From the NCBI GenBank assembly GCA_017535925.1, contig JAFXTD010000038.1, positions 1 through 64,000 on the forward strand: DNA of 64,000 nucleotides, written 5' to 3'. The position numbers and the translations under genes were made by a program. Position 1 is the stretch's first letter; each line of letters opens with the position of its first letter. The notes beneath the pieces are model-generated. The model saw only the letters and a list, made by a program, of their open reading frames with translations, searched no databases and had not been told where the DNA came from. The DNA is from Selenomonadaceae bacterium (lineage in GTDB: Bacteria > Bacillota > Negativicutes > Selenomonadales > Selenomonadaceae). Shown here piece by piece: positions 1 through 64,000 of this stretch.

Positions 1-155
1 ATTGCGTTCTCCGAAAAAAGTAATCATATGAGTTTCATAAAAGCCTTGAGTTTGTTGAGATGACGCGCTCCTTTCGATTTGGAAAATGTTTTGAATAAAC
101 GGCGTCATTACGTAGCCCGAAAACACTTTCCATTTTTAAAAATTGAAACGAGGTT

Positions 156-184
156 TTTATAGCACACTCTTTTGAAAAAAGCAA
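156..184 (-). promoter_or_regulatory. Leftward sigma-70 promoter
   Basis: Read on the minus strand, TTGCTT and TATAAA are separated by 17 bases. It points off the left edge. An AAAGGAG ribosome-site-like sequence lies at about 69-75 but no ordinary start codon sits at the right distance, so the gene it serves cannot be identified here. Confidence 0.5.
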
Positions 185-199
185 GAGCGGATAAAAATA

Positions 200-345
200 T
201 GTTGGTAAACTCAAAAGTATCGGGTAGCGAAAACCCGGCCGTCACGGATGACGGCCGCCGGCGATATGAACAGGATGTTCATCCGCCGGTCTAACGCCCT
301 TTTCTTTTGCTACTTTTCTTTTGGGCGCTGCAAAAGAAAAGTAGA
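200..345. mobile_element. MITE-like element, copy A (right end missing)
   Basis: Begins with GTTGGTAAA, the inner part of the family terminal repeat. It then carries the family core: a palindromic CGGCCGTC/GACGGCCG block, a GATATGAACA/TGTTCAT hairpin, and a perfect inverted repeat CTACTTTTCTTTTG/CAAAAGAAAAGTAG around GGCGCTG. No right terminal repeat is visible before fumarase. No reading frame. Confidence 0.7.
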
Positions 346-467
346 ATAGCATCGCGGGCGGGATAACGAAAATTTATTGACGCGGCAGGAATTTTTTTCG
401 ACGCGGCAAATATCAAACGCAAGCAACGAAATTTTTTGACCGCAATTATATTTCAGGAGGGATTACT

Positions 468-1310
468 TTGAGAGAGCTGGACGTTAAACTCATAACCGAG
501 AACGTCGCCGAAATGTGCAAGGAGGCGGCGTATTATCTGCCGGACGATGTCTATCGTGCACTCAAGCGCGGGCGCGAGACCGAAAAATCTCCCGTCGGTC
601 AAATTGTCCTCGACCAAATCATCAGGAACGCCGAAATTGCCAAAGCCGAAGACCGCCCCTATTGCCAAGATACGGGCATGACGATTGTCTTCTTGGAAGT
701 CGGGCAGGACTTGCACCTTGTCGGCGGCGCCTTGGAAGAAGCAGTCAACGCGGGCATTGCCAAAGGCTACACGGAAGGCTATTTGCGCAAGTCGGTTGTC
801 GGTGAGCCGCTTTTCAATCGCGTCAACACCAAGAACAACACGCCCGGTGTCATCTACACGAAGATTGTGCCCGGCGACAAGTTGAGCATCACGATTGCGC
901 CCAAAGGCTTCGGCTCGGAAAACAAATCGGGAATTAAAATGCTCGTGCCTGCCGATGGTGTTCGCGGCGTCAAGAAAGCTGTCATGGAAATTATCCTTCA
1001 CGCGAGCATGAATCCCTGCCCGCCCATGGTCGTCGGTGTCGGTATCGGCGGGACAATGGACAGAGCCGCGCTCCTTTCCAAGAAGGCTTTGACGCGCTCA
1101 ATCGACGAACGCAACCCCATGCCCGAATATGCCAAGCTTGAGCAGGAACTCCTCGACTTGATTAACTTGACGGGTATCGGACCTCAACTCGGCGGAACGA
1201 CTTCGGCTTTGGCAGTCAATATCGAATGGGCACCGACACACATTGCGGGTTTGCCGGTTGCCGTCACGATTTGCTGCCACGCAATGAGGCACGCGCACAG
1301 GGTGTTGTAA
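468..1310 (+). CDS. fumA: Fumarate hydratase class I, alpha subunit
   Basis: Alpha (N-terminal) half of the two-subunit iron-sulfur fumarase, interconverting fumarate and malate in the cytoplasm. Seen: YCQDTG early, GSENKSG mid-protein, NPCPP and a C-terminal CCHAMRHAHRVL; the conserved cysteines fit [4Fe-4S] ligands. At 280 residues it matches the family. The start is TTG at 468, seven bases after AGGAGG. The beta subunit follows after a heptamer-repeat hairpin, then the fumarate reductase/succinate dehydrogenase genes, which suggests one operon for the reductive C4 pathway. The tartrate dehydratase subunit TtdA is a relative; the sdh context favours fumarase. Confidence 0.93.
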   Translation: MRELDVKLITENVAEMCKEAAYYLPDDVYRALKRGRETEKSPVGQIVLDQIIRNAEIAKAEDRPYCQDTGMTIVFLEVGQDLHLVGGALEEAVNAGIAKGYTEGYLRKSVVGEPLFNRVNTKNNTPGVIYTKIVPGDKLSITIAPKGFGSENKSGIKMLVPADGVRGVKKAVMEIILHASMNPCPPMVVGVGIGGTMDRAALLSKKALTRSIDERNPMPEYAKLEQELLDLINLTGIGPQLGGTTSALAVNIEWAPTHIAGLPVAVTICCHAMRHAHRVL

Positions 1311-1311
1311 A

Positions 1312-1381
1312 AATTAGGAATTATGAATTAGGAATTAGGAATTGTGAGGGGCGCGTTTATCATTCCTCATTCCTAATTAAT
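1312..1381. repeat. Heptamer repeat array (TTAGGAA flavour)
   Basis: Copies of a 7-base unit like ATTAGGA on the left and the complement (ATTCCTA) on the right, able to fold into a hairpin. It fills the gap between the two fumarase genes. Confidence 0.85.
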
Positions 1382-1401
1382 AGAAGGGAGAGATTGACTC
1401 A

Positions 1402-1974
1402 ATGGCTGAAAGCATAAGAATCACGACGCCGTTCACAGAGGAAATGTCGCGCAAACTCAAAGCAGGTGACAGCGTCCTCATAACCGGCACGATTATCAGC
1501 GCAAGAGACGCCGCTCATAAAGTCATGACGGAAGCACTTGCTCGCGGCGAAAAATTGCCCGTCGATTGGAATAATCAAATCGTTTATTATCTCGGACCCA
1601 CGCCCGCCAAACCCGGCGACCCGATCGGCTCTTGCGGTCCGACGACTTCGGGCAGAATGGACGCTTACACTCCCACAATGCTTGAGCAGGGCATTAAAGG
1701 TATGGTCGGCAAAGGCTCACGCACAAAAGAAGTTGTCGAAGCCATGAAGAAAAACGGCGCAACTTATTTTGCGGCAGTCGGCGGCGCGGCGGCGTTGATT
1801 GCAAAATCCGTTAAAAGTTACACAGTGCTTGCTTATCCCGAACTCGGCCCCGAAGCTGTGGCGGCTTTGGAAGTCGTCGATTTCCCCGCGATTGTCGTTA
1901 TCGATTGCGCGGGCAACAACTTCTACGAAATCGGGCAGAAAGATTATCGCCACTTCGACATTAATCAAATCTAG
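1402..1974 (+). CDS. fumB: Fumarate hydratase class I, beta subunit
   Basis: Beta (C-terminal) half of class I fumarase. It starts MAESIRITTPFTEEMSRKL and carries the SCGPTTSGRMD motif and the GKGSRTKEVVEAMKKNGATY block typical of the family; 190 residues is the usual length. The ATG follows an AGAAGGGAGAG ribosome site. It pairs with the upstream alpha subunit to form the oxygen-sensitive holoenzyme. The unrelated hydratase-like annotation TtdB is the only realistic alternative. Confidence 0.93.
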   Translation: MAESIRITTPFTEEMSRKLKAGDSVLITGTIISARDAAHKVMTEALARGEKLPVDWNNQIVYYLGPTPAKPGDPIGSCGPTTSGRMDAYTPTMLEQGIKGMVGKGSRTKEVVEAMKKNGATYFAAVGGAAALIAKSVKSYTVLAYPELGPEAVAALEVVDFPAIVVIDCAGNNFYEIGQKDYRHFDINQI

Positions 1975-1976
1975 GC

Positions 1977-2034
1977 TGTTAGGAATTGGGAATTGGATTT
2001 TCATTCCTAATTCCTCATTCCTAATTCCTAATTA
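1977..2034. repeat. Heptamer repeat array (TTAGGAA flavour)
   Basis: TTAGGAATTGGGAATTGG on the left, ATTCCTAATTCCTCATTCC on the right: an inverted heptamer array in the fumB-sdhC gap, ending just before the sdhC ribosome site. Confidence 0.85.
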
Positions 2035-2049
2035 AACAAGGAGGTCACA

Positions 2050-2673
2050 ATGTACCACACAACTTTTTATCTGCGGCGGTTGCATTCTTTGTGCGGCTTG
2101 CTCGTCTTGGGCATGGTGCTGTTCGAACACATCTTTACAAACTCAATGGCGATTCTCGGTCCCGAAGGTCTCAACACTGCGCTCGAAATGATGGAACTCA
2201 TCCCCAAACCGATTTTTATGGGATTGGAAATCGGCGGCATTGCAGTTCCGCTCCTGTTTCATGGACTTTATGGCATTTACATTGCTCTGCAGGCGAAGAC
2301 TAATTCCGGAAATTATGCCTATGTTCGCAACTTCAATTTCTCACTTCAGCGTTGGACGGCTTGGTTCCTCGTAGTCTTCCTTATCTGGCACGTCGGCTAT
2401 CTGCGCTTCTACGTCAAAGGCATTACGGGCACGCCGATTTCCTTTGAACTTTTGCAGAACTTTTTCCAAAATCCCATCGTCGTTGTACTCTACGTTATCG
2501 GCATGTGGGCAGCGATTTTCCATTTCTGCAACGGCATTACAACTTTCTGCATGACTTGGGGCATTACAAAAGGACCGCGCTCGCAAAACGTTATCAGCAT
2601 TATCAGCATGGGGCTCTGCGCGGTTTTGTGCCTTATTACGCTCGTCTTCATGGGCAGCTACTTCGTTTATTAA
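2050..2673 (+). CDS. sdhC: Succinate dehydrogenase/fumarate reductase cytochrome b subunit
   Basis: Membrane anchor of complex II, B. subtilis SdhC-like cytochrome b558 type, about 207 residues with five hydrophobic segments. Histidines in RRLHSLCG, FEHIFTN, FHGLYG, IWHVGY and IFHFCNG are placed as haem b ligands are in this family. It starts ATG after AAGGAGG. It is followed by the flavoprotein and iron-sulfur subunits. A single fused anchor, rather than SdhC plus SdhD, agrees with the di-haem fumarate reductases of anaerobic Firmicutes. The direction of the reaction (fumarate respiration or succinate oxidation) cannot be read from sequence; the context suggests fumarate reduction. Confidence 0.92.
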   Translation: MYHTTFYLRRLHSLCGLLVLGMVLFEHIFTNSMAILGPEGLNTALEMMELIPKPIFMGLEIGGIAVPLLFHGLYGIYIALQAKTNSGNYAYVRNFNFSLQRWTAWFLVVFLIWHVGYLRFYVKGITGTPISFELLQNFFQNPIVVVLYVIGMWAAIFHFCNGITTFCMTWGITKGPRSQNVISIISMGLCAVLCLITLVFMGSYFVY

Positions 2674-2704
2674 TGCGTAATGCGCAATGCGTAATGCGTA
2701 ATTA
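2672..2704. repeat. Heptamer repeat array (TAATGCG flavour)
   Basis: Four to five copies of TAATGCG/CAATGCG in direct orientation between sdhC and sdhA. It begins inside the sdhC stop codon region. Confidence 0.8.
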
Positions 2705-2720
2705 AACAGGAGAAATTTCT

Positions 2721-4532
2721 ATGGCTAAAGATATGACTAAAAAGAAAATTATAATCGTCGGCGGCGGCATAAGCGGCTTGCTGGCGACGATTAAGGTTTG
2801 CGAACTCGGCGGCGAAGTCTATCTGTTTTCCTATTGCCCCGTCAAACGTTCGCACTCTCTTTGCGCGCAAGGCGGCATGAACGCCTGCATGGATACCAAA
2901 GGCGAACACGACAGCATTTACGAACACTTCGACGATACGGTTTACGGCGGCGACTTCTTGGCAGACCAACTTGCCGTCAAAGGTATGGTCGAGGCGGCTC
3001 CGAAGCTGATTAAAATGCTTGACAGAATGGGCGTCACTTTTACACGTACACCCGAAGGCAACCTCGACTTGCGCAACTTCGGCGGACAAAAAAATAAACG
3101 CACTTGCTTTTCAGGCTCCACGACCGGTCAACAAATCCTCTACGCTCTCGACGAACAGGTTCGCCGCTGGGAAGTCAAAGGCTCCGTAAAAAAATACGAA
3201 TTCTGGGAATTTATCAAGATAATCAAAAACAAAGAGGGCATTTGCCGCGGTATCGTCGCTCAAAGCATGAACACGATGGAAATTCAATCCTTCCCGGCTG
3301 ATACCGTTATCCTCGCTACGGGCGGTCCCGGTCAAGTGTTCGGGCGTTGCACGGCTTCGACAATTTGTAACGGCTCGGCAGTCAGTGCGGTCTATCAACA
3401 GGGCGCGGAAATTGCCAATCCCGAATTCATTCAAATCCACCCGACGGCAATTCCCGGCTCCGATAAAAACCGTTTGATGTCGGAGGCTTGTCGCGGCGAA
3501 GGCGGACGCGTTTGGGTTTACAAGGACGGCAAGCCTTGGTACTTCTTGGAGGAAATGTATCCCGCTTACGGCAACCTCGTCCCGCGTGACGTTGCAAGCC
3601 GTGCAATTTTCAAAGTCTGCGTTCACATGGGCTTGGGCATTAACGGTGAGAACAGAGTTTATCTTGACTTGAGCCACATTGACGGCGATTACCTCTTGCG
3701 CAAGCTCGGCGGTATCTTGGAAATGTATTCGGAATTCGTCGGTCAAGACCCGCGCAAAGTTCCTATGGAAATTTTCCCAAGCGTCCACTATTCAATGGGC
3801 GGCATTTGGGTTGACAGACAACACTTCACGAACGTTCCCGGCTTGATGGCTTCGGGCGAATGCGACTATCAATATCACGGCGCGAATCGTCTCGGCGCGA
3901 ATTCACTTTTGAGCGCGGCTTATTCGGGCACCGTCTCCGGTCCTGAAGCCATGAAGTGGGCGAAGTCCGGCAAGAACGGCTCCGAACTCACTTACGAGGA
4001 AATGGAAGCGGCACGAGTCGAAGTTCAACGCGAATACGATAAGATTTTGCAAATGAACGGCTCCGAAAACGCTCACAAGCTCCACCACGAAATGGGCGAC
4101 CTCATGTATAAATACGTGGCGATTGAGCGCGACAACAACGGGCTTGATACTTGCCTCGTCGAATTGAAAAAGTTGCTCAAGCGTTGGGATGATATAGGCA
4201 TAACCGACCGCGGGCATATCGCCAACCAAGAGGCTATGTTCGTTCGTCAGCTGCGCAACATGATTCTCTACGCAATGGCTATCACGAAAGGTGCTCGTTG
4301 CCGCGACGAATCACGCGGGGCGCACGCAAAAATCGTTCTTGAAAACGGTCAGCGCAAACACGACGAAAACGGCGATCTCGTCTTCATGGGACGCGACGAC
4401 AAAAACTTTATGTTCACGACGATTATCAACTACGACCCGAAAACAGAGGAGCCCGTTGTCAGCTATCGCGAATTCGATCACTCGTTGATTAAGCCGCGCG
4501 CCCGCAACTACGCCGTCGCCAAGAAAGAGTGA
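2721..4532 (+). CDS. sdhA: Succinate dehydrogenase/fumarate reductase flavoprotein subunit
   Basis: Catalytic FAD subunit of complex II, 603 residues. The N-terminal GGGISGLLA dinucleotide-binding loop is followed by HSLCAQGGMNA, whose histidine carries covalent FAD. IQIHPTAIPG, EACRGEGGRVW and the C-terminal GANRLGANSLLSA FAD/substrate loops are all intact. Start ATG follows AGGAG. It sits between the cytochrome anchor and the iron-sulfur subunit, with the usual C-A-B gene order. Function: two-electron interconversion of fumarate and succinate at the inner face of the membrane. Confidence 0.95.
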   Translation: MAKDMTKKKIIIVGGGISGLLATIKVCELGGEVYLFSYCPVKRSHSLCAQGGMNACMDTKGEHDSIYEHFDDTVYGGDFLADQLAVKGMVEAAPKLIKMLDRMGVTFTRTPEGNLDLRNFGGQKNKRTCFSGSTTGQQILYALDEQVRRWEVKGSVKKYEFWEFIKIIKNKEGICRGIVAQSMNTMEIQSFPADTVILATGGPGQVFGRCTASTICNGSAVSAVYQQGAEIANPEFIQIHPTAIPGSDKNRLMSEACRGEGGRVWVYKDGKPWYFLEEMYPAYGNLVPRDVASRAIFKVCVHMGLGINGENRVYLDLSHIDGDYLLRKLGGILEMYSEFVGQDPRKVPMEIFPSVHYSMGGIWVDRQHFTNVPGLMASGECDYQYHGANRLGANSLLSAAYSGTVSGPEAMKWAKSGKNGSELTYEEMEAARVEVQREYDKILQMNGSENAHKLHHEMGDLMYKYVAIERDNNGLDTCLVELKKLLKRWDDIGITDRGHIANQEAMFVRQLRNMILYAMAITKGARCRDESRGAHAKIVLENGQRKHDENGDLVFMGRDDKNFMFTTIINYDPKTEEPVVSYREFDHSLIKPRARNYAVAKKE

Positions 4533-4608
4533 TTAGTGGTTAGTGGTTAGTGGTTAGTTGTTAGTTGTTAGAATTCTAAACACTAATCACCAATCACTAA
4601 TCACTAAA
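4531..4608. repeat. Heptamer repeat array centred on GAATTC (TTAGTGG flavour)
   Basis: About six copies of GTGGTTA/GTTGTTA, then GAATTC, then complementary TAATCAC units: a long near-perfect inverted array in the sdhA-sdhB gap. It is followed by AAAAATC...GATTTTT arms that put the sdhB ribosome site in a loop. Confidence 0.87.
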
Positions 4609-4632
4609 AATCGACTGAAAGGAGATTTTTTC

Positions 4633-5379
4633 ATGGCTGAAAAAGTCAGATTTGTAATAGAGCGGCAAGACGGACCCGACGCGAAACCTTACACACAAGA
4701 ATTCGACGTGGACTATCGCCCCGGACTCAACGTCGTTGCCTCGCTCATGGAAATACAAAAAAATCCCGTCACGGTCGACGGCAAAAAAGTTCCGCCGGTC
4801 GTTTGGGAATGTAACTGTTTGGAAAAAGTTTGCGGCGCGTGCATGATGGTTATCAACGGCAAAGCTCAACAGGCTTGTTGCGCGCTCGTCGACAACCTCA
4901 AGAAGCCGATTAAACTTCAACCTGCGCGGACGTTCCCCGTTATCCGCGATTTGCTGATTGACCGCTCGCGTATGTTCGAAGCTCTCAAACGCATTCAAGG
5001 TTGGATTGAATTGGACGGCTCTTGGGAAAATCGTGACGCCCCGATTCAAAATCCCTACACCGCTCGCACGGCTTACGAAATTTCTCGTTGCATGACTTGC
5101 GGTTGTTGCTTGGAGGCTTGCCCGAATGTCGGTCCTCAATCGGACTTCATAGGTCCCGCGCCGACCGTTCAAGCTTATCTTTTCAATCTTCACCCGCTCG
5201 GAAAATTCGACGCGCCCAAACGCCTCAACGTCCTCATGGAAAAGGGCGGCATAACCAGTTGCGGCAACAGTCAAAACTGCGTCGAGGTCTGCCCGAAGTC
5301 AATCAAGCTCACAACTTATCTCGCGCAACTCAATCGCGACGTGAACATCCAAGCTTTGAAAAATATCTTCGACAATTAA
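4633..5379 (+). CDS. sdhB: Succinate dehydrogenase/fumarate reductase iron-sulfur subunit
   Basis: Electron-transfer subunit of complex II, 248 residues from the ATG at 4633, which lies nine bases after GGAG; an in-frame extension upstream runs through repeat DNA and is not credible. A [2Fe-2S] plant-type ferredoxin domain has CNCLEKVCGACMM and a further cysteine in QQACC. The C-terminal dicluster domain has CMTCGCCLEACP and CGNSQNCVEVCP for the [4Fe-4S]/[3Fe-4S] centres. It is the last gene of the complex II operon and is followed by a strong terminator. Confidence 0.94.
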   Translation: MAEKVRFVIERQDGPDAKPYTQEFDVDYRPGLNVVASLMEIQKNPVTVDGKKVPPVVWECNCLEKVCGACMMVINGKAQQACCALVDNLKKPIKLQPARTFPVIRDLLIDRSRMFEALKRIQGWIELDGSWENRDAPIQNPYTARTAYEISRCMTCGCCLEACPNVGPQSDFIGPAPTVQAYLFNLHPLGKFDAPKRLNVLMEKGGITSCGNSQNCVEVCPKSIKLTTYLAQLNRDVNIQALKNIFDN

Positions 5380-5397
5380 ATTCAAAGGAAAAAAATT

Positions 5398-5439
5398 ATC
5401 GGGACAATCGGCAAAGGTCGGTTGCCCCGATTTTAATTT
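5398..5439 (+). terminator. Rho-independent terminator after sdhB
   Basis: ATCGGG...CCCGAT outer stem with CAA/TTG and further inner pairs, followed by TTTTAATTT. It separates the complex II operon from the chaperone module. Confidence 0.85.
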
Positions 5440-5457
5440 AAAACTTGCGGCGGCGTC

Positions 5458-5486
5458 TTGTTTATCTGAAGATTTTCTGATAATAT
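5458..5486 (+). promoter_or_regulatory. Sigma-70 promoter of the chaperone/GTPase module
   Basis: TTGTTT, 17 bases, TAATAT, lying between the sdhB terminator and the first module gene. No CIRCE-type heat-shock inverted repeat is visible. Confidence 0.65.
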
Positions 5487-5513
5487 CTTTGACGGCGAAA
5501 GGAGGTCGGAATT

Positions 5514-6089
5514 TTGGAAACGCAAACGGAATTCGGCACGGAAGAAAATTTATCGGCGAAAGATTCCCTCGAAGAGACGCTGGAAAAAATTTTGGAGTTG
5601 CAACAAAAAAATTCACGGCAATTGGTTCAAAGCCTGCGCGAAAACGTGAACTTTCAAAATCAAGTGCGGCAGGGCATGCAACGCGAGCTGGACGACTTGA
5701 AAGAACAACAGCGCGGCGAGCAATTCACTCCGATATTAAAATCAATCGCGGCAATCTGCGTTGAGTATAGAAAACTTTTGACGGACGAGAGCATTTCGAA
5801 ACGGACGCGGCGGACGCTCAAGCTTATGTTCGACGAGCTGGAGGAAATTTTATCGGAATATGATGCGGAAGTTTTCACGTCGGAAATCGGTGAACCGCGT
5901 CGACCTCTCCTCACAAAAATTATCAACACCGTCACGACCGGCAATAAAAATTTGCACAACACTGTTGCCCGCTCCCGAAGACCCGGCGTCATGCGCGGCG
6001 GTCGAACTCTTTATCGCGAATTCGTCGACGTTTATGTTTATGACGCGGCGGCGGGCAGCAAAAAATCTGAATCTGTTCGCAGTGAATAA
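5514..6089 (+). CDS. GrpE-like coiled-coil protein
   Basis: 191 residues from a TTG start eight bases after AAAGGAGG. Residues 18-70 are charged and heptad-like (EETLEKILELQQKN, then QRELDDLKEQQ), predicted coiled coil. A central helical part is followed by VARSRRPGVMRGGRTLYRE and a final strand, which resembles the beta-wing end of GrpE nucleotide-exchange factors. It sits 49 bases before an Hsp70 gene. I infer a dedicated nucleotide-exchange partner for that Hsp70; the similarity is weak and structural rather than motif-level, so GrpE itself is probably encoded elsewhere. Confidence 0.6.
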   Translation: METQTEFGTEENLSAKDSLEETLEKILELQQKNSRQLVQSLRENVNFQNQVRQGMQRELDDLKEQQRGEQFTPILKSIAAICVEYRKLLTDESISKRTRRTLKLMFDELEEILSEYDAEVFTSEIGEPRRPLLTKIINTVTTGNKNLHNTVARSRRPGVMRGGRTLYREFVDVYVYDAAAGSKKSESVRSE

Positions 6090-6113
6090 ATTAGCGGTTA
6101 GCTGTTAGCAGTC
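6090..6113. repeat. Heptamer repeat array (TTAGCGG/TTAGCTG flavour)
   Basis: Three direct heptamers between the GrpE-like gene and the Hsp70 gene, just before its AAAGGAG site. Confidence 0.65.
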
Positions 6114-6138
6114 AGCCGGAAAAGGAGAAAAAAATTTT

Positions 6139-7767
6139 ATGAGCACATACGGTATCGACTTGGGCACAACTTATTCTTGCATAGCGCGTTTGGATTCGAA
6201 CGGCAACCCCGAAGTGATTCGCAACAACGAGGACGATTCAAACACCGTCGCAAGCGTCGTCTTTTTTGAAAACGAAACCAATGTTGTCGTCGGGCAGGCG
6301 GCTAAGGAAAATGTTGAGACTGACGGCGATCGCGTCGTGCAATTCGTCAAGCGCGAAATAGGCAAGCTTCCCGTGAGGACTTACGAATTTGACGGCAAGA
6401 CTTACACGCCCGTTGAAATCAGCGCGCTGATTTTGACACGGCTTAAAAATTTGGTCGAGGCTCAAGGCGGAAAGATTGAGGATGCGGTTATCACGGTGCC
6501 GGCTTATTTCGGACTGGAGGAACGCGCTGCCACAAAGCAGGCGGGCGAACTTGCCGGGCTGAACGTCTTGAGTTTGATTAACGAACCGACTGCGGCTGCT
6601 TTGAGCTATTGCGCCCGTCAATTCCAAGAGGACAGGACGATTTTGGTTTATGACTTGGGCGGCGGCACTTTCGACGTGACGATTATAAAAATGTCGATGG
6701 CGCAAAACGATTCGGGACGCGACGTTCAGAAAATCACGGTGCTTGCTACCGGCGGCGACGATAAACTCGGCGGCAAAGATTGGGACGAAAAACTTTTCAA
6801 CCACATCCTCCACGCCTGCTGTGACGACAACGGCTTGATGCCCGAAGAAATCAGCGCGGAAACTCGACAAGATATTTTCAGCAAAGTCGAAGAGGCGAAA
6901 CGCAAATTAAGCAAGAAACAATCCGCCAAGCTTCGTATCGACGTGAACGGCTCGCGAACCGAAATTGTTATCAAGCGTTCTGACTTTGAGCAAATGACTT
7001 CCGACCTCGTGGCAAAGACGATGAATTTTGTTGACGCCACTTTGGAACAAGTTCCCGACGCCGCGATTGATACCGTTTTGCTCGTAGGTGGCTCAACTTA
7101 CATGCCGATGATAATCAATGCGGTTGAGTCGAAATTTCCCGGCAAAGTTCAACAGCACGACCCCGACCAAGCGGTTGCAAAAGGCGCGGCGATTTACGCA
7201 AGCATGTTGGTTGAGGAAGTCGACAATCCTTCCGCGCAAGGCACTGAAACTTCCGGCGACGAAACTCCACATGCCGAACAGCTCACGAGTAAATTTACCG
7301 TCGAAGACCAAACGCCGCGTTCGTTCGGTCCCGGCGTCGTCGACATGAACGGCGGCAAGCAAACTTACGTTTTGGAAAATTTCATTAAGATTGGCGAGAA
7401 GATGCCCGCCGTGTTCACGAAGACTTATTACCCGCTTGAAGACAATCAGGAACTTGTTCGCCTGCGCGCCTTTGAAAACAGGTCAACCGACGATACGTTG
7501 ATTCCCTGCGTCGACGAGGACGGCAATCCTCAAGCGACAGACCCCGCACACAACGTCAAACTTTTGGGTGAGCTTGTCGTCAATCTTCCTCCGAACACGA
7601 GCCGCGACACGCCGATTAAAGTCACGTTCAAAGTCGACGCTTCGGGCGTTCACGTCGAGGCGGTCAACACCAAGACCAATGAGGTTTTTGAAACTTTCCT
7701 GCGCACCGAATCCGAAATTGACGTTGAGCGCAGTGCCGTCCATCAGTTGCGCATTTCCTCCGATTGA
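6139..7767 (+). CDS. Hsp70-family chaperone, short non-canonical DnaK
   Basis: 542 residues against 610-640 for housekeeping DnaK. The ATPase domain is complete: IDLGTTYSCIA phosphate-1, VYDLGGGTFDVT phosphate-2, NEPTAAALSY and LLVGGSTYMPM adenosine loop. After an acidic linker around residues 355-380 (VEEVDNPSAQGTETSGDETP) there is a beta-type substrate domain, but the helical lid is largely missing. Flanked by a GrpE-like gene and a J-like/zinc-ribbon gene, so it is likely a specialised ATP-driven switch in a dedicated module rather than the general chaperone. No hrcA or CIRCE element is present. Confidence 0.85.
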   Translation: MSTYGIDLGTTYSCIARLDSNGNPEVIRNNEDDSNTVASVVFFENETNVVVGQAAKENVETDGDRVVQFVKREIGKLPVRTYEFDGKTYTPVEISALILTRLKNLVEAQGGKIEDAVITVPAYFGLEERAATKQAGELAGLNVLSLINEPTAAALSYCARQFQEDRTILVYDLGGGTFDVTIIKMSMAQNDSGRDVQKITVLATGGDDKLGGKDWDEKLFNHILHACCDDNGLMPEEISAETRQDIFSKVEEAKRKLSKKQSAKLRIDVNGSRTEIVIKRSDFEQMTSDLVAKTMNFVDATLEQVPDAAIDTVLLVGGSTYMPMIINAVESKFPGKVQQHDPDQAVAKGAAIYASMLVEEVDNPSAQGTETSGDETPHAEQLTSKFTVEDQTPRSFGPGVVDMNGGKQTYVLENFIKIGEKMPAVFTKTYYPLEDNQELVRLRAFENRSTDDTLIPCVDEDGNPQATDPAHNVKLLGELVVNLPPNTSRDTPIKVTFKVDASGVHVEAVNTKTNEVFETFLRTESEIDVERSAVHQLRISSD

Positions 7768-7781
7768 AAAGGAGTTTTATC

Positions 7782-8060
7782 ATGAAGAGAATAAAAAATT
7801 TTATGCGCAAACCGCTTCCCGAACCAAAACTTATCAAGGAGCCGATAACTTTTTCGCCACTGGAATGGGATTACTTTGTCGAGGAAGTCAAGCTGCGCGG
7901 CATTGATAAATTCGACTTGTGTATTAACAATGCAAAATATCTTGCCAAGCTTGACCGCTCCGCCGCTTCAGAATATTTGGTTGTAGCTACAATGGATGAA
8001 CTCAATGCAATGGCTGACGGAACAACGATAGAAGAACTTGGAGGCATTGTCGATGAGTAA
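7782..8060 (+). CDS. Probable antitoxin of the decayed YoeB-type pair
   Basis: 92 residues from the ATG at 7782, eight bases after AAGGAG; an upstream in-frame ATG lacks a site. Not recognised as a classical YefM/Phd by motif, but its last eight bases overlap the ATG of a YoeB-like frame, the standard layout for an antitoxin-toxin pair. Basic N-terminus (MKRIKNFMRKPLPEPK), acidic C-terminus (TIEELGGIVDE). It is inserted between the Hsp70 and J-like genes and would be cotranscribed with them. Its sequence appears intact. Confidence 0.5.
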   Translation: MKRIKNFMRKPLPEPKLIKEPITFSPLEWDYFVEEVKLRGIDKFDLCINNAKYLAKLDRSAASEYLVVATMDELNAMADGTTIEELGGIVDE

Positions 8061-8308
8061 AATTTCGTTCGAGGACGAGGGTTGGCTCCACTATCTTTAT
8101 TGGCAAATGCAAGACCTTGAATAAAATTAATCGACTTTTGCAAAGTATAGAGCGCGACGGGGCGTTAAACGGTTTGGGCAAGCCCGAAAAGCTTAAACAT
8201 CAAGAGGCTTATTCTCGCCGTATTGACGACACCAATCGCCTCGTTTACAGAATTCACGGAGATGAAACCGTCGTATTGTCTTGCAGAGGGCACTACGACG
8301 ACAAGTAA
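8053..8308 (+). pseudogene. yoeB: YoeB/Txe-type mRNA interferase, frameshifted
   Basis: The ATG frame from 8053 reads MSKISFEDEGWLHYLYWQMQD, the YoeB N-terminus, then hits TAA. The remainder is in another frame from 8117: NKINRLLQSIERDG, GKPEKLK, YSRRIDDTNRLVY and terminal RGHYDDK, the rest of YoeB including the conserved Glu/Arg and His-Tyr end. Family members have about three more residues (Asp-Lys-Lys-x-Leu) at the junction, so an eight-base loss between two GAC triplets would explain both the shift and the missing codons. A TTG restart at 8117 would lack the first third of the protein. A sequencing error is possible. Confidence 0.72.
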
Positions 8309-8335
8309 AATTTTTCCCCTTAAGGAGGATTGAGT

Positions 8336-11300
8336 TTGGCTAAACGGAATATTTTTGAAATGCTCGGCTTGGAATTCGACCCTCCCGACAACGTGAAAAA
8401 AATTCGAGCCGCTTATGAAAGTTGGAAGAAGCGACTGACTGCCGAGCAAAATACGACGATTGACCCTCAACGCGTTGCCGAGATTCGCGAAGAATTGCAA
8501 CTGGCAGATTACATTGCGTTGACGATTGACAATCCGCGTTTCAGACAGCGGGAGGCGGAATCGCTCAAGCAACAGCGCGTGGAGGAATTGCGACTTTATA
8601 TCGAGATACAGCGCGGCGAAACTCAAGGCACTTTGCAAGTCAATCAATCGCAAATTCGGCAGGTGCGTGACAAATTGCGATTAAGCCCGACGACAATCGA
8701 GGCGACTTACAAAGAGCAAGGCTTCGAAATAAAACCGGCAAAGACCGCGCAGAAAATTTTGGCGACGCTCAACAATTTTTTCATGTCCGATTCGATAATG
8801 GAGGAGCTGCGCAGAAATTTTGAGACCTTTCGACAAGTGCCCGATGAAAAAAATTTTCCTTGGTCGGCGAACGTTCACGACCTCTACGAATTGGCTTTCT
8901 ATATCGAAAATCAGATTGAACCTTCGCCGGAATTTTATCGCCGCCGTTCGACGGAGGACTTGCGAGAAATTTTCCGTGAGGAGGCAAAAAAATATTCCGC
9001 GCCGATTTCTCAATGGCAAGCTATCAAAGCCCTGCTCAACATTGCTCAAAGCCAAGTCTTCAACACGAACGACAGCCGCTTCAAATACGACCACTCGTTG
9101 AAGATTGAGAGGCTTGCAGATTTTTTCGCGAAGATAAAAGCCGCGCCCGACCTCTTCAAACGCGACAACTATTTTGCCGACAACTGCATAAATCACATTC
9201 GGCGCACCTTCCCGAATTTTTTGGATTACGAATTGAGTGCCGCGCTTTACAACAAGGCGGCGGGCTTGCTGAAAAATCCTTACGAGGCGACCGACGACGA
9301 CGGCGAAAATTTTTTTTGGGTGACGTGTGCAAACTGCGGAGCCTTTGAAAAATTTCGGACGCGTGAGGAAGGCGAGCGTGCCAAGTGTAAAATTTGCGGC
9401 GATAATTTTTTCGTCGAGTGTCCCAAATGCGGAAAGAAACTTCCTGCGATTGCCGACCGCTGCACCGCCTGCAACTTTTCAATCAGTGAGTTCAAACGAT
9501 TTTCAAATTACATTGCCGAAGCAAATTCGATGCTTAACCTCGTCGAACAAGCCCGAAATGCCGATGAGGATGTTCATCTCGTCATGGCGGAGATTATAAA
9601 AATTCTTGCCAAAGCCAGACTGCTCAAGCCCGAATCAAACGACTTGAAAAAAATTGAGTGGCGCATTAATAAGATTGCCAACGAACTCAAGAAGCGCGAA
9701 CTGTTTGCTTGGGCAGAAAAAAAATTGCCGAGCCTCTCTATCGCGCCCGACAAAGCCGTCAGTGATTGCATTGAAATTTTGCGCAAGATTAAAGACTACA
9801 AGCCCGCGCAGGACAGATTGAAACTTATTCCGCCGAAAGCCCCGCCCGTGATTGTCGCCGCGCTCAAAGAAAATTATTCGCCCGTCAACAACTCAAGTAT
9901 CGGGAAAATTTCTGTCAAGGCGAAGTCCTCAAGCCTCGCCGAAACGAATACGAATTTGATTTGCAACGTCTCTTGGCAAGCCCCCGCCGACTTGGGTTTG
10001 ACTTACACGCTGATAAAAAAGATTAACGGCGTGCCGCAAACTTATCGCGACGGAGAAATTTTGATTGAGAACACCGACAAGCTCGAATTCATTGACACCG
10101 ACGTTAAGCCCGGCGTGCTTTACGGCTACGCAATTTTTTCGACACGGCTGGGAGCTGTTTCCTCGCCGAAGACAACGACCGCCGTCCACTACAGCGACCT
10201 CGACGAAAAAAAATTAATCGCCAAAACCGAAGACGGCTCGTGCAAATTTATTTGGCGATTGCCTTCGGAAAATTGTTTGGGCATAAGGATTTTGCGTTCG
10301 GACAGCGCGGGCAAGAGCGTCGTCGTTGCCGATTGTGTTCAATCGCCCTTCGTCGACAACACCGTCAAGAATCGCAAGCAATATCAATATCGTTTGCAAT
10401 GCGTCTACCACGCCGCCGAAGACGCCCTCAACAACAGCGAAAAATTTTTTTCACGCCAAAGCCACGACGAAAATTTGAGCGGCGTCTGGAAGATTGACAG
10501 GACTTATAAATACAGCAGCGGCTTGACGGTGACCTTAACGCCCGAAAAACCTCCGAAGCCCGTTGATAATTTGATTTGCACCGTGAAAGGCGGACGAGTT
10601 TTTTTCAAGTGGAAGTCGACGGGCGACTTTGACATTTGGTTTAAAGAAGTCATCAAGGAACCCGCCAAGCTTGACAAAAAAATTTTCGCGACGGCTGACA
10701 TTGACGAGCTTTTGGGTAGCGGCGTCGTTTACAAGAAAGCGGAGAGTATCAACGAGGCTTGTGACTTTCCTTTGAGCAACGATAATGTTAAAATTGCAGT
10801 CGTGAGCGCGACGCGTGAGGCGGCTCTTGTAAATGATATTGTGACTTGCGCGAACGTCGAGCCTTGCGAAATTGATTCCGTCAAAACGCAAATTGATGCG
10901 GGAGGCTTGCGGCTTGTCTTGAAGAGCATTCCCGAAAATCTTTATCTGATTCACTACAAGATAAACACGAGCGACGCCGACGAATTTTACGCGACGATAG
11001 AGACGGCTAAGGCGCGGCAGATGAATCGCATTTACGCGACGAAATACGCTCAAGACACTTTCATTTCGCAGACGCATTTGCCGCCGAAAGAAATTTATAT
11101 CACAGTCATCGGCGAATACAAATTCAGTGACGGGACAGCCGCTTGGTGCGCGCCGAGCACTTTGACTTTGGACAACCGCCCGAAGGAAATTATTTCTTAT
11201 CATTTGGAATGGGGAACGAGCGGGCTTTTCAAAAAAGAAATTCACGCCAAAGATTGCAAGTTGATAATCGAGAGCACCGCTTGCCCCGCGCCGAAGATGT

Positions 11301-11548
11301 CTTTGGTTTGTCGACGCGACGGGCGCATGAATATCGAGGCGGGAGATTCGGCGACGCGGACGCTGGGAAATATTCGCGCTTATCCGGAAGGCTACACGAG
11401 CGGGCGGCTTGAAATCGATTTACCGAACGAGACATGGAAAGATATATCGACGGGCACGGTCGTCAAGCTTATGACTTCCAAAGAGGATGAAAAACGTTTT
11501 GAGCTGAAGGCTTCGCGCCCCGACAGCTTAATCGTTCCGAAAAAGTGA
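8336..11548 (+). CDS. Large J-like / zinc-ribbon / FN3-like repeat protein
   Basis: 1070 residues; the TTG at 8336 is chosen because it lies seven bases after AAGGAGG, whereas the TTG at 8330 is too close. Residues 1-60 (NIFEMLGLEFDPPDN, IRAAYESWKKRLTAEQ) look like a degenerate J-domain lacking HPD. Residues about 325-385 hold three zinc-ribbon knuckles (CANCGAF, CKICGDNFF, CPKCGKK, CTACNF). The second half is a run of beta-rich segments (VSWQAPADLGLTYTLIKKING, FIWRLPSENCLGIRILR) resembling fibronectin type III modules. No enzyme motif seen. By position it is probably the client or scaffold protein for the upstream Hsp70. Confidence 0.72.
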   Translation: MAKRNIFEMLGLEFDPPDNVKKIRAAYESWKKRLTAEQNTTIDPQRVAEIREELQLADYIALTIDNPRFRQREAESLKQQRVEELRLYIEIQRGETQGTLQVNQSQIRQVRDKLRLSPTTIEATYKEQGFEIKPAKTAQKILATLNNFFMSDSIMEELRRNFETFRQVPDEKNFPWSANVHDLYELAFYIENQIEPSPEFYRRRSTEDLREIFREEAKKYSAPISQWQAIKALLNIAQSQVFNTNDSRFKYDHSLKIERLADFFAKIKAAPDLFKRDNYFADNCINHIRRTFPNFLDYELSAALYNKAAGLLKNPYEATDDDGENFFWVTCANCGAFEKFRTREEGERAKCKICGDNFFVECPKCGKKLPAIADRCTACNFSISEFKRFSNYIAEANSMLNLVEQARNADEDVHLVMAEIIKILAKARLLKPESNDLKKIEWRINKIANELKKRELFAWAEKKLPSLSIAPDKAVSDCIEILRKIKDYKPAQDRLKLIPPKAPPVIVAALKENYSPVNNSSIGKISVKAKSSSLAETNTNLICNVSWQAPADLGLTYTLIKKINGVPQTYRDGEILIENTDKLEFIDTDVKPGVLYGYAIFSTRLGAVSSPKTTTAVHYSDLDEKKLIAKTEDGSCKFIWRLPSENCLGIRILRSDSAGKSVVVADCVQSPFVDNTVKNRKQYQYRLQCVYHAAEDALNNSEKFFSRQSHDENLSGVWKIDRTYKYSSGLTVTLTPEKPPKPVDNLICTVKGGRVFFKWKSTGDFDIWFKEVIKEPAKLDKKIFATADIDELLGSGVVYKKAESINEACDFPLSNDNVKIAVVSATREAALVNDIVTCANVEPCEIDSVKTQIDAGGLRLVLKSIPENLYLIHYKINTSDADEFYATIETAKARQMNRIYATKYAQDTFISQTHLPPKEIYITVIGEYKFSDGTAAWCAPSTLTLDNRPKEIISYHLEWGTSGLFKKEIHAKDCKLIIESTACPAPKMSLVCRRDGRMNIEAGDSATRTLGNIRAYPEGYTSGRLEIDLPNETWKDISTGTVVKLMTSKEDEKRFELKASRPDSLIVPKK

Positions 11549-11608
11549 TTAGTGGTTAGTGGTTAGTGGTTATAATTCTAACAGCTAATCGCTAACAGCT
11601 AACAGCTA
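11546..11608. repeat. Heptamer repeat array around AATTC (TTAGTGG/TAACAGC flavour)
   Basis: GTGGTTA units, an AATTC centre, then TAACAGC/TAATCGC units. It is followed by AAAATCGACCGAAGGGAGATTTT, which loops out the next gene's ribosome site, as at 4603-4630. Confidence 0.85.
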
Positions 11609-11634
11609 AAAATCGACCGAAGGGAGATTTTCCA

Positions 11635-12786
11635 ATGTTCAGCAAAGCGGCGGTAATTTGTCCGCACTGCCTGAGGGAACTCAAATTGAGCAACATGAAA
11701 TTTTTTTGCGTGCCCGACGAAGACAATCGCCACGAGGTAAAACTTTCCTTCGTCGACAAAATCAAAGGACGCCTGCCCGTTTGCAAAAGACGCTTCTGCA
11801 GAAATCACGGCATGACGATTCGCGAGGCAAGTTGCAAAAATTGCGGAGAACCTCTTCCGCCGCAATTCCTCTTCCACGACAAATATTTAAGCTTGTGTGC
11901 ACTGGGCGTGGCGGGCGCGGGCAAATCAAGTTACATGACGACGCTCTTGCACGAGTTGAGATATTCGGGCTTGCCTTGGATTTTGCAGGCAATGGACGTT
12001 GAAACGACACGGCGCGCCCAACTCAACGAGCAATACATTTACGAGGAGCGGCATTGTTTGCGAGGGACGGAATCGGGCACTTCCCCCAAGCCGCAACTTT
12101 GGACGATTATGGACAATTCGGTCAAGGGCGATAAAGTTCCGACTTACGCGCTGACGATTTACGACGGAGCCGGCGAGGATTGCGAACACATTGACTACAC
12201 GCCGCTTGATTCAAAAATCAGTTTGTATCTTTCGGGTTCAAAGATGTTGCTGATAATGTTCGACCCGCTTTTGTTGTCGAGTGTGCGTGCGGAATTGACT
12301 CACGAAACTTTGAACGCCTCAATGGCAACCGAACGACAGACCTCCGCGCCCGGCAACATGGTCGGCATGGTCAATTCGTTGGCAAATTACATTCGCCGCA
12401 ACTGCAACATCCCGCCCGGCAAGAGGATTGACAGACGCGCCGCCGTCGTCATTACCAAGCTCGACGCCTTAACCGAAATGCTAAACGGCTTCAGCTCCGA
12501 CGCGACAATCCTCAAGGAAAGTCCTCACATACATAATCGCGGCTTCGTCGAATCGGACAGCAAGATGGTTGATTTGGAAATTCGCGATTGGCTCACGCGG
12601 CAAGGAGAAACTGCTTTTCTCGGCGCGATTGATGCCAACTTCAAAGAGGTCAGAGTTTTCGGCGTGTCAAGTTTCGGAAGACCGCCCGACATAAGAAAAC
12701 GCCTCGCCAGAATTCGTCCGCACAGAGTACTTGACCCGCTCATGTGGCTTTTGGCAGGCGAAGGCATTATTCCAATTAGGAATTAG
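11635..12786 (+). CDS. Zinc-ribbon TRAFAC-type GTPase (DO-GTPase-like)
   Basis: 383 residues. The N-terminus has zinc-ribbon cysteines (CPHCLREL and CKNCGEP), then a P-loop GVAGAGKSSYMTTLL near residue 100, DGAGED as switch-II and TKLD as the base-specificity motif, so it should bind GTP. The fold assignment follows NCBI-style TRAFAC-clade GTPases that accompany Hsp70/J-like genes; I infer a GTPase arm of the chaperone module. The final residues IPIRN and the stop TAG are encoded by an invading TTAGGAA heptamer array, so the original C-terminus has probably been replaced. Confidence 0.8.
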   Translation: MFSKAAVICPHCLRELKLSNMKFFCVPDEDNRHEVKLSFVDKIKGRLPVCKRRFCRNHGMTIREASCKNCGEPLPPQFLFHDKYLSLCALGVAGAGKSSYMTTLLHELRYSGLPWILQAMDVETTRRAQLNEQYIYEERHCLRGTESGTSPKPQLWTIMDNSVKGDKVPTYALTIYDGAGEDCEHIDYTPLDSKISLYLSGSKMLLIMFDPLLLSSVRAELTHETLNASMATERQTSAPGNMVGMVNSLANYIRRNCNIPPGKRIDRRAAVVITKLDALTEMLNGFSSDATILKESPHIHNRGFVESDSKMVDLEIRDWLTRQGETAFLGAIDANFKEVRVFGVSSFGRPPDIRKRLARIRPHRVLDPLMWLLAGEGIIPIRN

Positions 12787-12832
12787 GAATTGGGAATTGG
12801 TTTTCATTCCTCATTCCTCATTCCTAATTCCT
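12770..12832. repeat. Heptamer repeat array (TTAGGAA flavour), entering the GTPase gene
   Basis: ATTAGGAATTAGGAATTGGG arms facing ATTCCTCATTCCTAATTCC. The left arm encodes the last residues and stop codon of the GTPase gene; the right arm abuts MITE copy B. Confidence 0.85.
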
Positions 12833-13033
12833 AGGGTCTGTTGGTAAATTAAAAAGCAACGGTTGGCGAAAGCCCGGCCGTCACGGATGACGACCGCCGG
12901 CGTTAAAAACCCTAACCACTAAACACTAACAGCTAACAGCTAAACCGGGCGCCGCAAAAGAAAAGTAGATTAAAAAAATAAAAGTCATTGAAACGCTCAA
13001 TCGCAACTCGATTGAATTTACCAACAACCCCTA
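12832..13033. mobile_element. MITE-like element, copy B, complete with TA duplication
   Basis: Terminal inverted repeats GGGTCTGTTGGTAAATT at the left and AATTTACCAACAACCCC at the right, flanked on both sides by TA. The interior has the CCCGGCCGTC palindrome but is interrupted by a heptamer array. No transposase frame. TA duplication suggests mobilisation by a Tc1/mariner-IS630 type enzyme supplied elsewhere. Confidence 0.8.
12908..12942. repeat. Heptamer array nested inside MITE copy B
   Basis: Units CTAACCACTAAACACTAACAGC replace the usual hairpin core of the element, so the heptamers arrived after the element did. Confidence 0.75.
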
Positions 13034-13056
13034 ATTGAAAAAGGGAGGTGATTCGC

Positions 13057-13644
13057 TTGAAAAAATTTTTTGTCGCATTATTCACAGTGATTTTGTTTTC
13101 GACGCTTGCTTCCGCCGAGGCAACTCCCGTCCGCATCGCTCGTCTGCCGATAATTTTTCAGAGCACCGTTCCCGACGAGGACACCTGCTCCGAACTTGAA
13201 ACAAAAATCGCTCGCGCCGTTCACATTCCGCTCAACGGAACTTTGCAACTTGCCGAATATCTTCCAATGAAAAATTCCGCTCAAGTCTTCAACGACCTTT
13301 GGCAAGAAATGCATTCGCAAAATAAAAAGGCGAAGCTCCAAGACGCCATGCGCCCGCTCGCCCAAAAACTCGACGCCGATATTATCGTTTGTCCCGTCCT
13401 CAAGGATTACGGTCAAGTTGTCATGCCCACCGCTTGGAACGAAACGATTATGCACAGTTACGCTCGCGTTGAGCTGATTGTCTTCGACCGCCGCAACGAT
13501 ACCTTGACCTACAAGAAAGCCGCGCAGTCATATAACGACAGCTATCACCCGCACGGCACGGCAACGCAACTTGCAAAAATTTGTTTCGACAGGGTTATCG
13601 ACGACTCAAAGCTCCGCCAACTGATTCACGACATCAGAAATTAA
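13057..13644 (+). CDS. Secreted protein of unknown function
   Basis: 195 residues. The TTG at 13057, seven bases after GGGAGGTG, gives a clean signal peptide MKKFFVALFTVILFSTLASA. The mature part starts EATPVRIARLPIIFQ and has a LDADIIVCPVLKDYGQ segment reminiscent of envelope proteins that sense or assemble on the periplasmic side; I recognise no family. It starts 23 bases after the right end of a MITE, so any promoter must lie inside or beyond that element. It faces, and overlaps by four bases, the TIGR04076-like gene. Confidence 0.7.
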   Translation: MKKFFVALFTVILFSTLASAEATPVRIARLPIIFQSTVPDEDTCSELETKIARAVHIPLNGTLQLAEYLPMKNSAQVFNDLWQEMHSQNKKAKLQDAMRPLAQKLDADIIVCPVLKDYGQVVMPTAWNETIMHSYARVELIVFDRRNDTLTYKKAAQSYNDSYHPHGTATQLAKICFDRVIDDSKLRQLIHDIRN

Positions 13645-13955
13645 TCCGCGTTTTCGTCAAGTGTCTCAAGCAAAAAGCTCACGGGGCGGAAACCGTCGTT
13701 GCAGGAAAGCATTGCCGACTTCGGATTTTTCATCCAGCCGCCGTAAAAATTTTCCGCGCCGTGTGAAAGAGCCATAACGAACGGCGACAACGTCTCCCAA
13801 GCACTCAAGCAAAAACCTTCGGGGCGTTCCCAACCGTTCGCGATAAAAACTTGTCCTTCCTCCATGTCACAGGCATTTTCAATCGGATTCTCGTAGCGGG
13901 CAATCAAATCTTCGTAGTGCGCCTTCCGAATCACGCTGATTTTAATTTTCTTCAC
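13641..13955 (-). CDS. TIGR04076-family small protein
   Basis: 104 residues, starting at GTG 13955 nine bases after GGAGGG. The pattern ENACDMEEGQVFIANGW, PEGFCLSAWETLSPFV and CNDGFRPVSF matches the conserved cysteine/tryptophan family TIGR04076, whose function is unknown. Its 3-prime end overlaps the convergent secreted-protein gene by four bases. Confidence 0.75.
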   Translation of the reverse strand: MKKIKISVIRKAHYEDLIARYENPIENACDMEEGQVFIANGWERPEGFCLSAWETLSPFVMALSHGAENFYGGWMKNPKSAMLSCNDGFRPVSFLLETLDENAD

Positions 13956-14206
13956 GTCAATCCCTCCATACCAAAAACAGCCGACCGTTTCAGTCGACTA
14001 TTTTTTTTCTATTTTTTTTACCGTCAAGTTTTCTTTGGCGACACTCGTTTGAGCTGTCCCGCTTGAAGGTTCTATATGATTCGCCGTGCGCGGCTGACTT
14101 GCTTTCTACATTTTATACTTCGGAATTTTATCCCCGTTTCTTTAGCCAAATTTAAATCGCAAATTAGAATCACGTTAAAAGTTTCGTAAGAGCAACCTTT
14201 AAAATG
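13956..14206. other. Intergenic, mostly unassigned
   Basis: Contains a short GCCGAC/GTCGAC hairpin followed by T8 at about 13980-14010, which could stop rightward transcription. I see no gene or convincing promoter in the rest. Confidence 0.4.
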
Positions 14207-14240
14207 CAAAAAAAAATCCCCTGCCTCTTAAAACAGGGGA
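14207..14240 (-). terminator. Terminator after lctP
   Basis: Minus strand: TCCCCTG/CAGGGGA stem with a purine-rich loop, then nine T. It is ten bases beyond the lctP stop and closes the long leftward division run. Confidence 0.85.
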
Positions 14241-14249
14241 AAAATTTTT

Positions 14250-15767
14250 TTACAGCATGGCTTGTCCGAAATAAATTACGCAACCGATAATCAGAATGAA
14301 CGGCAGATAAACTTTGACGGCGAATTTCATAATCTGACCTTCGACGCCGAAAGCACCGACAGCCGCCGCGCCGATTGCGATTGATTGCGGGGAAATGATT
14401 TTGCCGACGCAAGAGCCCGCCGCATTTGCCGCAGCTATCCAAGATTGAGCTGTTTCACCGAGACCGATAGCAACAGCCGAGTCGACTTGCAACTTGCTCA
14501 AAAGGACGCAGCTTGACGTAGCCGAGCCGGTAATAAATGCACCGACCGAACCGATAACGGGAGCAATAAACGGATAAAATGTACCGGTTGCGGCGACGGT
14601 CGTTGTGGCAATCGCCATTGTCATGCCGCTGTAGCCCATGATGCGTGCAGTTGCAATGATTGTTATGATTGTTATAAAGGTTGGAATCAAGGTTTTAATT
14701 GTGCGCGACAGGACGTTAATCATGTCGTTGACAGTAGCATTGTTGACCAAGCCCGCGATTATTGCGGAGACGAAAAGGATTGTAGGAGTCGTTATCCATT
14801 GGAAAGAAGTCGGTGCGGCATCGGGTCCGGTGTAAATCATGACTTTGGTGACTACGGTTTTGAGCACGTCGGCAACGGCAGGTATAGAGCAGATAATCAG
14901 GAAAACAAAGATAAGCAAGAAGACCAGCCAAGCGCGAACCGCCTCGCCGAACGTGATAGAAAAGTTTTCGTCGTAGTCGTCAATCTCGTATTCGGGTTCT
15001 TTAATGGGAAATTTTTTTGCATAGAAGACCATTGAGCCCATTGCACCGACGGCACCGGCTATGCCCGCCAAAGAGGCTCCGAATATCGTGGCGGCTATAA
15101 CGGACGGAATGAAAAATCCGAATCCGCCAATCAAGCACGCGGGAATCATAGATTTAAGAGCTTTAAATCCTCCGAAAGCCAACATCATAATGAACGGCAT
15201 GAGCAATATCATCGGCCCGAGCTGAATTGTGGTGTAAACGGCAATTTGCAACGGGTCAAAGTTTGTGAGCTTGGCAAGGGTTGTCAGCGGCAGACCAACC
15301 GAGCCGAAAGAACTCATTGCTGCATTAGAGAGCAAACAAACGATAACGGCGGTTATGGGAGTAACGCCGACCGTAACCAACATGCTTGCACCGATTGCAA
15401 CCGCCGTGCCGAAGCCCGACATACATTCGAGGAAGCTGCCGAAGCCCCACGCGATTATAAGTATCAACATGCGCTTATCAGTCGACACGGAGGAAAGCAT
15501 ATCCTTAATTTTTTCCATGCCGCCGGTGTGCACCGTCAAGTTATACGCAAATATCGCCGAAACAATAACGCCCAAGATAGGCCATATCGCCATAAGTGCA
15601 CCTTCCAATGTTCCGGTTACCACGTCCATGAGTGCCATATCAAAACATTGCCACGCCACCAAAAATGAAATAATCAGCGCGACGGGGCACGCCTTCCACG
15701 CCGGCAATTTCAATACGCTCAGCGCGACGATCAGCCATAGAATTGGCGATAACCCTTGAATAAACAA
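14250..15767 (-). CDS. lctP: L-lactate permease (LctP family)
   Basis: About 505 residues with some thirteen hydrophobic segments. Signature stretches GFGSFLECMSGFGTAVAIG and GSVGAFITGSATSSCVLLSKLQ are intact. I choose the TTG at 15767 (MFIQGLSPILWL) because the second permease in this window starts MFLLALSPILWL; the earlier TTG at 15776 is also possible. Imports lactate or glycolate with protons across the inner membrane. Nineteen bases downstream of the methyltransferase gene, with no promoter seen, so probably read from the division run. Confidence 0.9.
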   Translation of the reverse strand: MFIQGLSPILWLIVALSVLKLPAWKACPVALIISFLVAWQCFDMALMDVVTGTLEGALMAIWPILGVIVSAIFAYNLTVHTGGMEKIKDMLSSVSTDKRMLILIIAWGFGSFLECMSGFGTAVAIGASMLVTVGVTPITAVIVCLLSNAAMSSFGSVGLPLTTLAKLTNFDPLQIAVYTTIQLGPMILLMPFIMMLAFGGFKALKSMIPACLIGGFGFFIPSVIAATIFGASLAGIAGAVGAMGSMVFYAKKFPIKEPEYEIDDYDENFSITFGEAVRAWLVFLLIFVFLIICSIPAVADVLKTVVTKVMIYTGPDAAPTSFQWITTPTILFVSAIIAGLVNNATVNDMINVLSRTIKTLIPTFITIITIIATARIMGYSGMTMAIATTTVAATGTFYPFIAPVIGSVGAFITGSATSSCVLLSKLQVDSAVAIGLGETAQSWIAAANAAGSCVGKIISPQSIAIGAAAVGAFGVEGQIMKFAVKVYLPFILIIGCVIYFGQAML

Positions 15768-15795
15768 TCTCCTCAACCCTTTCCAAACTTTTAAC

Positions 15796-16752
15796 CTAAC
15801 CTATTTTTTGAATGACAATTTCTATTTGATATTCGCCGTCACTGTGAACGAGCGGGTTGTCTATCGTGTGTCCCTCGTCACAAGTTTTAATGTACTTAAT
15901 GTCGTAATTTTCCAGAGAACATTTTATTTCTTCGACAATATCCAACGTATCGGGCGGCTCTGCTTTGCCGATTAAAAACATGTGCTTATGGTCGCCGTTC
16001 CAGCGCGAAGGCAGAGAATTTTTCTTTTCATAGAGGTCACGGTGCGGAATTGCCAAAAGAAAATATCCGCCCTTCTTGACGACGCGAAACCAATTTTTCA
16101 ACGCAGTCCTCACGTCATACATGTGCTCCAAGCCATGAGACGAATAAACAAAATCAAAACTTTCGTCCTCCACGCCCGCCAAATATTGCGCGTCACCGTT
16201 TCTGAAATCCCAGCCCGAACAACCGGGGATAATCAAATCCGCTCCGTAGCAAATATCCAAGCCCTCGCCTTTACAATACTTTTCAAAGAAACCTTCACGC
16301 AATCGCCTGTTATGAGCCTTTGCCGTTTCGCCCGCGTATTGTTGATAAATTTCGGCGGGAGCTTTTTTGAAGGGAACTTGCGGTTCGGCTTTCGGGATAA
16401 CAAAAATATCGTCAAGCGGGCAACGGCAAATATTTATATCGCCGTAGCACATGAAAATTTTTTTGTAATCGACACCCGCTTCCAAGAATTGTTGGCGCAA
16501 GTCAAAATCGGAGCCGACAATATAAATGCCGTCGAAGTCAACTTTATTGATTTGAACGGAGGAAACTTTTTCGAGATTGAGTTCGCTGTGAATTTGATTA
16601 ACGTTGTGGTGAAATTTGTAAGAGGTCACGACAGAATTTTCAATCAGCTCGAAATAAGCCGTAAGCTCTGCACCCGCTTGAATTTTCGTATATCGAAGAA
16701 GGTCAAGCAACATTTTTCCCCAAGTAGAGCGTGCAATAACAAGATAACGCAA
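15796..16752 (-). CDS. SAM-dependent methyltransferase with N-terminal extension
   Basis: 318 residues from TTG 16752, seven bases after AAAGGAG. The C-terminal half has a class I methyltransferase fold: LDICYGADLIIPG in place of motif I, DFVYSSHGLEHM as the Asp/His region, and WFRVVKKGGYFLLAIPH as motif VI. The N-terminal half (MRYLVIARSTWGKMLLDLL, FDGIYIVGSDFDLRQQFLEAG) looks like a Rossmann-type partner domain seen in sugar- or glycan-associated methyltransferases. Substrate unknown. One base separates it from rluD upstream in the same direction. Confidence 0.72.
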   Translation of the reverse strand: MRYLVIARSTWGKMLLDLLRYTKIQAGAELTAYFELIENSVVTSYKFHHNVNQIHSELNLEKVSSVQINKVDFDGIYIVGSDFDLRQQFLEAGVDYKKIFMCYGDINICRCPLDDIFVIPKAEPQVPFKKAPAEIYQQYAGETAKAHNRRLREGFFEKYCKGEGLDICYGADLIIPGCSGWDFRNGDAQYLAGVEDESFDFVYSSHGLEHMYDVRTALKNWFRVVKKGGYFLLAIPHRDLYEKKNSLPSRWNGDHKHMFLIGKAEPPDTLDIVEEIKCSLENYDIKYIKTCDEGHTIDNPLVHSDGEYQIEIVIQKIG

Positions 16753-16753
16753 T

Positions 16754-17659
16754 TTATATTTCTCCTTTGAGATTTTCCAAAATTTTTTTCATATCGTCAG
16801 GCAAAGGAGCCGTGAAATTTATCGGCTCTTTTGTTGTAGGATGAATCAAGTTCAATGTGTGCGAATGAAGTGCTTGCCCTGTTATGTCGAAGGGATTTTT
16901 CCGCGAAGTGTATTTCGTGTCGCCCAAGAGAGGATGTCCGATTGCCGCCATGTGCACGCGGATTTGATGTGTCCTGCCGGTTTGAAGTTTGCATTCGACG
17001 TAAGTAAAATTTTCAAAGCGCTCAAGGACTTTAAATTCCGTGACGGCGGGTTTGCCTTCGGGGACAATCGCCATTTTTTTTCTGTCGAATTTGTCGCGCC
17101 CGATTGCTCCCGTGATAATCCCGACGTTGTCGCTCAAGACGCCGTGAACAATCGCCCGATAAGTTCGCGTCGCCGTTTTATTTTTAATCTGTTCCGCCAA
17201 ACTCAAATGAGCGATATCGGTCTTCGCGACAACCATGACACCTGAAGTGTCTTTGTCGAGGCGGTGAACAATGCCGGGGCGTTTGACGCCGTTAATCCCC
17301 GATAAATCTTTGCAGTGATAAAGCAGGGCATTGACAAGCGTGCCGTGCTTGACGGTCTCGGCAGGGTGGACGGTCATGCCGCGTGCCTTGTTGACGACGA
17401 TTAAAGCCGCGTCCTCGTAGAGAATATCGAGCGGCAAATTTTCGGGCAGATAATCGACTTCGACGGCTTCAACCTCGCAGATAAAAATTTCTTCGCCGCC
17501 CGTGAGTTTGAAATTTGCTTTGACTTGCGCGGCGTCGACGGTTATCAAACCTTCCGCGATTAATTTTTGAAAATGTGAGCGCGACTTGTCGGAAAATTTT
17601 TCGTTAAGATAAACGTCAAGCCGCTTGCCTGCCGCCGCCTCTTCGACAAAAAAAATCAT
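16754..17659 (-). CDS. rluD: RluA/RluD-family pseudouridine synthase
   Basis: 301 residues. S4 RNA-binding domain at residues 10-70 (RLDVYLNEKFSDKSRSHFQKLI), then the catalytic HRLDKDTSGVMVVAK containing the nucleophilic aspartate and the GRTHQIRVHMA block. It isomerises uridines in large-subunit rRNA; RluD-type is the usual partner of lspA in Firmicutes. The ATG overlaps the lspA stop (ATGA), indicating translational coupling. Confidence 0.9.
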   Translation of the reverse strand: MIFFVEEAAAGKRLDVYLNEKFSDKSRSHFQKLIAEGLITVDAAQVKANFKLTGGEEIFICEVEAVEVDYLPENLPLDILYEDAALIVVNKARGMTVHPAETVKHGTLVNALLYHCKDLSGINGVKRPGIVHRLDKDTSGVMVVAKTDIAHLSLAEQIKNKTATRTYRAIVHGVLSDNVGIITGAIGRDKFDRKKMAIVPEGKPAVTEFKVLERFENFTYVECKLQTGRTHQIRVHMAAIGHPLLGDTKYTSRKNPFDITGQALHSHTLNLIHPTTKEPINFTAPLPDDMKKILENLKGEI

Positions 17660-18165
17660 CGTTCAGCCTCTACCTTGCCCGCGTCGAGGCGAAAAAGTAT
17701 CGAGTAAATCATGAAGCCCATGCCCAAGACAATCGCAATGTCCGCAACGTTGAAGACCGGCCAAATTCTGAAGTCAAAAAAATCTACAACGTAGCCCGTC
17801 TGAACTCTGTCGATTAAATTCGCAACCGCGCCGCTCAAAATTGACGTTGCACCGAGTTTGAGGCAGCCGTCGGATTTTTTGAGCAGAGGATAAAAATAAG
17901 CCGTCGCCGCGATTAACACCGCGCCCGTGATTAACAAAAACATTCGCTGATTGGATAAGATGCCGAAAGCCGCGCCCGGATTCAAAACGTAAGTCAAATG
18001 GAACACGTCTTGAATCAGCGGGATTGATTGCCCCGGCACCATCGAGCGCATGACGATATTTTTTGTGAATTGGTCGAGGGCGACGACGCCGAAAAATAAT
18101 GCTTTGTCCCAATGAAGATATACTATTGCAAATACAAGTTCGACGGTCGCGAAAAATTTTTTCAC
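17656..18165 (-). CDS. lspA: Lipoprotein signal peptidase
   Basis: Signal peptidase II, 169 residues, four membrane segments. The catalytic aspartates are in NLIDR and FNVADIAI; LNPGAAFG is also conserved. It cleaves prolipoprotein signal peptides at the inner membrane. GTG start overlaps the divIVA stop (GTGA). The N-terminus MKKFFATVELVFAIVYLHWDKALFFG is longer than usual and variable. Confidence 0.92.
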   Translation of the reverse strand: MKKFFATVELVFAIVYLHWDKALFFGVVALDQFTKNIVMRSMVPGQSIPLIQDVFHLTYVLNPGAAFGILSNQRMFLLITGAVLIAATAYFYPLLKKSDGCLKLGATSILSGAVANLIDRVQTGYVVDFFDFRIWPVFNVADIAIVLGMGFMIYSILFRLDAGKVEAER

Positions 18166-18890
18166 TGTGAGCTCTCCTTATCGAGCACGGGCTTGTAAGT
18201 TTTTGTTTCGTCCGAGACGGCTTTTTCTTTGACGGGCTTTGTGGAAATGTCGACGATATTTGTCGCGGAAGTGTCTTCAACGTCTTTTGAAATTTTTTCG
18301 GGCTTCGGCGGCTCGGCAGGCTTTGAAGTTTCTTCGGGCGGCTTGGGCGTTTCGACGGCTTGAGGTTTTTCTTCGGGCGGCGCAGTCTTGACTTTTTCTT
18401 CGATGTTCGGAAGGTTGTTGATTACGTGATCCGTTATCGCCAATTCCGATTCAAGCATCGTGCGCATTTTCGAGAGGAACGAATTTTTTTCGCGAACAAG
18501 CCCGGCGTAATCCGTCAAAATCGCGTCGCGTTTCACAATGGCACTGTCGATATGTTGCTTTGCCTCGAAGTGCGCCTTGTCACGAATTTGTTGGCATTCA
18601 AGAGCCGCCTGCTCCTTAAGACCTTCGGCATTTTTTCTTGCGGCGGAAATGACCTCGTCTGCCGTGCGTTGAGCCACGATTAAAGTATCGTTCATGGTTT
18701 TTTCCAAGCTGCGATATTTTTCAAGCTCTGTTTCCGTCGAGTAGAGTTGATTTTTCAGGCGTTCGTTTTCTTTCAAAAGCCTTTCGAAATCATCTACAAC
18801 CTTGTCCAAAAAATCGTCGACTTCGTTCTCGCTGTAGCCGCGAAAACTTTTTTTGAATTGGTGGTCGTGAATTTCCATTGGTGTAAGCAA
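18162..18890 (-). CDS. divIVA: DivIVA-family cell-division/polarity protein
   Basis: 242 residues from TTG 18890, eight bases after GGAGGTG. It opens with the canonical LTPMEIHDHQFKKSFRGYSE, then long coiled coil (VDDFERLLKENERLKNQLY) and a proline/acid-rich tail (PPEEKPQAVETPKPPEETSK). Membrane-curvature-sensing scaffold at poles or septum. It lies in the conserved sepF-ylmH-divIVA block upstream of lspA. Confidence 0.92.
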   Translation of the reverse strand: MLTPMEIHDHQFKKSFRGYSENEVDDFLDKVVDDFERLLKENERLKNQLYSTETELEKYRSLEKTMNDTLIVAQRTADEVISAARKNAEGLKEQAALECQQIRDKAHFEAKQHIDSAIVKRDAILTDYAGLVREKNSFLSKMRTMLESELAITDHVINNLPNIEEKVKTAPPEEKPQAVETPKPPEETSKPAEPPKPEKISKDVEDTSATNIVDISTKPVKEKAVSDETKTYKPVLDKESSQ

Positions 18891-18910
18891 AATATAATCA
18901 CCTCCAAATT

Positions 18911-19363
18911 TTATTCGGGAAGTTGTGTTTTAAATTTGGAATCGTATTTGAAGTTGTGCCCGTCCCGCAACATTTCCGGATTTTTATTTTGTGCCTTGTC
19001 GCGTTCTTCAGCCAATTCTTCTGCCAAAAGCCAACCCGCCGCTTCCAACATTGCCACGCTGATTGAAGGCGCGACGAGCTGACCGACTACCGGCACGACT
19101 TTTGAAATTTCTTTGGCGATAATTCTGACGGGCTGTTTTTTCATCGTTGCAACGATTGCATTGATTGCCATGTTCTTTGCGACGGATTCGGTTATCGAGC
19201 CGCCGAAGACCGACGCCAACGCCATTGCCATTGTCGTCATTGTCACGGTATCGGTTGCGAGTCCGACCATAGGCACGGGCACCAAATTTCCTGCCGCCGC
19301 TGCCGCTGCGTGTCCGTGAATAATTTTTCTGCACTTGCTTTTTTCTTCGTCTGTTATCGGCAA
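18911..19363 (-). CDS. DUF697-like small membrane protein
   Basis: 150 residues if started at TTG 19363, about eight bases after AAGGAGG; the longer frame runs back into repeat DNA. Glycine/alanine-rich hydrophobic stretches (HAAAAAAGNLVPVPMVG, AMALASVFGGSITESVAK) and PVVGQLVAPSISVAML resemble the YcjF/DUF697 group. It sits between ylmH and divIVA, a place where Firmicutes often have yggT; that gene is not present. Function unknown. Confidence 0.65.
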   Translation of the reverse strand: MPITDEEKSKCRKIIHGHAAAAAAGNLVPVPMVGLATDTVTMTTMAMALASVFGGSITESVAKNMAINAIVATMKKQPVRIIAKEISKVVPVVGQLVAPSISVAMLEAAGWLLAEELAEERDKAQNKNPEMLRDGHNFKYDSKFKTQLPE

Positions 19364-19385
19364 GAATATCGCCTCCTTAACTGCA

Positions 19386-19416
19386 ATTAGGAATGCGCAA
19401 TGCGTAATGCGCAATT
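19386..19416. repeat. Heptamer repeat array (AATGCGC/TAATGCG flavour)
   Basis: Direct heptamers just 3-prime of ylmH, in the gap before the DUF697-like gene. Confidence 0.75.
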
Positions 19417-20206
19417 AAAAAAATCTTTTCAGCAAAACGCCGACACGACCTTTTTTGGTTTGCCCGCGCACTTCGGCAATTTCAACTCGTCCGCGCCCGC
19501 GCATACTCAACACATCGCCTTCCTTGACCGATTGCGAAGTATTCTTGACGGTCTGCCAGTTGAGTTTGATTTTTTCCGCCAAAATTTCCGTCGCCGCTTT
19601 GTTTCGTGACATGCCGAAGCCTGCCGCCGCTATCGAATCCGCTCGCAACGAGGCAACGGTCGCTCTGATTTCTTTTATGCGTTCTTCTTTGGCGGAAATA
19701 TTTTCGGGCTCGTCAAGTGAAACTTTAACCGACGTTGAGCCGATTTGCGTCAAGTTCGCCGTGAAGTAGTCGCACATTTTTTTATCGACGAGAATTCTTG
19801 CACAATCCTTTGTCGCGATAATGTCGCCGATAAATTCGCGGTCGACACCCAAAGCCATGATTGAGCCGAGCACATCGCGATGACCGAGCCGGGCAAATTC
19901 GCCGTTCCATTCCGCTTTGATAACCGCAATTTCAAAATTGGGCGTGCCTTTGAAGTCCTCGTGACAAAAGGCGGCGCGTTGACGTTCGGCTCCGCGATAG
20001 CCGCCGTATAAATCGACGTTGAGGGAGCCGAGACTGTTGGCAATGACGCCTGCCATTTCCTGTTCGAAAGGTGAAAGAAAGCCCGTGAGTTTGCACTTGC
20101 GATTTTTAATTGTCTGCATTGCAAAATCGACGAGCTTAACGGCGGTCGCCTCGCCTTCGGTGCCTTTGTAGTATCGAATAATTTTTTCCTTTGCATCCTG
20201 CAACAT
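19415..20206 (-). CDS. ylmH: YlmH, S4-domain RNA-binding protein
   Basis: 263 residues. The N-terminal domain has GFLSPFEQEMAG and HRDVLGSIMALGVDREFIGDI, the YlmH signature; the C-terminal S4 domain reads AATEILAEKIKLNWQTVKNTSQSVKEGD. B. subtilis YlmH is a ribosome-associated protein encoded beside sepF and divIVA. Nine bases separate it from sepF. Confidence 0.88.
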   Translation of the reverse strand: MLQDAKEKIIRYYKGTEGEATAVKLVDFAMQTIKNRKCKLTGFLSPFEQEMAGVIANSLGSLNVDLYGGYRGAERQRAAFCHEDFKGTPNFEIAVIKAEWNGEFARLGHRDVLGSIMALGVDREFIGDIIATKDCARILVDKKMCDYFTANLTQIGSTSVKVSLDEPENISAKEERIKEIRATVASLRADSIAAAGFGMSRNKAATEILAEKIKLNWQTVKNTSQSVKEGDVLSMRGRGRVEIAEVRGQTKKGRVGVLLKRFF

Positions 20207-20215
20207 TACGCCATC

Positions 20216-20740
20216 TCACATTCTACGAGTAAGCCATGAGAAATCTTTTTCCTGCTTGGGCTCTTCCTTGTTGAAGGTAACCATGACGGTTCGCGGCGTG
20301 CAAACGAAAACGTATTCGCTGACTTGCTGAACGTCGCCGTCGATTGCGTAAGTCGTGCCCAATGCGAAGTCGATAATCCGCCGCGCATGTTCGGGGTTTG
20401 TGTCTTCCAAGTTAATTATGACGGGCACATCCTCGCGCAAGCAATCGGCGATAACTTTTGCGTCGTCGTCGAAATTTTTCGGTCTGACCGTCGTGATTTT
20501 TGATTTTACCATAGGTTTGGCAGTATTGTTGTTTGTCATTAAATTATCCCTCGCCGTCATTGCCGAATTGAAGTCAACTATTTTGTGTCCCGACAGATTT
20601 TCGGGCGGCGGTTGAATTGGGGGTTCGTTTTGTTCGGGTTGTGCGTTCGGCAATTCATCTTTTTTACTCATTGTGGCTTCCTTCTCTCCTTCTTTTTCTG
20701 ACAGTCCGAGAGACCGGGTTACTCTGTTTATAATTTCCAT
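20216..20740 (-). CDS. sepF: SepF, FtsZ-anchoring division protein
   Basis: 174 residues. It begins MEIINRVTRSLGL, an amphipathic membrane helix, then a long disordered linker (EQNEPPIQPPPENLSGH) and the SepF core: VRPKNFDDDAKVIADCLREDVPVIINLE, EHARRIIDFALGTTYAIDG and YVFVCTPRTVMV. It tethers FtsZ to the membrane. GAGGAG precedes the ATG. A MITE separates it from yggS, which is normally immediately upstream. Confidence 0.9.
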   Translation of the reverse strand: MEIINRVTRSLGLSEKEGEKEATMSKKDELPNAQPEQNEPPIQPPPENLSGHKIVDFNSAMTARDNLMTNNNTAKPMVKSKITTVRPKNFDDDAKVIADCLREDVPVIINLEDTNPEHARRIIDFALGTTYAIDGDVQQVSEYVFVCTPRTVMVTFNKEEPKQEKDFSWLTRRM

Positions 20741-20765
20741 TCACTCAAACTCCTCTCACTGAATT

Positions 20766-20815
20766 TAGTGATTAGTGGTTAGCTGTTAGCTGTTAGAAAC
20801 TGGTTCCTGGTTCCT
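20766..20815. repeat. Heptamer repeats (TTAGTGG, TTAGCTG and TTCCTGG flavours)
   Basis: Three flavours in direct succession on the left side of MITE copy C. Confidence 0.75.
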
Positions 20816-21032
20816 GGGGGCTTTTGGTAAATTAAATCGGCGTCTTCGATTAAGCGTTTTAAAGACTTTTATTTTTTAAATCTACTTTTCTTTTGTTCGC
20901 CCAAAAGAAAAGTAGCAAAAGAAAAGGGCGTTGAACCGGCGGATGAACATCCTGTTCATATCGCCGGCGGCCGTCATCCATGACGGCCGGGCATTCGCCA
21001 ACCGCTACTTTTGAATTTACCAACACGCTCTA
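20816..21032. mobile_element. MITE-like element, copy C, reverse orientation
   Basis: Left end GGGGGCTTTTGGTAAATT, right end AATTTACCAACACGCTC then TA. The whole core is inverted relative to copies A, B and E: CAAAAGAAAAGTAG hairpin first, then the GATGAACAT/ATGTTCATC-type hairpin and the GGCCGTC palindrome. It splits yggS from sepF. Confidence 0.78.
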
Positions 21033-21707
21033 GTTCCTACTTCCTAGTTCCTGGTTCCTACTTCCGAAAATGGCGGTGCCGATTCGAACGACGTTTGCGC
21101 CTTCCTCGACTGCGATTTTGTAATCGTGCGTCATGCCCATTGAGAGGAAGTCGAAATTTTCCCGCGAGGTTTTCAGCTCGTCGAAGAGAGAGCGCATTTG
21201 CCTGAACAGCGGGCGACATTCACGGGCGTCGGGAAAATTCGGCGCGATCATCATCAGCCCGCGCAGTCGTAAATTTTTTGCCTCGTCGACGAAATTTATC
21301 AGCGCATTTAAATCCTCAAGCATGACGCCCGACTTTTGAGGTTCCCGCGCCGCGTTCACTTGAATCAAAATATCTTGCACCTTGTCGATTGACTTTGCCG
21401 CCTTGTCGAGGGCAGCCGCCAAGTGTTCGCTGTCGACCGATTGAATCACGTCGAAGAGTTTGACCGCCGCCTTGACTTTGTTTGTCTGCAAGTGCCCGAT
21501 TAAATGACGGATGACTTTTCTGTCAAGCGTTTGGAATTTTTCGGCAGCCTCTTGCACACGATTTTCTCCAATATCGGTTGCGCCCGCGTCGATAGCCTCG
21601 CGCATGAGTTCAACGCCGTGATTTTTTGTAACCGCGACCAAAATTATTTCCGAAGCGAAAGAGTCGAGCTCCGCTTTTATCGCCTGAAAATTTTTTGCCA
21701 CGCTCAA
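21030..21707 (-). CDS. yggS: YggS/PROSC-family PLP homeostasis protein
   Basis: 225 residues from TTG 21707, eight bases after GGAGGTG. Fold-type III PLP-binding barrel: VAVTKNHGVELMREAIDAG holds the cofactor lysine, then IGENRVQE, HLIGHLQTNK, MRGLMMI-like segment LRLRGLMMIAP and LSMGMTHDYKIAVEEG. Binds PLP and buffers it; the family is often in the sepF operon. After the normal end TAIFGSRN the frame continues QELGSRN through an AGGAACT heptamer array that supplies the stop. Confidence 0.88.
   Translation of the reverse strand: MSVAKNFQAIKAELDSFASEIILVAVTKNHGVELMREAIDAGATDIGENRVQEAAEKFQTLDRKVIRHLIGHLQTNKVKAAVKLFDVIQSVDSEHLAAALDKAAKSIDKVQDILIQVNAAREPQKSGVMLEDLNALINFVDEAKNLRLRGLMMIAPNFPDARECRPLFRQMRSLFDELKTSRENFDFLSMGMTHDYKIAVEEGANVVRIGTAIFGSRNQELGSRN
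21032..21066. repeat. Heptamer repeat (TTCCTAG/TTCCTGG), overlapping yggS 3-prime end
   Basis: Five direct units; on the minus strand they encode the last residues and stop of YggS. Confidence 0.8.
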
Positions 21708-21746
21708 ATGTCGTTCACCTCCACATAAAAATTTTTTCACATGCAT

Positions 21747-21775
21747 ATATTAAACCAGTTGGCTTTTCGCGTCAA
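21747..21775 (-). promoter_or_regulatory. Sigma-70 promoter of the yggS-sepF division run
   Basis: TTGACG, 17 bases, TAATAT on the minus strand, about 40 bases before the yggS start. It is back to back with the ugd promoter. Confidence 0.8.
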
Positions 21776-21822
21776 TGAAATTAGCTTGAAGAAATTTTCC
21801 GCGCCAAAAATTTTATAAGTCT

Positions 21823-21851
21823 TTGACACGCAGAAAATTTTTTGCTATCGT
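21823..21851 (+). promoter_or_regulatory. Sigma-70 promoter of ugd
   Basis: TTGACA, 17 bases ending TTTTTTGC, TATCGT. It shares the T-run-GC spacer with the secA and TPR-gene promoters. Confidence 0.7.
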
Positions 21852-21873
21852 TGCCGCGAGGAGGAGATACCTT

Positions 21874-23112
21874 TTGAAAAAAATTATCGCAATCGCCGGG
21901 CTCGGTTACGTCGGACTTTCTATGGCGACGCTCTTGGCACAAAACAATCGCGTGCTTGCCGTCGACGTGTCCGCAGAAAAAGTCGACATGGTAAACAAGC
22001 GTCAATCGCCCATTCAAGACGAGTACATTGAAAAATTTTTTGCCGAACGTAAGCTTGACCTCACTGCCACGCTCGACGCTCAAGCGGCTTATGCGGCGGC
22101 GGACTTCGTGATTATCGCCGTGCCCACAAATTACGATCCGAAGAAAAATTTTTTCGACACTTCAGCCGTCCGCGCAGTCATTGAAAAAGTTTTGGCAAGC
22201 GGCTCCGAAGCTTTCATGGTTATCAAAAGTACAATACCCGTCGGCTTCGTGAAGTCTGTCAGCGAAAAATATTCCACCGATAAAATTTTGTTCAGCCCGG
22301 AATTTTTGCGCGAATCCAAAGCTCTTTACGACAACCTCTATCCCTCGCGAATCATCGTCGGCACAAATCTTGACGACGCCGCGCAGCTTGCCCAAGCAAA
22401 AGAATTCGCCGAGCTTCTTCAAGAGGGTGCGGTCAAAAAAAATATTCCAACGCTGATTATGGGTTCGACGGAGGCGGAGGCGGTCAAGCTTTTTGCAAAC
22501 ACTTATCTTGCCTTGCGCGTTGCTTACTTCAACGAGCTGGACACCTACGCAGAAGTCAAAGGGCTCAACACGCAAGATATTATTCGAGGCGTTTGTTGCG
22601 ACCCGCGTATCGGCGACCAATACAACAATCCTTCGTTCGGCTACGGAGGCTACTGCTTGCCCAAAGACACAAAGCAACTCTTGGCGAATTATCAAGACGT
22701 GCCGGAAAATTTGATTGAGGCAATCGTCAACAGCAACCGCACCCGAAAAGATTTTATCGCCGAAAGAGTTTTGGAAATTTCAAATGCTTACACGGCAAAC
22801 GAAAATTTTTCTTCCGACCGCGAGGGCGAAGTCATAATCGGCGTGTGGCGTTTGGCAATGAAGACCGGCAGCGACAACTTCCGCCAATCGTCGATTCAAG
22901 GCATCATGAAACGAATCAAGGCTAAGGGCGCAACCGTAATTGTTTATGAACCTTCGTTGCCCGACGGCTCAACTTTTTTCGGCAGCCGCGTCGTAAATGA
23001 TGTTGCCGATTTCAAACGCTTGAGCCGATGCATTATCGCCAATCGCTACGACAGCGCACTTGACGACGTTAAAGAAAAAGTTTACACGCGTGACCTTTTC
23101 AAACGCGATTAA
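21874..23112 (+). CDS. ugd: UDP-glucose 6-dehydrogenase family protein
   Basis: 412 residues from TTG 21874, eight bases after GAGGAG. Rossmann start [36 protein letters not shown]; and the catalytic cysteine in [15 protein letters not shown]. It oxidises a UDP-sugar (probably UDP-glucose to UDP-glucuronate) with two NAD+, for capsule or envelope polysaccharide. UDP-galactopyranose mutase at 32.2 kb and two sugar-decorating genes fit such a role. Divergent from yggS and followed by its own terminator. Confidence 0.88.
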
Positions 23113-23118
23113 AAAATT

Positions 23119-23153
23119 ATCCCTCGCCAAAAATTTGCGGCAAGGGATTTTTT
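23119..23153 (+). terminator. Terminator after ugd
   Basis: ATCCCT...AGGGAT stem with GCC/GGC inside, then T6. Confidence 0.85.
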
Positions 23154-23154
23154 C

Positions 23155-23232
23155 AATTAGGAATTAGGAATTAGGAATTGGGAATTAAATTCTCAATTCA
23201 TTCCCCATTCCCCATTCCCAATTCCAAATTGA
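23155..23232. repeat. Heptamer repeat array (TTAGGAA/ATTCCCC flavour)
   Basis: ATTAGGA units facing ATTCCCC/ATTCCCA units, between the ugd terminator and the secA promoter. Confidence 0.85.
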
Positions 23233-23241
23233 TAGAAAAAT

Positions 23242-23270
23242 TTGCGGCAAGGATTTTTTTTTGCTATCAT
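23242..23270 (+). promoter_or_regulatory. Sigma-70 promoter of secA
   Basis: TTGCGG, 17 bases ending TTTTTTTTTGC, TATCAT; 30 bases before the TTG start. Confidence 0.7.
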
Positions 23271-23300
23271 GAAGAAAATTCTTGGCAAGGAGTGATAAGC

Positions 23301-25934
23301 TTGTTCGGATTCGGATTCTTAAAAAGATTTTTGGGCGACAACAACGACAAGGAAATAAAACGCTTGCAAAAGACGGTGGATAAAATTAATGCGCTGGAGT
23401 CGGAATTTCAAAATTACACCGACGATAAACTTGCCTCGTCGACGGAAAAATTTCGCGAACGACTTCAAGCGGGCGAAACTTTGGAAAATATTTTGCCCGA
23501 AGCCTTTGCCGTCTGCAGAGAAGCCTCGCGCAGAGTTTTGGGCATGAGGCATTTCGACGTTCAACTTATGGGCGGCATGTGTCTTCACGAAGGAAAAATC
23601 GCCGAAATGAAAACCGGCGAAGGTAAAACTCTCGTGGCGACGTTGCCCGTTTATCTCAACGCGCTCGAAGGCAAAGGCGTCCACATGGTCACCGTCAACG
23701 ATTACCTCGCCCGCCGCGATTCGGAATGGATGGGACAACTTTACAACTTTCTCGGCTTGAGCGTCGGCTTGATTCTGCACGACATGGACTTCCCCGAACG
23801 CAAACATTCCTACAACTGCGACGTGACGTTTGGCACGAACAACGAATTCGGCTTCGACTATCTGCGCGACAACATGGTCGTTCACGAGGAGCAAATGGTT
23901 CAGCGTCCGTTGCATTATGCGATTGTCGACGAGGTTGACTCGATTTTGATTGACGAGGCACGCACGCCGCTGATTATTTCCGGTCCCGGTCAAAAGTCTA
24001 CGGAAATGTATTCGGTCATGGCGCGAGCCGTTGCGAACTTGAAAGAAGGCGACGATTACAAAGTCGACGAGAAACAAAAGACGGTTGCTCCAAATGATGA
24101 GGTTGTCCCGAAGATTGAAAAGTTCTTGGGGATTCAAAATCTCTACGCGCCCGAAAATATCGAGTTGAGTCACTGCTTCACGATGGCTCTGCGTGCAAAG
24201 GCTTTAATGAAACGCGACCGCGATTACGTCGTGCGCGACAACGAAATTATAATCGTCGACGAATTCACGGGACGACTTATGACGGGGCGCAGATATTCCG
24301 ACGGACTTCATCAAGCTATCGAAGCTAAAGAAGGCGTGAGGATTCAGCGCGAGTCACAAACTTTGGCGACGATAACTTTCCAAAATTATTTCCGCATGTA
24401 TGACAAGCTTGCGGGCATGACAGGCACAGCCAAGACCGAAGAGGATGAGTTCCTCAAAATTTACAAGCTGCCCGTCGTCGTCATTCCGACCAACAAACCC
24501 GTTTGCCGCATCGACCACCCCGACGTTGTCTACAAGAACAAACGCGCCAAATATCGCGCCGTCACAAATTTGGTTGAGCAAGTTCACGACAAAGGGCAAC
24601 CCGTCCTTATCGGCACGACCTCGATTGAGCAATCGGAAGAATTGAGCGGCTACCTCAAAAAGCGCGGCATTCCTCACAGCGTCCTCAATGCGAAATTTCA
24701 TGAGAAGGAAGCGCAGATTGTTGCCGACGCAGGTCAAAGAGGAGTTGTGACAATCGCGACGAACATGGCGGGGCGCGGCACCGATATTAAACTTGGCGAA
24801 GGCGTTCCCGAACTGGGCGGGCTTTTCATAGTCGGCACGGAGCGTCACGAATCACGGCGAATCGATAATCAGCTGCGCGGGCGTTCCGGTCGTCAAGGTG
24901 ACCCCGGCGAATCAAGATTTTACATTTCGTTGGAAGATGATTTAATGCGGCTGTTCGCTTCGGAGAATATAGCCAAAGTCATGGACAAATTGGGCATGGA
25001 AGAGGACGAGCCGATTGAACACACGCTGATAACTCGTTCGATTGAACACGCGCAGAAAAAAGTTGAGGCGAGGAACTTTGACATTCGCAAGCACGTTTTG
25101 GAATATGATGACGTAATGAATCAGCAGCGCGAAATTTTGTACGGCGAGCGGAAAAAAATTTTGCGAGGAGAAAATTTGCGCGACAACATACGCGGCATGG
25201 TCAATCACATAATCAAGCAGGAAATGAATCAATACGCGAACGAAAAACTTTATCCCGAAGAGTGGCAACTTGACGAGCTGATAAAAGATGCCGAAAAAAT
25301 TTTCGCACCCGTCGGAGCTTTGAAAGTTTCGGAACTGGAAAAGATGAGCCGCGACGAACTCAAAGAGACTTTGGAAAAATTGGCGGAAGACACTTACAAA
25401 CAGCGCGAGGCAATGTTTACGGCGGAAGTCATGCGCGAGCTGGAAAAAGTCGTCATGCTTCGAATCGTCGACAACAAATGGATGGAACACCTCGACCACA
25501 TGGACATGTTGCGCGAAGGAATCAACTTGAGAGCCTACGGGCAACGTGCACCGCTTGTCGAATACAAAATCGAGGCTTTGGCTATGTTCGAGGAAATGGA
25601 AGGCGCAATTCAAGACCAAATCGCAGCGACGATGTATCACGTTGCGGTTGTCCAAAATGCTCCGCCGCCCGAAGAAGACGAGGAAGAAATTTCCGACGCG
25701 CCGCCCGAACCTTCGGCAAAAGATGTTCGCGAGGCAGAATCAATCGTTAAACGCGAGCAGGCAAAAGTCGAGGACAGACTTCAAACCGCACGAGCCTCTC
25801 ACGGCGAAGAAACTTCACCTGCCGAAAGTCAAAAGCGAGCCAAGACTGCCGACGGCAAAAAAATAGGGCGCAATGACCCTTGCCCCTGCGGTTCCGGAAA
25901 AAAATATAAAAACTGTTGCGGCAGAAATAAATAG
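23301..25934 (+). CDS. secA: SecA preprotein translocase ATPase
   Basis: 877 residues from TTG 23301, about eight bases after AAGGAG; the longer frame is promoter and repeat DNA. Walker [49 protein letters not shown] and [13 protein letters not shown] helicase motifs are complete. The C-terminus ends with the SecB/phospholipid zinc site [14 protein letters not shown]. Drives post-translational export through SecYEG. No prfB follows; the next gene is a poly-C-tract methyltransferase 12 bases downstream. Confidence 0.96.
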
Positions 25935-25946
25935 GAGGCTTTTATC

Positions 25947-26660
25947 ATGCCGGAAAATCAAATTGTAAATACCCCCCCCCCGGTTTACCCGTTCCCGTTA
26001 ACGATAACTAAAATTCCAGGTATAACTACGCCATTTGCTTATCGTCCGTGCGACACCTGGGTAATTGACCAAATTTTTAAAAATGACGACTACAGACTGC
26101 CGACGATTAAAAATTTCCAACCAAAATTGATTCTGGACTGCGGAGGCAATATCGGCTGTGCGGCAGTCTACTTCGCGAACAAATTCCCCGCCGCGCAGAT
26201 TTATTCCGTCGAGCCCGAAAAAAATAATTTTTTGCTCTTGCGTTTGAATACGGCTCTGTACGGAAATATTCATCCGCTCAAATCCGCGCTGTGGGACAAA
26301 GAAACCTTTATCAACGTGGAGACGGAAGGACATGGCGTTGGCGACTTCATGACGTTTGAAACGACGGCTGACGACCCCGAAGCTTTCAGGACGACGACCG
26401 TTGGCAAGCTCCTCGCCGAATCGGGCTTTGACGAAATCGATTTGCTCAAGATTGACATTGAAGGCGCGGAAAAAGAAGTCTTCGGCGCGCCCGACGTTGA
26501 CAAGTGGCTTTCGAAAGTCAAAGTGCTGACGATTGAATTGCACGACCGCATGAAATTCGGTTGCTCTTACGAATTCTTCAAGTCAATCTCAAAATATAAA
26601 TGGTTCTTTGCACAGCGCGGCGAGAATTTGATTTTTATCCGCGAAAGTTTGATGGTGTGA
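25947..26660 (+). CDS. FkbM-family methyltransferase with C10 tract
   Basis: 237 residues. Class I methyltransferase: [19 protein letters not shown] as motif [17 protein letters not shown] as motif II, and [17 protein letters not shown], the FkbM signature. Likely O-methylates a sugar or glycolipid. Codons 9-12 are a run of ten C (25972-25981) that is in frame here. With nine C the frame stops after CGGTTTACCCGTTCCCGT; with eleven it stops ten codons after the tract. That is the hallmark of a phase-variable surface-modification gene. AGGAGG precedes the ATG; it may be read through from secA. Confidence 0.85.
25972..25981. repeat. Poly-C tract C10
   Basis: Ten uninterrupted C within codons 9-12 of the FkbM gene; the longest C run in the window. 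Confidence 0.95.
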
Positions 26661-26663
26661 CGG

Positions 26664-27266
26664 TCAAAGCTTGATACCCAAATCCCACGAGGCGGGCCAA
26701 TATCTTTCTGCAATGTCGAGGATCGGCGGAACAAGTTCCTCGACGTTTTTTATTTTGTTAAGTCTCCATTCGTCGCCGCGCCTGTCGAATTCCAAAACGA
26801 AATTCAACACGTCAATCATTCTGCCGTAGCTTGAGGCATCGCCGACCATTTTAACCGCAAGCGTCGCCTTGTCGCCCGAAATTTTTTCTTCGCCGAAGTC
26901 AGCGTGAACTGCCTTAAGCAACCTGTCCAATTCGGCGGCAAGAAATTTAATCGGTGTCGCGGAAAAATTTTTTGCGTCCTTGAAAGTTCCGTCGAAGTAG
27001 GCGGCAATGACTTTGTTAATCAAGCCGAGATGCACGCCGCGAAATTTTTCATTGTAAAGCCTCAAAATCCTCGATCCGAACTTGAAAAACAAATCTTTCG
27101 GATAAAGCTCATGAAACTTCGCGCAGTTCTTGGCGAGGACATCGGTTGCCTCGTCGTAGCCGATATTTTCCAAAGCCTTCAAGTCGACACGGGCAAAAAA
27201 TTCTTCACTGTCACGATTGTTTATCGCCGCCAAAATATTTTTCAATTCGTCTTGCGGTGAATCCAA
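26664..27266 (-). CDS. Hypothetical protein
   Basis: About 200 residues, alpha-helical by composition, no signal peptide, no family recognised. TTG 27266 lies nine bases after AAGGAG; ATG 27275 is too close to that site. Features: DSPQDELKNILAAINNRD at the start, CAKFHELYPKDLFFKFGSRI mid-protein, tryptophan-rich end ERYWPASWDLGIKL. It faces the FkbM gene, three bases apart, and its upstream side is a truncated MITE, so its promoter may be inside that element. Confidence 0.6.
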   Translation of the reverse strand: MDSPQDELKNILAAINNRDSEEFFARVDLKALENIGYDEATDVLAKNCAKFHELYPKDLFFKFGSRILRLYNEKFRGVHLGLINKVIAAYFDGTFKDAKNFSATPIKFLAAELDRLLKAVHADFGEEKISGDKATLAVKMVGDASSYGRMIDVLNFVLEFDRRGDEWRLNKIKNVEELVPPILDIAERYWPASWDLGIKL

Positions 27267-27283
27267 ATCAATCATCTCCTTAT

Positions 27284-27456
27284 TCAAAAGCAGCGGTGAG
27301 AGAAAACCCGGCCGCACACGGACGTGCGGCCGCCGCGACTTAAAACCCGGAAGGTTTTATAGCGGTCAACGCCCTTTTCTTTTGCTACTTTTCTTTTGGG
27401 CGAACAAAAGAAAAGTAGATTTTAAATATAAAACTTAATTGAACGCTCAATCGAAG
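27284..27456. mobile_element. MITE-like element, copy D, both ends lost
   Basis: Core only: CCCGGCCGCAC/GTGCGGCCG palindrome, an ACCCGGAAGGTTTT hairpin variant, then CTACTTTTCTTTTG/CAAAAGAAAAGTAG and GAACGCTCAATCG. The terminal repeats are not visible. Confidence 0.68.
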
Positions 27457-27521
27457 TGACAATCTCCGACAACGTCAGCGGTTCTGCGTGCCCACTCTTT
27501 GGCAAAGACGGGGGCTCCCGA

Positions 27522-27550
27522 TTGACAACGTGCGGGCGTCATTTTAAAAT
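27522..27550 (+). promoter_or_regulatory. Sigma-70 promoter
   Basis: TTGACA, 17 bases, TAAAAT, 26 bases before the ATG of the small membrane protein gene. Confidence 0.75.
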
Positions 27551-27575
27551 TATTTCAGACAAGGGGGCGGTGTTT

Positions 27576-27974
27576 ATGGACGACAAAGACAATTCGAAAA
27601 CTCCCGCGCAAAACGACTACCGCGAGGGCGACGCACGGTTTGATGTAAGTTCGCTCGACGAAGTCAAGGACGAAAACGGCAACGGAATTTTTTACATGAC
27701 GACGCGTTTCAAATGGATACTTGTGCTGTCAATTTTGATTCTGCTTGCAACCGGCGTGCTGATTTACTCGGCGTATCATGACGCGCTTCAAGTCGAGGTT
27801 TGGCAACTGGCAATCTGGTGCGTGTGTGCGTTGCTGTCATTTTATTCCGTCGCGAAAAAATCTTTGGTGTCGGTGATTCTGAACTACATTTTATTTCTCG
27901 GCGTATCGCTGATACCCGTCTGGCAATCGGCTCACGAAAATTTCAAAGCGGTCTTCAAACTTTTCTTCGGCTGA
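27576..27974 (+). CDS. Small integral membrane protein, unknown
   Basis: 132 residues from ATG 27576 with AAGGGGG ahead. A hydrophilic acidic N-terminus (MDDKDNSKTPAQNDYREGD) precedes three hydrophobic segments: WILVLSILILLATGVLIYSA, LAIWCVCALLSFYSVA and SVILNYILFLGVSLIPVW. No family recognised. Monocistronic, with its own promoter and a shared terminator. Confidence 0.7.
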   Translation: MDDKDNSKTPAQNDYREGDARFDVSSLDEVKDENGNGIFYMTTRFKWILVLSILILLATGVLIYSAYHDALQVEVWQLAIWCVCALLSFYSVAKKSLVSVILNYILFLGVSLIPVWQSAHENFKAVFKLFFG

Positions 27975-27986
27975 AAAAAAAAATTT

Positions 27987-28019
27987 CCCTCCCGCAAGTT
28001 GGGAGGGCTTTTTTATTTT
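27987..28019. terminator. Bidirectional terminator
   Basis: CCCTCCC/GGGAGGG perfect stem with a T6ATTTTT tail rightward and A9 on the other flank, so it serves the membrane-protein gene and the convergent fabK-like gene. Confidence 0.9.
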
Positions 28020-28969
28020 TGATAAAATTCTTCCGCCTCCGTGACCAGTCGACGGATAATTTCTTTGACGGGCAAAATTTCTTTGATTCGCGGCATGTAT
28101 TCGCCGGTGAAGACCAAGCCCGTTTCCAAGTCGCCTTGTTGCGCTCGCGTTAAGGCTCGGACGATACAGAAATTGTGTTTGCAAGCTTTGAGGCACGAAT
28201 CGCAAGTTTTTGGAGGAACGCGTCCTTCCATCACGCGCTTGGAAAAAGGAGTTCTGACTGCTCGACCCGGTAAACCGACGGGGCTGTTAATCACGACGAC
28301 ATCTTCGGGTTGAGACTTGAGGTAATATTCTTTCAAGCTCGGTGCGCCGTTTGATTCGAGACTCGCCGCGAAACGTGAGCCCAATTGAACGCCGTTTGCA
28401 CCCATTTTCAAAACGTCGGCAATGTCTTTGCCGGTGAGGACGCCGCCCGCCGCAATGACGGGAATGTTTACTGCGGCGCGAATCGGTTCAATCAGTTCGC
28501 GGACAGAAATATCCGTGCCGAGATGCCCGCCTGCCTCTTTGCCTTCGACGACGACCGCCGCCGCTCCGAGTTTCTGTGAAATTTTCGCCAGCTTGACCGA
28601 GGAAACTATCGGGACTATCGGCGTACCGGATTCTTTTCCAAGCCCGAAAATATCGCGTGAAAAACCCGCGCCCGCAACGATTAAATCGATACCCGCCGCA
28701 ATTGCCGTGCGAACAATACCAAAAAAATCGCTTGCCGCGACCATGATGTTTATCCCGATTATTCCGTCGGTCAGGGAGCGTGCCAATTTTATTTCGTAGC
28801 GCAATTCTTCGTGAGCCATGCCCGACGCCGCGATTAACCCGATTCCGCCTTCTTGAGCGACCGCCGCCGCAAGCCTTGCAGTCGAAAGGCGAATTGCCAT
28901 GCCGCCCTGCACAATCGGGATTTTTGCTGTCTTATTTCCTATTTTAAGTTCCGGTAGTTTCACGGACAT
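28013..28969 (-). CDS. fabK: FabK/nitronate monooxygenase family flavin oxidoreductase
   Basis: 318 residues; FMN-binding TIM barrel of the FabK / 2-nitropropane dioxygenase family. Seen: PIVQGGMAIRLSTARLAAAVAQ, GIGLIAASGM, EGKEAGGHLG with the active-site histidine, IAAGGVLTGKDI and GANGVQLGSRF. A cysteine-rich end CDSCLKACKHNFCIVRAL is a recurrent feature of this subgroup. Next to acpP and fabG, so enoyl-ACP reductase (FabK) is the likely role, but nitronate oxidation cannot be excluded by sequence. Confidence 0.78.
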   Translation of the reverse strand: MSVKLPELKIGNKTAKIPIVQGGMAIRLSTARLAAAVAQEGGIGLIAASGMAHEELRYEIKLARSLTDGIIGINIMVAASDFFGIVRTAIAAGIDLIVAGAGFSRDIFGLGKESGTPIVPIVSSVKLAKISQKLGAAAVVVEGKEAGGHLGTDISVRELIEPIRAAVNIPVIAAGGVLTGKDIADVLKMGANGVQLGSRFAASLESNGAPSLKEYYLKSQPEDVVVINSPVGLPGRAVRTPFSKRVMEGRVPPKTCDSCLKACKHNFCIVRALTRAQQGDLETGLVFTGEYMPRIKEILPVKEIIRRLVTEAEEFYQK

Positions 28970-28984
28970 TCCTCTCCAAAAAAA

Positions 28985-29045
28985 GTGATTAGTGATTGGT
29001 GATTAGTGATTAGAATTCTAACCACTAACCACTAATCACTAGCCA
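28985..29045. repeat. Heptamer repeat array centred on GAATTC (TTAGTGA flavour)
   Basis: GTGATTA units, GAATTC, then TAACCAC/TAATCAC units; inverted array in the acpP-fabK gap, same design as 4531-4608. Confidence 0.87.
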
Positions 29046-29050
29046 CTGAA

Positions 29051-29287
29051 TCAAGCGTTGGTTTCTCCGTCTATGTATTTAACGACATCTTCCACAGTCT
29101 TGATTTTCTCGGCTTGCTCGTCGGGGATTTCGATATTGAATTCCTCTTCGAAAGCCATAATCAATTCGACTATGTCCAAAGAATCTGCGCCGAGGTCATC
29201 GACGAAAGTTGAGCTCATCTGAATTTCGTCCTCTTCGACTCCAAGCTGCTCTTTGACGATTTTTTTAACACGATCAAACGTTGACAC
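29051..29287 (-). CDS. acpP: Acyl carrier protein
   Basis: 78 residues, acidic, GTG start after [28 protein letters not shown] contains the serine that receives phosphopantetheine. Central carrier of fatty-acid synthesis; lies between fabG and the fabK-like gene. Confidence 0.95.
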
Positions 29288-29308
29288 TTACAGTCACCTC
29301 CCTTCTGA

Positions 29309-29388
29309 CAATTAGGAATTAGGAATGAGGAATTAGGAATGATTAAGCAGAAATTTCTAACTCCCGACTGCTGACTCCCAACTGCATT
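29309..29388. repeat. Heptamer repeat array (TTAGGAA, then ACTCCCG/ACTGCTG flavours)
   Basis: ATTAGGA direct units and a second block TAACTCCCGACTGCTGACTC, in the fabG-acpP gap. Confidence 0.75.
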
Positions 29389-29398
29389 TCAGCTGCGT

Positions 29399-30148
29399 TC
29401 ACACAGACATGCCGCCGTCGACCGACAGCACTTGACCGGTGATATACGCCGCTTGATCCGATACCAAGAACGCCACTGCATTGGCAACGTCTTCGGGAGT
29501 TCCTATCCTCCCCGCAGGTATCTCTTGCAACATTACTTCCTTGACTTTTTCGCTTAGCGCGGCAGTCATATCGGTGTCGATAAAGCCCGGCGCAACCGCA
29601 TTGACCGTCACGCCTCGCGAGGCAAGTTCTTTCGCCGCAGACTTCGTGAAGCCGATTATGCCCGCCTTCGCCGCCGCGTAGTTGGTTTGGCTTATGTTGG
29701 CTTTGAGCCCGACGACGCTCGACATGTTGACGATTCGCCCGCCGCGTTGCTTCATCATGAGTTTGGTTACGGCCTTCGTGCAGTTGAAGACGCCTTTCAA
29801 ATTCGTGGCGATAACTTTGTCGAAGTCGTCCTCACTCATCTTGAGCAGAAGATTGTCGCGGGTTATGCCGGCATTGTTTATCAAAATGTCCAAGCGTCCC
29901 CAATCGTCGACAACTTTTTTTATCAGCTCCGTCACGACCGCGAAATTTGAAACGTCACCTTGAACCAACACTGCCTCGCCGCCAAGTGATTCAATCTCGG
30001 CTTTGAGTTCTTCAGCTTTTGCGACGTTGCTTGAGAAATTCAACGCGACTTTTGCGCCGTCTTTGGCAAGCCGCAAAGCAATCGCTCGACCGATGCCGCG
30101 TGAGGCTCCCGTCACGAATGCGACCTTGCCCGATAAATTTAAACTCAT
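29399..30148 (-). CDS. fabG: 3-oxoacyl-[acyl-carrier-protein] reductase
   Basis: 249 residues from ATG 30148. Short-chain dehydrogenase: VTGASRGIGRAIALRLA for NADPH, LINNAGITRDN, the catalytic Ser/Tyr/Lys in NMSSVVGLKANISQTNYAAAK, and a C-terminal ITGQVLSVDGGMSV. Reduces 3-ketoacyl-ACP in fatty-acid elongation. First gene of the fabG-acpP-fabK run. Confidence 0.94.
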   Translation of the reverse strand: MSLNLSGKVAFVTGASRGIGRAIALRLAKDGAKVALNFSSNVAKAEELKAEIESLGGEAVLVQGDVSNFAVVTELIKKVVDDWGRLDILINNAGITRDNLLLKMSEDDFDKVIATNLKGVFNCTKAVTKLMMKQRGGRIVNMSSVVGLKANISQTNYAAAKAGIIGFTKSAAKELASRGVTVNAVAPGFIDTDMTAALSEKVKEVMLQEIPAGRIGTPEDVANAVAFLVSDQAAYITGQVLSVDGGMSV

Positions 30149-30174
30149 TACAACCTTTCGCCTCCCGTTTGCAG

Positions 30175-30203
30175 AATATAACACAAAGATTTCAGCTTGT
30201 CTA
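30175..30203 (-). promoter_or_regulatory. Sigma-70 promoter of fabG operon
   Basis: Minus strand TAGACA, 17 bases, TATATT, 27 bases before the fabG ATG. No clear FapR-type operator seen. Confidence 0.7.
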
Positions 30204-30228
30204 CATTTGGCGCGTCAACAAAAAAATT

Positions 30229-31419
30229 TTACGCGCCGGCAGCCAGCTCCTGATACTTCGCAACATCGGCTTGAGAACGCGTCGCGTCGCCCATTGCTTG
30301 CCAAAAAATTCCTCTGCAATAATAAGCGAACGCCAAATTCGGATTAATCTCAATCGCTCTGTTCAAGTCGTCGAGAATTTTTTGTGCCTCGATGCCGCCG
30401 AGTTCAAGATAAGCTCCGCCGCGAAGTGCATAAGCCTCCGCAAAATTTTTTTCAAGTTCAAGGGCTTTGTTCGCGTCGGCAACCGCCGCATTAAAATTTT
30501 GCATGACAAGATACATTAACCCGCGATTGACATAGTGCGCCGCGCCGGTCGGGTCAAGACTTACGGCTTTATCGTAATCGGCGAAAGCCAGATTGTAATT
30601 TTTAATATCTTGATAAACCGCGCCGCGATCGTTGTAAGCGTCGGCATAATTCGGATTCAGTTCAATCGCCTTGCTTAAGTCGGAAATTGCCGCGTTGAAA
30701 TTTTTCAGCTCTCTGTAAATCGCGCCGCGCAGAGCATAAGCCTTTGCATTGTTGGCGTTGATTTCGATTGCCTCGTTGCAAAGTTTTATGACGCCTTGAT
30801 AATTTCCGTTGTAATAAAGTTTTCGGCAGTCTTCAAGCTTTTGATTCGAGAGGAAAACTTTATCTTCGGCAGCGACTTCTTGAGAAATTTTTTCGCGTTC
30901 GCGTTGACTGCTTAGTTTGCCTTCAGCCGTGAGCCGTTTAATTTGGTCTTTTAGTTTTGCAATTTGTTCGTCCTGCGCGGCAACGGCGGCTTGCAACTCT
31001 TTGTTCTGCGCGACGATTGCGGATTTTTCTTGCGTGCTCTTGTCAAGGTATTTGTTCACGTCGTCGGTGTCGATATTCGCCTTGACCGTCGCCCGAATCA
31101 AAAAGCCGTTTGCATTTTCGAGAGGCGTCACGTCATATTTAACGTCAACGACACTCATAATCCCGCAGGCAATCGCAACGACCTCATCTTTAACCAACAT
31201 GAGATCTTTCGTCTCGGTGTAGCTGCTGATATAAACGCCCGCCTGTTCCTGCGCGGCGCGTTCGGCTTTTTGCTTGGCGCGTTGCTTGGCAATGTCAATC
31301 GTCTCGAATTCGCTCATGATGTATTCGTCAATGCCTTCGTAGGTTTTTATTTCCGCGTGACCGGTCGGCATAACAAAAAGACTGCCGGCGATTAATGTTG
31401 CCGCCAAAAATTTTTTCAT
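30229..31419 (-). CDS. Exported TPR-repeat protein
   Basis: 396 residues with signal peptide MKKFLAATLIAGSLFVMPTGHA. Residues 25-130 (KTYEGIDEYIMSEFETIDIAK, DLMLVKDEVVAIACGIMSVV) resemble the LPP20/FlgT-like N-domain found in periplasmic proteins. A short coiled coil (NKELQAAVAAQDEQIAKLKD) leads to about five tetratricopeptide units, e.g. NAKAYALRGAIYRELKNFNA and NYADAYNDRGAVYQDIKNYN. Probably a periplasmic or outer-membrane-associated scaffold. Monocistronic. Confidence 0.78.
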   Translation of the reverse strand: MKKFLAATLIAGSLFVMPTGHAEIKTYEGIDEYIMSEFETIDIAKQRAKQKAERAAQEQAGVYISSYTETKDLMLVKDEVVAIACGIMSVVDVKYDVTPLENANGFLIRATVKANIDTDDVNKYLDKSTQEKSAIVAQNKELQAAVAAQDEQIAKLKDQIKRLTAEGKLSSQREREKISQEVAAEDKVFLSNQKLEDCRKLYYNGNYQGVIKLCNEAIEINANNAKAYALRGAIYRELKNFNAAISDLSKAIELNPNYADAYNDRGAVYQDIKNYNLAFADYDKAVSLDPTGAAHYVNRGLMYLVMQNFNAAVADANKALELEKNFAEAYALRGGAYLELGGIEAQKILDDLNRAIEINPNLAFAYYCRGIFWQAMGDATRSQADVAKYQELAAGA

Positions 31420-31444
31420 GACTCACACCTCCAAAGTTTTTATC

Positions 31445-31473
31445 ATAATAGCAAAAAAAATTTCCCGCCGCAA
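31445..31473 (-). promoter_or_regulatory. Sigma-70 promoter of the TPR gene
   Basis: Minus strand TTGCGG, 17 bases ending TTTTTTTTGC, TATTAT; almost the same as the secA promoter. Confidence 0.75.
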
Positions 31474-31535
31474 TTTTCGACAAGAAATTTTTCCGTCAGG
31501 CTCCGAATAATATCAACCGAAATTGTCCTCACGAT

Positions 31536-32138
31536 TCATGAAAAATTTTTCTCCCTTATCCCGTCCAATAAAATTTTTACCTTGAGCCGAATGTTTTCTT
31601 GAAAAGAAATTTCCAACTTGCTGAACGCCGTCGTTTGATAAATCGAATGAATCATTTCCGTTATAATATTCGGCGGCACATCCGAACGAAATTCACCGCA
31701 CGCCTGCCCGCGCAAAATTATTTCCTCGAACAGCTCACGAAAGCCCGGCGATAAAGATTGCGGAATTTGTTCGGGCTTGTCAGAGTGTTCGCTCGCGCTG
31801 ATAAAAAGCGGCAAGATAAATCTGTTCTCGTCGATTAACTTTGCACTGCAAACGCAACACAACTCCAAAAGTTCTGTCGCCGACCGCTTGACCTCGCCCG
31901 CTGCCAAAATTTTTTTGGAAACTTGTTCGCGCAAATTTTTCGCCAAAGTCATCAAGACTTCTTCTTTTGAGCTGAAGTAATTGTAAAAAGTTCCGACGCC
32001 CAAGCCTGCCGCTTGCATGATTCCCGCGATTGACGTGTTGGAAAAGCCGTGAAGTTCGAATTGTTGAGCGGCGGCATTCAGAATTGTTTGCCGCGCTTGA
32101 AATTTTTTCTGCTTCCTTAAGTTGATTCTTTCTGCCAT
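31536..32138 (-). CDS. TetR/AcrR-family transcriptional regulator
   Basis: 200 residues from ATG 32138 with GGAGG ahead. N-terminal helix-turn-helix: ILNAAAQQFELHGFSNTSIAGIMQAAGLGVGTFYNYFSSKEEVL. The ligand domain is generic. Divergent from glf with only about 80 bases between starts, so it may repress glf and itself; no clear palindromic operator could be assigned. The regulated small molecule is unknown. Confidence 0.85.
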   Translation of the reverse strand: MAERINLRKQKKFQARQTILNAAAQQFELHGFSNTSIAGIMQAAGLGVGTFYNYFSSKEEVLMTLAKNLREQVSKKILAAGEVKRSATELLELCCVCSAKLIDENRFILPLFISASEHSDKPEQIPQSLSPGFRELFEEIILRGQACGEFRSDVPPNIITEMIHSIYQTTAFSKLEISFQENIRLKVKILLDGIREKNFS

Positions 32139-32220
32139 TGCCGCGCCCTCCGAAAATTTTTTATCATTATAACATAAATGTGCTACAATAAACAGCAATC
32201 AGTTATCGGGAGGCGATTGA
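32139..32220. promoter_or_regulatory. Divergent tetR / glf promoter region
   Basis: Rightward: TTATCA, 17 bases, TACAAT toward glf. Leftward: a TATAAT within the same segment toward the TetR gene. The two overlap, allowing mutual control. Confidence 0.5.
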
Positions 32221-33360
32221 ATGTTTGACGTTGTGATAATCGGCGCGGGGCTCGCGGGCTCGGTTTTGGCGGAACGTTTTGCCTCAAGCGGGAAAAAAAT
32301 TTTATTGATTGAACGTCGTCGACACGTCGCGGGAAATTGTTATGACGAGGTCGACGCGAACGGCATTTTGATTCACAAATACGGACCGCACCTCTTCCAC
32401 ACCGACGACGCGCAAGTTTGGAATTATCTTTCGCGGTTCACCGAGTGGCAACTTTATTTCCACAAAGTCAAGGCGGTTATCGACGGCAAGCCCGTGCCCA
32501 TTCCGTTTAATTTGAACACGTTGCGCGAAGTTTTTCCTCCGAGCTTGGCAGAAAAATTGGAAGCGGCTCTGCTGAAAAATTTTGAGTACGGCAAGCGCAT
32601 TCCGATTCTTGAATTAAAAAAATCCTCCGACGCCGATTTGCAATTCTTGGCTGACTTCATCTACGAAAAAATTTTCTTGCACTACACCGAAAAGCAATGG
32701 GGTTTATCGCCCGATAAAATTTCCGGCGCGGTCACGGCTCGCGTTCCGATTTTCGTCGGGCGTGACGACAGATATTTCGGCGACCGTTTTCAAGCCATGC
32801 CCAAGCGCGGCTACACGAAGCTTGTCGAAAATATGCTTGCCAAAAAAAATATCAAGCTCCTGCTCAACACCGACTTTCACGAAGTCATGAACTTGCACGA
32901 CGAGGAAATTTTTTTGTTCGGGCAGAAATTTGGCGGGCGAATAATTTACACGGGGCAGCTTGAGGAATTGTTCGATAAAAAATTCGGCGTGTTGCCTTAT
33001 CGCAGTATCGATATGAAATTCGAAAACGTCGACGCAGAAATTTTTCAAACGGCTCCCGTCGTCAACTACCCGAACAATTACGACTTCACGCGAATCACCG
33101 AGTTTAAATTGATTCATCCCGCGAAGTCAAAGCGCACGACGATTTTAAAAGAGTTCCCTCAAAAATATATCGCGGGCAAAAACGAACCTTACTATCCGAT
33201 TTTCACTGACGAGGCGCGAACGACTTACGAAAAATATCTCGCCGAACTGTCGAAGTTCAAAAACCTCACGGCGGTCGGCAGGCTTGCGGAATATCGCTAC
33301 TATGACATTGACGACGTTGTTAAGCGGGCTCTGGAAGTCTTCGAGGAAATTATCGCTTGA
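32221..33360 (+). CDS. glf: UDP-galactopyranose mutase
   Basis: 379 residues. FAD-binding start DVVIIGAGLAGSVLAERFA, then HVAGNCYDEVD, IHKYGPHLFHT, the substrate segment EKQWGLSPDKISGAVTARVP and a C-terminal GRLAEYRYYDIDDVV. Converts UDP-galactopyranose to UDP-galactofuranose for surface glycans. Its stop codon region doubles as the -35 box of the first small RNA in the array downstream. Confidence 0.94.
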   Translation: MFDVVIIGAGLAGSVLAERFASSGKKILLIERRRHVAGNCYDEVDANGILIHKYGPHLFHTDDAQVWNYLSRFTEWQLYFHKVKAVIDGKPVPIPFNLNTLREVFPPSLAEKLEAALLKNFEYGKRIPILELKKSSDADLQFLADFIYEKIFLHYTEKQWGLSPDKISGAVTARVPIFVGRDDRYFGDRFQAMPKRGYTKLVENMLAKKNIKLLLNTDFHEVMNLHDEEIFLFGQKFGGRIIYTGQLEELFDKKFGVLPYRSIDMKFENVDAEIFQTAPVVNYPNNYDFTRITEFKLIHPAKSKRTTILKEFPQKYIAGKNEPYYPIFTDEARTTYEKYLAELSKFKNLTAVGRLAEYRYYDIDDVVKRALEVFEEIIA

Positions 33361-33385
33361 AAAAATTTTCGCCGTGTGATATGAT
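33357..33385 (+). promoter_or_regulatory. Promoter of array RNA 1
   Basis: TTGAAA overlapping the glf stop codon, 17 bases, TATGAT. Confidence 0.7.
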
Positions 33386-33391
33386 TCGCGC

Positions 33392-33497
33392 AGTCAAAAT
33401 GACAACTTTAAAGGCAGGTCGATGTTGTGGGACGTCGACACCTCTCTTAGTTAAATACTTGTTGAAGAAGGTCGCTTCCGCAGATGCGGCTTTTTTC
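33392..33497 (+). ncRNA. Putative antitoxin RNA, unit 1
   Basis: About 105 nt from the predicted start to a CGC/GCG-stem hairpin with T6 at 33491-33496. It contains GGCAGGTCGATG...CGTCGAC, a hairpin shared with units 2 and 4, followed by ACACCTCTCTTAG, which resembles the antisense of the ribosome site and start region of peptide 1 (leader top strand GACATCACCCCCTCTCATG). It is convergent with the peptide 1 gene and stops just short of its coding sequence; the peptide mRNA probably runs into it. No translatable frame with a ribosome site. Confidence 0.62.
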
Positions 33498-33506
33498 GTG
33501 CCTAAA

Positions 33507-33584
33507 TTACTTCAGGAACGTGAGCAATGCCAAGACCGTCTGAATCAGGCTGAGCACGAGCATCAACCAATCCTTTTTGTCCAT
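33507..33584 (-). CDS. Hydrophobic 25-residue peptide, type I toxin-like, unit 1
   Basis: Starts MDKKDWLML and ends ALLTFLK: charged head, one membrane helix, lysine end. The ATG follows GAGAGGGGGTGATGTC. CCTCTC just upstream pairs with GAGAGG to bury the ribosome site. Own promoter at 33640-33668. Related to peptides 2 and 4 by the shared pattern Met-Asp-x-x-Asp-Trp, then a helix with Leu-Ala-Leu/Ile. I infer a membrane-acting toxin of Fst/TxpA type; killing is unproven. Confidence 0.68.
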   Translation of the reverse strand: MDKKDWLMLVLSLIQTVLALLTFLK

Positions 33585-33639
33585 GACATCACCCCCTCTC
33601 ATGCGAGAGGAAAGCCGACACATCGAACCTGCCGCGTGC

Positions 33640-33668
33640 AATATATCATACGTTCATAAAACTTTCAA
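33640..33668 (-). promoter_or_regulatory. Promoter of peptide gene 1
   Basis: Minus strand TTGAAA, 17 bases, TATATT. Confidence 0.78.
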
Positions 33669-33679
33669 GCGGAATCAAT

Positions 33680-33708
33680 TTGACAAAGCGGCGCGAGTGT
33701 GATAGATT
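33680..33708 (+). promoter_or_regulatory. Promoter of array RNA 2
   Basis: TTGACA, 17 bases ending GAGTGTGA, TAGATT; the same sequence recurs at units 3 and 4. Confidence 0.78.
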
Positions 33709-33714
33709 TTCTGC

Positions 33715-33823
33715 AGTCAAAATGACAAATTTAAAGGCAGGTCGTTGGTAGTAGAGCACCGACTTCCTCCCCATTAATACAGATTACGTTGGGTTAAGAA
33801 GCCGTCTCGCGAACGGCTTTTTG
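33715..33823 (+). ncRNA. Putative antitoxin RNA, unit 2
   Basis: About 110 nt, ending at an AAGCCGT/ACGGCTT stem followed by TTTTT. GGCAGGTCG...CACCGAC hairpin, then TTCCTCCCC complementary to the GGAGG ribosome-site core of peptide 2. It ends two bases from the convergent peptide stop codon. Confidence 0.65.
33799..33823 (+). terminator. Terminator of array RNA 2
   Basis: AAGCCGT, loop CTCGCGA, ACGGCTT and T5. Unit 4 has the equivalent at 34531-34556 (GAGCCGTC/GACGGCTC). Confidence 0.78.
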
Positions 33824-33824
33824 A

Positions 33825-33911
33825 CTACTTGCGCTTGTTGAAGTAGTCGATGAGCGCGAGGACGAAATTTCCTGCCGTGAAGAAGAGCTGCAACCAGTCG
33901 AAGATATCCAT
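33825..33911 (-). CDS. Hydrophobic 28-residue peptide, type I toxin-like, unit 2
   Basis: Starts MDIFDWLQLFF, ends IDYFNKRK: a short amphipathic head, one membrane helix and a basic tail. The start follows GAGGAGGTGAGGCGC; upstream CTCCTC pairs with GAGGAG to mask the site. Promoter 33966-33994. Same family as peptides 1 and 4. Confidence 0.72.
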   Translation of the reverse strand: MDIFDWLQLFFTAGNFVLALIDYFNKRK

Positions 33912-33965
33912 GCGCCTCACCTCCTCTCTTCGAGGAGAAAGCCGGTCAACAGACCTGCCGCGTGC

Positions 33966-33994
33966 AATATATCATACGTTCATAAAACTTTCAA
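33966..33994 (-). promoter_or_regulatory. Promoter of peptide gene 2
   Basis: Minus strand TTGAAA, 17 bases, TATATT, identical layout to unit 1. Confidence 0.78.
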
Positions 33995-34005
33995 TCGGAA
34001 GTAGT

Positions 34006-34034
34006 TTGACAAAGCGGCGCGAGTGTGATAGATT
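34006..34034 (+). promoter_or_regulatory. Promoter of array RNA 3
   Basis: TTGACA, 17 bases, TAGATT, identical to unit 2. Confidence 0.78.
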
Positions 34035-34040
34035 TTTGGC

Positions 34041-34146
34041 GTTGACTAAAGGCAACAGCTGTGACGAGGACAGCAGTTCAAGCATATTATCACTGAAACG
34101 AAAACCCCCGCACAGAATTGTGGAGCTGTGCAGGGGTTTCGTTTTG
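34041..34146 (+). ncRNA. Putative antitoxin RNA, unit 3 (par RNAII-like)
   Basis: About 105 nt. Contains ACGAGGACA and, six bases later, TCAAGCATATT then TCAC. The top strand across the start of peptide 3 reads ACGAGGACATCAAGCATATT then TGTCAC. The RNA therefore carries two split antisense blocks (9 and 11 bases) against the peptide 3 initiation region, the same logic as the DRa/DRb repeats of the enterococcal par locus. A GCTGT/ACAGC hairpin presents the first block. It ends at the strong hairpin 34095-34146. Confidence 0.75.
34095..34146. terminator. Bidirectional terminator in unit 3
   Basis: AACGAAAACCCCCGCACAG...CTGTGCAGGGGTTTCGTT long stem with TTTT on one flank and a symmetric A-rich side; suits both the RNA and the convergent peptide mRNA. 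Confidence 0.88.
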
Positions 34147-34202
34147 CCATAACCGGCTGTGGAGACCGATTAGCGGGCAGTCAAGAGTGGAAGTTCTGCC
34201 GC

Positions 34203-34307
34203 TTAACGTTTTCTATTGCGGATGTAGTCGAGGAAGAGACCGCCGAGAACTGTACCGACGAAGCAACCGACCACATTCACGCTAAGCTGAACGAGGACAT
34301 CAAGCAT
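34203..34307 (-). CDS. Hydrophobic 34-residue peptide, Fst-like, unit 3
   Basis: Starts MLDVLVQLSVNVVGCFVG, one glycine-rich membrane helix, basic tail DYIRNRKR. Different in sequence from the other three peptides. The ATG lies seven bases after GGAGGGAGGTG. Promoter 34368-34396. The charged-tail, single-helix layout resembles Fst-family toxins; assignment is by architecture. Confidence 0.75.
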   Translation of the reverse strand: MLDVLVQLSVNVVGCFVGTVLGGLFLDYIRNRKR

Positions 34308-34367
34308 ATTTGTCACCTCCCTCCTCAAGCGTAAAGTTACCGCCTGTGAGGTACGGCATTGCAAAAA

Positions 34368-34396
34368 GATATACCATATGTCCGAAAAGTTTTCAA
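34368..34396 (-). promoter_or_regulatory. Promoter of peptide gene 3
   Basis: Minus strand TTGAAA, 17 bases, TATATC. Confidence 0.72.
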
Positions 34397-34407
34397 GCTG
34401 AATCAAT

Positions 34408-34436
34408 TTGACAAATGGGCGCGAGTGTGATAGATT
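34408..34436 (+). promoter_or_regulatory. Promoter of array RNA 4
   Basis: TTGACA, 17 bases ending GAGTGTGA, TAGATT. Confidence 0.78.
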
Positions 34437-34442
34437 TTTCGC

Positions 34443-34556
34443 AGTCAAATTGACAAATTTAAAGGCAGGTCGATGGTAGCACGTCGACCCCCTTCCTCGT
34501 TAATAGGTTGAATCTGTTAAAACGATTTGGGAGCCGTCGTGGAGGACGGCTCTTCC
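34443..34556 (+). ncRNA. Putative antitoxin RNA, unit 4
   Basis: About 115 nt ending at GAGCCGTC/GACGGCTC. It has GTCGA...TCGAC, then CCCCCTTCCTCG. The top strand over the peptide 4 ribosome site reads GTCACCTCCTTCCTTCG, against GTCGACCCCCTTCCTCG in the RNA, so the two RNAs could pair across the site. Confidence 0.68.
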
Positions 34557-34643
34557 TTATTTATTCTTGCCGAAGAACGTCAGCAACGCGATGATGAACG
34601 TCCCGACGTTGGAGAGATGGTCAATCCAATCGAAGAAATCCAT
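34557..34643 (-). CDS. Hydrophobic 28-residue peptide, type I toxin-like, unit 4
   Basis: Starts MDFFDWIDHLSN, helix FIIALLTFF, end GKNK. GGAAGGAGGTG precedes the ATG by seven bases; CTTCCT upstream pairs with AGGAAG. Promoter 34700-34728. Aligns with peptides 1 and 2 along its whole length. Confidence 0.72.
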   Translation of the reverse strand: MDFFDWIDHLSNVGTFIIALLTFFGKNK

Positions 34644-34699
34644 TCGCGTCACCTCCTTCCTTCGAGGAAGAAAGCCGACTCACCGAACCTGCCGCGGGC

Positions 34700-34728
34700 A
34701 ATATATCATACGCTCATAAAATTTTCAA
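34700..34728 (-). promoter_or_regulatory. Promoter of peptide gene 4
   Basis: Minus strand TTGAAA, 17 bases, TATATT. Confidence 0.78.
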
Positions 34729-34751
34729 GGCGGAAAAAATTCCTCCTGTGC

Positions 34752-34757
34752 TATAAT
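34752..34757 (+). promoter_or_regulatory. -10 box of the type IIG gene
   Basis: Perfect TATAAT 22 bases before the ATG, which would leave only a short leader; the -35 is weak, so a regulator may be needed. Confidence 0.5.
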
Positions 34758-34778
34758 CTGCGCGGGAGGGATTTTTTT

Positions 34779-37523
34779 ATGAACAGCGACGCCGCAAAAA
34801 TTTTCGCGAACGATTGGTACGAAACGGGCGACGAGAAAAGCGACACTCAAAAATTTTGGTGGACTTTGCTCCGAGATGTCTTTGACGTTGAAAAACCCGA
34901 AAAGATTATTGACTTTGAAATTTCCATCGCCGGCGGTTTTATCGACGCTTACATTTCGAAGACCAAAGTTTTAATCGAGCAAAAAAGTTTCGGCGTCGAC
35001 CTCACGAAAAAAATTCTGCAGTCCGACGGAAAATTTCTCACGCCCTTTGAACAGGCAAAACGCTACGCCGACGCTCTGCCCGAAGATAAAAAGCCGCGAC
35101 GAATTGTCACGTGCAATTTCTCCGAGTTCAGAATTTATAATCTGACAAAAAATCTTTTCGACATTGAGCCGACCGTCCTCAAGCTCCGTGACTTGCGTTA
35201 TCAATTTCCGCGCTTGAAATTTTTAATCGACCCGAATGCCGACGAATCGCCGCCCGAAGAAAAAATTTCCAAAGAGGCTCTCGACGTTATCGATAAAATT
35301 TACAAGGCGTTCGAAAGAAATTATCAGCAAAACAACGTCACCGACTACGAAGACGACCTCAACAAAATTTGTACGCGGCTCGTCTTTTGCCTCTATGCCG
35401 GCGACGCGCAACTTTTCGACGCCAATCAATTTTTCAATTACCTGCAGAGTTTCAATGACGCCGAACGCAACAAAGCTTTGCAAAATCTTTTCAACGTCCT
35501 CAACACGCCCGAAGACAAACGCGACGGCTTGAGCGACGACTTGAAAAATTTTCCTTACGTCAACGGCGGGCTCTTTGACGAAAAAATTCCTTTGCCCAAA
35601 TTTAATGACAGAGTCGGTAATCCCACTGCCGCTATCGGAACCTTCAACGCCAGAAAAAAATTTTCTTGGCACGAGATAAGTCCGCCCGTCTTCGGCGCAA
35701 TGTTCGAATCGACTTTCAGCAAGGAAAATCGCGATAAACGTCAACGCGCAAGCGGCATGTTTTATACAAGCGTCGATAATATTCACAAAGTCATTGACCC
35801 GCTCTTCCTCGACGACCTCCGCGATGAATTTGAATTCGCCAAACGCAAACAAATTAAAAATCGTGCCGCCGCTCTAATCGACTTGCAAAACAAAATCGCC
35901 TCGCTCAAGTTCCTCGACCCGGCGTGTGGTTCCGGAAATTTTTTGACCGAAACTTATTTGAGCCTCCGCCGCCTCGAAAATGAAATCCTTGAAGAACTTC
36001 GACCGCTCGTCAAGCTTCCCGATAATCCCATCAAAGTTTCTATCAATCATTTCTTCGGCATTGAAATTAATTCTTTCGCCGCTGCCGTCGCGCAGACCGC
36101 TCTTTGGATTGCCGAAAACCAAATGCTCCAAGAGACCGAAGGCGCACTCGGAAAAAACATTCAAGCTCTGCCGCTCAAGAATTACGCTACAATCGTCAAG
36201 GCAAATGCTCTTCGCCTCGACTGGAAAAAAATTTGTCCGCATATCGATTTCATTATCGGCAACCCGCCCTTCGTCGGTGCAAGGCTCAAATCTTCCGAAC
36301 AAAGCCGCGATATCGGCAACGTCTTCAACGGCTGGCAAAATATCGGCAACCTCGATTACGTCACTTGCTGGCACAAATTGGCTACCGATTTCATGAAAGG
36401 CAATTCGACTCGCGCCGCCTTCGTCTCGACCAATTCCGTTTGTCAAGGTGACTCTATCGGCTCGCTTTGGAAAAATCTTTTCAACGCCGGCGTTCATATC
36501 GACTTCGCTTACAGAACTTTCAAATGGCTAAGCGATTCGGAAAATATGGCTCACGTTCATTGTATCGTTGTCGGCTTCAGCTGCGCGCAAAATCTCAAGC
36601 CAAAAAAAATTTTCGACGGAGGCAAAGTCACGCTCGCCAAAAACATCAACGCTTACCTCGTCGACGGCGAAGATATTTTCGTCGAAAGCAGACCCAATCC
36701 GATTCAAGACGGCGTGCCCGAAATCGGTATCGGCAACAAACCAATCGACGGCGGCAATTATCTTTTCACGCCCGAAGAAATGGATTACTTCATAAGACGC
36801 GAGCCCGCCTCCGAAAAATTTTTCAAGCCTTGGTTCGGCGCGGAAGAATTTATCAAAGGCAAGCGGCGTTATTGTCTTTTGCTGAAAGATTTATCGGAGG
36901 ATGAAATAAAAAAAATGCCGCTCTGTTGGGAGCGGGTCGAGGCTGTCAGAAATTATCGCCTTCAAAGCAAAAGCCCGGGCACTCGTAAAATTGCAGACAA
37001 GCCCACAAGATTTCACGTCGAAAATTTTCCGCGAGGAAATTATATTTTAGTTCCGCGTCATTCAGCGGGTAATCGTTTTTATATCCCGATTGGCTTTATG
37101 TCTCATGAAACTATTTGTGGCGATGCAAATTTGATTATTCGGAACGCTGAACTTTATCATTTCGGAGTTTTAACGTCGTCAATTCATATGGCATGGACAC
37201 GAGCCACTTGCGGACGATTGGGAAGCGGTTATCGATATTCAAAAGACGTTGTGTACAATAATTTTGTGTGGTGTTCGGCGAGTGAGGAGGAGCGAGCATT
37301 AATCGAGGAATCGGCGCAAAAAATTTTGGACGTTCGAAAAAAATATTTCGATTGGACATTTGCGAAACTCTATGACGAAACGACAATGCCAAAAGCTTTG
37401 CGGGCGGCGCACAAGTGGAACGATTACAACGTTGCCTTGGCTTACGGCTTCGAAGATTTTTGGGAGGACGAGGCAAAAGTCGTAGCGGAGCTTATGAAAC
37501 TTTACAAGGCATTGACAAGTTGA
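34779..37523 (+). CDS. Type IIG restriction-modification enzyme (MmeI-like)
   Basis: 914 residues from ATG 34779, which follows GGGAGGG; the longer open frame upstream overlaps peptide 4 and is rejected. The N-terminus has GGFIDAYISKTKVLIEQKS, a D...ExK nuclease site at about residues 50-67. Then a helical spacer; SAM motif I FLDPACGSGNFLTETYL near residue 378; catalytic IIGNPPFVGARL near 490 (N6-adenine type); C-terminal target-recognition region (SGYRYSKDVVYNNFVW). A single chain both methylates and cuts. Length matches MmeI. Recognition sequence cannot be read. Confidence 0.88.
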   Translation: MNSDAAKIFANDWYETGDEKSDTQKFWWTLLRDVFDVEKPEKIIDFEISIAGGFIDAYISKTKVLIEQKSFGVDLTKKILQSDGKFLTPFEQAKRYADALPEDKKPRRIVTCNFSEFRIYNLTKNLFDIEPTVLKLRDLRYQFPRLKFLIDPNADESPPEEKISKEALDVIDKIYKAFERNYQQNNVTDYEDDLNKICTRLVFCLYAGDAQLFDANQFFNYLQSFNDAERNKALQNLFNVLNTPEDKRDGLSDDLKNFPYVNGGLFDEKIPLPKFNDRVGNPTAAIGTFNARKKFSWHEISPPVFGAMFESTFSKENRDKRQRASGMFYTSVDNIHKVIDPLFLDDLRDEFEFAKRKQIKNRAAALIDLQNKIASLKFLDPACGSGNFLTETYLSLRRLENEILEELRPLVKLPDNPIKVSINHFFGIEINSFAAAVAQTALWIAENQMLQETEGALGKNIQALPLKNYATIVKANALRLDWKKICPHIDFIIGNPPFVGARLKSSEQSRDIGNVFNGWQNIGNLDYVTCWHKLATDFMKGNSTRAAFVSTNSVCQGDSIGSLWKNLFNAGVHIDFAYRTFKWLSDSENMAHVHCIVVGFSCAQNLKPKKIFDGGKVTLAKNINAYLVDGEDIFVESRPNPIQDGVPEIGIGNKPIDGGNYLFTPEEMDYFIRREPASEKFFKPWFGAEEFIKGKRRYCLLLKDLSEDEIKKMPLCWERVEAVRNYRLQSKSPGTRKIADKPTRFHVENFPRGNYILVPRHSAGNRFYIPIGFMSHETICGDANLIIRNAELYHFGVLTSSIHMAWTRATCGRLGSGYRYSKDVVYNNFVWCSASEEERALIEESAQKILDVRKKYFDWTFAKLYDETTMPKALRAAHKWNDYNVALAYGFEDFWEDEAKVVAELMKLYKALTS

Positions 37524-37531
37524 AGAGCGAA

Positions 37532-39532
37532 TTAATTTTTGACGAGCTTGGAGCCTTTGATTCGATAAGTATCGCCGTTGACGTTGAAGGTCGAGGCGGT
37601 GAAATCTTGGAGCGTGACCGAGCCGCCGGCGACTTTGAAAGTTATCGCGTCGTTTTTGCAGGAGGCTTTGAAGTCGAGCGCGTCGAGGGTGAGGGTGTCT
37701 TTGTTGTCGAAGCCGTAAATAATATCTTTGCCGTCGCCCGCCGAGTAGAAAAAAGTATCGGCACCGGAATTTCCCCAGAGCGAATCATTGCCTTTGCCGC
37801 CGATTAAAGTATCATTGCCTTTGCCGCCGTTGAGACTGTCATTGCCCTCGCCGCCATGAAGTTTATCGTTGCCTGCATTGCCGTAAAGTCTGTCGTTGCC
37901 GTCGTTGCCGTAGAGTTTATCATTGCCTGCACAGCCGTAAAGTTTATCGTTCGCAGAGCCTCCGTTTATCTTGTTGTCGAGAGCGTTGCCCGTGATTTTA
38001 ATTGCGGTCGTTCGTTTTGAGGCATTGAGGACTTTGATTGAGTCATCGGCAGTGACGGGTGAAGTTGCCGAATTTGTCAAAGTCAAAGTTGTACCGCCGA
38101 GCACCGTCGAAAATTTTTCCCCCGTCGAATCAATTATGTTGAGTGTTTTGCCTTTGGCGTTTTGAACGGTGAGAGAACTTTTGCCGAACGTGAAGACGAC
38201 ATCCGAGCCGTTGAGTTTTGTTTTTGAAATCGCCGCGCCGAGAGAAATTTTATCGTCAGCCGAGTAATCGGTGATTGTATCTTTGCCCGCCGAGTAAATG
38301 AAAACGTCATTGCCTTTGCCGCCGGTGAGAGTGTCGTTGCCTTTGCCGCCCGCGAGGGTGTCATTGCCGGCGTTGCCCGCGAGTGAATCATTGCCTTTGC
38401 CGGCGAGGATTGAATTTGCATTGGCGTTGCCCAAAATCACGAGTCCGTTTCCGAAAGAGGAGGCGTCGACTTTTTTTATTGCAGAATATTTTTTGAGGTC
38501 GAGGGTGTCATCGGGAAAATTTTTCGAGACGGTCAAAGCGGAACCTTTAATCGTAATCAATCCGAAGTCTTCCAAAGTGTTGACATCGGACAAAAAATTT
38601 TCCGCGCCTTGTTTGGCGAGGTAGCGCAAGAACATCCAGCCGCCGGCATAAGCGTAGTTGCTGCTGCTATTCGACGAAAGATTGACATAGGTTTTCAGCT
38701 TCTTGTAGTTTTTGCCCAATTCTTTGATTGTGATTTTCCTCAAGTCGTCAATGCCGTGCGTGAGTTCCCCCAGCCCTTCTCTGATAAATCGAGGCAATTC
38801 GTCGTAGTCCTTCACCTTAGCCATCATTATTCCGTGAGTCAATTCGTGAGCGATAATTCTGTCCAAGTAGGCGGAGTCGACCGAAGTTGTGCCGTTCACG
38901 TCGGTGGTCTTGAAGGTGGGGCATTGAGCTTTGTTTATGTTCAAAATCAGCGAATAGTGCCCGTTAATTTTTTTCGGGTAGTCGACGTAAGCCATGTAAC
39001 TTGACTTCTTGTCGTTTTTAAAGACAACGGTAATTTCATTGACGGTTACGTCGTCGTCGTTGAAAGAATAGCCGTAAGATTCTTTGATGAGATTCAAAGC
39101 CGCCGCCGCCCACCAAGTTTTCAGAGCCTGCCAAATGTGAGCCTCGTTAGCGGACAAAGAAGTTTTTGAGAGGCGGAAGGTCAATCCGTTTGTCGTGAAG
39201 GAAGTCGCATTGAACGAGGTATTCAGCTTGCCGCTTTCGGGGACGATTGATTCTGCAGTTTTGACATTGCCGCCCGCGTCGTAGCCGATAATCGAGCCGG
39301 TGTCCGCGTTGCTTAAATTTATTCCGCAATATTTTTTCAGGAAGGTATCGGCGTTGCCTGTCTGTTTGCAATCGGCAACCATTTGATTTATCGCCGCCGA
39401 AAAATTTTTGAAGTAGCCGCCCGTCGCGTATTTGACTGCTCCGTCGACAGCCGCATTGCCCGAATAAGTTGTGTTGTCCAAGTAGTACATGAACTTTTTT
39501 ATAATGTCTTGTTGAGTTATTGTTGCCGCCAT
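37532..39532 (-). CDS. RTX-repeat secreted metallopeptidase
   Basis: 666 residues from ATG 39532 after GAGGAG. No N-terminal signal peptide. Around residue 230 a zinc site [14 protein letters not shown] (HExxH) is followed by [10 protein letters not shown], plausibly the third ligand region. From residue 370 there are two blocks of calcium-binding nonapeptides ([40 protein letters not shown]), typical of type I secretion substrates. No ABC/HlyD/TolC genes are nearby. Stop codons of this and the type IIG gene are eight bases apart and convergent. Likely an extracellular protease; substrate unknown. Confidence 0.82.
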
Positions 39533-39575
39533 AAAATTCGCTCCTCATTGTGAAACAAAAAATTCCGTTTGAGGA

Positions 39576-39605
39576 AGTATATCATACATGCAAAAATCCT
39601 TGCAA
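39576..39605 (-). promoter_or_regulatory. Sigma-70 promoter of the RTX gene
   Basis: Minus strand TTGCAA, 18 bases containing GTATGA, TATACT. The GTATGATATA part is shared with the peptide-gene promoters at 33.6-34.7 kb. Confidence 0.7.
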
Positions 39606-39650
39606 AAAAAAAATTTGGCGACAAGCCTTTGAGCCTGCCGCCGCTTTATC

Positions 39651-39722
39651 AATTAGGAATGTGGAATTAGGAATTAGGAATTATTTTTGCATTCCTCATT
39701 CCTCATTCCTAATTCCTAATTA
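39651..39722. repeat. Heptamer repeat array (TTAGGAA flavour)
   Basis: ATTAGGA arm and ATTCCTC/ATTCCTA arm, ending one base before the fruA stop. Confidence 0.87.
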
Positions 39723-39724
39723 AT

Positions 39725-41656
39725 TTAGTCTTGCGGTCTGGGTTTTCTTATCATGCCGAGGATAAAGCAACCGACAATCGAACCGACGATAATCGAGAGC
39801 AAATACATAAGCGGGTTGCCGATAGTCGGGACGACGAAAATTCCGCCGTGAGGAGCCATGAGTGTGCAGTCAAACATCATGACGCCCGCGCCTGCGATAG
39901 CCGAACCGACGACGCAAGCGGGAATGACGTGGAGCGGGTCGCCTGCCGCAAAAGGTATCGCGCCTTCTGTAATGAACGACAAGCCCATTATGATATTGGT
40001 TGCAGTGGTTTTCTGTTCGCTCTTTGTGAATTTGCCTTTGAAGAAAATCGTGGCAAGAGCAATGGCAATCGGGGGAACCATGCCGCCCGCCATAGCCGCC
40101 GCGATAACATAATAGTTGCCGTCAGCCAAGAGACCGACGCCCGTGACATAAGCCGCCTTGTTCAAAGGACCGCCCATATCGACAGCCATCATGCCGCCGA
40201 TAACCGCACCCATGACGAGTTTGGCGGAAGGATCCATGCTTGCCAAAGTATTCTTGAGAGCCTCGTTGATGCCCGAAACGGGAGGACCGATAACGAAATT
40301 ACAAATTAAGCCGATAATCAAGACGCCGAGCAAAGGATAGAACAAAATCGGCTTGGTGCCTTCCAATGAGGGAGGAAGAACGCTTAAAGCTTTTTTGAGC
40401 CAGTTGACGATAAAGCCGGCGAGGAAACCTGCAAGCAATGCGCCCAAGAAACCGGAACCGTTGGAAGCAGAGAGCGCGCCGCCTACAAAACCTGCAGCAA
40501 GTCCGGGACGGTCAGCGATTGACATTGAGATAAAGCCGGCAAGAACGGGCAACATGAATCCGAAAGACGCGCCGCCGATTCCCATGAAGGTTGCGGCAGC
40601 CGGAGTGATTGAACCGAATTTTCCGCGCTCTTCGGCAGGCAAGCTGTTCAAGTCAACGGACGCGCCGTCAATCAGGAATGAAATTGCAATTAAGATACCG
40701 CCGCCGATAACGAAAGGCAACATATGCGAGACGCCGTTCATGAGGTGCTTGTAGACTTGACGCCCGATACTTTCATTTTCAACGGAGCCGCCGCCGTCAC
40801 CTGCAGATTCGCCCGCCTTTGCATGATAAATCGGAGCGTTTCCGCCGAGTGCTTTGTCGATAAGTTCATCTGCTTTGTTGATACCGTCTGCGACTTTGGT
40901 AATGACAACGTGCTTGCCGTCGAAACGAGCCATTGCGACGTTCTTGTCCGCCGCGACGATAATGCCGTCTGCTTTGGCGATTTCGTCTGCCGTCAAAACA
41001 TTTTTTGCGCCGCCGGAGCCGTTCGTCTCAACCTTGATTGAAATGCCGCGTTTCTTGGCGTGTTGTTCCAAACTTTCCGCCGCCATGAAGGTGTGCGCGA
41101 TACCCGTCGGGCAAGCCGTGACTGCCAAAATCTGAATGTGGTCGGCGGCTTCCTTCGACAAAGAAACTGCGCTTGCCGAATCGGAAGGAGCTTGAAACTT
41201 GCCGTCTTCTTTGTCGTCGATAATCTTGAGGAACTCTTCCTTCGTGGTCGCCTTAATCAAAGCTTCCTTGAAGTCGGGATCCATAACCATTGTGGCGAGC
41301 TTGGACAGAATCATTAAGTGTTCGTCATTGCCGCCGTCGGGTGCCGCGATTGCAAAAAACAATCGGGCGGGGTTGCCGTCCATTGACTCAAAGTCAATGC
41401 CTTCGGGAATGGTCATTGCGGCGAGACCGGGTGCCTTGACGCCCGCAGATTTTGCGTGCGGTGTGGCAATGCCGTCGCCCAGACCGGTTGTGCCGGACGC
41501 CTCACGAGCTTGCACATCTTTCAAGTACTGTGCTTTGTTCTTGAGGTTGCCGCCCTTTTCCATCAAGTCAACCAGATGCGATATTGCGTCGGGTTTGTCC
41601 TTGACTTTGGCACCGAGGTCGATGCTCGCATTTTTGAGCAAATCGGTAACTCTCAT
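39725..41656 (-). CDS. fruA: PTS fructose transporter EIIABC
   Basis: 643 residues from ATG 41656 after AAGGAG. EIIA domain residues 1-150 with phospho-histidine in GIATPHAKS; EIIB about 165-265 with phospho-cysteine in AVTACPTGIAHTFMA; EIIC from 300 with eight or more membrane helices (FLGALLAGFLAGFIVNWL). Imports fructose as fructose-1-phosphate. Last gene of a leftward fruK-EIIAB-secreted protein-fruA run. No FruR-type regulator gene is visible. Confidence 0.93.
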   Translation of the reverse strand: MRVTDLLKNASIDLGAKVKDKPDAISHLVDLMEKGGNLKNKAQYLKDVQAREASGTTGLGDGIATPHAKSAGVKAPGLAAMTIPEGIDFESMDGNPARLFFAIAAPDGGNDEHLMILSKLATMVMDPDFKEALIKATTKEEFLKIIDDKEDGKFQAPSDSASAVSLSKEAADHIQILAVTACPTGIAHTFMAAESLEQHAKKRGISIKVETNGSGGAKNVLTADEIAKADGIIVAADKNVAMARFDGKHVVITKVADGINKADELIDKALGGNAPIYHAKAGESAGDGGGSVENESIGRQVYKHLMNGVSHMLPFVIGGGILIAISFLIDGASVDLNSLPAEERGKFGSITPAAATFMGIGGASFGFMLPVLAGFISMSIADRPGLAAGFVGGALSASNGSGFLGALLAGFLAGFIVNWLKKALSVLPPSLEGTKPILFYPLLGVLIIGLICNFVIGPPVSGINEALKNTLASMDPSAKLVMGAVIGGMMAVDMGGPLNKAAYVTGVGLLADGNYYVIAAAMAGGMVPPIAIALATIFFKGKFTKSEQKTTATNIIMGLSFITEGAIPFAAGDPLHVIPACVVGSAIAGAGVMMFDCTLMAPHGGIFVVPTIGNPLMYLLSIIVGSIVGCFILGMIRKPRPQD

Positions 41657-41714
41657 AGTGCACTTCTCCTTACTACAAATAAATGAATGAATAATTTCTG
41701 CCGCCGCCAGAAAA

Positions 41715-41785
41715 GCAATGCGTAATTTGTAATGCGTAATGCGCAATGATTTGACGATTTTAATTACGCATTACGCATTGCGCTT
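41715..41785. repeat. Heptamer repeat array (TAATGCG/TTACGCA flavour)
   Basis: AATGCGTAATGCGCAATG arm and ATTACGCATTACGCATTGCG arm, a strong inverted array in the fruA upstream gap. The rest of the 41657-41850 gap shows nothing else I can name. Confidence 0.85.
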
Positions 41786-41850
41786 CCTAATTGCTTTTTG
41801 ACAACGGCTATAATCAATCGGTCAAAGCCGACTGTTGACGTTGGTGAAGA

Positions 41851-42411
41851 TTACCTTTTCTCCAGATAATATTTGCTACCTTTTTTTGCGATTATTACTT
41901 GCGTCGTATTGGAAAAATCACAGTTAAAAGAAAACGTATCGTCATTCAAATAAATTTCGATTGAATTTTGAAGACCGGGCAAAAGAACTATATCTCGTGA
42001 TTGACCGTCGGCAATTTCATCTTCCGAAGAATTCCAGTTGCCGCTGTTATTTTTGAGATATATGGATTCAATTTCATCGCCGGTTTTATTGACAAACGTA
42101 ACTTTAGCAATCGTTATCTTCGATACGTTGGGGAATGTACATTTGCTGAAAGAAGGCGAGTAGTCCGTGTTCGCCAACATGATATCAAAATAATCAACAT
42201 CGTCCCAATCAATTTCCGCTGAAGAGCCTTTTGGGATATCACGTGAAGCCATACCGGAAAAACCTCTTGCTTTGCTCACGAAATAAAAACCCTCAATGTC
42301 ATAATCAGTTTTATTGATGAAAACAACTTTTGACGCTGCCAGAGCCGATATTTGCATTGTTGCGACGAGGAACGCCGCCAAAACGAAGACCTTGACGAAA
42401 TTTTTAAGCAT
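41851..42411 (-). CDS. Secreted protein with two tandem domains
   Basis: 186 residues. The ATG at 42411 gives signal peptide MLKNFVKVFVLAAFLVATMQ...ALA. The mature protein is an internal duplication of about 75 residues: VVFINKTDYDIEGFYF...FSKCTFPNVSKITIAK and VTFVNKTGDEIESIYL...FNCDFSNTTQVIIAK, each with one cysteine. Beta-rich, no family recognised. Its place between the two PTS genes is odd and may be an insertion or a sugar-related envelope protein. Confidence 0.7.
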   Translation of the reverse strand: MLKNFVKVFVLAAFLVATMQISALAASKVVFINKTDYDIEGFYFVSKARGFSGMASRDIPKGSSAEIDWDDVDYFDIMLANTDYSPSFSKCTFPNVSKITIAKVTFVNKTGDEIESIYLKNNSGNWNSSEDEIADGQSRDIVLLPGLQNSIEIYLNDDTFSFNCDFSNTTQVIIAKKGSKYYLEKR

Positions 42412-42472
42412 AAGAATCAATCCTTCTTGATTGAAGAAAAAACTTGCCTCCGATTTCCGAGCCGACCTTAAT

Positions 42473-43357
42473 TCATGAGAAAATGCTTTTAATCTTCTTG
42501 AAGAGTTTTTCGCCTAAAGTTTCGTCGTCTTCGGTGGCGTGGAAGATTTGAGCTTGTCCGTCCTTGATGCGTTTAAAAAGTTGTTCGGGTTTGCGGATAC
42601 CGGTGTTGACCGCCGTTTGAATCATCTTCTTGCCGTCGAAACGAGCCAGCGGAACTCTCTTGCTTGCCGCGACAATGACGACATCCGCATTTTTAATTTC
42701 CTCGTCGGTGAGCGCATGATAGACACCCGCCGCGCCGTGAACTTCGACACGAATATTTAAGCCCAATTTTTCAGCGCATTGCTTGAGGGATTCGCGAGCC
42801 ATGAACGAAGAGGAAATACCCGTCGGGCAAGCCGTGACTGCGATAATTTTTGTGTTGGCGGAAACGTCGGGTTCGGGAGTTTCGCTTTTGGCACGAGCCG
42901 CCTCTTTGTCGTCGATAATCTTAATGACTTCGGCGGGCGAACTTGCTTTGATAAGATTCTCTTTAAATTCGTCGTCCATGAGCAAAACTGCAAGACGCCC
43001 CATGTTTGTCATTGCGGTATCGTCAGCTTTTTCGGGAGCCGCGAACAACATCAACAGCCGCGCAGGTTTTTTGTCGAGTGAATTAAATTCGACGCCTTCG
43101 GGAACGGTGATTATCGAGATTGAGGGTTTCTTGACGGAATTGTTTTGCGCGTGCGGAGTCGCCAAACCGTTTGCAAGCCCCGTTGAACCTTGAGCCTCAC
43201 GCCGCAGGACATCACGCTTGACAAGTGCTTTGTCTTTGATTGTGCCCGCCGTCATGAGCAAATCGACCAACATGTCAATCGCTTCATTTTTATCGGCAGG
43301 GTGCACGTTGAGCGCGATAGATTTTTTTGAGATAAAGTTTGTAATTTTCATTGCCAT
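42473..43357 (-). CDS. PTS fructose EIIAB protein without EIIC
   Basis: 294 residues from ATG 43357. EIIA domain with GLATPHAQNN, EIIB domain with AVTACPTGISSSFMA, then a short tail; no membrane domain. It duplicates the A and B parts of the downstream FruA. It might phosphorylate another EIIC, act as a phospho-relay (FruB-like diphosphoryl role), or sense flux. It ends with a second LARFDGKKMIQTAV block as in FruA. Confidence 0.85.
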   Translation of the reverse strand: MAMKITNFISKKSIALNVHPADKNEAIDMLVDLLMTAGTIKDKALVKRDVLRREAQGSTGLANGLATPHAQNNSVKKPSISIITVPEGVEFNSLDKKPARLLMLFAAPEKADDTAMTNMGRLAVLLMDDEFKENLIKASSPAEVIKIIDDKEAARAKSETPEPDVSANTKIIAVTACPTGISSSFMARESLKQCAEKLGLNIRVEVHGAAGVYHALTDEEIKNADVVIVAASKRVPLARFDGKKMIQTAVNTGIRKPEQLFKRIKDGQAQIFHATEDDETLGEKLFKKIKSIFS

Positions 43358-43393
43358 AAAAAACACCGCCTTTGTCGATTTTGGCAAGGGAGG

Positions 43394-44302
43394 TCAGATA
43401 GTTTTGAGCAGAGCCTCGACTTCGGGACGAGTTGCAAGATTTTCGGAGAAGGCAGACGCCGAGCCCGTGCAAAGACCCATTTTGAATGCGCGTTCGTAAT
43501 CGCCGTTGCTTTCAATGTAGCCGGCAACGAACCCTGCAACCATTGAATCGCCCGCGCCGACCGAATTGACGAGCTTGCCTTTGGGAGCAGGGGATTTAAA
43601 GAATGTTTCGCCGCCTTCGGGAACGAAAATTGCACCGTCGCCCGCCATTGAAATTAAAACATTGCGCGCACCTTTTTCTTGGAGCTTCTTTGCATAAGTT
43701 ACAATTTCTTCATCGGTCTTGAGCTTGACGCCGAACATATCGCCGAGTTCATGATTGTTGGGTTTGATAAGCCACGGATTGAATTTCAAAACTTTGAGGA
43801 GCAAACCTTTTTCCGCGTCGACGACGAAACGAATTCCCTTGCCTTGAATTCGCGAAAGAGTTTGTTCGTACATGTCGTCGGGGAGCGTGTTGGGGATTGA
43901 GCCGGAAAGAATGAGCGTGTCGCCCTCACCGAGCTTGCCGAGTTTTTGGAAGAGTTCCTCGCGTTTGGCGTCGCTGATTTTGGGTCCTTGACCGTTGATT
44001 TCTGTTTCAACATCGGCTTTGATTTTTACGTTTATGCGGGAGAAACCCTCGTCGAGTTTGACAAAATCGTCTGCGGCGTTGAAGTCACGGAGCTGGCGGA
44101 CAATTTCATCGCCCGTGAAGCCCGCAAGAAAACCCGTTGCCGTCGATTTATGACCGAGGTTGCCAAGCACGATCGAGACGTTGACGCCTTTGCCGCCACC
44201 GAGCACCTGCTCATAGTTCACGCGGTTAATCGCGCCGGGCGTGAGCTTATCGAGGCGAATGATATAATCAATCGCGGGATTAAAAGTTACGGTGTAAATC
44301 AT
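43394..44302 (-). CDS. fruK: 1-phosphofructokinase
   Basis: 302 residues from ATG 44302 after AAGGGGG. PfkB family: TFNPAIDYIIRLDKL, GGKGVNVSIVLGNLG and C-terminal NSVGAGDSMVAGFVAGY with the catalytic aspartate. Converts fructose-1-phosphate to fructose-1,6-bisphosphate. First gene of the operon. Confidence 0.93.
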   Translation of the reverse strand: MIYTVTFNPAIDYIIRLDKLTPGAINRVNYEQVLGGGKGVNVSIVLGNLGHKSTATGFLAGFTGDEIVRQLRDFNAADDFVKLDEGFSRINVKIKADVETEINGQGPKISDAKREELFQKLGKLGEGDTLILSGSIPNTLPDDMYEQTLSRIQGKGIRFVVDAEKGLLLKVLKFNPWLIKPNNHELGDMFGVKLKTDEEIVTYAKKLQEKGARNVLISMAGDGAIFVPEGGETFFKSPAPKGKLVNSVGAGDSMVAGFVAGYIESNGDYERAFKMGLCTGSASAFSENLATRPEVEALLKTI

Positions 44303-44345
44303 CAAAGTTTCCCCCTTATAAATTGATTGAAATTTTCTGATTGCG

Positions 44346-44373
44346 ATTATACAACAGGGAAAATCAGTTTTCA
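44346..44373 (-). promoter_or_regulatory. Sigma-70 promoter of the fru operon
   Basis: Minus strand TTGAAA, 17 bases (close to consensus), TATAAT; 44 bases before fruK ATG. Confidence 0.85.
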
Positions 44374-44410
44374 AGGCATTAAGCGGCTCTGAAAAATTTT
44401 TACACGAGGT

Positions 44411-44654
44411 TAGGGTCTGTTGGTAAATTTAAAAGCAACGGTTGGCGAAAGCCCGGCCGTCACGGATGACGGCCGCCGGCAACTTGCGGCAGGATAGCCG
44501 CATTGCCGGACAAACGCCCTTTTCTTTTGCTACTTTTCTTTTGGGCGCAGCAAAAGAAAAGTAGAAGAGACTTGCAAAAGAAAAGTAGATTTAAAAATAA
44601 AATTCATTGAACCGCTCAATCGAAGCCGCCGATTGAATTTACCAACAACCCCTA
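44411..44654. mobile_element. MITE-like element, copy E, complete with TA duplication
   Basis: GGGTCTGTTGGTAAATT and AATTTACCAACAACCCC ends, each flanked by TA. Contains the GGCCGTC palindrome, a GCCGGCAACTTGCGGC-type hairpin variant, CTACTTTTCTTTTG/CAAAAGAAAAGTAG and a second AAAAGAAAAGTAG. The 160 bases on to the permease start hold GGCAGGAATTTTTT motifs (44731, 44763) also seen before fumarase (388). Confidence 0.85.
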
Positions 44655-44814
44655 ATTTCAACGACTGCCCTGAACGTTTCGACAGATTAAATGAGTTGAC
44701 GCGCAACGTTGACAGAAAATTTTTACTAAGGCAGGAATTTTTTCGCCCGTCATAGAAAAATGCGGCAGGAATTTATCTTTTGTTTATTTTTTGGTAAGGG
44801 GGTCGGGGGAATTG

Positions 44815-46344
44815 ATGTTTCTACTTGCGCTGTCGCCGATTTTGTGGCTGGTGATTGCGCTCAGCGTTATCAAAATGGCGGCGTGGAAGGCGTGCCTTAT
44901 CGCACTTATCATTTCTTTGGCGGCAGGCATGGGCGTTTGGGATATGGAAAGTGTACGAGCGATTGAATCCGTCTTGGAAGGTGTCGCGCTTGCATGTTGG
45001 CCTATCCTCTTGGTTATCGTCGCTGCAATTTTTACTTACAACTTGACTTTGCACACGAAGGCAATGGACACGATTAAGGACATGTTGACGAGCGTCAGTC
45101 ACGATAAGCGCGTTCTGATTCTTTTAATCGGCTGGGGCTTCGGCGGTTTCTTGGAAGGCATGGCGGGTTTCGGAACGGCTATTGCTGTCCCGGCAGGTAT
45201 GCTCGCGGGTATCGGCATTAATCCGATTTTATCCGTCTCGGTCTGTCTGATTGCAAACTCGGTGCCGACCGCTTACGGCTCAATCGGCATTCCGCTTGTC
45301 ACGTTGGCAAATGTCACGGGCTTTGATTCGGTTCAACTTGCAACGTTCACTTCCTTGCAACTCGGCGTTTTAACTTTGCTTTGTCCTTGGCTTATGGTTA
45401 TCGTCACGGGCGGCGGCATGAAAGCTCTGCGCGGCATGACGATGTTTTGTTTGGGAGCCGGTCTTGCATTTTTCCTGCCCGAACTCGCGCTGTCAATGTT
45501 CGTCGGTCCGGAATTGGCAGTCGTCGCCGGCGCAATTTGCACTATGGGCACGATTGTTTTCATTGCGAAAAAATTCCCCGTCAACGATCCCGAATTCGCA
45601 ATGCCCGACCAAGCTCAAACAAAAATTTCCACCGCGAAGGCAATTAACGCTTGCCTGCCGTTCATTTTGATTTTCTTCTTCCTGCTGTTCACGAGTAAAC
45701 TTGTCCCGCCGATTAATTCGTTCCTCATGCAATTCAAATCGGCTGTCCCGATTTACAACGGCGAGGGTGGTTCACCTTATACCTTTGTTTGGATTAATAC
45801 TCCCGGCGTGCTGATAATGTTGGCGTCATTCATTGCGGGCTCAAAGCAGGGCGCGAGCTTCGGCGAAATGTTCGGCGTCTTGAAAAAAACCGTCAACAAT
45901 CTCAAGTTCACTATGGTCACGATTATTGCGGTTATCGCGACGGCAAAAGTCATGGGCTACAGCGGCATGACCGGACAAATTGCTGATACGGCAGTTGCGG
46001 CGACCGGCTCGGCTTATCCTCTGATAGCGGCATTTCTCGGCTCGGTAGGAACTTACATAACAGGCTCGGCTACGTCAAGCTGCGTTCTCTTCGGCAAGTT
46101 GCAAGTCATAGCCAGCCAAGCTATCGGCGCAAGTGAATCCGCTCAAGCGTGGGTGGCTGCGGCAAATGCTACGGGTGCCTGCGCGGGCAAAATGATTTCT
46201 CCGCTGTCAATCGCTATCGGCTCGGCGGCTATCGGCGTCAAAGGTGCAGACTCTCAACTTTTGTCTTTCGCCGTGAAAATTTATATTCCGTTCGTAATTT
46301 TCATGGGCGCGGTCGTCTACTTCGGACAGGCAATTATCGGCTAG
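44815..46344 (+). CDS. lctP: L-lactate permease, second copy
   Basis: 509 residues from ATG 44815 (MFLLALSPILWLVIALSVIK), with AAGGGGGTCGGGGG ahead. LctP family, with GFGGFLEGMAGFGTAIAVPAG and GSVGTYITGSATSSCVLFGKLQ. Paralogous to the permease at 14.3 kb along its whole length but clearly diverged. It precedes cobalamin adenosyltransferase and (convergent) glycerate kinase; glycolate or lactate uptake would be consistent with the latter. Confidence 0.9.
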   Translation: MFLLALSPILWLVIALSVIKMAAWKACLIALIISLAAGMGVWDMESVRAIESVLEGVALACWPILLVIVAAIFTYNLTLHTKAMDTIKDMLTSVSHDKRVLILLIGWGFGGFLEGMAGFGTAIAVPAGMLAGIGINPILSVSVCLIANSVPTAYGSIGIPLVTLANVTGFDSVQLATFTSLQLGVLTLLCPWLMVIVTGGGMKALRGMTMFCLGAGLAFFLPELALSMFVGPELAVVAGAICTMGTIVFIAKKFPVNDPEFAMPDQAQTKISTAKAINACLPFILIFFFLLFTSKLVPPINSFLMQFKSAVPIYNGEGGSPYTFVWINTPGVLIMLASFIAGSKQGASFGEMFGVLKKTVNNLKFTMVTIIAVIATAKVMGYSGMTGQIADTAVAATGSAYPLIAAFLGSVGTYITGSATSSCVLFGKLQVIASQAIGASESAQAWVAAANATGACAGKMISPLSIAIGSAAIGVKGADSQLLSFAVKIYIPFVIFMGAVVYFGQAIIG

Positions 46345-46353
46345 GAGGCTGCC

Positions 46354-46854
46354 ATGAAAATTTACACGAAGACAGGCGACAAAGGCTTGACAAGTCTCTA
46401 CACCGGCGAGCGCGTCGAAAAAAATTCTCTGCGTGTTCAAGTTTACGGCGCGATTGACGAGGCGGACTCTGCTTTGGGTTTGGCGCGGGCGTTCGTCGAA
46501 GTCGAGGCAGTCAAAGAAAAAATTTTCCTCCTCCAAAAAAATTTGCCGAAACTTATGGCGGACTTCGCGAGCTTGAATCGGGAGCCGACGATAACTTTCG
46601 ACGACGTGAAAAATCTTGAATCGGAAATGGACGCGCTGGAAAATTTGTTGCCGCCTTTGAGAGAGTTCATAATTCCCGGCAACTCAAAAGGCGGAGCATT
46701 CCTCGACTTGGCAAGAACAATCACACGCCGCGCAGAAAGATTATCTTGCGAGCTGTCGAAGTCGGAGCCCGTTCACGAGGCGGACAAAATTTTCCTCAAT
46801 CGCCTGTCCGATTATTGTTTCCTGTTAATGAGACGAGAAGATTTAAAACTTTAG
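46354..46854 (+). CDS. pduO: ATP:cob(I)alamin adenosyltransferase, PduO type
   Basis: 166 residues. N-terminal KIYTKTGDKGLTSLYTGERVEKN, then RVQVYGAIDEADSALGLAR and the C-terminal ARTITRRAERLSCELS and FLNRLSDYCFLLMR blocks of the trimeric PduO/MMAB family. Makes adenosylcobalamin for B12-dependent mutases, as in methylmalonyl-CoA/propionate pathways. Nine bases after the permease stop, so cotranscribed. Its stop overlaps the convergent glycerate kinase stop by four bases. Confidence 0.9.
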   Translation: MKIYTKTGDKGLTSLYTGERVEKNSLRVQVYGAIDEADSALGLARAFVEVEAVKEKIFLLQKNLPKLMADFASLNREPTITFDDVKNLESEMDALENLLPPLREFIIPGNSKGGAFLDLARTITRRAERLSCELSKSEPVHEADKIFLNRLSDYCFLLMRREDLKL

Positions 46855-47969
46855 CGCGAACGTTCAATCAATCGAATAATCTGTTTAACCGTCGCCGAAA
46901 TATTTTCTGTGGCGATATTTTTTTGCATGGCTTCGGCTAAAGTCATCGGCTTTCGCAAAATCGCAAAGGCGGCATCGAGTCCCGCGTCGTCAGAAATATC
47001 CGCAACACTTCCGCCGATACCGACCGTCAAAATTTTCGGATTGAGTTTCTTTGCAAGCTTCGCCACACCCGAAGGAGCTTTGCCTTGAGCGGTCTGATTG
47101 TCGAGGCGACCTTCGCCGGTTATCAAAACGTCAGCCGACTTCAAATCCTGCGCAATGTCGAGCGTGTCCAAAACCAAATCGACGCCGGGCAAAAGAGAGC
47201 CGCGAAGATAACTTCTGAACGCAAAACCCAAGCCGCCCGCAGCTCCGTCGCCCGCCGCAGATTTTTTTTCAAGCTTGAGGAAACGCGCACTTAAATCGCC
47301 GAAATTTTTTATCCAAGCATCCATCGTCGAAACAATTTCGGGCGTCGCACCTTTTTGAGGAGCGTAGACCGCCGAGCAACCGTTCGAGCCCGTCAAAGGA
47401 TTCGTCACGTCGCAGGCGATTCGGAATTTGCAATCGCGAAGTTCGGGTAAAACTTTTGAATCGTCAACGGCAGAAATTTTTTCCAAGTCGCGCCCAAAAA
47501 TGCCGCCGCCGAAATCAAAGCCGAGAGCCGTCAACATTCCCAAGCCGCAATCGTTCGTCGCCGAGCCTCCGATACCGATAACAAAATCGCGGCAGCCGTC
47601 GTCAATCGCAAATTTAATCAGTTCGCCCACGCCGTAAGTTGTCGTGTTGAGCGGGTTGCGTTTGTCTTCGGGGACAAGAGGCAAGCCCGCCGCGTTTGCC
47701 ATTTCTATGACCGCCAATTTTTTTTCAAGGACTTCGCCGAATTGAGCAAAGACTTTTCCGCCGAGAGGGTCTGTGACTTCAACGGTTTTCATTTCGCCGC
47801 CGAGTGCCTTCGTGATTGCAAAGCAAGTTCCCTCGCCGCCGTCAGCCAACGGAAAAATTTTTACGGTCGATTTTGGTGCCGCCGATAAAATTCCTTCACG
47901 AGCCGCCTCGCCCGCCTCCAAACTTGTCAAGCTGCCTTTCAAGCTGTCAATCGCCACGATGATTTTCAT
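46851..47969 (-). CDS. glxK: Glycerate 2-kinase (GlxK/GarK type)
   Basis: 372 residues from ATG 47969 after GGAGG. MKIIVAIDSLKGSLTSLEAGEA, FPLADGGEGTCFAI, GIGGSATNDCGLGMLTALG, and ADVLITGEGRLDNQTAQGK are the family blocks. Phosphorylates D-glycerate. Single gene. Confidence 0.92.
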   Translation of the reverse strand: MKIIVAIDSLKGSLTSLEAGEAAREGILSAAPKSTVKIFPLADGGEGTCFAITKALGGEMKTVEVTDPLGGKVFAQFGEVLEKKLAVIEMANAAGLPLVPEDKRNPLNTTTYGVGELIKFAIDDGCRDFVIGIGGSATNDCGLGMLTALGFDFGGGIFGRDLEKISAVDDSKVLPELRDCKFRIACDVTNPLTGSNGCSAVYAPQKGATPEIVSTMDAWIKNFGDLSARFLKLEKKSAAGDGAAGGLGFAFRSYLRGSLLPGVDLVLDTLDIAQDLKSADVLITGEGRLDNQTAQGKAPSGVAKLAKKLNPKILTVGIGGSVADISDDAGLDAAFAILRKPMTLAEAMQKNIATENISATVKQIIRLIERSR

Positions 47970-47999
47970 ATTGAAGACCTCCGTCAAAAATTTCACGCC

Positions 48000-48030
48000 A
48001 TTATATCACGCGGCAAAAATTATTGCGCAG
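48000..48030 (-). promoter_or_regulatory. Probable promoter of glxK
   Basis: Minus strand GTGATATAAT, a good extended -10; the -35 is imperfect. Confidence 0.45.
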
Positions 48031-48085
48031 CTGAAAGGAAAATTAAAAAGCGCGGGGAATATAAATTTACGGAGGTTGAAATGCT

Positions 48086-49918
48086 GTGAGAAGTGCGGAG
48101 CTTGATGAATTTGTTGAGCGCGTGAACGAGCGGACAGATATTTATTCCGTAGTGTCGCGCTACGTGCAACTTACTCAAAGGAACGGGCGATATTGGGGAC
48201 GTTGTCCCTTTCACAACGAGAAAACCGCTTCCTTCTGCGTGAGTGCCGATAAGGGACTTTTTTATTGCTTCGGGTGCGGCGCGGGCGGCAATGCCTTCAA
48301 GTTCCTTTCGCTCATTGAAAATATCAGCTACTTCGAGGCGATTAAACTTCAAGCGCAAAGATTGGACATTGACCTCCCCACGAGGAAACTTTCCCCCGAA
48401 GAAGAGCGGCGACGGCGTGAGGAAAAAGATTTATTCAAAATCAATGAACTTGCGCAGGATTTTTATCACGAAAGTTTAATCAAGACAGCTCGCGGCGAAG
48501 TCGGCAGGAAATATCTTGAGGCGCGTGGAATTACAGCGGAGACCATTGAAAATTTCAAATTGGGTTTCGCGCCCGAAGAGTGGGACAACCTCTTGACGAC
48601 CTTGAGGCGGAAAGGCTTTTCTCATCAGCAAATAGAAACTGTCGGGCTCATCACCAAAAGCAAAAATTCTTCCGGCTACTACGACAGATTTCGCGGACGA
48701 ATCATGATTCCGATTACCGATATTTTCGGGCACGTCGTCGGTTTCGGCGGGCGCGTGCTTGAGGCTTCCGATAACGATACGCCCAAATATCTCAACACGT
48801 CCGAAACTCCAATCTTCAACAAAAGAAATTTGCTTTTCGGCTTGGACAAATCGAATCGTGCGATAAGCTCGGCGGGCAAGGCGATTGTCGTCGAAGGTTA
48901 CATGGATGCAATTTCTCTTTTCAGCGCGGGGATAAAAAATGTTGTCGCCTCGCTCGGCACCGCCTTCACGCCCGAACACGCCAAATTGATTACGCGCTAC
49001 ACAAAGAAAATTATTTTCTGCTACGACAGCGACGAGGCAGGTCAAAAAGCTACGATACGTGCTTTGCCTATCGTTCAAGCTGCAGGTGCGGAAGTCTTTA
49101 TCATAAAAGTTCCCGACGGCAAAGACCCCGACGAATTTATTCGCAAGCACGGCAAAGAAGAATTCGAGACGCTCATAAAAAACGCGGAGACGATGATTGA
49201 CTACCGCATAAATTACGTTGTCGACCATTCGGATTTGTCGACGATTTCCGGAAAGGTCAGAGCCTTGCATGATATTCTTCCCGTCGTTGCCAATGTTGAT
49301 TCGGAAGTTCTGCGCAACGAGTATCGCAAAAAAATTTCCTCTGCGTTGGTTATGGACGAGCATGACATTGCCTCCGAGTGGAAAAATTTTTCTTCCAAGA
49401 CGAGACAAGAAAATTTCCGCGAGCCCGAAATTAAAACGGTTGCAATTCAAAGACCAATCCTTCCCGATAACGACACAACGTCACAAGTTCGCCTTGCCTG
49501 CGAAGATATTTTGCGTCTTTCGTGGCATGACACCGAAGCACTTGAATATGCGTTGAAATTGGTTCCGCGAGAAATTTTTACGGAACCGCACAGAGAAATA
49601 ATAAAATGGTATCGAACTTGCGCGGCTGAAGAAAGACGCCCCGACCAAATGAGGGCTGCGGAAGAATTGAGCGAGGCGGCTTATGCGGAACTTTCACGAA
49701 TATTTATAGACGGTTTTGAAACGCCGCCGGAGACAGACCTCAAAGTCTTTGACGATGCCGTAAACTTTTTACGCTTGACCATGCTGAAAAAAAAATATAA
49801 AGATTTGGTTGTGCAAGCCGAAAAACAAGCTTCAAACGACAAAGAGACCTACAACAAAACAGTTGAAGAGTCGTTGAAAATAAAAAAAGAGATTGACAAA
49901 CTGCAAAACAATCCATAA
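48086..49918 (+). CDS. dnaG: DNA primase
   Basis: 610 residues from GTG 48086, ten bases after GGAGG. CPFHNEKTASFCVSADKGLFYCFGCGAGG zinc ribbon, RNAP-like catalytic core with AIVVEGYMDAISLFSAG and CYDSDEAGQKA toprim motifs, then a DnaB-interacting C-terminal domain. Followed 25 bases later by rpoD, the conserved macromolecular-synthesis order. An A9 run near the 3-prime end (in codons for LKKKYK) could provoke slippage. Confidence 0.95.
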   Translation: MRSAELDEFVERVNERTDIYSVVSRYVQLTQRNGRYWGRCPFHNEKTASFCVSADKGLFYCFGCGAGGNAFKFLSLIENISYFEAIKLQAQRLDIDLPTRKLSPEEERRRREEKDLFKINELAQDFYHESLIKTARGEVGRKYLEARGITAETIENFKLGFAPEEWDNLLTTLRRKGFSHQQIETVGLITKSKNSSGYYDRFRGRIMIPITDIFGHVVGFGGRVLEASDNDTPKYLNTSETPIFNKRNLLFGLDKSNRAISSAGKAIVVEGYMDAISLFSAGIKNVVASLGTAFTPEHAKLITRYTKKIIFCYDSDEAGQKATIRALPIVQAAGAEVFIIKVPDGKDPDEFIRKHGKEEFETLIKNAETMIDYRINYVVDHSDLSTISGKVRALHDILPVVANVDSEVLRNEYRKKISSALVMDEHDIASEWKNFSSKTRQENFREPEIKTVAIQRPILPDNDTTSQVRLACEDILRLSWHDTEALEYALKLVPREIFTEPHREIIKWYRTCAAEERRPDQMRAAEELSEAAYAELSRIFIDGFETPPETDLKVFDDAVNFLRLTMLKKKYKDLVVQAEKQASNDKETYNKTVEESLKIKKEIDKLQNNP

Positions 49919-49943
49919 TTGTTTTTGAAAGGAGGCTGCGATA

Positions 49944-51257
49944 ATGACAGGAGAAAATAAAACTGTCGAGCCGATTAAAGGCGGCTCCCACGGCAGCCTG
50001 TCGGGAAACAAAAAAAATCATTCCGCACAAAAAAAATCAGAGCCGGCGGCGGTAACTTCTGCGGAAAAAAGTCGTCCGCAAAAAATTATTTCGGCTTTAA
50101 CGGAAAGGGCTAAGCAAACCGGCGGGAAACTTACTTGGGGAGATTTTGACAGAATTACACAAAGCTTCGGCATGGAAAACGACGCCGAAGAGATTGACGA
50201 AATTTTGAGCCTGTGCGAACACGAAGGCATTCCGATAATCGACGAAGAAACCCCGCTTGAGGATATGGGCGACGGTGTCGAAGTCGATTTATCTGCCGAA
50301 GAGGTTGCGCTTGAACAAGAGGATGCTCTCTCTTCCGTCGAGACTGTCGAAGTTCCTTCAGACGATGTCGAAACGCCGAAGCCGATCGTTGAAACCGATT
50401 TGATAACCGACAATATTTCAATCGACGACCCTGTTCGCATGTACTTGAAAGAAATAGGAAGAGTGCCGCTCCTCACTGCCGACGAAGAAAAAGAATTGGC
50501 AATGCGTATGGAATCGGAGGACGAGGAAGAACATACCGAAGCGCAAAAAGAACTTGCTGAAGCAAATTTGCGTTTGGTTGTGTCAATCGCCAAAAGATAC
50601 GCCGGACGAGGCATGGGCTTTTTGGATTTGATTCAAGAGGGCAACTTGGGATTGATTAAAGCCGTCGAAAAATTCGATTACCGCAAAGGCTACAAGTTTT
50701 CGACATACGCAACTTGGTGGATTCGTCAAGCGATAACGAGGGCAATAGCCGACCAAGCGCGCACAATCCGAATTCCCGTGCACATGGTCGAGACGATTAA
50801 CAAGCTCACGAGAGTTTCACGGAACCTGTTGCAGAAAAACGGACGCGAACCGACCGACGAAGAAATTGCGGCTGAAATGGAAGTGGACGTTGCTCGCGTT
50901 CGAGAGATAAAAAAAATTTCGCAAGAGCCGGTTTCACTTGAAACACCCGTCGGCGAGGAAGACGATTCGCATTTGGGTGACTTCATAGAAGACCACGACG
51001 CCCCCGCCCCCGCCGATGCCGCCTCGTTCATGCTTTTGAAGGAGCAGCTTGAAGATGTTCTGGGAACTTTGACGCAACGCGAGAAAAATGTTTTGCGCTT
51101 GAGGTTCGGACTTGAGGACGGCAGAGCACGCACGCTTGAGGAAGTCGGAAAAAGTTTCAACGTCACACGCGAGAGAATTCGTCAAATCGAGGCAAAGGCA
51201 CTTCGCAAACTGCGCCACCCCGCCCGTTCAAAGAAACTCAAAGATTTTTTGGACTGA
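49944..51257 (+). CDS. rpoD: RNA polymerase primary sigma factor
   Basis: 437 residues. Basic/disordered start, then acidic 1.1-type region; region 1.2 [21 protein letters not shown]; 2.1-2.4 [26 protein letters not shown] and [20 protein letters not shown]; 3; and 4.2 [20 protein letters not shown]. Housekeeping sigma-70, consistent with the many TTGACA/TATAAT promoters in this window. Confidence 0.96.
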
Positions 51258-51266
51258 AAAAAATTT

Positions 51267-51291
51267 TTCCCCGCGCAGGGGAATTTTTTTT
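51267..51291 (+). terminator. Terminator after rpoD
   Basis: TTCCCC, GCGCA, GGGGAA and T8; it lies immediately before the era ribosome site, so era needs read-through or its own promoter. Confidence 0.8.
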
Positions 51292-51303
51292 GGAGGGATT
51301 GAC

Positions 51304-52194
51304 ATGAATTACAAATCGGGATTCGTTGCGGTTATCGGCAGACCGAATGTCGGCAAGTCGACGCTGATAAATAAAATTATCGGGCAGAAGGTCGCGATAA
51401 CCTCCGACAAGCCGCAGACGACGCGCAGTCGAATTCAATGTATCTTGACGGAAGACGACGCGCAAATAATTTTTCTCGACACGCCCGGCATTCACAAGCC
51501 CAAGTTCAAACTCGGCGAATACATGCTCAAGGCGGCGGAAGGCACGCTTAAAGAAGTCGACGCGATTTTTTTTGTGATTGATGCGACGGAAAAATTCGGC
51601 GGCGGAGAAAAATATATCCTCGAACGCTTGAGCACGACGACCAAGCCCGTTATCCTCGTCGTGAACAAAATCGACTTGCTTGACCGCGAAAAACTTTTGC
51701 CGATAATCGCCGAATACTCTGCGCGCAGAAATTTTGCGGCAGTCGTTCCGATAAGCGCGGCGAACGGAATCAACCTCGATGAACTTATCGGCGAGGTGAA
51801 AAAATTTTTGCCCGAAGGCGTTCAATATTATCCCGCCGACATGGTGACCGACCAACCCGAACGCTTGATAATCGCCGAGTTGATTCGCGAAAAAATTTTA
51901 CACGCGACGCAAGACGAAGTGCCTCACTCAATCGCCGTCGACTTGGAGGAATTCACGCCTCGCGACAACGGAACGATTTTTATTCGGGCGACGATTTATG
52001 TTGAGCGCGATTCGCAAAAAGGCATTTTAATCGGCAAGAGCGGCGCAATGCTCAAGCAAGTGGGAGCGGCTGCTCGACCCGAAATTGAAATGCTTTTGGG
52101 CGCGAAAATTTTTTTGGACTTGTGGGTCAAAGTCAAACGCGATTGGCGAAATTCAATCGGCGCATTGCAAAGCTTCGGTTTGAAAGATTTTTAA
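51304..52194 (+). CDS. era: GTPase Era
   Basis: 296 residues from ATG 51304 after GGAGGG. GRPNVGKSTLINKIIG G1, DTPGIHKPK G3, NKIDLLD G4; the C-terminal KH domain includes GILIGKSGAMLKQVGAAARPEIE. Assembles the 30S subunit by binding 16S rRNA 3-prime end. The usual neighbours (ybeY, recO) are absent. Confidence 0.95.
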   Translation: MNYKSGFVAVIGRPNVGKSTLINKIIGQKVAITSDKPQTTRSRIQCILTEDDAQIIFLDTPGIHKPKFKLGEYMLKAAEGTLKEVDAIFFVIDATEKFGGGEKYILERLSTTTKPVILVVNKIDLLDREKLLPIIAEYSARRNFAAVVPISAANGINLDELIGEVKKFLPEGVQYYPADMVTDQPERLIIAELIREKILHATQDEVPHSIAVDLEEFTPRDNGTIFIRATIYVERDSQKGILIGKSGAMLKQVGAAARPEIEMLLGAKIFLDLWVKVKRDWRNSIGALQSFGLKDF

Positions 52195-52204
52195 GGAGGC
52201 AATC

Positions 52205-53482
52205 ATGGGAAACTATTCACCCCCCCCCACGTTACTTATAATGTTTAATCGACCTCACAAGGCCGCGCAGGTTCTTGAAAGAGTTCGGCAAGTGCGTCCG
52301 CCCAAAATGTTTATCGTCATTGACGGAGCGAGGTCGAATCGTCCCGGCGAGGCGGAAAAAGTTCACCGGTGTCGTGCTCTTAAAGATACAATCGATTGGG
52401 AATGCGATTTGAAAATCAATTTCGCCGAAACAAATATGGGTTGCAAAAATCGAATCGCGTCAGGCATTACTTGGGCTTTTGAGTATGTGGATGAACTCAT
52501 AATCCTTGAGGATGATTGCGTGCCCGATTTAACTTTTTTCCGCTACTGTCGTGAACTGCTTGATAAGTATCGCAATGACAATCGAATTTTTTCCATTGGC
52601 GGTTCCAATCGAGATTACTGCGAGCCTTTTGACGAGAGCTACGCCTTTTCCAAAAGATTTTACGGCTGGGGCTGGGCGACGTGGAAGCGGGCATGGAAAA
52701 ATTTTGACATAAGCATGAGTCAATGGTCTGAATTAAAGCAAGACAGATATTTGAAAAATATTTTCCGCAAGCATGACCGGCGCAATATCGAAAACGAATT
52801 CCAAATGACTTACGAGGGGAAGATTGACACTTGGGATTATATATGGTGGTTGAATTCCTTGGAAAATCATGCTCTCCATATAGTGCCTCGAACAAATTTA
52901 GTGCGAAACACGGGCTTCGGAGTTGACGGCACACATACCGCTTTTCCGGTGTTTGAACATTTGTACATGGACAACGCGATAAATTTTCCGCTGATTCATC
53001 CCAAAATAATATCGCCGCTCGACAGACTTTTTGTCAATCCGATTTTTCCCGAAAACCCTGCAGAGAGAGCAGAATTCAAAAAAAATTCCGAGCAGGCACT
53101 TGCGGAATACGATTCGACTTTCCGTCAACTTTTGAATTTAAAACAATTCCACGCCGTGATAATTCTGTTCGAAGAATTGTTGCGGAAGCGAATCACACCT
53201 CACTTGACGCAACGGCATTTGAATTTCGTTTGGTACACAGTGCTTGCTCATTTCAATTTGGGCGATTTTGAACACGCGGAAGCTTTGGCGGATGTTCTTT
53301 TAACTTTCGAGCCGCACAATATCGAACTTTTAATTTTTTCAACCAATACCTCAATGCGGCAAAAAAATTTCCAAAAAGCTCACGACAAAGTTGCCTTGCT
53401 GAAAAAACTCAACGTCACCAATGAAATTCAAAAAGCTCAAATAGCCAATCTCGTCGGAGCGTTGAAGACTTTAACCGATTAA
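52205..53482 (+). CDS. Glycosyltransferase-like protein with C9 tract
   Basis: 425 residues. GT-A-like start TLLIMFNRPHKAAQVLERV, FIVIDGARSNRPGE, NMGCKNRIASGITWAFEY and metal-site-like ELIILEDDCVPDLTF; then FYGWGWATWKRAW typical of the HlpA-like family-2 group. The C-terminal 120 residues look helical and repeat-like (HFNLGDFEHAEALADVLLTF, TPR-type). Codons 6-8 are nine C (52220-52228): eight C stops at TTA-TAA, ten C at GTT-TAA, so a slip switches it off. AAGGAGG ahead; ten bases after era. Confidence 0.83.
   Translation: MGNYSPPPTLLIMFNRPHKAAQVLERVRQVRPPKMFIVIDGARSNRPGEAEKVHRCRALKDTIDWECDLKINFAETNMGCKNRIASGITWAFEYVDELIILEDDCVPDLTFFRYCRELLDKYRNDNRIFSIGGSNRDYCEPFDESYAFSKRFYGWGWATWKRAWKNFDISMSQWSELKQDRYLKNIFRKHDRRNIENEFQMTYEGKIDTWDYIWWLNSLENHALHIVPRTNLVRNTGFGVDGTHTAFPVFEHLYMDNAINFPLIHPKIISPLDRLFVNPIFPENPAERAEFKKNSEQALAEYDSTFRQLLNLKQFHAVIILFEELLRKRITPHLTQRHLNFVWYTVLAHFNLGDFEHAEALADVLLTFEPHNIELLIFSTNTSMRQKNFQKAHDKVALLKKLNVTNEIQKAQIANLVGALKTLTD
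52220..52228. repeat. Poly-C tract C9
   Basis: Nine C in codons 6-8 of the glycosyltransferase gene. Confidence 0.95.
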
Positions 53483-53496
53483 CCCAAGAAATTTTT

Positions 53497-53529
53497 ATCC
53501 TTGCCCGTTTCGGCAGGGATTTATTTTTT
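53497..53529 (+). terminator. Terminator after the glycosyltransferase gene
   Basis: ATCCTTGCC/GGCAGGGAT stem, then TTATTTTTTT. Confidence 0.87.
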
Positions 53530-53584
53530 TGCGTTGAATAGTTGAAAAAAATTTTTAGTCGTGAACCGAGAGGAGCGATTGGTA

Positions 53585-54889
53585 TTGAGAGCAGACGGAA
53601 TCATGCCGACAGTCGGCAGCAAATTCGACCAATTAACGGGGCTTTATAACCGCGAAGCTTTTTATCGTGAGGCGGCATTACTCTTGGGTGCGCGTTATGA
53701 TGTCAAATATTGTATCATTTGCATGGATATAAGTTGCTTTAAAATTATCAACGACCTCTTCCATGTCGACACCGGCAATCTGATTTTGCGGGCGGCGGCG
53801 GAATATTTCAAAGAGACTCTCAATCCTCGAACTTCCATAAGCTGTCGCGCCGAAGCAGATCATTTTATTTTGTGCATACCGAGCGACGAACTTAAAATCG
53901 AACAACTTATCAAAGACCTCGACTTGAGAATCCAAGCACTTCACATAAGCCACAACATTTTATTTTTCGCAGGCATTTATCCCGTCGAAAATACCAAGTT
54001 GCCGATTGACCAAATGTGCGACCGAGCCGGCATGGCATTGCGCCGAATCAAAGGCAACTATGTGACACGCTACGCCTACTACGATGCAAAAATGCGCGAA
54101 CAGATGATTGAGGAGCAACTGATAACCGGCAACATGGAAGCCGCCCTTTTGGAAAATCAATTCACGATTTATCTTCAACCGATTTACGACCCGAATAAAA
54201 AAGTCGTCGCCAGTGCCGAAGCTCTTGTCCGCTGGTTCCACCCCGTTCACGGCATGGTTTCGCCCGGCAAATTTATTCCCGTCTTTGAACGCAACGGCTT
54301 TATCGTTCGCCTCGACCGTTTTGTTTGGGAGGAAGCTTGTCGCCTTCAACGCAAACGACTCGACGAAGGCAAGTCTATCGTTCCCATTTCCGTGAACTTG
54401 TCGCGCTTGAATTTCTACAGCCTCGACCTGCCCGAATTTTTGGCAAGCTTGTTGGAAAAATATGAATTGAAACCTTGGATGCTCAAGCTTGAGGTCACGG
54501 AGAGTGCCTACACCGACAACCAGCTGCAACTCTTGGACATGATAAGCACGTTCAGAGATTTGGGCTTTTCGATTTTAATGGACGATTTCGGTTCGGGCTA
54601 TTCGTCATTGAACATGCTCAAGGACATGCCGCTTGACACTTTGAAAGTCGACATGGCATTTATCCGCGAACTTGAAAAATCCAAACGCGTCGCGATAATT
54701 TTAAAGTTCATCGTCGAATTGGCGGAAGAATTGGGAATGAGCGTCGTCGTCGAAGGCGTGGAAACTCAAGCGCAAATGGATTACGTGGCAAGCTTGGGCA
54801 ACGTTGACATTCAAGGATACTTTTTCTCGCGCCCGTTGCCGATTAAAGACTACGAAATACTTTTGGATAAATATTCTTCAAAAGCATGA
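53585..54889 (+). CDS. Degenerate-GGDEF / EAL cyclic-di-GMP phosphodiesterase
   Basis: 434 residues from TTG 53585, nine bases after GAGGAG (a GTG at 53561 is possible). The GGDEF domain (FDQLTGLYNREAFYREA) has RAEADHF where the GGDEF signature should be, so it should not make c-di-GMP. The EAL domain looks complete: SAEALVRW, VNLSRLNF, LEVTESAY, DDFGSGYSSL, LKVDMAFI, VEGVET. Predicted cytoplasmic, with no sensor or membrane domain. Hydrolyses c-di-GMP, affecting surface behaviour. Confidence 0.85.
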   Translation: MRADGIMPTVGSKFDQLTGLYNREAFYREAALLLGARYDVKYCIICMDISCFKIINDLFHVDTGNLILRAAAEYFKETLNPRTSISCRAEADHFILCIPSDELKIEQLIKDLDLRIQALHISHNILFFAGIYPVENTKLPIDQMCDRAGMALRRIKGNYVTRYAYYDAKMREQMIEEQLITGNMEAALLENQFTIYLQPIYDPNKKVVASAEALVRWFHPVHGMVSPGKFIPVFERNGFIVRLDRFVWEEACRLQRKRLDEGKSIVPISVNLSRLNFYSLDLPEFLASLLEKYELKPWMLKLEVTESAYTDNQLQLLDMISTFRDLGFSILMDDFGSGYSSLNMLKDMPLDTLKVDMAFIRELEKSKRVAIILKFIVELAEELGMSVVVEGVETQAQMDYVASLGNVDIQGYFFSRPLPIKDYEILLDKYSSKA

Positions 54890-54903
54890 AAGGAGCGATT
54901 GAT

Positions 54904-55596
54904 ATGCCGTCAATCAAAAAGGAAAACGTCGGTGAAGCTGTAGTCTACACGCTGCGCAACACGAAAGGCAACGAACTTAAAGTGACCGATTTGGGAGCGC
55001 GGCTCGTCTCAATGAGGTTCCGCGACAAAAATTTTGCGAATCGTTTCCTGTTCAAGGATGATGCGGCGGCAGGTTTGGTGTTCGTCGACGGCGGCAAAGA
55101 CTTTTCCGAAATTCGTTGGCAGGGCGAAGAGACTCTCGAAGGCATGAAGTTCACGGCAACCGTCGGCGACAAGTCGGCAACCGTAATTTACAGCCTCTCG
55201 AACGACAACGAAATCAGCATTATCTACGCGACGGAAGGCGTCAAGGATATTTCGACGGAAATTGTTTTCGCCTTGCCCGACGCCGATGTCAGAGCTTGTC
55301 AAAAAGGCGCGGCTTGGGAAAAAGCTTCCGAAGAAAAAATTTATCCCGTCACCGAATCCGCCGAAGTCGAAATGGAATTGGGTATGTTCGGCTACGACCC
55401 CGGTTGCCCGATTGACTATCTGAACGCCGGCTTGAAGAACGCGGCGAATCTTTATTCCGCAGAAGCTGAAATCGATATTATCGTTTACGCGACGCAAGAT
55501 GAAATTCACGCGGCGCAAGTCGAAGGCGGCATTGCACTCCACACGAGCGGCTCCGGCAAAGGTCAAACGGTTTACATGATTAAAAATCGCAGATAA
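54904..55596 (+). CDS. Galactose-mutarotase-like protein, short
   Basis: 230 residues from ATG 54904 after AAAGGAG. VYTLRNTKGNELKVTDLGARLVSMRFRDK matches the N-terminal strands of aldose 1-epimerases; the rest is beta-rich (DISTEIVFALPDADVRACQK). It is about 100 residues shorter than typical GalM, and the catalytic His/Glu arrangement is not evident. It might be a sugar-binding relative. Fifteen bases after the EAL gene. Confidence 0.6.
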   Translation: MPSIKKENVGEAVVYTLRNTKGNELKVTDLGARLVSMRFRDKNFANRFLFKDDAAAGLVFVDGGKDFSEIRWQGEETLEGMKFTATVGDKSATVIYSLSNDNEISIIYATEGVKDISTEIVFALPDADVRACQKGAAWEKASEEKIYPVTESAEVEMELGMFGYDPGCPIDYLNAGLKNAANLYSAEAEIDIIVYATQDEIHAAQVEGGIALHTSGSGKGQTVYMIKNRR

Positions 55597-55630
55597 GCTG
55601 AAAGCTGAAAGCTAAAAGCTGACAGCTAAT
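55596..55630. repeat. Heptamer repeat array (AAAGCTG flavour)
   Basis: Five units of AGCTGAA/AGCTGAC type between the mutarotase-like gene and sucC. Confidence 0.8.
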
Positions 55631-55645
55631 AACGGAGGCGATATT

Positions 55646-56830
55646 TTGAATATCCACGAATACCAAAGCAAGGCAATTCTTCGCGGCTACGGCGTAAATG
55701 TTCCCGACGGCGGCGCGGCGTTTACTGTCGAGGAAGCGGTTAAACAAGCACAGACTCTCGGCTCGGACATTACAGTTGTCAAAGCGCAAATTCATGCGGG
55801 CGGTCGCGGCAAAGCGGGCGGCGTCAAACTTGCTCACAACCTCCAAGAAGTTCGTCAATATGCGGAAGAACTTTTGGGCAAGACGCTCGTCACTCACCAA
55901 ACCGGCAAGGAAGGCAAAGTCGTCAAACGTCTCTTGATTGAGGCGGGCTCGAATATCAAAAAAGAATATTACTTGAGCTTTGTCGTCGACAGGCAGACGG
56001 CTCGCCTCGTGATGATGGGCTCGGAAGAAGGCGGCGTAGAAATTGAGAAAGTCGCTGCCGAAACTCCCGAAAAAATTTTCAAAGAATACATCGACCCGGC
56101 TATCGGGCTCGCGCCTTTCCAAGCAACCCGCATGGCTTACAAAATGAATTTCCCGAAAGAAGTTATCCGCAAAGTCACGAAGCTCATGATTAATTTGTAT
56201 CACGCCTTCGTGAAAAAAGATTGCTCGCTTGCCGAAATTAATCCGCTCGTCTTGACGCAGGAAAATGACATTATCGCCCTCGACGCCAAATTGAATTTCG
56301 ACGACAGCGCGCTTTATCGTCATCCCGATGTTGAATCACTGCGCGACGAAACCGAAGAAGACGCCAAAGAACTTCACGCCTCAAAGCTCGGCTTGAACTA
56401 TGTCAATCTCGGTGGCGACGTGGCTTGCATGGTAAACGGCGCGGGTTTGGCTATGGCAACCGTCGACATCTTGAAACATTTCGGCGGCGAACCTGCGAAC
56501 TTCCTCGACGTGGGCGGCGACTCCACTCCCGAAAAAATTGCCGAAGCTTTTCAAATCATGTTGGAAGGCGGGCAGGCTAAAGGAATTTTCGTGAACATTT
56601 TCGGCGGCATTAACAAGTGTGACCTCGTGGCTCAAGGCATTGTCGACGCGGCAAAAATCATTTCACCCGACGGCAAATCGATTCCCGTTCCCGTCGTCGT
56701 CAGATTGGAAGGCACGAACGTCGAACGCGGCAGAGAAATTCTTAAAGAATCGCCGATAGCCAATGTCATCATGGCGGAAACTATGGAAGGCGGCGCGGAG
56801 AAAATTGTTCGTCTCGTCAAGTCCGCTTAA
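55646..56830 (+). CDS. sucC: Succinyl-CoA ligase, beta subunit
   Basis: 394 residues from TTG 55646 after GGAGG. ATP-grasp start [35 protein letters not shown], and C-terminal [29 protein letters not shown] and [14 protein letters not shown] phosphohistidine/CoA-ligase region. The ADP/GDP specificity is not evident. The alpha gene sucD, normally adjacent, is not on either side; a terminator follows. Confidence 0.93.
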
Positions 56831-56851
56831 AATTTTTAAAGTGCTTTGAAA

Positions 56852-56885
56852 GGTCTGCAGACAAACGCAGACCAATTTTTTTTTT
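56852..56885 (+). terminator. Terminator after sucC
   Basis: GGTCTGC/GCAGACC stem and a T10 run. Confidence 0.9.
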
Positions 56886-56944
56886 GCAAACGGAAAGTTT
56901 TTTTGTATGAAACGCAAGTCTTTGCAAAAAATTTTTCGGCGGCA

Positions 56945-56974
56945 TTGTCTTTTCATACAAAGTTCAATTATAAT
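56945..56974 (+). promoter_or_regulatory. Sigma-70 promoter of the mur cluster
   Basis: TTGTCT, 18 bases, TATAAT, about 100 bases before murE. Confidence 0.72.
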
Positions 56975-56984
56975 TGGCGGCAGG

Positions 56985-57061
56985 TTAGTGATTAGTGATT
57001 AGTGATTAGTGGTTAGTGGTTAGGATTTTTCTAATCACTAAACACTAACCGCTAACCACTA
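56985..57061. repeat. Heptamer repeat array (TTAGTGA/TTAGTGG flavour)
   Basis: Six TTAGTGR units, a GGATTTTTC turn, then CTAATCACTAAACACTAACC units; it lies in the murE 5-prime leader, ending before AAAGGAGG. Confidence 0.87.
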
Positions 57062-57077
57062 AAAAGGAGGCGATACC

Positions 57078-58559
57078 TTGACAAAAAAATTGAGCGAACT
57101 TGCGTTGCTCATTCCCGAAGCCGAAATTATCGGCGAAGATGTTTCAATCGGCGGCATTGAGCACGATTCGCGCAAAGTTGAGGAGAAAAATTTATTCGTG
57201 TGCATGGACGGCGCACACGTTGACGGTCATAATTTTATTCCGCAAGCAGTTTCGAGAGGCGCGGTCGCAATTCTCACGACGCGAAAAAATTTCACGCCGC
57301 CCGAAAATATTTCAGCACTTATCGTTCCCGACATGCTCAACGCGCTTGCGGTTATCGTTCCGTATTTTTACGATTATCCTGCGCGAGCGATGCGTGTTAT
57401 CGGAATCACCGGCACCAACGGCAAGACCACGACGACTTATCTGCTCCGAGAAATTTTCAAAGGCGCGGGCTTGAGCGTCGGGCTTATCGGCACGATTCAA
57501 ATTCTTATCGGCGAAGAAACTTTTCCCGTTCGAAACACCACGCCAAACGTTATCGACTTGCAACACCTCTTGGCGAAAATGCGCGATAAAAAAATTCAAG
57601 TCGTCGTCATGGAAGTTTCAAGCCACGCGCTTGCCGAACACCGAGTTGCGGGTGTCGAATTTGATACGGCGATTTTCACGAACCTCACGCAAGACCATTT
57701 GGATTTTCACGGGACAATGGAAAATTATTTGCGGGCGAAGACAAAACTTTTTGACACGGTGTCGAGACACGGTCGCAAGCAAAATAAAACGGCGATTGTC
57801 AACGTCGACGATGTGGCAAACGAGGAAATTCTTCGCCACTGCCGCTGCAAGACAATTACTTACGGCGTTAAAAATCCTGCCGACTTGCACGCCTCCGAGC
57901 TTGACATTCGAGCCGACGGCATGCACTTGTTCCTAGTTCCTAGTTCCTTGTTCCTATCCTTGCACGTTACGGGGCTGTTCAATGTTTATAACGTCTTGGC
58001 TGCGTTCGGCGCGGCGACGGCTGAAAATATTCGCCCCGATGTAATCAAACGAGCTTTGGAAAATTTTAAAAGCGTGCCGGGACGATTCGAGAGGATTTTT
58101 TCCAACGCGCCCTTTGAAGTTATCGTCGACTACGCGCACACGCCCGACGGTGTCAAAAATGTTTTGGAGACGGCGAGGCAAATCGTCAAAGGAAAAATTA
58201 TAACGGTGTTCGGCTGCGGAGGCGACCGCGACAATTCGAAGCGACCGATTATGGGCAAGCTTGCCGCCGCGCTTTCCGATATTGTCATTGCCACTTCCGA
58301 CAACCCGCGCACCGAAGACCCCGAAAAAATTTTGGACGAAATCGAGACGGGTATCGGCGATAAAATTCACGAACGAATTGTTGACAGACGCGCCGCGATT
58401 TTCCGAGCGATTGAACTTGCTCAAGCCGGCGATATTGTTTTGATTTTGGGCAAAGGTCACGAGACTTATCAAATTCTCAAAGATAAAACGATTCACTTCG
58501 ACGACAGAGAAGTTGCTCAAGAAGCAATTACGGAGGTTAATTCAAAATGGATAAATTAA
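57078..58559 (+). CDS. murE: MurE, UDP-MurNAc-tripeptide synthetase
   Basis: 493 residues from TTG 57078 after AAAGGAGG. GITGTNGKTTTTYLLREI P-loop, MEVSSHAL, and SDNPRTEDP, the motif that selects meso-diaminopimelate. Adds the third amino acid to UDP-MurNAc-dipeptide. Codons 284-294 (57927-57959) consist of TTGTTCC/TAGTTCC heptamers, encoding FLVPSSLFLS before HVTGLFNVYN: repeat DNA inside an essential gene. Overlaps murF by 13 bases. Confidence 0.94.
   Translation: MTKKLSELALLIPEAEIIGEDVSIGGIEHDSRKVEEKNLFVCMDGAHVDGHNFIPQAVSRGAVAILTTRKNFTPPENISALIVPDMLNALAVIVPYFYDYPARAMRVIGITGTNGKTTTTYLLREIFKGAGLSVGLIGTIQILIGEETFPVRNTTPNVIDLQHLLAKMRDKKIQVVVMEVSSHALAEHRVAGVEFDTAIFTNLTQDHLDFHGTMENYLRAKTKLFDTVSRHGRKQNKTAIVNVDDVANEEILRHCRCKTITYGVKNPADLHASELDIRADGMHLFLVPSSLFLSLHVTGLFNVYNVLAAFGAATAENIRPDVIKRALENFKSVPGRFERIFSNAPFEVIVDYAHTPDGVKNVLETARQIVKGKIITVFGCGGDRDNSKRPIMGKLAAALSDIVIATSDNPRTEDPEKILDEIETGIGDKIHERIVDRRAAIFRAIELAQAGDIVLILGKGHETYQILKDKTIHFDDREVAQEAITEVNSKWIN
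57927..57959. repeat. Heptamer repeat inside murE
   Basis: TTGTTCC, TAGTTCC, TAGTTCC, TTGTTCC, TATCC in exact 7-base register, read in frame. Confidence 0.85.
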
Positions 58560-59908
58560 GCTTGAAAGAAATTGTGCAAGTCACGGGCGCAGAGGCAAAT
58601 TCTGATGCCGATATTTTTTTTGAGGGCGTCTCAACCGACAGCCGCAGAATTTCTGAAGGCATGTTGTTCGTCGCGCTCAAAGGCGAAAATTCCAACGGCG
58701 AATCTTTCACAAGGGACGCTTTCAAAAAAGGTGCGGCGGCAGTCCTCGTTAGCAAGACCGCCAAGAGAATTCCCGAAGGCATCGTTTTGAAAGTCGAGGA
58801 CACTTTGGAAGCTTATCGACAAATTGCGGGCGCGTGGCGTGAACGTTTCGATATTCCGATTGTTGCAGTCACCGGCTCGAACGGCAAGACCACCACAAAA
58901 GATTTGACGGCTGCCGCGCTCAACGGCTGGGGTCACGTGCTCAAGACTTCCGGCAACTTCAACAACGAAATCGGCGTCCCGATGACTTTGCTTGAACTCA
59001 ACGAGAAACATCAAGCGGCGGTCGTCGAAATCGGTATGCGCGGGCTCGGTCAGATTGAATCTCTTGCCGAAGTCGTCAAGCCGACGATTGGAATTGTCAC
59101 GAACGTCAGCGAGGCTCACATTGAACTTTTGGGTTCGATTGAAAACATTGCGAAGGCAAAGGGCGAACTTGTCGAGTCGATTAAGAGCGGCGGCACGATT
59201 ATTTTGAACGCGGACAATCCTCACACGTTGCAAATGAAAAATATCGTTCGCGAGGGCGTAAAAATTTTGACTTATTCTTTGGAAAAAGGCGCGGCTGATT
59301 TTGTTGCGAAGAATATTTTAATCGGCAGCGTGTCGACGGAATTTACTTTGGACTTTCACGGCAAGGAATATAATTTTGAAATCCCCATGCTCGGTCGGCA
59401 CAACGTCTCAAATGCGCTTGGAGCGATTGCGGCAGGTTATGCAGTCGGGTTGACCGTTCCGGAAGTTCAACGCGGCTTTTCGACTTTGACGACGACGAAG
59501 ATGCGCTACGAGGTTATTCGACGCGACGGCTTGACGATTATCAACGATGCTTACAACGCAAGCCCTGCCTCAATGCGTGCGGCGATTCGGACGACCTCTG
59601 AAGTTTATAACGGGCGGCTTATCGCGGTTTTGGGTGACATGTTGGAGCTTGGAGAAATTTCCGAAAGAGTTCATCGCGAAATCGGCGAGGAGCTTGTTGA
59701 AAATAAATTCGACACGCTGATAACTTTGGGCGAGCTTGGAAAATTCATTGCGGAAGGCGCGCGCGACGCCGGCTTGAAAAATGTTTACACCTTCGACACG
59801 CACGAGGATGCCGCGAAAAAAATTCTGGAGATTGTTCGCGACGGCGATACGATTTTGTTCAAGGCTTCGCACGTCATGCACATGGAAAAAATTATCGAGC
59901 TGATTTGA
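58547..59908 (+). CDS. murF: MurF, UDP-MurNAc-tripeptide D-Ala-D-Ala ligase
   Basis: 453 residues. VAVTGSNGKTTTKDLTAAAL P-loop, FNNEIGVPMTLL, NADNPHT and NDAYNASPASMRAAI blocks. Completes the UDP-MurNAc-pentapeptide. GGAGG inside the end of murE precedes its ATG. One base separates it from hicA. Confidence 0.95.
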   Translation: MDKLSLKEIVQVTGAEANSDADIFFEGVSTDSRRISEGMLFVALKGENSNGESFTRDAFKKGAAAVLVSKTAKRIPEGIVLKVEDTLEAYRQIAGAWRERFDIPIVAVTGSNGKTTTKDLTAAALNGWGHVLKTSGNFNNEIGVPMTLLELNEKHQAAVVEIGMRGLGQIESLAEVVKPTIGIVTNVSEAHIELLGSIENIAKAKGELVESIKSGGTIILNADNPHTLQMKNIVREGVKILTYSLEKGAADFVAKNILIGSVSTEFTLDFHGKEYNFEIPMLGRHNVSNALGAIAAGYAVGLTVPEVQRGFSTLTTTKMRYEVIRRDGLTIINDAYNASPASMRAAIRTTSEVYNGRLIAVLGDMLELGEISERVHREIGEELVENKFDTLITLGELGKFIAEGARDAGLKNVYTFDTHEDAAKKILEIVRDGDTILFKASHVMHMEKIIELI

Positions 59909-59909
59909 A

Positions 59910-60143
59910 TTGAGCAAACTTGAAAAACTTCTTCAACGCATCAAAAACAATCCGAAGTCCGTCCGCTTTGAAGAGCTTGACAAAATCCTTCGACGTGAAG
60001 GATACGAACCCTCACAACCTCGTGGCGGTTCAAGTCATTACACGTACAAAAAACAGGGCGTCCGGTCGTTGACTATTCCGCGCCAAACTCCGTACGTGGA
60101 GGAAATTTACGTTCGCATTGTTTTGGCGGCACTGGGAATCTAA
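59910..60143 (+). CDS. hicA: HicA-family mRNA interferase toxin
   Basis: 77 residues, TTG start one base after the murF stop. Double-stranded-RNA-binding-like fold: FEELDKILRREGYEPSQPRGGSSHYTYKK with the catalytic histidine in GSSHY, then a final strand-helix. Cuts mRNA when free of HicB. No good ribosome site of its own, so translation is probably coupled to murF. Toxin-first order is standard for hicAB. Confidence 0.9.
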   Translation: MSKLEKLLQRIKNNPKSVRFEELDKILRREGYEPSQPRGGSSHYTYKKQGVRSLTIPRQTPYVEEIYVRIVLAALGI

Positions 60144-60170
60144 TGACATAAAGTCAAAGGAGAAATTTTT

Positions 60171-60554
60171 ATGGAGAATTCGGAAATTGAAAAGAAAGTA
60201 AAATATTATATGTCGTTACCTTATGAAATTAAAGTCATACCCTCGCCTGAAGGCGGCTATGTAGCTACAATTCCCGACTTGCCCGGTTGCATAACTCAAG
60301 GTGAAACTCGTTTGGAAGTTCTCGAAATGATAGAGGACGCCCAACGCTGTTGGTTGACGGCGGAGCTTGAGGATGACGAAGAAATTCCCGAGCCGCCTGA
60401 CCCTTACAAATTCGACGGACAACTTAGGTTGCGTGTTCCGCGCAGTCTCCACAAAAAATTGTCGCAATGTGCGGCGCGTGACGGAGTAAGTCTCAATCAA
60501 ATGGCGATTTATCTCATTGCGAACGGCATAGGCGAACGGGAGAAAGATATTTAA
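60171..60554 (+). CDS. hicB: HicB-family antitoxin
   Basis: 127 residues after AAAGGAG. Partial RNase-H-like domain YEIKVIPSPEGGYVATIPDLPGCITQGET, a negatively charged linker (EDDEEIPEPPDPYKFDG), then a ribbon-helix-helix LRVPRSLHKKLSQCAARDGVSLNQMAIYLI that may bind an operator. The mraY ATG follows its stop directly, and the mraY ribosome site (GGGAGAAAG) lies inside the hicB coding sequence. Confidence 0.9.
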   Translation: MENSEIEKKVKYYMSLPYEIKVIPSPEGGYVATIPDLPGCITQGETRLEVLEMIEDAQRCWLTAELEDDEEIPEPPDPYKFDGQLRLRVPRSLHKKLSQCAARDGVSLNQMAIYLIANGIGEREKDI

Positions 60555-61508
60555 ATGGAAAAACTTTTAACGGCGGGAGCAATCGCGGCGGGCGTCGTAA
60601 TTATGCTTGCGCCGATTTGCATTCCGATTTTGCACCGCTTGAAATTCGGGCAGAGCATTCGCGAGGAAGGTCCCAAAAGTCATCAAAAGAAAAGCGGCAC
60701 ACCGACGATGGGCGGAATTTTTTTAATCGCGGGTATCGTTGCGGCTACATTGATTATCGCCGATTGGAACACGGAAATTTTCCTCGCGCTGTTCATTTTG
60801 CTCGGTCATTTCATTTTGGGCTTTATCGACGATTATTTGAAAGTCGTCCGCAAACACAATCAGGGGCTGCTTGCCCGCTATAAACTTCTCGGTCAAATTA
60901 TAATCGTGATTGTCACGACTTTTGTTGCAAGCGAACTTCTGATTGACTTCAGCCCGACGATTTGGCTGCCGATTGTCGACGTGACGATTGACGCGGGGAA
61001 TTTGTATTTGCCGTTTATGTTGTTCGTAATGGTCGGGGCGTCAAACGCGGTGAACTTGACTGACGGGCTTGACGGTTTGGCTTCGGGTTGCATGGCGATA
61101 GCGGCGAGTTGTTACGCGGTGATTTGCCTGCTGACGGGTCACGAGGAGCTTGCGATTTTCTGCGCGGCGATTGTCGGAGCTTGCATTGGCTTTTTGAAAT
61201 TCAACTTCCACCCCGCGAAGGTCTTCATGGGCGACACGGGCTCTTTGGCTTTGGGCGGAGCGTTTGCGGCGGTCGGCATTTTGACGCGCACGGAAATTTT
61301 GTTGGCAATTATCGGCTTCGTGTTCGTGTGTGAAGCTTTATCGGTTATCCTGCAAGTCATTTCGTTTCAGACGACGGGCAAAAGAATTTTCCGCATGAGC
61401 CCTCTGCATCATCATTTTGAGCTCGGCGGCTGGTCGGAAGTTAAAGTCGTAATGGTTTTCTGGACGGTCGGATTAATCGCGGGCGTTATCGGCTTGTCAA
61501 TGCTGTAA
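60555..61508 (+). CDS. mraY: MraY, phospho-MurNAc-pentapeptide transferase
   Basis: 317 residues, about ten membrane helices. GPKSHQKKSGTPTMGGIFL, FIDDYLKVVRKHNQGLLARYK with the DD motif, NAVNLTDGLDGLASG and PLHHHFELGGWSE. Makes lipid I at the inner membrane. Translation probably depends on ribosomes finishing hicB. Confidence 0.95.
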   Translation: MEKLLTAGAIAAGVVIMLAPICIPILHRLKFGQSIREEGPKSHQKKSGTPTMGGIFLIAGIVAATLIIADWNTEIFLALFILLGHFILGFIDDYLKVVRKHNQGLLARYKLLGQIIIVIVTTFVASELLIDFSPTIWLPIVDVTIDAGNLYLPFMLFVMVGASNAVNLTDGLDGLASGCMAIAASCYAVICLLTGHEELAIFCAAIVGACIGFLKFNFHPAKVFMGDTGSLALGGAFAAVGILTRTEILLAIIGFVFVCEALSVILQVISFQTTGKRIFRMSPLHHHFELGGWSEVKVVMVFWTVGLIAGVIGLSML

Positions 61509-61520
61509 GGAGTCTTGGAA

Positions 61521-62861
61521 ATGGATTTGGAAAATAAAAAAGTTTTGGTTATCGGCGCGGCGAGGAGCGGTATTGCGGCGGCGAAGATTGCAAAAAAATT
61601 CGGCGCGAACGTTATCTTGAGCGACGCCAAAGAAAATCTTGACGTGAACATTGCGGGCGTTGAAGTTCGCTTGGGCAAGCAGAACGAGGAACTTTTGAGC
61701 GGCGTCGATTTGATAATTGTTTCGCCCGCCGTCCCGATAAAAATTCCCGTGCTTAAGGCGGCACTCAAAAAAAATATTCCGATTATCAGCGAGGTCGAAC
61801 TTGCTTACGATTTGGCGAAGTCTCCTATTTGCGCGGTGACCGGCACCAACGGCAAGACCACGACCGTCACGTTGCTTGGGCTTCTGCTTAAAGAAAAATT
61901 TTCAAAGGTCGGTGTCGGCGGAAATATCGGCGTGCCCTTGAGTGAAGTTGCTTTGGAAGTCGGGGCGGGCGGATATTTGGCGGCAGAAATTTCAAGCTAT
62001 CAAATGGAGGCGACGAAAAATTTCAAGCCTCACATCAGCGCGATACTCAACGTCACGCCCGACCATTTGAAACGTCACGGCTCAATGGAAGTCTATCAGC
62101 TCATGAAAGAGAAAATTTTTTCTCAACAGACCGCCGAAGATTTTTTGATTCTGAATTACGACGACGAACGCACCCGCGAAATGATTGACCGCGCCGCTTG
62201 CAAAGTTCTTTACTTCAGCAGGCAACGCGCTCTTGCCGAAGGTGCATTTATAAAAAATAATTCGCTTGTCATAAAATTCAACGGCGAAGTTCACAAACTT
62301 TGCACGATTGACGAACTGGGAATCAAAGGCGGGCACAATGTCGAGAATGCTCTTGCCGCGTCGCTGATTGCGTTTTTAGCGGGTGTCGAAGCCGGCAAAA
62401 TTTCTTCCGTGCTGAAAAGTTTTCAAGGCGTCGAGCACAGGATTGAATTCGTCAAAGAAATTAACGGCGTGAAATATTACAACGACTCAAAGGCGACCAA
62501 CACCGATTCGGCGATTAAGGCTCTGGAAACTTTCGCGGGGCATATCGTTTTGATTGCCGGCGGCGACGACAAGGGCACCGACCTCACGGAATTTTTAAAT
62601 CTCGTCAAGGAGCGCGTCGATTGGCTGATTCTTGTCGGAGATGCTGCGGCAAGGTTCAAAGCTTGTGCGCTTGAAAAAAATTTCCCTGCCGAAAAAATTT
62701 TGGAGGCAGGCTACTCAATGGAACGCGCCGTCGAACTTGCCAAAGAAATTTCTCAACCTACGCAAGTCGTTTTGCTTAGTCCTGCCTGCGCGAGCTTCGA
62801 CATGTACAGCGACTTTGAGGAACGAGGGCGTGACTTCAAACGGATTGTTAGGGAGCTTTGA
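61521..62861 (+). CDS. murD: MurD, UDP-MurNAc-L-Ala-D-Glu ligase
   Basis: 446 residues from ATG 61521, eight bases after AAGGAG. VLVIGAARSGIAAAKIAKKFG, AVTGTNGKTTTVTLLGLLLKE, NVTPDHLKRHGSMEVY and YNDSKATNTDSAIKALE. Cytoplasmic step two of the stem-peptide pathway. Next expected gene ftsW is missing; an SMR transporter follows after one base. Confidence 0.95.
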   Translation: MDLENKKVLVIGAARSGIAAAKIAKKFGANVILSDAKENLDVNIAGVEVRLGKQNEELLSGVDLIIVSPAVPIKIPVLKAALKKNIPIISEVELAYDLAKSPICAVTGTNGKTTTVTLLGLLLKEKFSKVGVGGNIGVPLSEVALEVGAGGYLAAEISSYQMEATKNFKPHISAILNVTPDHLKRHGSMEVYQLMKEKIFSQQTAEDFLILNYDDERTREMIDRAACKVLYFSRQRALAEGAFIKNNSLVIKFNGEVHKLCTIDELGIKGGHNVENALAASLIAFLAGVEAGKISSVLKSFQGVEHRIEFVKEINGVKYYNDSKATNTDSAIKALETFAGHIVLIAGGDDKGTDLTEFLNLVKERVDWLILVGDAAARFKACALEKNFPAEKILEAGYSMERAVELAKEISQPTQVVLLSPACASFDMYSDFEERGRDFKRIVREL

Positions 62862-62862
62862 C

Positions 62863-63186
62863 ATGGGCTACGTTTATTTGGCGTTGGCGATTGTCTTGGA
62901 GCTTTGCGGCACGACTTGCATGAAATTATCGGACGGCTTCAACCAAAAATTTTTCGCGGCGGGCACGCTGATTTTTTACGGCGTATGTTTTTATTTCCTT
63001 ACCATGACGCTGAAGACTCTCGACTTGCATATTGCCTACGCGACTTGGGGCGGGCTTGGAATAATTCTTGCGGCAGTCATCGCCAAAATTTTTTTCCATG
63101 AAACCATTTCGACGCCGGGACTTATCGGAATAATTTTAATCGCCGTCGGCGTTGTGTTATGTAATTTTTTTGGAGCGAATCACTAA
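62863..63186 (+). CDS. Small multidrug resistance (EmrE-like) transporter
   Basis: 107 residues, four membrane helices. LALAIVLELCGTTCMKLSDG has the essential glutamate in helix 1; AYATWGGLGIILAAVIAKIFF is the helix 3 signature. YATWGGLG fits the drug-exporting (Qac-like) rather than the guanidinium group, though substrate calls are uncertain. GGGAG ahead, one base after the murD stop: fully embedded in the mur operon. Confidence 0.86.
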   Translation: MGYVYLALAIVLELCGTTCMKLSDGFNQKFFAAGTLIFYGVCFYFLTMTLKTLDLHIAYATWGGLGIILAAVIAKIFFHETISTPGLIGIILIAVGVVLCNFFGANH

Positions 63187-63423
63187 ATGAAAAGACGTGC
63201 CAAACTCGACGCGCCCTCTCATGGACAAAGATTTGACAAGTGCCCCACAAACTCGCCCACCGCCGCCGTTAGCGATGCCGCTTCATGGATAGCAACCAAT
63301 AACGGCACATGTTGCGTCCAAGCGGGATACTGCGGAAATCTTTGTCCAGAAAAAGTTTATCACGGGCGGCGGCTTGTGGCAAGAAAATTTTTTGACGACT
63401 TGAAGACAAGGAGACAAAAATAA
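63187..63423 (+). CDS. Small cysteine-containing hypothetical protein
   Basis: 78 residues, ATG immediately after the SMR stop; its TAA overlaps the next ATG (TAATG), which argues for coupled translation. It contains NNGTCCVQAGYCGNLCPEKVY. No family recognised. By position it could be the partner or toxin of the YgiT-like protein, perhaps decayed. Confidence 0.42.
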   Translation: MKRRAKLDAPSHGQRFDKCPTNSPTAAVSDAASWIATNNGTCCVQAGYCGNLCPEKVYHGRRLVARKFFDDLKTRRQK

Positions 63424-63650
63424 TGTGCATGTATTGCAAATGCGACGAATGGATTGATTCGTTCACCACTCATGTTGTAAATTACAAAAGTTGCTTAATC
63501 ATAATCAAAAATGTTCCTTGCGTAGAGTGCGTTCAATGCGGCGAAAAATATTATACCGATGAAACTGCGCAACAGTTGGATAAAATTGTTTCTGCCGCAA
63601 AAAAAATCGCGCAGGAAATTTCTGTAATTGATTATCGACAAGTAGCGTAA
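63423..63650 (+). CDS. YgiT-type zinc-finger protein (MqsA N-domain-like)
   Basis: 75 residues after AAGGAG. CMYC...CVQC zinc pairs with VVNYKSCLIIIKNVPCVEC between them, then YYTDETAQQLDKIVSAAKK. This is the small zinc antitoxin-like domain usually paired with a DUF4258-type or MqsR toxin; neither is recognisable beside it. Confidence 0.75.
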   Translation: MCMYCKCDEWIDSFTTHVVNYKSCLIIIKNVPCVECVQCGEKYYTDETAQQLDKIVSAAKKIAQEISVIDYRQVA

Positions 63651-63671
63651 CGTTTAAACGAAAGGCAATCC

Positions 63672-64000
63672 ATGAAAATAATCGTATCGGGCGGCGGCAC
63701 GGGCGGTCACATTTATCCCGCGCTCACGCTCATTGACGCAATCAAAAATAAAAAACCCGACGCGGAATTTTTATACGTCGGCACGGAAAAAGGTTTGGAA
63801 GCTGACATTGTTCCGAAGGCGGGCATAAATTTTACCGCGCTCAAGTTGGAAGGCGGGCTTGAACGTCGATTCACTTTGGAAAATATTTCTCGCGTTGCCA
63901 ATGCCGTTTGGAGCATCAAGCACGCCTCTGACGTTGTAAAAAATTTCAAACCAAATGCGGTCGTCGGGACGGGCGGCTACGTTTGCGGACCGATTCTTCT
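63672..64000 (+). CDS. murG: MurG, N-terminal part (runs off window)
   Basis: First 109 residues. KIIVSGGGTGGHIYPALTLIDA is the lipid-I/UDP-GlcNAc glycosyltransferase glycine loop, followed by EFLYVGTEKGLEADIVPKAG and VVGTGGYVCGPIL. Adds GlcNAc to lipid I at the membrane. Reading frame open at the right edge. Confidence 0.93.
   Translation, partial: MKIIVSGGGTGGHIYPALTLIDAIKNKKPDAEFLYVGTEKGLEADIVPKAGINFTALKLEGGLERRFTLENISRVANAVWSIKHASDVVKNFKPNAVVGTGGYVCGPIL

What the first reader, a model, noticed from the sequence alone, without database searches (positions are those of the whole stretch)
33357..34728. Tandem array of four type I toxin-antitoxin-like modules, each a tiny membrane peptide facing a small RNA
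Four units of about 310-390 bp repeat head to tail. Each has a rightward promoter (TTGAAA/TATGAT once, TTGACA/TAGATT three times, all 17-base spacing), a roughly 105-115 nt RNA, and a leftward gene for a 25-34 residue one-helix peptide with a strong ribosome site and its own TTGAAA-17-TATATT/C promoter. Convergent toxin/antitoxin RNA geometry is known from par (Fst/RNAII), TxpA/RatA and BsrG/SR4. Peptides 1, 2 and 4 share a Met-Asp-x-x-Asp-Trp head and appear to be a family I cannot name. The peptides are too short for standard gene callers.
Basis: partly seen in the sequence, partly recalled or inferred. Interest (0 to 1): 0.93.

Follow-up and report, generated by a model that had tools for sequence, protein, structure and literature searches.

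The report
Toxin-antitoxin array beside a restriction gene
A likely ruminant-gut bacterium carries, right next to a restriction-enzyme-like gene, four tandem units that each pair a tiny predicted membrane-toxin gene with a facing predicted small RNA that would pair with the toxin message's start and likely silence it; several related genomes carry such units beside the same kind of gene, so the array is likely an addiction or guard cassette, though nothing has been tested in cells.

Summary
In detail: four head-to-tail units (318-378 bp apart), seven of eight promoters listed by a scan, four small convergent ORFs. It is not a local oddity. In the loci held I found 153 units at 119 distinct places (96 single, 23 with two to four units), in the window's genus and its family. 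There are two peptide classes. H (window peptides 1, 2, 4) resembles Pfam Hol_Tox, below its cut-off. F (peptide 3) has no Pfam or NCBIfam family; convincing matches were confined to the window's family. In class F the facing RNA carries an interrupted antisense copy of its own toxin's ribosome-binding site to codon ~8: the cognate RNA ranks first for 13 of 13 units, and for 41 of 54 further units. This is par-like wiring with a toxin that Pfam's Fst model does not recognise. Class H RNAs match the Shine-Dalgarno sequence only generically. In the closest relative the same site holds one unit with intact frame. Unexpectedly, units recur beside MmeI-like (type IIG/IIL) restriction genes: of such genes at least 55% identical to the window's, 17 of 24 testable have a unit past the 3' end; of more distant paralogues, 2 of 39. 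Transcription, toxicity and any guard function are untested.

The parts
33357..33385 (+). predicted promoter of small RNA 1 (TTGAAA-17-TATGAT); overlaps the glf stop codon
33392..33498 (+). predicted small RNA 1: 5' hairpin, CU-rich anti-SD segment (~33436-33450), terminator
   Evidence: ends inferred
33507..33584 (-). peptide 1, MDKKDW..., 25 aa, class H
33592..33610 (-). toxin-1 leader hairpin that sequesters the SD
33640..33668 (-). predicted promoter of toxin mRNA 1
33680..33708 (+). predicted promoter of small RNA 2 (TTGACA-17-TAGATT)
33715..33825 (+). predicted small RNA 2
   Evidence: ends inferred
33825..33911 (-). peptide 2, MDIFDW..., 28 aa, class H; Pfam Hol_Tox 19.7 bits (cut-off 23.3)
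33966..33994 (-). predicted promoter of toxin mRNA 2
34006..34034 (+). predicted promoter of small RNA 3
34041..34146 (+). predicted small RNA 3, ends in a hairpin foldable on both strands (possible bidirectional terminator)
   Evidence: ends inferred
34056..34095 (+). antisense segment of small RNA 3, predicted to pair with SD to codon 8 of toxin 3 (-41.3 kcal/mol)
34203..34307 (-). peptide 3, MLDVLV..., 34 aa, class F; predicted single helix, residues 2-33
34284..34318 (-). predicted target of small RNA 3 in toxin mRNA 3 (about -11 to +24 around AUG)
34368..34396 (-). predicted promoter of toxin mRNA 3 (TTGAAA-17-TATATC)
   Evidence: read from the sequence
34408..34436 (+). predicted promoter of small RNA 4
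34443..34556 (+). predicted small RNA 4; its terminator-like hairpin is listed by the scan
   Evidence: ends inferred
34557..34643 (-). peptide 4, MDFFDW..., 28 aa, class H; Hol_Tox E=0.039, below cut-off
34700..34728 (-). predicted promoter of toxin mRNA 4
34779..37523 (+). MmeI-like type IIG/IIL restriction-modification gene (914 aa), proposed partner of the array
32221..33360 (+). glf (UDP-galactopyranose mutase), upstream flank shared with the closest relative

Best explanation
The region is a tandem array of four predicted type I toxin-antitoxin modules: each 25-34-residue peptide, a predicted membrane toxin, would be kept silent by a facing small RNA predicted to pair with its message's ribosome-binding site, and the array likely works as an addiction or guard cassette for the adjoining MmeI-type restriction gene. 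Shown by sequence and comparison: the units, their conserved frames and promoter motifs, SD-sequestering leaders (by folding), unit-specific complementarity in class F, one unit instead of four at the same site in a close relative, and recurrent adjacency to MmeI-like genes. Inferred: transcription, toxicity, silencing by the RNA (start-site blocking in class F, SD masking in class H), and that loss or failure of the restriction locus would starve the antitoxins and free the toxins.
For: Class F pairing: cognate -38.2 vs non-cognate -19.1 kcal/mol, cognate ranked first for 13 of 13, 0 of 20,000 permutations as good; leader and ORF-interior controls null. Further class F units: -41.4 vs -26.1, first for 41 of 54, top three for 50 of 54, 0 of 20,000; sense-strand control first for 2 of 54. 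Class H: CU segment against the start region -16.9 vs -15.6, 0 of 20,000, leader and ORF controls null. SD core paired at >=4 of 5 bases in 82 of 83 H and 47 of 68 F leaders; pN/pS 0.40 and 0.37. SD-hairpin pairs kept in most of 68 leaders. One unit at the same site in relative G341. MmeI-like gene within 600 bp of 18 of 88 arrays (16 genes). Reverse test from the gene side: 17 of 24 (>=55% identity) vs 2 of 39 (<55%) have a 3' unit, 5 of 28 vs 0 of 39 a 5' unit, the window itself being one of the five. PADLOC type IIG among immediate neighbours: 14 of 84 and 2 of 80, the latter two both beside arrays with a class F unit; 0 of 94 more distant genes.
Against: No expression or toxicity data. Class H cognate preference is weak (median rank 25 of 81), and only 25 of 81 CU segments beat shuffles of themselves by z<-2, mean z -1.4. 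In the window's 4x4 matrix small RNA 4 pairs with toxin message 1 better than with its own, and small RNA 3 leads for message 3 by only 0.3 kcal/mol over small RNA 4, so orthogonality inside the array is not shown. Duplex energies ignore accessibility. Most arrays have no MmeI-like gene within 600 bp (70 of 88; H-only arrays 41 of 43), so a guard role cannot be general. The 55% split was chosen after seeing the table; several RM loci share upstream DNA, so linkage events are fewer than loci. The window has the less common geometry (RM 5' end facing the toxin side, 3 of 18).
Confidence: 0.7

Rival explanations
1. The units are type I toxin-antitoxin modules, but they have no functional tie to the restriction gene; both simply collect in the same tolerant chromosomal spots or travel together by descent.
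For: 70 of 88 arrays have no MmeI-like gene within 600 bp; in the own genome other units lie by ordinary genes such as uvrC, truB, a GGDEF gene and a phosphate transporter; MmeI-like genes are abundant in the genus, in 55 of 66 genomes; some RM loci share upstream DNA.
Against: Tight, stereotyped placement: 15 of 18 adjacent cases have the RM 3' end at the RNA side; 17 of 24 vs 2 of 39 by identity band of the RM gene; two genes have units on both sides; 15 upstream contexts among 29 RM loci.
Confidence: 0.35
2. The repeated units act mainly as homologous landing sites through which restriction genes and flanks are exchanged, with the peptides as passengers.
For: In G341 glf plus unit 1 is 93.6% identical in DNA, but the adjoining RM gene is only about 54-71% identical in protein, and 81 nt at the junction match the leaders of both window units 1 and 4.
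Against: Frames are under purifying constraint and class F complementarity is maintained, which passenger DNA would lose.
Confidence: 0.15
3. Small membrane proteins controlled by antisense RNA for a non-toxic role (stress or envelope regulation), not toxins.
For: Toxicity is untested; the class F family has no named relatives.
Against: Class H matches Hol_Tox in 11 of 38 members (best E 2.1e-5); double repression (SD hairpin plus antisense RNA) and multi-copy loci are typical of toxin loci (established knowledge).
Confidence: 0.2

Closest known systems
par (Fst/RNAII) of pAD1 and the Fst/Ldr superfamily
   Same: Convergent promoters, SD sequestered in the toxin leader, RNA complementary to the toxin's translation start through DNA direct repeats, and a terminator hairpin foldable on both strands in the window's class F unit (par features from PMC7472228, passages seen; tests).
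   Different: Pfam Fst_toxin hits no unit in 7 genomes; the tryptophan before the charged tail is present in 3 of the 12 aligned class F peptides; tandem arrays mixed with another toxin class.
TxpA/RatA, BsrG/SR4 (Hol_Tox-like toxins)
   Same: Class H peptides resemble Hol_Tox; convergent RNA. That TxpA and BsrG are Hol_Tox-like is recalled, not from a call.
   Different: Below the Pfam cut-off for the window's peptides. RatA has no complementarity to the translation start of txpA (PMC4147584, passage), whereas class H RNAs carry an SD-complementary segment.
ldr/rdl and zor/orz tandem type I loci of E. coli
   Same: Tandem copies of type I units: three ldr repeats in tandem (PMC4147584, passage), zorO/orzO and zorP/orzP (PMC11264685, passage).
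   Different: Copies of one toxin family there; here two dissimilar classes occur together at 8 of 119 places (one of the 8 with a 794-bp gap).
CreTA guards of CRISPR-Cas
   Same: A toxin-antitoxin pair placed beside a defence system and proposed to guard it (search listing and abstract starts only).
   Different: CreT is an RNA and its repression needs the Cas effector (abstract starts); here the toxin would be a peptide and no role of the RM enzyme in repression is shown.

Membership tests
type I toxin-antitoxin system | small hydrophobic one-helix toxin | tested here: met
   hydropathy peaks 1.85-2.55 over 15 residues for the four peptides; helix 2-33, pLDDT 92.6, for peptide 3; peptide 2 was too short for the predictor, peptides 1 and 4 were not folded
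type I toxin-antitoxin system | antitoxin RNA complementary to its toxin mRNA | tested here: met
   class F strongly; class H at the SD, weakly specific
type I toxin-antitoxin system | toxicity relieved by the RNA | not testable with these tools
   needs bench work
par/Fst | convergent promoters and SD-sequestering leader | tested here: met
   (promoter motifs and folding, not transcripts)
par/Fst | direct repeats that pair at the toxin start | tested here: met
   window 34056-34095 with 34284-34318
par/Fst | shared bidirectional terminator | tested here: inconclusive
   unit 3 hairpin folds on both strands at -22.9 and -26.3 kcal/mol; the consensus scan did not list it
par/Fst | Fst-family toxin | tested here: not met
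   Pfam Fst_toxin matched no unit in 7 genomes at E<=10; 12 class F peptides have no Pfam match at E<=1 but one at 0.055 to an unrelated family
Hol_Tox (TxpA/BsrG-like) | Pfam PF16935 above curated cut-off | tested here: not met
   best window peptide 19.7 bits vs 23.3; none over the cut-off in the own genome
Hol_Tox (TxpA/BsrG-like) | recognisable homology below cut-off | tested here: inconclusive
   11 of 38 class H members match at E<=1, best 2.1e-5; one member matches DUF4044 at 1.4e-4 instead or as well; the same search rings weakly in 11 of 14 control genomes, over the cut-off in 2
guard/addiction cassette of a defence gene | recurrent linkage | tested here: met
   with the limits told there
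guard/addiction cassette of a defence gene | toxin release on loss of the defence gene | not testable with these tools
   needs bench work

The most novel reading that the evidence does not exclude
Arrays of RNA-silenced toxin peptides, of two unrelated families, are the built-in insurance of MmeI-type single-chain restriction enzymes: they travel with the gene, expand and contract by recombination between their leaders, and kill or arrest cells that lose or lose expression of the restriction locus, supplying the addiction that a one-polypeptide restriction-modification enzyme lacks.
Probability: 0.3. Interest if true: 0.92.

Novelty: new variant of a known kind. Interest (0 to 1): 0.8.

Why it matters
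It adds a peptide family with no Pfam or NCBIfam name (class F) and par-like antisense wiring in what is likely Selenomonadaceae, shows arrays that mix two toxin classes, gives a natural data set of intermolecular RNA covariation (67 class F units tested, 13 and 54), and points to a link between type I toxin-antitoxin units and MmeI-type restriction genes that can be tested directly.

Tried and rejected
Rfam: no family at gathering score in the window. Pfam Fst_toxin: nothing on a unit. Phage, plasmid and viral-contig origin: no match to the array in plasmids or phages by distant blastn and none to the class H leader pattern in viral contigs. Class F hits outside the family (9 of the 42 matching genomes, E 2.5e-4 to 0.0095) were taken as chance: 8 of 9 lie in open frames of 190 aa or more; the ninth (G164, 57 aa) was not followed. 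Among 299 phylum genomes only three, all of the window's family, matched at E<=1e-4. Cross-talk inside the window array could not be excluded. A general preference of units for the 3' end of genes was not clear once loci with an RM neighbour were removed (RNA side 37 vs 28; with them 53 vs 31). Literature: the one paper holding 'type I toxin-antitoxin' and 'Selenomonas' is about CRISPR (listing); none holds Selenomonadaceae, toxin-antitoxin and small RNA; none of the eight rows listed (of 119) holds both MmeI and type I toxin-antitoxin. Only openly licensed PMC papers are held.
Full report
What is there. The window region holds four units, each a rightward promoter motif and predicted RNA facing a leftward 25-34-codon ORF with a strong Shine-Dalgarno (SD) sequence. 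Seven of the eight promoters are listed by the scan, which found 10 sites against 1.6 in shuffles; the eighth I read by eye. The toxin promoter of one unit lies back to back with the RNA promoter of the next, with 11 bases between them at each of the three junctions (33668/33680, 33994/34006, 34396/34408).

Where it comes from. The window lies in an unnamed 2.59-Mb assembly. A degenerate pattern for the class H leader hit 50 stretches of named genome contigs, all titled Selenomonadaceae or Selenomonadales, many from ruminant guts, and none in viral contigs. The host is therefore likely an uncultured ruminant-gut member of the Selenomonadaceae; its own record may have been left out of that scan.

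Two peptide classes. Class H (window peptides 1, 2, 4; alignment A1) matches Pfam Hol_Tox in 11 of 38 members, best E 2.1e-5, but the window's best score is 19.7 bits against a cut-off of 23.3. Class F (window peptide 3; alignment A2 of 12) has no Pfam or NCBIfam family (only isolated matches at E 0.02-0.1); one aspartate is invariant and one glycine nearly so; peptide 3 is predicted as one helix. The own genome has nine class H matches at E of 2.1e-8 or better and one weak partial one, and five class F matches.

Spread. In 300 genomes of the class, class H matched 24 at E<=1e-5 (17 of the window's genus with its own, 2 of other genera of the family, 5 of one other family), and class F 42 at E<=0.01 (14 of the genus with its own, 19 of other genera of the family, 9 weak ones beyond it). 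In 299 genomes drawn from the phylum, class F matched three at E<=1e-4, all of the window's family. In the loci held I counted 153 units at 119 distinct places: 96 single units and 23 arrays of two to four; 8 arrays hold both classes (one of them with a 794-bp gap).

Coding and leaders. Pooled pN/pS is 0.40 (H) and 0.37 (F), with the caveat that pairs under 50% peptide identity were left out. The SD core is paired at four or five of five bases in 82 of 83 class H leaders and 47 of 68 class F leaders; leader folding is stronger than in dinucleotide shuffles on average (mean z -2.0 and -1.8; z<-2 in 34 of 83 and 26 of 68). In an alignment of 68 class H leaders the SD-hairpin pairs are kept in nearly all, one of them through a change on both sides (U-A to C-G) in 28 sequences, which may be few events. 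A five-pair 5' hairpin is kept in most of 56 class H RNAs.

Antisense wiring, class F. For the first 13 units the RNA from its predicted start to its terminator pairs with the toxin message from about -11 (in some -19) to about +22, mean -38.2 kcal/mol, and the cognate RNA is the best of 13 for every message; permuted assignments never do as well (0 of 20,000), and leader and ORF-interior controls are null. For 54 further units, taken without promoter predictions, the opposite strand downstream of the ORF gives -41.4 against -26.1 for non-cognate, first in 41, top three in 50, and poor in one (rank 50); the sense strand is first in 2. Some of these units are close relatives of others. Because the peptide starts differ between units, the complementarity must have been maintained, which is strong evidence that the RNA acts on its own toxin message.

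Antisense wiring, class H. A CU-rich segment between the RNA's 5' hairpin and its terminator is complementary to the SD (about -20 to -6). The cognate advantage is small (-16.9 vs -15.6, 0 of 20,000 permutations), with median rank 25 of 81; leader and ORF controls are null; only 25 of 81 segments stand out from their own shuffles at z<-2. In the window, small RNA 3 and message 3 are the best pair of their row and column (-41.3), the column by 0.3 only, and small RNA 4 reaches -41.0 to -46.1 with every message. So class H silencing is likely SD masking with possible cross-talk.

The same site in a close relative. G341 (glf 95% identical) has glf, one class H unit with intact frame, then an MmeI-like gene. 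The DNA from glf through the unit is 93.6% identical to window 32191-33669, and 81 nt of its leader match both the unit 1 and the unit 4 leader of the window. This fits loss or gain of three units by recombination between leaders (inferred). The 23 other glf loci examined (25 of the 45 matching genomes had loci fetched), 73-85% identical, have no unit in the flank held, so the array is young at this site or often lost.

The restriction gene. The gene right of the array is an MmeI-like type IIG/IIL restriction-modification gene. A tblastn of it against the loci then held gave many hits in loci with units. I then fetched larger stretches: of 88 arrays (single units counted), 18 have such a gene within 600 bp, 16 of 45 with a class F unit and 2 of 43 without; these are 16 genes, two of them with units on both sides; 15 times the gene's 3' end is at the RNA side, 3 times its 5' end at the toxin side. 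Random placement within the same stretches gave 7.6 on average, 15 at most in 2000. PADLOC found type IIG enzymes in 14 of 84 neighbours at loci found mainly through class F (type III methyltransferases in 2), in 2 of 80 at loci found mainly through class H, both of these (L287, L294) beside arrays that hold a class F unit, and in 0 of 94 genes more than 2.5 kb away. The 94 are a hand-picked part of 156 drawn; an MmeI-like gene of L280, a stretch fetched because of it, was among those left out. The control set had a few other defence-type hits (one type II methyltransferase, two mad2-like, one viperin-like).

Reverse test. Starting from MmeI-like genes found by protein search, I examined 72 loci: 32 that the searches had fetched and 40 that I picked from the list, mostly full-length. 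With at least 600 bp of flank, a unit lies within 900 bp of the 3' end in 19 of 63 and of the 5' end in 5 of 67. Split at 55% identity to the window's protein, a line drawn after seeing the table, this is 17 of 24 and 5 of 28 (the window itself among the five) against 2 of 39 and 0 of 39. With about 14 units in 2.59 Mb, chance would give well under one case (my estimate). The upstream DNA of 29 RM loci falls into 5 clusters and 10 singletons, and their 3' flanks, which hold the units, mostly join in one cluster of 17 of 25, so the link is seen in several contexts but not in as many independent events as loci.

How it likely works. Shown: the parts, the constraint and the linkage. Inferred: the RNAs are made from their own promoters, pair with the toxin messages and block translation; when the locus is lost or its transcription fails, the RNAs would vanish first and the peptides would damage the membrane. 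In the common geometry the RNA is co-directional with the RM gene and starts just behind it, so read-through could feed the antitoxin; in the window it starts at the glf stop codon instead.

Novelty. The parts are of a known kind; class F, the mixed arrays and the restriction link did not turn up in my literature searches (open-licence PMC papers only). I saw passages, not whole papers, of PMC7472228, PMC4147584, PMC11264685, PMC8309996 and PMC6563280; of the others the listing and the start of the abstract.

Noticed in passing
genus of the window: MmeI-like restriction genes match in 55 of 66 genomes of the genus, with up to 14 matches in one genome (some of them fragments, that genome 9% contaminated), unusually many for one enzyme family.
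   Followed up: partly
L240 (G016:C60), about 5653-7196: Four class F units in tandem beside an MmeI-like gene, the largest pure class F array seen.
   Followed up: partly
L250 and L256: MmeI-like gene with toxin-antitoxin units on both sides.
   Followed up: partly
neighbours in A5: Two neighbours match type III restriction methyltransferases and two match ResIII, so the link may reach beyond MmeI-like enzymes.
   Followed up: no
window 37532-39532 (-): 666-aa protein with RTX calcium-binding repeats and a flagellinolysin-like part (NCBIfam, below cut-off), beside the MmeI-like gene.
   Followed up: no
window 8330-11548 (+): 1072-aa ORF without any Pfam match at E<=1e-8.
   Followed up: no
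family f25 genomes: Class H-like peptides also match in five genomes of another family of the class.
   Followed up: no
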